Shown here: positions 1-7,117 of the stretch, piece after piece
Position numbering within the stretch: position 1 is the stretch's first letter
How the letters are laid out: the number at the start of each line of letters is the position of its first letter
NCBI GenBank assembly: GCA_902803365.1
Contig: CADCPU010000450.1
Location: forward strand, 1-7,117
DNA length: 7,117 nucleotides
Source of the DNA: Oscillospiraceae bacterium
Lineage (GTDB): Bacteria > Bacillota_A > Clostridia > Saccharofermentanales > Saccharofermentanaceae
Direction of reading: 5' to 3'
The notes under the pieces: model-generated
Database searches by the model: none
Told to the model about the DNA's origin: nothing
What the model saw: the letters and a program-made list of their open reading frames with translations, nothing else
Program-made: the position numbers and the translations under genes

Positions 1-714
1 AAGCTTGGTAAGTCCCGGGGCCTTATTGGTAAATGTCACTTTGCCGTCCGGGGTAAGGCTTATCTTTAAGTCGCCGCCGCTGTACTTAAGCGCATTGCTC
101 ATGAGATTTGAGAAGATCCTGTCGACCTGCTGACGGTTGACGTTCCTTATAACCTGCTCTTCCGTAATATCGACTTCAGGCTCGATGCCTTTCTGAGTGA
201 GAGCGGCATAGTGATTCATGAGAGAATCTTCGAGGACCTGATTGATCATGACATTCTCTTTTGGTGCTTCACCGTCGGAAGACAGGATCACCGAGTATTC
301 GAAAAGCTCTTCAGTTAATTTCTTCATGTACTGCGCTCGGTCTTCGATGATATCGAGCGTCTTATTGACCTCAGGCGACTTATCCTCTTTTTTCAAGAGC
401 GCAAGATGACCTAAGATCGCCGTCAAGGGCGTTCTCAGGTCATGTGAGATATTCGTTATTGCCATCTTCATCTCCATATCACCTTCACTATAGCGGTGAT
501 AAGCACTGCGGACATTTACGAGTGTATTGTTGAGCTCGGCTGCGAGGCGCATCATGTCTTTGTCACGCGACTTAATGCCGATTATCGCGTTTGTATCGGT
601 ACTCGTTATCTCCTTATATTTCTCGGCTATCTCAGCTGCAGATCTTTTCATTACTATTATCTTCATGAGCAGCAGAAGGATTATTACTATACAGATACAA
701 AGTGCGATGAGCAT
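1..714 (-). CDS. Sensor histidine kinase, 3' end cut by the window edge
   Basis: Membrane-bound sensor kinase, probably the partner of the response regulator at 3204-3872. I translated 238 codons from the ATG at 712-714; the frame is still open at position 1. Residues 2 to about 22 form one hydrophobic helix. A short linker follows, then the dimerisation/phosphoacceptor segment with motif ISHDLRTPLTAI, phosphorylated His at residue 91, and the start of the ATPase domain with an N-box (FSNLMSNALKYS, Asn about 207). The G boxes must lie beyond the window. There is no extracellular sensing domain, so the signal is probably sensed in the membrane or relayed by the transporter (inference). AGGAG at 725-729 lies 10 nt before the ATG and 1 nt after the stop of the upstream permease, so the gene is the last visible member of the transporter operon. 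The kinase identity is secure; its ligand is unknown. Confidence 0.93.
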   Translation of the reverse strand, partial: MLIALCICIVIILLLLMKIIVMKRSAAEIAEKYKEITSTDTNAIIGIKSRDKDMMRLAAELNNTLVNVRSAYHRYSEGDMEMKMAITNISHDLRTPLTAILGHLALLKKEDKSPEVNKTLDIIEDRAQYMKKLTEELFEYSVILSSDGEAPKENVMINQVLEDSLMNHYAALTQKGIEPEVDITEEQVIRNVNRQQVDRIFSNLMSNALKYSGGDLKISLTPDGKVTFTNKAPGLTKL

Positions 715-729
715 TTATTGTTTTCTCCT

Positions 730-1449
730 TTAAACAAGTGCGCGCTTATTGATCTTGAACTTGCCGATCAATGTTACGACGATCAACAACGCTATGGAGA
801 TCGCGATCCTTACATAGAACGGAACGCTGTCGTCCATGTTCATTATACCGAACCACTGGCCGAGCGGGAAAAGATTCTCAGCAACCGCAGTTACGCTGTT
901 ACCTGAAAGCATATTGATGCTGAATGCCGTGACGCCCGAGAAGTAAGAGACTATAAAGAACAGGATGCTGATGATCGAAGAGAGGACCATCTTCTTGATC
1001 CTCAAGCTGAACCAAACGATGATCGCTGTGTAAAAGAGATTTAACATAAGGATCATTGCAGAGTTTTGTATAAATCCGATACCGATAGGAGCACCGCCGC
1101 TAACCAGTCCGATGATCCCTGCGGCAAGCCATACAACAACCATGATCGTCGTGCCGAGAAGTGCGGAGATAAGATCAGCCATATAGACCGTCGACTGCTT
1201 TCTTCCCGCGATGACCTTGTTTCTCATCGCGCCGTCCTTATACTCACAGCCGAGGAAGAACGGGATAAAGAAAGATGAGAAAGCCGCGATACCGAGAGAT
1301 GCAGTTCTGTGCCAATACTCGGCTACGTCAGGATCTGCGATCTTGAGCCTTACGACAAAGATCGTGATCAGGAATGCCAGGATAAGTCCCGGGATAAAGA
1401 AGATGTGCTTGAACATCCTCATCATGTTTGCCTTTACTAATGTATTCAT
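730..1449 (-). CDS. ABC-2 type permease, second subunit (BcrB/LanE-LanG-like)
   Basis: A 239-residue integral membrane protein with about six hydrophobic segments (roughly residues 15-34, 51-66, 92-116, 128-148, 155-178 and 211-230). It probably forms the membrane channel of an ABC transporter together with the permease encoded just upstream. The first cytoplasmic loop has the pattern GCEYKDGAMRNKVIAG (residues 67-82), a hallmark of small ABC-2 permeases linked to bacitracin or lantibiotic resistance. The same pattern occurs in the upstream permease, and the N-termini also align (MNTLVKANMMRMFKHIFF against MNNLIASDMRRMLKSMFF), so the two look like old paralogues. The ATG at 1447-1449 is 1 nt after the TGA of the upstream gene. 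Its probable ribosome binding site, AAAGGA at 1461-1466, lies inside that gene, so translation is probably coupled. The family assignment is good; the exported substrate is inferred from context only. Confidence 0.9.
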   Translation of the reverse strand: MNTLVKANMMRMFKHIFFIPGLILAFLITIFVVRLKIADPDVAEYWHRTASLGIAAFSSFFIPFFLGCEYKDGAMRNKVIAGRKQSTVYMADLISALLGTTIMVVVWLAAGIIGLVSGGAPIGIGFIQNSAMILMLNLFYTAIIVWFSLRIKKMVLSSIISILFFIVSYFSGVTAFSINMLSGNSVTAVAENLFPLGQWFGIMNMDDSVPFYVRIAISIALLIVVTLIGKFKINKRALV

Positions 1450-1450
1450 A

Positions 1451-2215
1451 TCATTTCATATCCTTTCGAGTAAAAACGCCGCCGATCAAAAGTGCGATAA
1501 CGAGTGTGGCGGCAATGCCGATAATGTAAAAGCGAGGCTCTTTAAGAACTGCATTCATCGGATAAGAGAACGGCACATATCTGTCGATGAACTGATATAC
1601 TGCAAGCTTTGTTCCGCTGATCCTAATGATACCATCCTCCGGATAGAGTTTGCTCATTACATCACTGCCAAGGAAGATCATCATTACAGATACAAGTCCG
1701 CCTGCAACATATGCCCCGTTGGAGTTCGAGAAAAGGTATGTCAGCGCAACCATGAATATTGCCAATACTATATTGGCGCATGTACATACAGCCATAAACT
1801 TGAGCATATAGACTATATCCGTAAAGCCCTCACCCAGAGCAAGTCCAAGGATCTGCGATATTCCAAACGCAACCAGTTGCACAACCACCACAACAGGTAT
1901 CATACAGACTGAAGACGAGAGAAAACAGGAGTATCTCGAGTTGCCTGATATGATCTTATTTCTTATGCAACCTGTTACCAATTCAGTTCCGACAAAGAGT
2001 GCTATGAACACTGCAGGAAGCAGGAATGAATATCTGCCTTCAAAAGTCGCAAACAATGCGTCAGCGTATACAGGCGACTCTATATCGAGAAGTCTTACGA
2101 CAAGTGTTCCGAACAGATCCACAAGTATCATAACGATCGGGATCGCGACTGCGAAGATATAGAAGAACATGCTCTTGAGCATCCTTCTCATATCTGAAGC
2201 AATGAGATTATTCAC
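1451..2215 (-). CDS. ABC-2 type permease, first subunit (BcrB/LanE-LanG-like), GTG start
   Basis: A 254-residue membrane protein with about six hydrophobic segments (near 15-40, 62-77, 100-120, 137-162, 168-184 and 229-247). The loop GTELVTGCIRNKIISG (residues 76-91) marks the small ABC-2 permease family. The gene can be read in frame as far upstream as 2317, but that would overlap the ATPase gene by more than 100 nt and add a hydrophilic, unrelated leader. I chose the GTG at 2213-2215 because a near-perfect GGAGGTGA (2221-2228) sits 8 nt upstream (counted from GGAGG) and because the resulting N-terminus aligns with that of the next permease. This start overlaps the end of the ATPase gene (stop 2208-2210) by 8 nt, which is typical of translational coupling. 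It probably pairs with the downstream permease as a heterodimer, since both genes are intact and adjacent. Confidence 0.9.
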   Translation of the reverse strand: MNNLIASDMRRMLKSMFFYIFAVAIPIVMILVDLFGTLVVRLLDIESPVYADALFATFEGRYSFLLPAVFIALFVGTELVTGCIRNKIISGNSRYSCFLSSSVCMIPVVVVVQLVAFGISQILGLALGEGFTDIVYMLKFMAVCTCANIVLAIFMVALTYLFSNSNGAYVAGGLVSVMMIFLGSDVMSKLYPEDGIIRISGTKLAVYQFIDRYVPFSYPMNAVLKEPRFYIIGIAATLVIALLIGGVFTRKDMK

Positions 2216-3122
2216 TTCTCTCACCTCCGATAAGGGACATGAAGAATCCTTCGAGTTCCTCGTCATGCTCTTCAGCGGAGACGATATTGCAGCCATCCTT
2301 CGAGCATTCGATCGCAAGTTCCGTGAAGTTTACTTCGGAGAAGATGTCGGCTGTCTTATCGTCAATTACCGTATAGTCGAAGCCGAGTCTTTCCATCGTT
2401 CTTGCGAGAGCCTTGGTATCGTTCACCTTAAGTCTCGTGCTCTTTCTGCTGCTCTTCTCGAGTTCTTCGGAAGTCATCTCCTTGACGATCCTTCCCTTAT
2501 CGATAAAGCCGTAATGTGTTGCAAGTCTTGAGAGTTCATCAAGGATGTGGCTCGAGATCAGGATCGTCACACCGTTTTCGCGATTGAGCTTCAAGATGAG
2601 TTCTCGCATCTCGATGATGCCCTGAGGATCAAGTCCATTGATCGGTTCGTCGAGGATCAGGAAGTCAGGCTTGCCGCAAAGTGCGACTGCGATGCCGAGT
2701 CTCTGTCTCATACCGAGTGAGAAGTTCCTTACCTTCTTTCTGCCCGTGTCACCGAGTCCGACAAGTTCCAGGAGTTCGTTGATGCCGTCATATGAAGGAA
2801 GACCGAGATTCAAGTACTGCTGCTTCATATTGTCGACTGCATTGAGGTCACCGAAGAGTGCCGGAGTCTCGACTATCGCGCCCATCCTCTTTCTTGCCTT
2901 GAGGATGTCCTTGCTGTCGCTTGAGATACCGAAGATCTCGTATTCACCTGAAGTTGCTTTCTGAAGGCCCGTGATGACCCTGATGAGCGTCGTCTTACCT
3001 GCGCCGTTCTTGCCTACGAATCCGTAGATCGCACCGCGCGGGATAGTCATATTCATTTCATTAAGAGCCGTAAAGCCCGGATATCTTTTTGTAATTCCCT
3101 TTACCTTAAGTACGTTTTCCAT
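2208..3122 (-). CDS. ABC transporter ATP-binding protein, BcrA/LanF-like
   Basis: Cytoplasmic ATPase of 304 residues that should power the two permeases encoded immediately downstream. Visible motifs: Walker A GKNGAGKTT (37-45), ABC signature FSLGMRQR (134-141), Walker B LILDEP (155-160) with catalytic Glu159, D-loop GLDP, and switch His192. The position normally held by the Q-loop glutamine reads GAIVETP, with Glu85. This E-loop is characteristic of LanF/BcrA-type lantibiotic and bacitracin resistance ATPases. A C-terminal extension of about 90 residues follows the core domain, as in that family. The frame stays open to 3185, but the ATG at 3120-3122 is preferred: AAGGAG (3132-3137) lies 9 nt upstream and MENVLKVKGITKRY is a normal family N-terminus. 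The class is certain; export or immunity against a peptide antibiotic is inferred from the E-loop, the paired permeases and the flanking two-component genes. Confidence 0.94.
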   Translation of the reverse strand: MENVLKVKGITKRYPGFTALNEMNMTIPRGAIYGFVGKNGAGKTTLIRVITGLQKATSGEYEIFGISSDSKDILKARKRMGAIVETPALFGDLNAVDNMKQQYLNLGLPSYDGINELLELVGLGDTGRKKVRNFSLGMRQRLGIAVALCGKPDFLILDEPINGLDPQGIIEMRELILKLNRENGVTILISSHILDELSRLATHYGFIDKGRIVKEMTSEELEKSSRKSTRLKVNDTKALARTMERLGFDYTVIDDKTADIFSEVNFTELAIECSKDGCNIVSAEEHDEELEGFFMSLIGGERSE

Positions 3123-3152
3123 TTTCGTTCGCTCCTTTTTTATTCTGAGAAG

Positions 3153-3182
3153 ATTAAACCATACGAATGTCAGGAATTCGTA
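3153..3182 (-). promoter_or_regulatory. Probable regulated promoter and 21-bp dyad upstream of the ABC operon
   Basis: The 81-nt gap between the regulator gene and the ATPase gene contains a perfect inverted repeat, TACGAAT at 3162-3168 and ATTCGTA at 3176-3182, with a 7-bp spacer. Directly downstream on the minus strand is an extended -10-like element, TGg followed by TTTAAT (3153-3161). The matching -35 position (about 3176-3181) is poor and lies in one arm of the dyad. This layout suits a promoter that needs an activator or is blocked by a repressor. The response regulator encoded next door is the obvious candidate (inference); OmpR-family proteins more often bind direct repeats, so another factor is possible. 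Confidence 0.45.
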
Positions 3183-3203
3183 CAAGGAAAAGTCAAGACA
3201 TCG

Positions 3204-3872
3204 TCAAGATTTGAATTTAAATCCGATGCCGTATATTGCTTCGATGTGTTCCGCACCATCAAGCGTCTGAAGCTTCTTCCTTATATTACTTACATGTTGT
3301 TTAAGAGAGCGATCCGTACAATCAGGAGTATCCTCGCTTATACGCTCAAGGATCGTATTGCGGCCGAGAGGTCTTCCCGCGTTCTCCATTAGGAGTTTTA
3401 ATATCGCGCATTCAGTCCTTGTAAACGTGACGGAATTACCGCCTGCTGATGCTTCCATGAGATCCTGATCGAGCGTGATGCCGCCTGCAGTGAGAGTCTT
3501 TACTTCCTGTGCGCGCCTTGATTCGCTCATGCGAAGCTGGACCTGGATCCTCGCGAGGAGTTCTTCAACTTCAAACGGCTTCGTAATGTAATCAGCCGCA
3601 CCTCCGAGAAGCAGGTCGACCTTGTTCTTAACGTCTATCTTGGCGCTTACGACGATGACAGGAATATCCCGGATAAGTGGCAGGACTTCTTCACCCGTAA
3701 GACCCGGGAGCATAAGGTCCAGAAGCACCAGATCGGGCGTACTTGTTTTAAGCAAAAGAAGAGCTTCAGTACCCGAATAAGCCTTTGAAACTTCATAGCC
3801 TTCGGATACCAAAGCTTTCTCTACCATGTCATTGATATATGTGTCGTCGTCAACGATAAGAATATGTTTCAT
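3204..3872 (-). CDS. OmpR/PhoB-family response regulator
   Basis: A 222-residue DNA-binding regulator. The receiver domain (about 1-118) has the acidic pocket D8-D9, phosphoacceptor D52 in LVLLDLMLPG, S76 at the Thr/Ser switch position and K98-P99 in YITKPF, so it should be phosphorylatable. The C-terminal part (about 127-222) is a winged helix with recognition-helix region DRSLKQHVSNIRKKL and the terminal hairpin YGIGFKFK. The ATG at 3870-3872 follows GGAG (3880-3883) by 7 nt. It begins 38 nt after the copA stop and ends 81 nt before the ATPase start. The likely sensor partner is the kinase at 1-714, on the other side of the transporter genes. A split arrangement like this is seen in lantibiotic-immunity and Cpr-like modules. 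Likely targets are the ABC operon and perhaps its own promoter. Confidence 0.94.
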   Translation of the reverse strand: MKHILIVDDDTYINDMVEKALVSEGYEVSKAYSGTEALLLLKTSTPDLVLLDLMLPGLTGEEVLPLIRDIPVIVVSAKIDVKNKVDLLLGGAADYITKPFEVEELLARIQVQLRMSESRRAQEVKTLTAGGITLDQDLMEASAGGNSVTFTRTECAILKLLMENAGRPLGRNTILERISEDTPDCTDRSLKQHVSNIRKKLQTLDGAEHIEAIYGIGFKFKS

Positions 3873-3902
3873 AGATGCACTCCGTTGTTTTCGAATGCAT
3901 CA

Positions 3903-3908
3903 ATTATA
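3903..3908 (-). promoter_or_regulatory. Possible -10 element for the response regulator gene
   Basis: A consensus TATAAT on the minus strand lies directly after the copA stop codon (3911-3913). It would give a 5' leader of about 25 nt before the regulator ATG, with the ribosome binding site in place. No good -35 is present 16 to 18 bp upstream, where the sequence lies within the end of copA. The promoter is therefore either weak or activator-dependent, or the match is chance. Read-through from copA is also possible because no terminator is visible in the 38-nt gap. Confidence 0.35.
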
Positions 3909-3910
3909 CA

Positions 3911-4120
3911 TCAAACTGTGCCGATATAGCTAAAGTCCTTATCCTCGATGACTGCCTTTACCTTCGCCTCATCGAACTCACCCGACAGCTCGATCTCACA
4001 GATATTCTCGTCGTGGTTCGGCTGAGCATATGAGATAAAATCCAACGCCTCGAGCGCCTTCTTAACAGTTGCTTCGCAGTGTCCGCACATCATACCTTCG
4101 ATCTTCAATGTCTTTTTCAT
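3911..4120 (-). CDS. copZ: CopZ-like copper chaperone, internal in-frame start within copA
   Basis: A 69-residue reading frame, in frame with and forming the last part of copA. It starts MKKTLKIEGMMCGHCEATVK and has the exact length and layout of a free-standing CopZ/Atx1-like chaperone, with the Cu(I)-binding CxxC at residues 12-15. Such proteins hand Cu(I) to CopA and CsoR in the cytoplasm. The ATG (4118-4120) is preceded by AGGAG (4128-4132) at the ideal distance of 7 nt. In the copA frame this ribosome site is spelled by Glu-Arg-Arg-Asn-Asn with adjacent AGG-AGA arginine codons. Separate synthesis of CopZ in addition to the fused form is therefore likely but unproven. The second half is less typical than most CopZ proteins (QPNHDENICEIEL, with an extra Cys41). 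Confidence 0.6.
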   Translation of the reverse strand: MKKTLKIEGMMCGHCEATVKKALEALDFISYAQPNHDENICEIELSGEFDEAKVKAVIEDKDFSYIGTV

Positions 4121-6391
4121 GTTATTTCTCCTCTCGATCTTGATCTCTATATCATCAGGGACATTGCCCTTGATCTTCTTATCTTTGTCCGCGTCGTGCA
4201 TGTTAAACAGGTTGAGCCTTAATGCGTTCATGCAGACCGTAAAGCTCGACAGGCTCATCGCCGCCGCACCTATCATCGGATTCATCCTCCAAACAAAAAG
4301 TCCTGCCGCGAGCGGAATGCAAATGAGGTTATAGAAGAACGCCCAGAAAAGATTCTCATGGATGTTCTTGACAGTCTTCCTGCTGAGCCTTACCGCAGCT
4401 GCAACATCCATCAGTGAACTGTTCATGAGAACGACATCCGCGCTGTCTATCGCAACATCCGTGCCCGCTCCGATCGCGATTCCTATATCTGCTCTCGTCA
4501 GCGCCGGTGCATCATTTATACCGTCGCCTACCATTATGACCTTGCCGTATTCCTGAAGCTTTTTAACGACGTCTTCCTTGCCGTCCGGCATAACTCCCGC
4601 GATGACCTTATCAACTCCCGCAGCCTTACCGACCGCGTTAGCCGTGCGCTCGTTATCACCCGTCAGCATGAAGACTTTAAGTCCCTGCTTCTTAAGCTGC
4701 AAGATCGCTGAAGCTGAGTCTTCTTTTATCTCATCTGCGACCGCGATGATGCCCAGAAGTCGTCCGTCTTCTTCAAAGAACAGCGGCGTCTTGCCTTCAC
4801 CTGCGAGCCTGTCTGCTTCGCTGCTGAGATTGCCGGTTCCAATGAACTTCGCGTTGCCGCCTCTGATCTTCTTTCCGTCGATCACGGCCTCAAGTCCGCT
4901 ACCGGAAGTGATCTTAAAATCAGTCGTCTCAAGCGCTTCGATATACTCTTCTTCCGCCTTCTTAACTATCGCACCCGCGAGTGGATGCTCGCTCTTTTTC
5001 TCGAGCGAAAAAGCCTTCGTAAGCAGTTCTTTTTCCGTAACTTCTTCGGTCGGTATTATATCCGTTAGTACAGGGTTTCCCGATGTAATTGTTCCCGTCT
5101 TATCGAGCACAACGATCTGTGCTTTACCCAAAAGTTCGAGCGCCTCACTCGTCTTAAAGAGTATCCCGTTTTTTGCACCCATTCCGTTACCTACCATAAT
5201 GGCAACAGGTGTCGCAAGTCCGAGTGCACAAGGACATGAGATAACAAGAACTGATATTCCGCGCTCAAGTGCAAAGCTGAATTCCCTTCCGATCAAGAGC
5301 CAAACTATCGTAACTACCGTAGCGATCCCGATTACCGCGGGCACGAAAACACCAGAGACCTTATCCGCAATTCTTGCGATCGGTGCCTTTGTCGCAGAAG
5401 CATCAGATACCATCTTGATGATCTTCGATATCGCAGTATCCTTTCCGACCTGCGTCGCCCTGCACTTAAGGTAGCCTGACTGATTGATCGTCGCAGCATT
5501 CACGCTGTCACCTGCCGTCTTATCAGCAGGTACGGACTCACCCGTAAGAGCAGACTCATTAACCGCACTGTCGCCTTCAATTACCACGCCGTCAACAGGT
5601 ATGCTGTCTCCCGGCCTTACGACAAAGATATCGCCCACCTTAACGTCCTCTGCGCGTATCTCACGCTCGACTCCGTCCGTAACAATGCGGGCTGTTTTCG
5701 GAGCCAGCTTCATAAGGCCCTTAAGTGCATCCGTCGTCCTGCCCTTAGACATCGCTTCGAGCAGCTTGCCCACCGTAATGAGTGCAGGGATCATTGCCGC
5801 TGATTCAAAATACAGTTCATTATGATAGATATCCATCAGTTCCGCATCCGCAGCACCATACATCTTGAAGATGACATATATGCTCCAAACGAACGAGACT
5901 GATGACCCCATTGCGACAAGCGTATCCATATTCGGAGCAAGATGTCTCAACGAGCCGAATCCGTTCTTAAAGAACTTGAAGTTTATGCTCATAACGATCA
6001 GCGCCAGCACCATCTGAACATACGCAAGCGCTATGTGGTTATTCTCAAAATATTCAGGGATCGGCAATCCGAGCATATTATGCCCCATCGTTATATACAT
6101 CAATATAAGCAGGAACACGACTGACAGTATGAGACGCTTTTTAAGCTTTGGAGTCTCTGTATCCTTCAGCTGATCTTCCGTCTGCTGACCGTCGCTCTTG
6201 ACCGCCGCGCCGTAACCTGCGGCCACCACAGCCTTGATAACATCTTCGCTGCTGCATGTTCCTTCAACGCCCATGGAATTTGTAAGCAGGCTCACCGATA
6301 CCGAAGTAACACCCGGCACCTTCGAGACCGCCTTCTCAACTCGTGCCTGACATGCGGCACAGCTCATTCCCGTAACGTCATATTGTTCCAT
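3911..6391 (-). CDS. copA: Cu(I)-exporting P1B-1 ATPase CopA with C-terminal CopZ-like domain
   Basis: Membrane pump of 826 residues that uses ATP to expel Cu(I) from the cytoplasm. In order: an N-terminal heavy-metal-associated domain (GMSCAAC, Cys11/Cys14); paired transmembrane helices from about 86; the actuator motif TGES (283-286); the metal-site CPC (386-388); DKTGT with phosphorylated Asp430; SEHP (467-470); TGDN (577-580); GDGIND (622-627); and the final helices with YN (687-688) and MSLSS (712-716). CPC, YN and MxxSS together are the Cu(I) subgroup signature. After a hydrophilic linker (about 731-757) comes a second metal-binding domain with CGHC (769-772). The ATG at 6389-6391 is 14 nt after the csoR stop. 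Its ribosome site is weak (around AGCAGG), so translation may depend on csoR. Most CopA proteins keep all metal-binding domains at the N-terminus, so the C-terminal one is notable. Confidence 0.97.
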   Translation of the reverse strand: MEQYDVTGMSCAACQARVEKAVSKVPGVTSVSVSLLTNSMGVEGTCSSEDVIKAVVAAGYGAAVKSDGQQTEDQLKDTETPKLKKRLILSVVFLLILMYITMGHNMLGLPIPEYFENNHIALAYVQMVLALIVMSINFKFFKNGFGSLRHLAPNMDTLVAMGSSVSFVWSIYVIFKMYGAADAELMDIYHNELYFESAAMIPALITVGKLLEAMSKGRTTDALKGLMKLAPKTARIVTDGVEREIRAEDVKVGDIFVVRPGDSIPVDGVVIEGDSAVNESALTGESVPADKTAGDSVNAATINQSGYLKCRATQVGKDTAISKIIKMVSDASATKAPIARIADKVSGVFVPAVIGIATVVTIVWLLIGREFSFALERGISVLVISCPCALGLATPVAIMVGNGMGAKNGILFKTSEALELLGKAQIVVLDKTGTITSGNPVLTDIIPTEEVTEKELLTKAFSLEKKSEHPLAGAIVKKAEEEYIEALETTDFKITSGSGLEAVIDGKKIRGGNAKFIGTGNLSSEADRLAGEGKTPLFFEEDGRLLGIIAVADEIKEDSASAILQLKKQGLKVFMLTGDNERTANAVGKAAGVDKVIAGVMPDGKEDVVKKLQEYGKVIMVGDGINDAPALTRADIGIAIGAGTDVAIDSADVVLMNSSLMDVAAAVRLSRKTVKNIHENLFWAFFYNLICIPLAAGLFVWRMNPMIGAAAMSLSSFTVCMNALRLNLFNMHDADKDKKIKGNVPDDIEIKIERRNNMKKTLKIEGMMCGHCEATVKKALEALDFISYAQPNHDENICEIELSGEFDEAKVKAVIEDKDFSYIGTV

Positions 6392-6405
6392 TATCTGCCT
6401 GCTTT

Positions 6406-6711
6406 CTATTTCATCAGCTTCTGAATAAGTCTGGTGAACTCGTCTATAGCCTCATCCTTACCCGCACGGATATCATCCGATACGCAAGTCCTTATATGGC
6501 ACGCCAAAAGCTCCTTGTTAAAGCTGTTGAGCGCCGCCGTGACCGCAGAGATCTGCACAAGGATATCAGGACAGTACGCATCATCTTCCACCATCTTCTC
6601 GATCCCTCTGATCTGTCCCTCGGCCCTCTTGAGGCGCTTAAGAAGAGCTGCCTTCTCCTCATCGGAACGCAGCTTTTTTCTGCCGCTGCAACAAGAACAA
6701 TTGTCGCTCAT
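6406..6711 (-). CDS. csoR: Copper-sensing transcriptional repressor CsoR
   Basis: All-helical repressor of 101 residues that should bind the operator at 6739-6755 without copper and release it when Cu(I) binds. The Cu(I) ligands Cys47, His72 and Cys76 have exactly the family spacing (Cys, 25 residues to His, 4 to Cys). The region LKRLKRAEGQIRGIEKMVEDDAYC is the standard first helix of the CsoR/RcnR family. This combination of ligands favours a copper sensor over the nickel, formaldehyde or persulfide relatives. A short N-terminal extension holds three more cysteines (5, 7 and 8, CSCC). AGGAGG (6720-6725) lies 8 nt before the ATG at 6709-6711. It is the first gene of the copper operon, so it is probably autoregulated together with copA. 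Confidence 0.95.
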   Translation of the reverse strand: MSDNCSCCSGRKKLRSDEEKAALLKRLKRAEGQIRGIEKMVEDDAYCPDILVQISAVTAALNSFNKELLACHIRTCVSDDIRAGKDEAIDEFTRLIQKLMK

Positions 6712-6738
6712 ATCGGGTTCCTCCTGTGCTGTTTTTAT

Positions 6739-6755
6739 ATACCCCCTGGGGGTAT
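6739..6755. promoter_or_regulatory. CsoR operator
   Basis: The 17-bp perfect palindrome ATACCCCCTGGGGGTAT, with one central base, matches the GC-rich core flanked by TA that is known for CsoR operators. It lies 28 nt upstream of the csoR start codon. It overlaps an AT-rich TATAAA-like element on the minus strand (6734-6739), and it lies just downstream of the start point expected from the TTGACA promoter. In either case bound CsoR would block transcription of csoR-copA. Confidence 0.88.
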
Positions 6756-6767
6756 CTCTTTTTCATG

Positions 6768-6796
6768 AGAGTACTCCCTTTTCCGTGAGTTGTCAA
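6768..6796 (-). promoter_or_regulatory. Probable sigma-A promoter of csoR-copA
   Basis: On the minus strand a consensus -35 TTGACA (6791-6796) is followed after exactly 17 bp by TACTCT (6768-6773), which keeps the three most conserved -10 bases (T1, A2, T6). Transcription would begin near 6761, placing the CsoR operator at about +6 to +22. An alternative -10, TATAAA at 6734-6739, overlaps the operator directly but lacks a recognisable -35. Confidence 0.55.
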
Positions 6797-6803
6797 CGTG
6801 CGG

Positions 6804-6822
6804 ATTAACCATAAAGGTTAAT
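6804..6822. promoter_or_regulatory. 19-bp dyad upstream of the csoR promoter, possible regulator site
   Basis: A perfect inverted repeat, ATTAACC and GGTTAAT separated by ATAAA, lies 7 bp upstream of the TTGACA element and is centred near -52 relative to the predicted start. It differs in sequence from both the CsoR operator and the palindrome array. No T-run follows it on the minus strand and only a very short stem could form, so a DNA-binding site is more likely than a terminator. The protein that would bind it is unknown. Confidence 0.4.
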
Positions 6823-6860
6823 TCACTCAGTCGAGATATTCAGACTTATCCATGATGGGT

Positions 6861-7050
6861 AAAACTTACATATCATATGTAAGTTTTGGAGACGAGATTT
6901 CAAAAGTTACATATTATAGGTAAGATTTTCAGGTCATCGGTAGAAAAACTACATATTATATGTAAGTTTTAAGGAAGGAAATTTCAAAGTTACATATTAT
7001 ATGTAAGTTTTTCAGGTCATCGGCAGAAAAACTACATATTATATGTAAAA
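6861..7050. repeat. Tandem array of five phased 17-bp palindromes (83-bp repeat unit)
   Basis: Five copies of a palindromic core close to TTACATATTATATGTAA lie at 6866-6882, 6907-6923, 6949-6965, 6990-7006 and 7032-7048. Their starts are 41, 42, 41 and 42 bp apart, close to four DNA turns each. The first copy has the central base C and is the centre of a perfect 27-bp palindrome (6861-6887, 13-bp arms). The second has one substitution (T to G at 6919). The third and fifth begin with C in place of T. A larger unit of exactly 83 bp holds two palindromes: 6907-6965 and 6990-7048 differ at only 3 of 59 positions. The array contains 50 G or C in 190 bases (about 26%), much lower than the genes. 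No coding frame fits. It could be a multi-operator array, an iteron- or partition-like site, or a small repeated element; the sequence does not decide. Confidence 0.9.
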
Positions 7051-7051
7051 C

Positions 7052-7077
7052 AGATAACAAAGCCTGCTTGGTTATCT
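7052..7077. terminator. Terminator-like hairpin beside the array
   Basis: AGATAAC (7052-7058) pairs with GTTATCT (7071-7077). After one A-G mismatch the pairing continues with AAG/CTT around a four-base loop. T-runs of four follow on both strands (7077-7080 on plus, 7047-7050 read on minus), so it could act in either direction. The stem is AT-rich and the T-runs are short, so termination would be weak at best. Confidence 0.4.
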
Positions 7078-7100
7078 TTTATGAAGTCTTTCAGCCACAC

Positions 7101-7117
7101 AAAAAAAACAGGACCGC
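7101..7117 (-). terminator. Probable half of a rho-independent terminator cut by the window edge
   Basis: On the minus strand the window opens with GCGGTCCTG followed by eight T residues. This is the usual form of the 3' arm and U-tract of an intrinsic terminator, and the matching arm would lie just beyond 7117. If correct, an unseen minus-strand gene to the right ends before this point, so the copper operon starts a new transcription unit. The pairing arm is not visible, so this is inference. Confidence 0.35.

What the first reader, a model, noticed from the sequence alone, without database searches (positions are those of the whole stretch)
6861..7050. Five helically phased palindromes upstream of the copper operon
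Seen directly: five near-identical 17-bp palindromes with start-to-start distances of 41, 42, 41 and 42 bp. About 10.5 bp per turn makes each step four turns, so all sites face the same side of the helix. This strongly suggests cooperative binding of a dimeric protein, with DNA bending or wrapping, as in iteron, partition or multi-operator control regions. None of the regulators in the window has an expected site of this form: CsoR uses the GC-rich operator at 6739, and OmpR-type proteins usually use direct repeats. The array ends about 100 bp upstream of the csoR start point, so it may add a second layer of control to copper export, serve a gene to the right, or be a DNA-maintenance site unrelated to copper.
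Basis: partly seen in the sequence, partly recalled or inferred. Interest (0 to 1): 0.8.

Follow-up and report, generated by a model that had tools for sequence, protein, structure and literature searches.

The report
Dispersed helix-phased palindrome arrays in Clostridia
The five evenly spaced DNA palindromes next to a copper operon look like one example of a kind of DNA-binding array that its uncultured bacterial relatives carry at many unrelated places, with different recognition words but similar spacing, so they are probably not a copper switch.

Summary
In detail: five 17-bp palindromes (TTACATATnATATGTAA) at 6866, 6907, 6949, 6990 and 7032, steps 41/42/41/42, far above chance. The steps are partly one fact: the stretch is an 83-bp unit repeated about 2.3 times. 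The copper reading is not supported: the closest relative, G003, keeps the csoR promoter and CsoR box without an array. The motif array was found in no collection searched, but the architecture was. G003 and G057 carry 8-1-8 palindromes at mostly 41-43 bp with other words at several loci each. Five other family members have 51.5-53-bp arrays. In G121 half-sites are 90% identical between arrays, spacers 44%, linkers 32%. Some arrays lie between convergent genes. G121 and G115 share two array positions filled with different words. Best reading: a bent or wrapped nucleoprotein site read by an unidentified lineage-specific DNA-binding protein, sopC-like in geometry and REP-like in dispersal. The host genome, the right-hand gene and the reader protein are unknown.

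The parts
6866..6882 (.). palindrome 1 TTACATATCATATGTAA; extends to a perfect 13-1-13 inverted repeat, 6861-6887
   Evidence: (I4)
6907..6923 (.). palindrome 2 TTACATATTATAGGTAA (one arm mismatch)
6949..6965 (.). palindrome 3 CTACATATTATATGTAA (outermost pair broken)
6990..7006 (.). palindrome 4 TTACATATTATATGTAA (consensus)
7032..7048 (.). palindrome 5 CTACATATTATATGTAA (outermost pair broken)
6861..7026 (.). two tandem 83-bp units (6861-6943 and 6944-7026, 82% identical); a partial third begins at 7027
   Evidence: (D2)
7052..7077. hairpin with short T-rich stretches on both sides, terminator-like by eye, at the outer edge of the array; not flagged by the consensus scan
6768..6796 (-). csoR promoter by eye: TTGACA (6796-6791), 17 bp, TACTCT (6773-6768); conserved in L003, which lacks the array; the consensus scan reported no promoter
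6739..6755 (.). CsoR-type box ATACCCCCTGGGGGTAT
6406..6711 (-). csoR (Trns_repr_metal)
3911..6391 (-). copper-type P-ATPase with two HMA domain matches

Best explanation
The array is five binding sites, all on one face of the helix, for an unidentified dimeric DNA-binding protein of this lineage that recognises TTACATAT/ATATGTAA half-sites and bends or wraps the DNA into a compact nucleoprotein complex. It is one member of a class of dispersed intergenic arrays in its bacterial family, in which words differ between genomes (and sometimes between loci) while the lattice is about 4 turns (window, G003, G057) or about 5 turns (G121, G115, G120, G011, G108). It most likely serves chromosome organisation, as a scattered architectural or centromere-like site, rather than control of the copper operon. 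Shown: the geometry, the words, dispersal in relatives, conserved words with unrelated linkers in G121, and a csoR promoter conserved without the array. Inferred: that a protein reads it, that the DNA is wrapped, the chromosomal role, and that the window's host has further copies.
For: Same 8-1-8 palindrome and about 42-bp lattice in the closest relatives with other words. The words are largely genome-specific: the G003 word gives 35 forward hits in G003 against 6 for the reversed-pattern control; the G057 word gives 44 in G057 (control 4) but 7, 3 and 3 in G003, G121 and G115 (controls 5, 5, 2); the G121 word pair gives 23, 0 and 0 in G121, G120 and G115. G121: 53-bp register at 8 fetched loci, one of them (L130) more degenerate. 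Over 44 units of 7 of those arrays, halves are 0.90 identical between arrays, spacers 0.44, linkers 0.32, so the word looks held in trans and the arrays are not copies of one insert. A/T blocks at positions 9-12, 18-21 and 27-30 of G121 units, strongest at a 9.5-10 bp period, suggest bending. G121 spacers do not pair across the dyad significantly beyond the permuted control (116 of 2000 permutations reach the value). By my reading of mechanical ORF calls, 5 of 18 arrays lie between convergent genes. The promoter is conserved without the array.
Against: No reader protein was identified, and the host genome and right-hand neighbour are missing. One genome can hold several words (G115: three on one contig), so one reader per genome is too simple. 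In G003 many sites keep only one consensus half. In the A/T test all eight periods tried (8-13 bp) beat the shuffles in G121, so blocks are shown but one helical period is not singled out; in G003 the strongest is 8 bp; in the window the best is p=0.037 at 9 bp, with 0.30 at 10.5 bp. Both strands of the window array fold well as RNA (z -7.1 and -6.6), so a transcribed role is not excluded. Arrays come and go between G121 and G115, odd for an essential site. The G121 arrays were chosen by an exact-word search, which favours conserved halves.
Confidence: 0.5

Rival explanations
1. REP/BIME-like repeats: transcribed hairpins or miniature mobile elements that settle after gene ends, acting on RNA stability, termination or supercoiling.
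For: Intergenic, often next to terminator-like hairpins by eye, between co-directional or convergent genes, as reported for REPs (PMC3733652 abstract and passages). Presence/absence between G121 and G115. Strong RNA folding of the window array. Y1_Tnp matches in G003 and G120. Organised tandem REP arrays with fixed distances are on record (PMC3116915 passages).
Against: No Y1_Tnp match in G121, G115 or G057, which have arrays (genomes may be incomplete). G121 arrays share the words, not flanks or linkers. A fixed period near whole helical turns is not expected of hairpins. Spacer pairing is not significant. Many G003 sites are not full palindromes.
Confidence: 0.25
2. Local operator array: a second regulator acts on csoR-copA or on the gene to the right through these five sites.
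For: Lies just upstream of the csoR promoter; G121, G120 and G115 also have arrays upstream of csoR.
Against: The best-scoring CsoR relatives G003 and G057 have none at csoR; of 30 csoR loci L086-L115 only L089 (G120) and L105 (G121) pass the register test, with L094 (G115) by eye. The same words lie at other genes in G121, G003 and G057. Arrays between convergent genes have no obvious promoter to control. The array starts 65-70 bp upstream of the -35 box.
Confidence: 0.12
3. Partition or replication site of a plasmid or integrative element that carries the copper operon.
For: Geometry matches sopC: twelve 43-bp repeats each with a 16-bp inverted repeat (PMC9178275 passages).
Against: No match in the plasmid and phage collections or, as an exact-core array, in viral contigs. 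G003 carries several arrays on a contig with genes that I recognise by eye as rpsL, fusA and tuf. No par genes among the seven window proteins scanned.
Confidence: 0.08
4. Neutral minisatellite made by tandem duplication.
For: 83-bp duplication in the window; a 126-bp higher-order repeat in the G003 array at C6:48090; within-array spacers more alike than between arrays in G121 (0.59 against 0.44).
Against: Words 90% identical between separate G121 loci while linkers are 32%; 53-bp register across loci; no in-register cluster in 2.1 Mb of Markov sequence.
Confidence: 0.05

Closest known systems
F-plasmid sopC centromere (twelve 43-bp repeats, each with a 16-bp inverted repeat bound by SopB)
   Same: Short palindrome of 16-17 bp repeated about every four helical turns (PMC9178275 passages).
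   Different: sopC is one site downstream of sopAB on a plasmid; here linkers differ, relatives have many loci, words differ between genomes, and there is a second lattice near 53 bp. Protein binding is not shown here.
REP/BIME/REPIN repeats
   Same: Dispersed intergenic palindromes, some species-specific, often downstream of genes, sometimes in tandem arrays (PMC3733652 abstract and passages; PMC3116915 passages).
   Different: Lattice near 4 or 5 turns; between G121 loci only the 8-bp halves are well conserved; roughly ten loci were found per genome in G121, G003 and G057; no Y1_Tnp match in three of five genomes.
CRISPR arrays
   Same: Short repeats at a constant period with variable spacers.
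   Different: Conserved part is 8 or 17 bp, arrays have about 4-12 units at many loci, and spacers within a G121 array resemble each other.
CsoR operators
   Same: Palindromic sites in the same intergenic region.
   Different: CsoR boxes are the GC-rich ATACCCC...GGGGTAT sites, separate from the array and conserved without it.

Membership tests
sopC-type (type Ia) centromere | Tandem units of about 43 bp, each with a 16-17 bp inverted repeat | tested here: met
   17-bp palindromes at 41/42 bp, though the linkers are of two kinds
sopC-type (type Ia) centromere | Adjacent parA/parB genes | tested here: inconclusive
   None among the seven window proteins scanned; the contig ends 69 bp past the last site
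sopC-type (type Ia) centromere | One site per replicon | tested here: not met
   In relatives only: 8 loci fetched in G121, several in G003 and G057; untestable in the host
REP/BIME | Extragenic palindromes dispersed in the genome | tested here: met
   In relatives; untestable in the host
REP/BIME | Cognate RAYT (Y1_Tnp) in the genome | tested here: inconclusive
   Matches in 2 of 5 array-bearing genomes (G003, G120), none in G121, G115, G057; assemblies may be incomplete
REP/BIME | GTAG or CGTC tag at the foot of the palindrome | not tested
   Feature taken from the abstract of PMC3733652; no systematic test made
CRISPR array | Repeat of 24-48 bp with unrelated spacers | tested here: not met
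   Window repeat family of 22 nt with 17-bp sites; G121 halves 8 bp, spacers 0.59 identical within arrays; size range from PMC3733652 passage
Copper (CsoR) operator | GC-rich inverted repeat beside the csoR promoter, conserved in relatives | tested here: not met
   True for 6739-6755, not for the array

The most novel reading that the evidence does not exclude
A bacterial family carries a chromosome-wide system in which the lattice (about 4 or 5 helical turns, about 4-12 units, often 6) is conserved but the recognition word is replaced from species to species, so that orthologous arrays in two related genomes carry different words. A fast-evolving DNA-binding protein, or a set of paralogues, would have to change together with its sites.
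Probability: 0.35. Interest if true: 0.85.

Novelty: new variant of a known kind. Interest (0 to 1): 0.66.

Why it matters
If right, the finding uncovers a class of bacterial chromosomal site defined by geometry rather than sequence, which ordinary motif or homology searches miss. Word replacement at orthologous arrays would give a bacterial model for coevolution of a DNA-binding protein with its dispersed sites, and a testable route to an unknown chromosome-organising protein in uncultured Clostridia.

Tried and rejected
Motif array in IMG/VR (exact cores), plasmids, phages, 84,980 species genomes (exact cores), 115 family genomes at one mismatch (5 genomes with one isolated site each) and 188 order genomes with looser cores: no array. 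A looser viral scan gave 6 loci; L117 and L120 had three or more sites, at 20-21 bp in low-complexity DNA, and I set them aside as probably convergent. Rfam at gathering thresholds found nothing in the window.

Detector settings varied: 8-mers, 5 or more; both 8-mers, 5 or more, and 7-mers, 6 or more; 7-mers, 6 or more; 7-mers, 5 or more. Rows set aside: L078 (an 86-bp tandem repeat with two palindromes, scored 6 of 6 in register at 42.5 bp, from another lineage; it could be a further case), L018, L072, L117, L120 and L247 (not in register), L098 (in register only for CsoR boxes), and L179, L187 and L233 (by eye). L094 (G115 csoR locus) was read by eye because an insertion interrupts its lattice. 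G077 (83 kb) had no array.

Considered and dropped: origin or terminus marks (dnaA matches lie on contigs other than the fetched array contigs, with no in-register cluster in the 3.5-kb stretches around them; no dnaA match in G003; GC skew does not flip across the array regions of the two contigs examined); shared chromosomal position between G003 and G057 or between G003:C6 and G121:C18/G115:C16. Clustering is notable: five arrays within 79.6 kb of 487.9 kb in G121, P=0.003 under uniform placement, computed after seeing the cluster. Hairpin covariation in G121 spacers: not significant.

Literature: searches listed papers, none of which I recognised from title and abstract start as describing such arrays (10 of 37 listed, 18 of 18, 6 of 6, 10 of 4,458); searches returned no paper. 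Papers seen: PMC9178275 passages, PMC3116915 passages, PMC3733652 abstract, outline and passages.

Full report
What is there. The window ends with five 17-bp palindromes, consensus TTACATATnATATGTAA, at 6866, 6907, 6949, 6990 and 7032, spaced 41/42/41/42 bp. Chance is excluded: 10 strand matches against a shuffle mean of 0.01. The stretch is an 83-bp unit repeated 2.3 times at 82% identity, so the four steps are not independent. The sites are 88-100% alike, while linkers of the two kinds are little above the shuffled value (40-44% against 36% +/- 6%), which fits older units of about 41 bp whose palindromes were kept. At the outer edge lies a terminator-like hairpin, 7052-7077 (not flagged by the scan), and the contig ends at 7117.

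The copper operon does not seem to need it. By eye the csoR promoter is TTGACA (6796-6791), 17 bp, TACTCT (6773-6768), with the CsoR box at 6739-6755; the consensus scan reported no promoter. In L003 (G003; CsoR 83% identical) the -35, the 17-bp spacing and the box are the same and the -10 differs by one base, with no array upstream. L087, L092 and L097 show the same layout by eye.

Where the host belongs. No genome is held for the window. A permease hit at 53% is labelled Saccharofermentans sp. by its source. The best-scoring CsoR relatives among the 115 genomes of the G003 family are G003 (83%) and G057 (82%); a fragment in G007 is 83% over 80 residues.

The motif is private, the architecture is not. 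The motif array was not found in 84,980 species genomes (exact cores), viral contigs, plasmids, phages, 115 family genomes at one mismatch or 188 order genomes with a looser core. A de novo search for clustered inverted words changed the picture. In G003, 41 stretches (about 0.81 Mb; L138, L144-L163, L224-L243) were examined, and the arrays of this class found there lay on contig C6: GTAACCCTnAGGGTTAC, with many sites keeping only one consensus half, on a 42-bp lattice at C6:8981, 15905, about 35402 and 48090, and at about 23694 interleaved with a second palindrome. A whole-genome search of G003 found 35 forward sites at up to 3 mismatches against 6 for the control, also on contigs such as C44, C57 and C75. 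In G057 the word is TCCAACCTnAGGTTGGA at mostly 41-43 bp or multiples, 44 sites against 4. Both share the 8-1-8 half-site layout and the roughly four-turn step with the window.

Other family members use about five turns. G121: ATAAGATC-N22-GATCTTAT-N15, 53-bp period, at 8 fetched loci, mostly 6 or 7 units, with a longer array and a variant word (ATAAGTTC) at C4. G115: TGGGACTA at two loci, GATATAA and AGTCGTA at two others on one contig. G120: CTGCCGTA at about 51.5-52 bp, and TTGGATAA mostly at 53 bp. G011: GATCCTA, 10 of 10 in register at 53 bp. G108: AAATCCA, 7 of 7 at 53 bp, in 200 kb; G077: none in 83 kb. The detector gave no hit in 0.70 Mb and one hit, not in register, in 2.10 Mb of Markov sequence. 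Of 30 csoR loci (L086-L115, short stretches) two arrays pass the register test, L089 and L105, and L094 was read by eye; most csoR loci of the family therefore lack one.

Why a trans-acting reader. In G121 (44 units of 7 arrays; the eighth, at C18:359k, is offset and more degenerate and was left out, as were later units at C4) half-sites are 0.90 identical between arrays, the 22-bp spacers 0.44 and the 15-bp linkers 0.32. These arrays entered because they held exact words, which biases the halves upward. Flanks show no shared insert boundary by eye. Spacers do not pair across the dyad significantly beyond the within-array permuted control (116 of 2000 permutations reach the observed value for Watson-Crick pairs, 202 of 2000 with G-U). 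A/T blocks about 9 bp apart mark G121 units; all eight periods tried (8-13 bp) beat 1000 shuffles, with most power at 9.5-10 bp. In G003 periods of 8-10.5 bp are significant (p 0.022 or less), strongest at 8 bp; in the window the best is p=0.037 at 9 bp and 10.5 bp is not significant. I read this as bent or wrapped DNA; it is an inference.

Why not local operators. Reading mechanical ORF calls by eye, 5 of 18 arrays lie between convergent genes, 11 between co-directional and 2 between divergent ones; for two of them (L129, L136) I read a neighbour against the mechanical ORF choice. G121 and G115, with neighbouring proteins mostly 60-99% identical, share two array positions with different words: csoR, and a locus at G121:C18:379869 and G115:C16:269892. 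Of the other loci compared, three G121 arrays have no array at the G115 counterpart and two G115 arrays none at the G121 counterpart, by eye and as far as synteny allows. So positions are partly kept, words change, and arrays come and go.

Comparison. Geometry is closest to F sopC, twelve 43-bp repeats each with a 16-bp inverted repeat (PMC9178275 passages). Dispersal is closest to REP repeats (PMC3733652 abstract and passages; PMC3116915 passages), but Y1_Tnp was not found in G121, G115 or G057, while G003 and G120 have it. It may work like a multi-site nucleoprotein array; membership in either family is not shown.

Limits. The host genome, the right-hand gene and the reader protein are unknown. 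That the window's host carries further arrays is inferred from G003 and G057. The relatives are unnamed in these searches and may be incomplete assemblies. Only parts of G003, G057, G115, G120, G121, G077 and G108 were scanned de novo.

Noticed in passing
6804-6822: Inverted repeat ATTAACC-ATAAA-GGTTAAT between the csoR -35 box and the array, possibly another operator.
   Followed up: no
L239 3694-3990 (G003:C6 about 23694): A second palindrome, close to ATTTCACGAAACGTGAAAT, interleaved with GTAACC sites on the same 42-bp lattice.
   Followed up: no
L094, L099, L101, L105, L108, L197: AAGTGCTTTTCG / CGAAAAGCAC-type words recur in intergenic regions of this family, also inside array spacers.
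   Followed up: no
L120 2193-2650: Viral contig region packed with TTACAT/ATGTAA words, partly at about 21-bp steps, including two copies of the window's palindrome; looks convergent.
   Followed up: partly
L078 5770-5971: 86-bp tandem repeat containing two different palindromes in a genome titled Lachnospiraceae, upstream of its copA; scored in register at 42.5 bp.
   Followed up: no
G057:C7, G003:C6, G121:C18:345-424 kb: Arrays cluster regionally: four clusters and a single site within 33 kb in G057, six within 48 kb in G003, five within 80 kb in G121.
   Followed up: partly
1-3872: Behind copA on the same strand lie a response regulator, an ABC ATPase, two proteins without a Pfam match that look like permeases, and a histidine kinase cut by the window edge.
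   Followed up: partly
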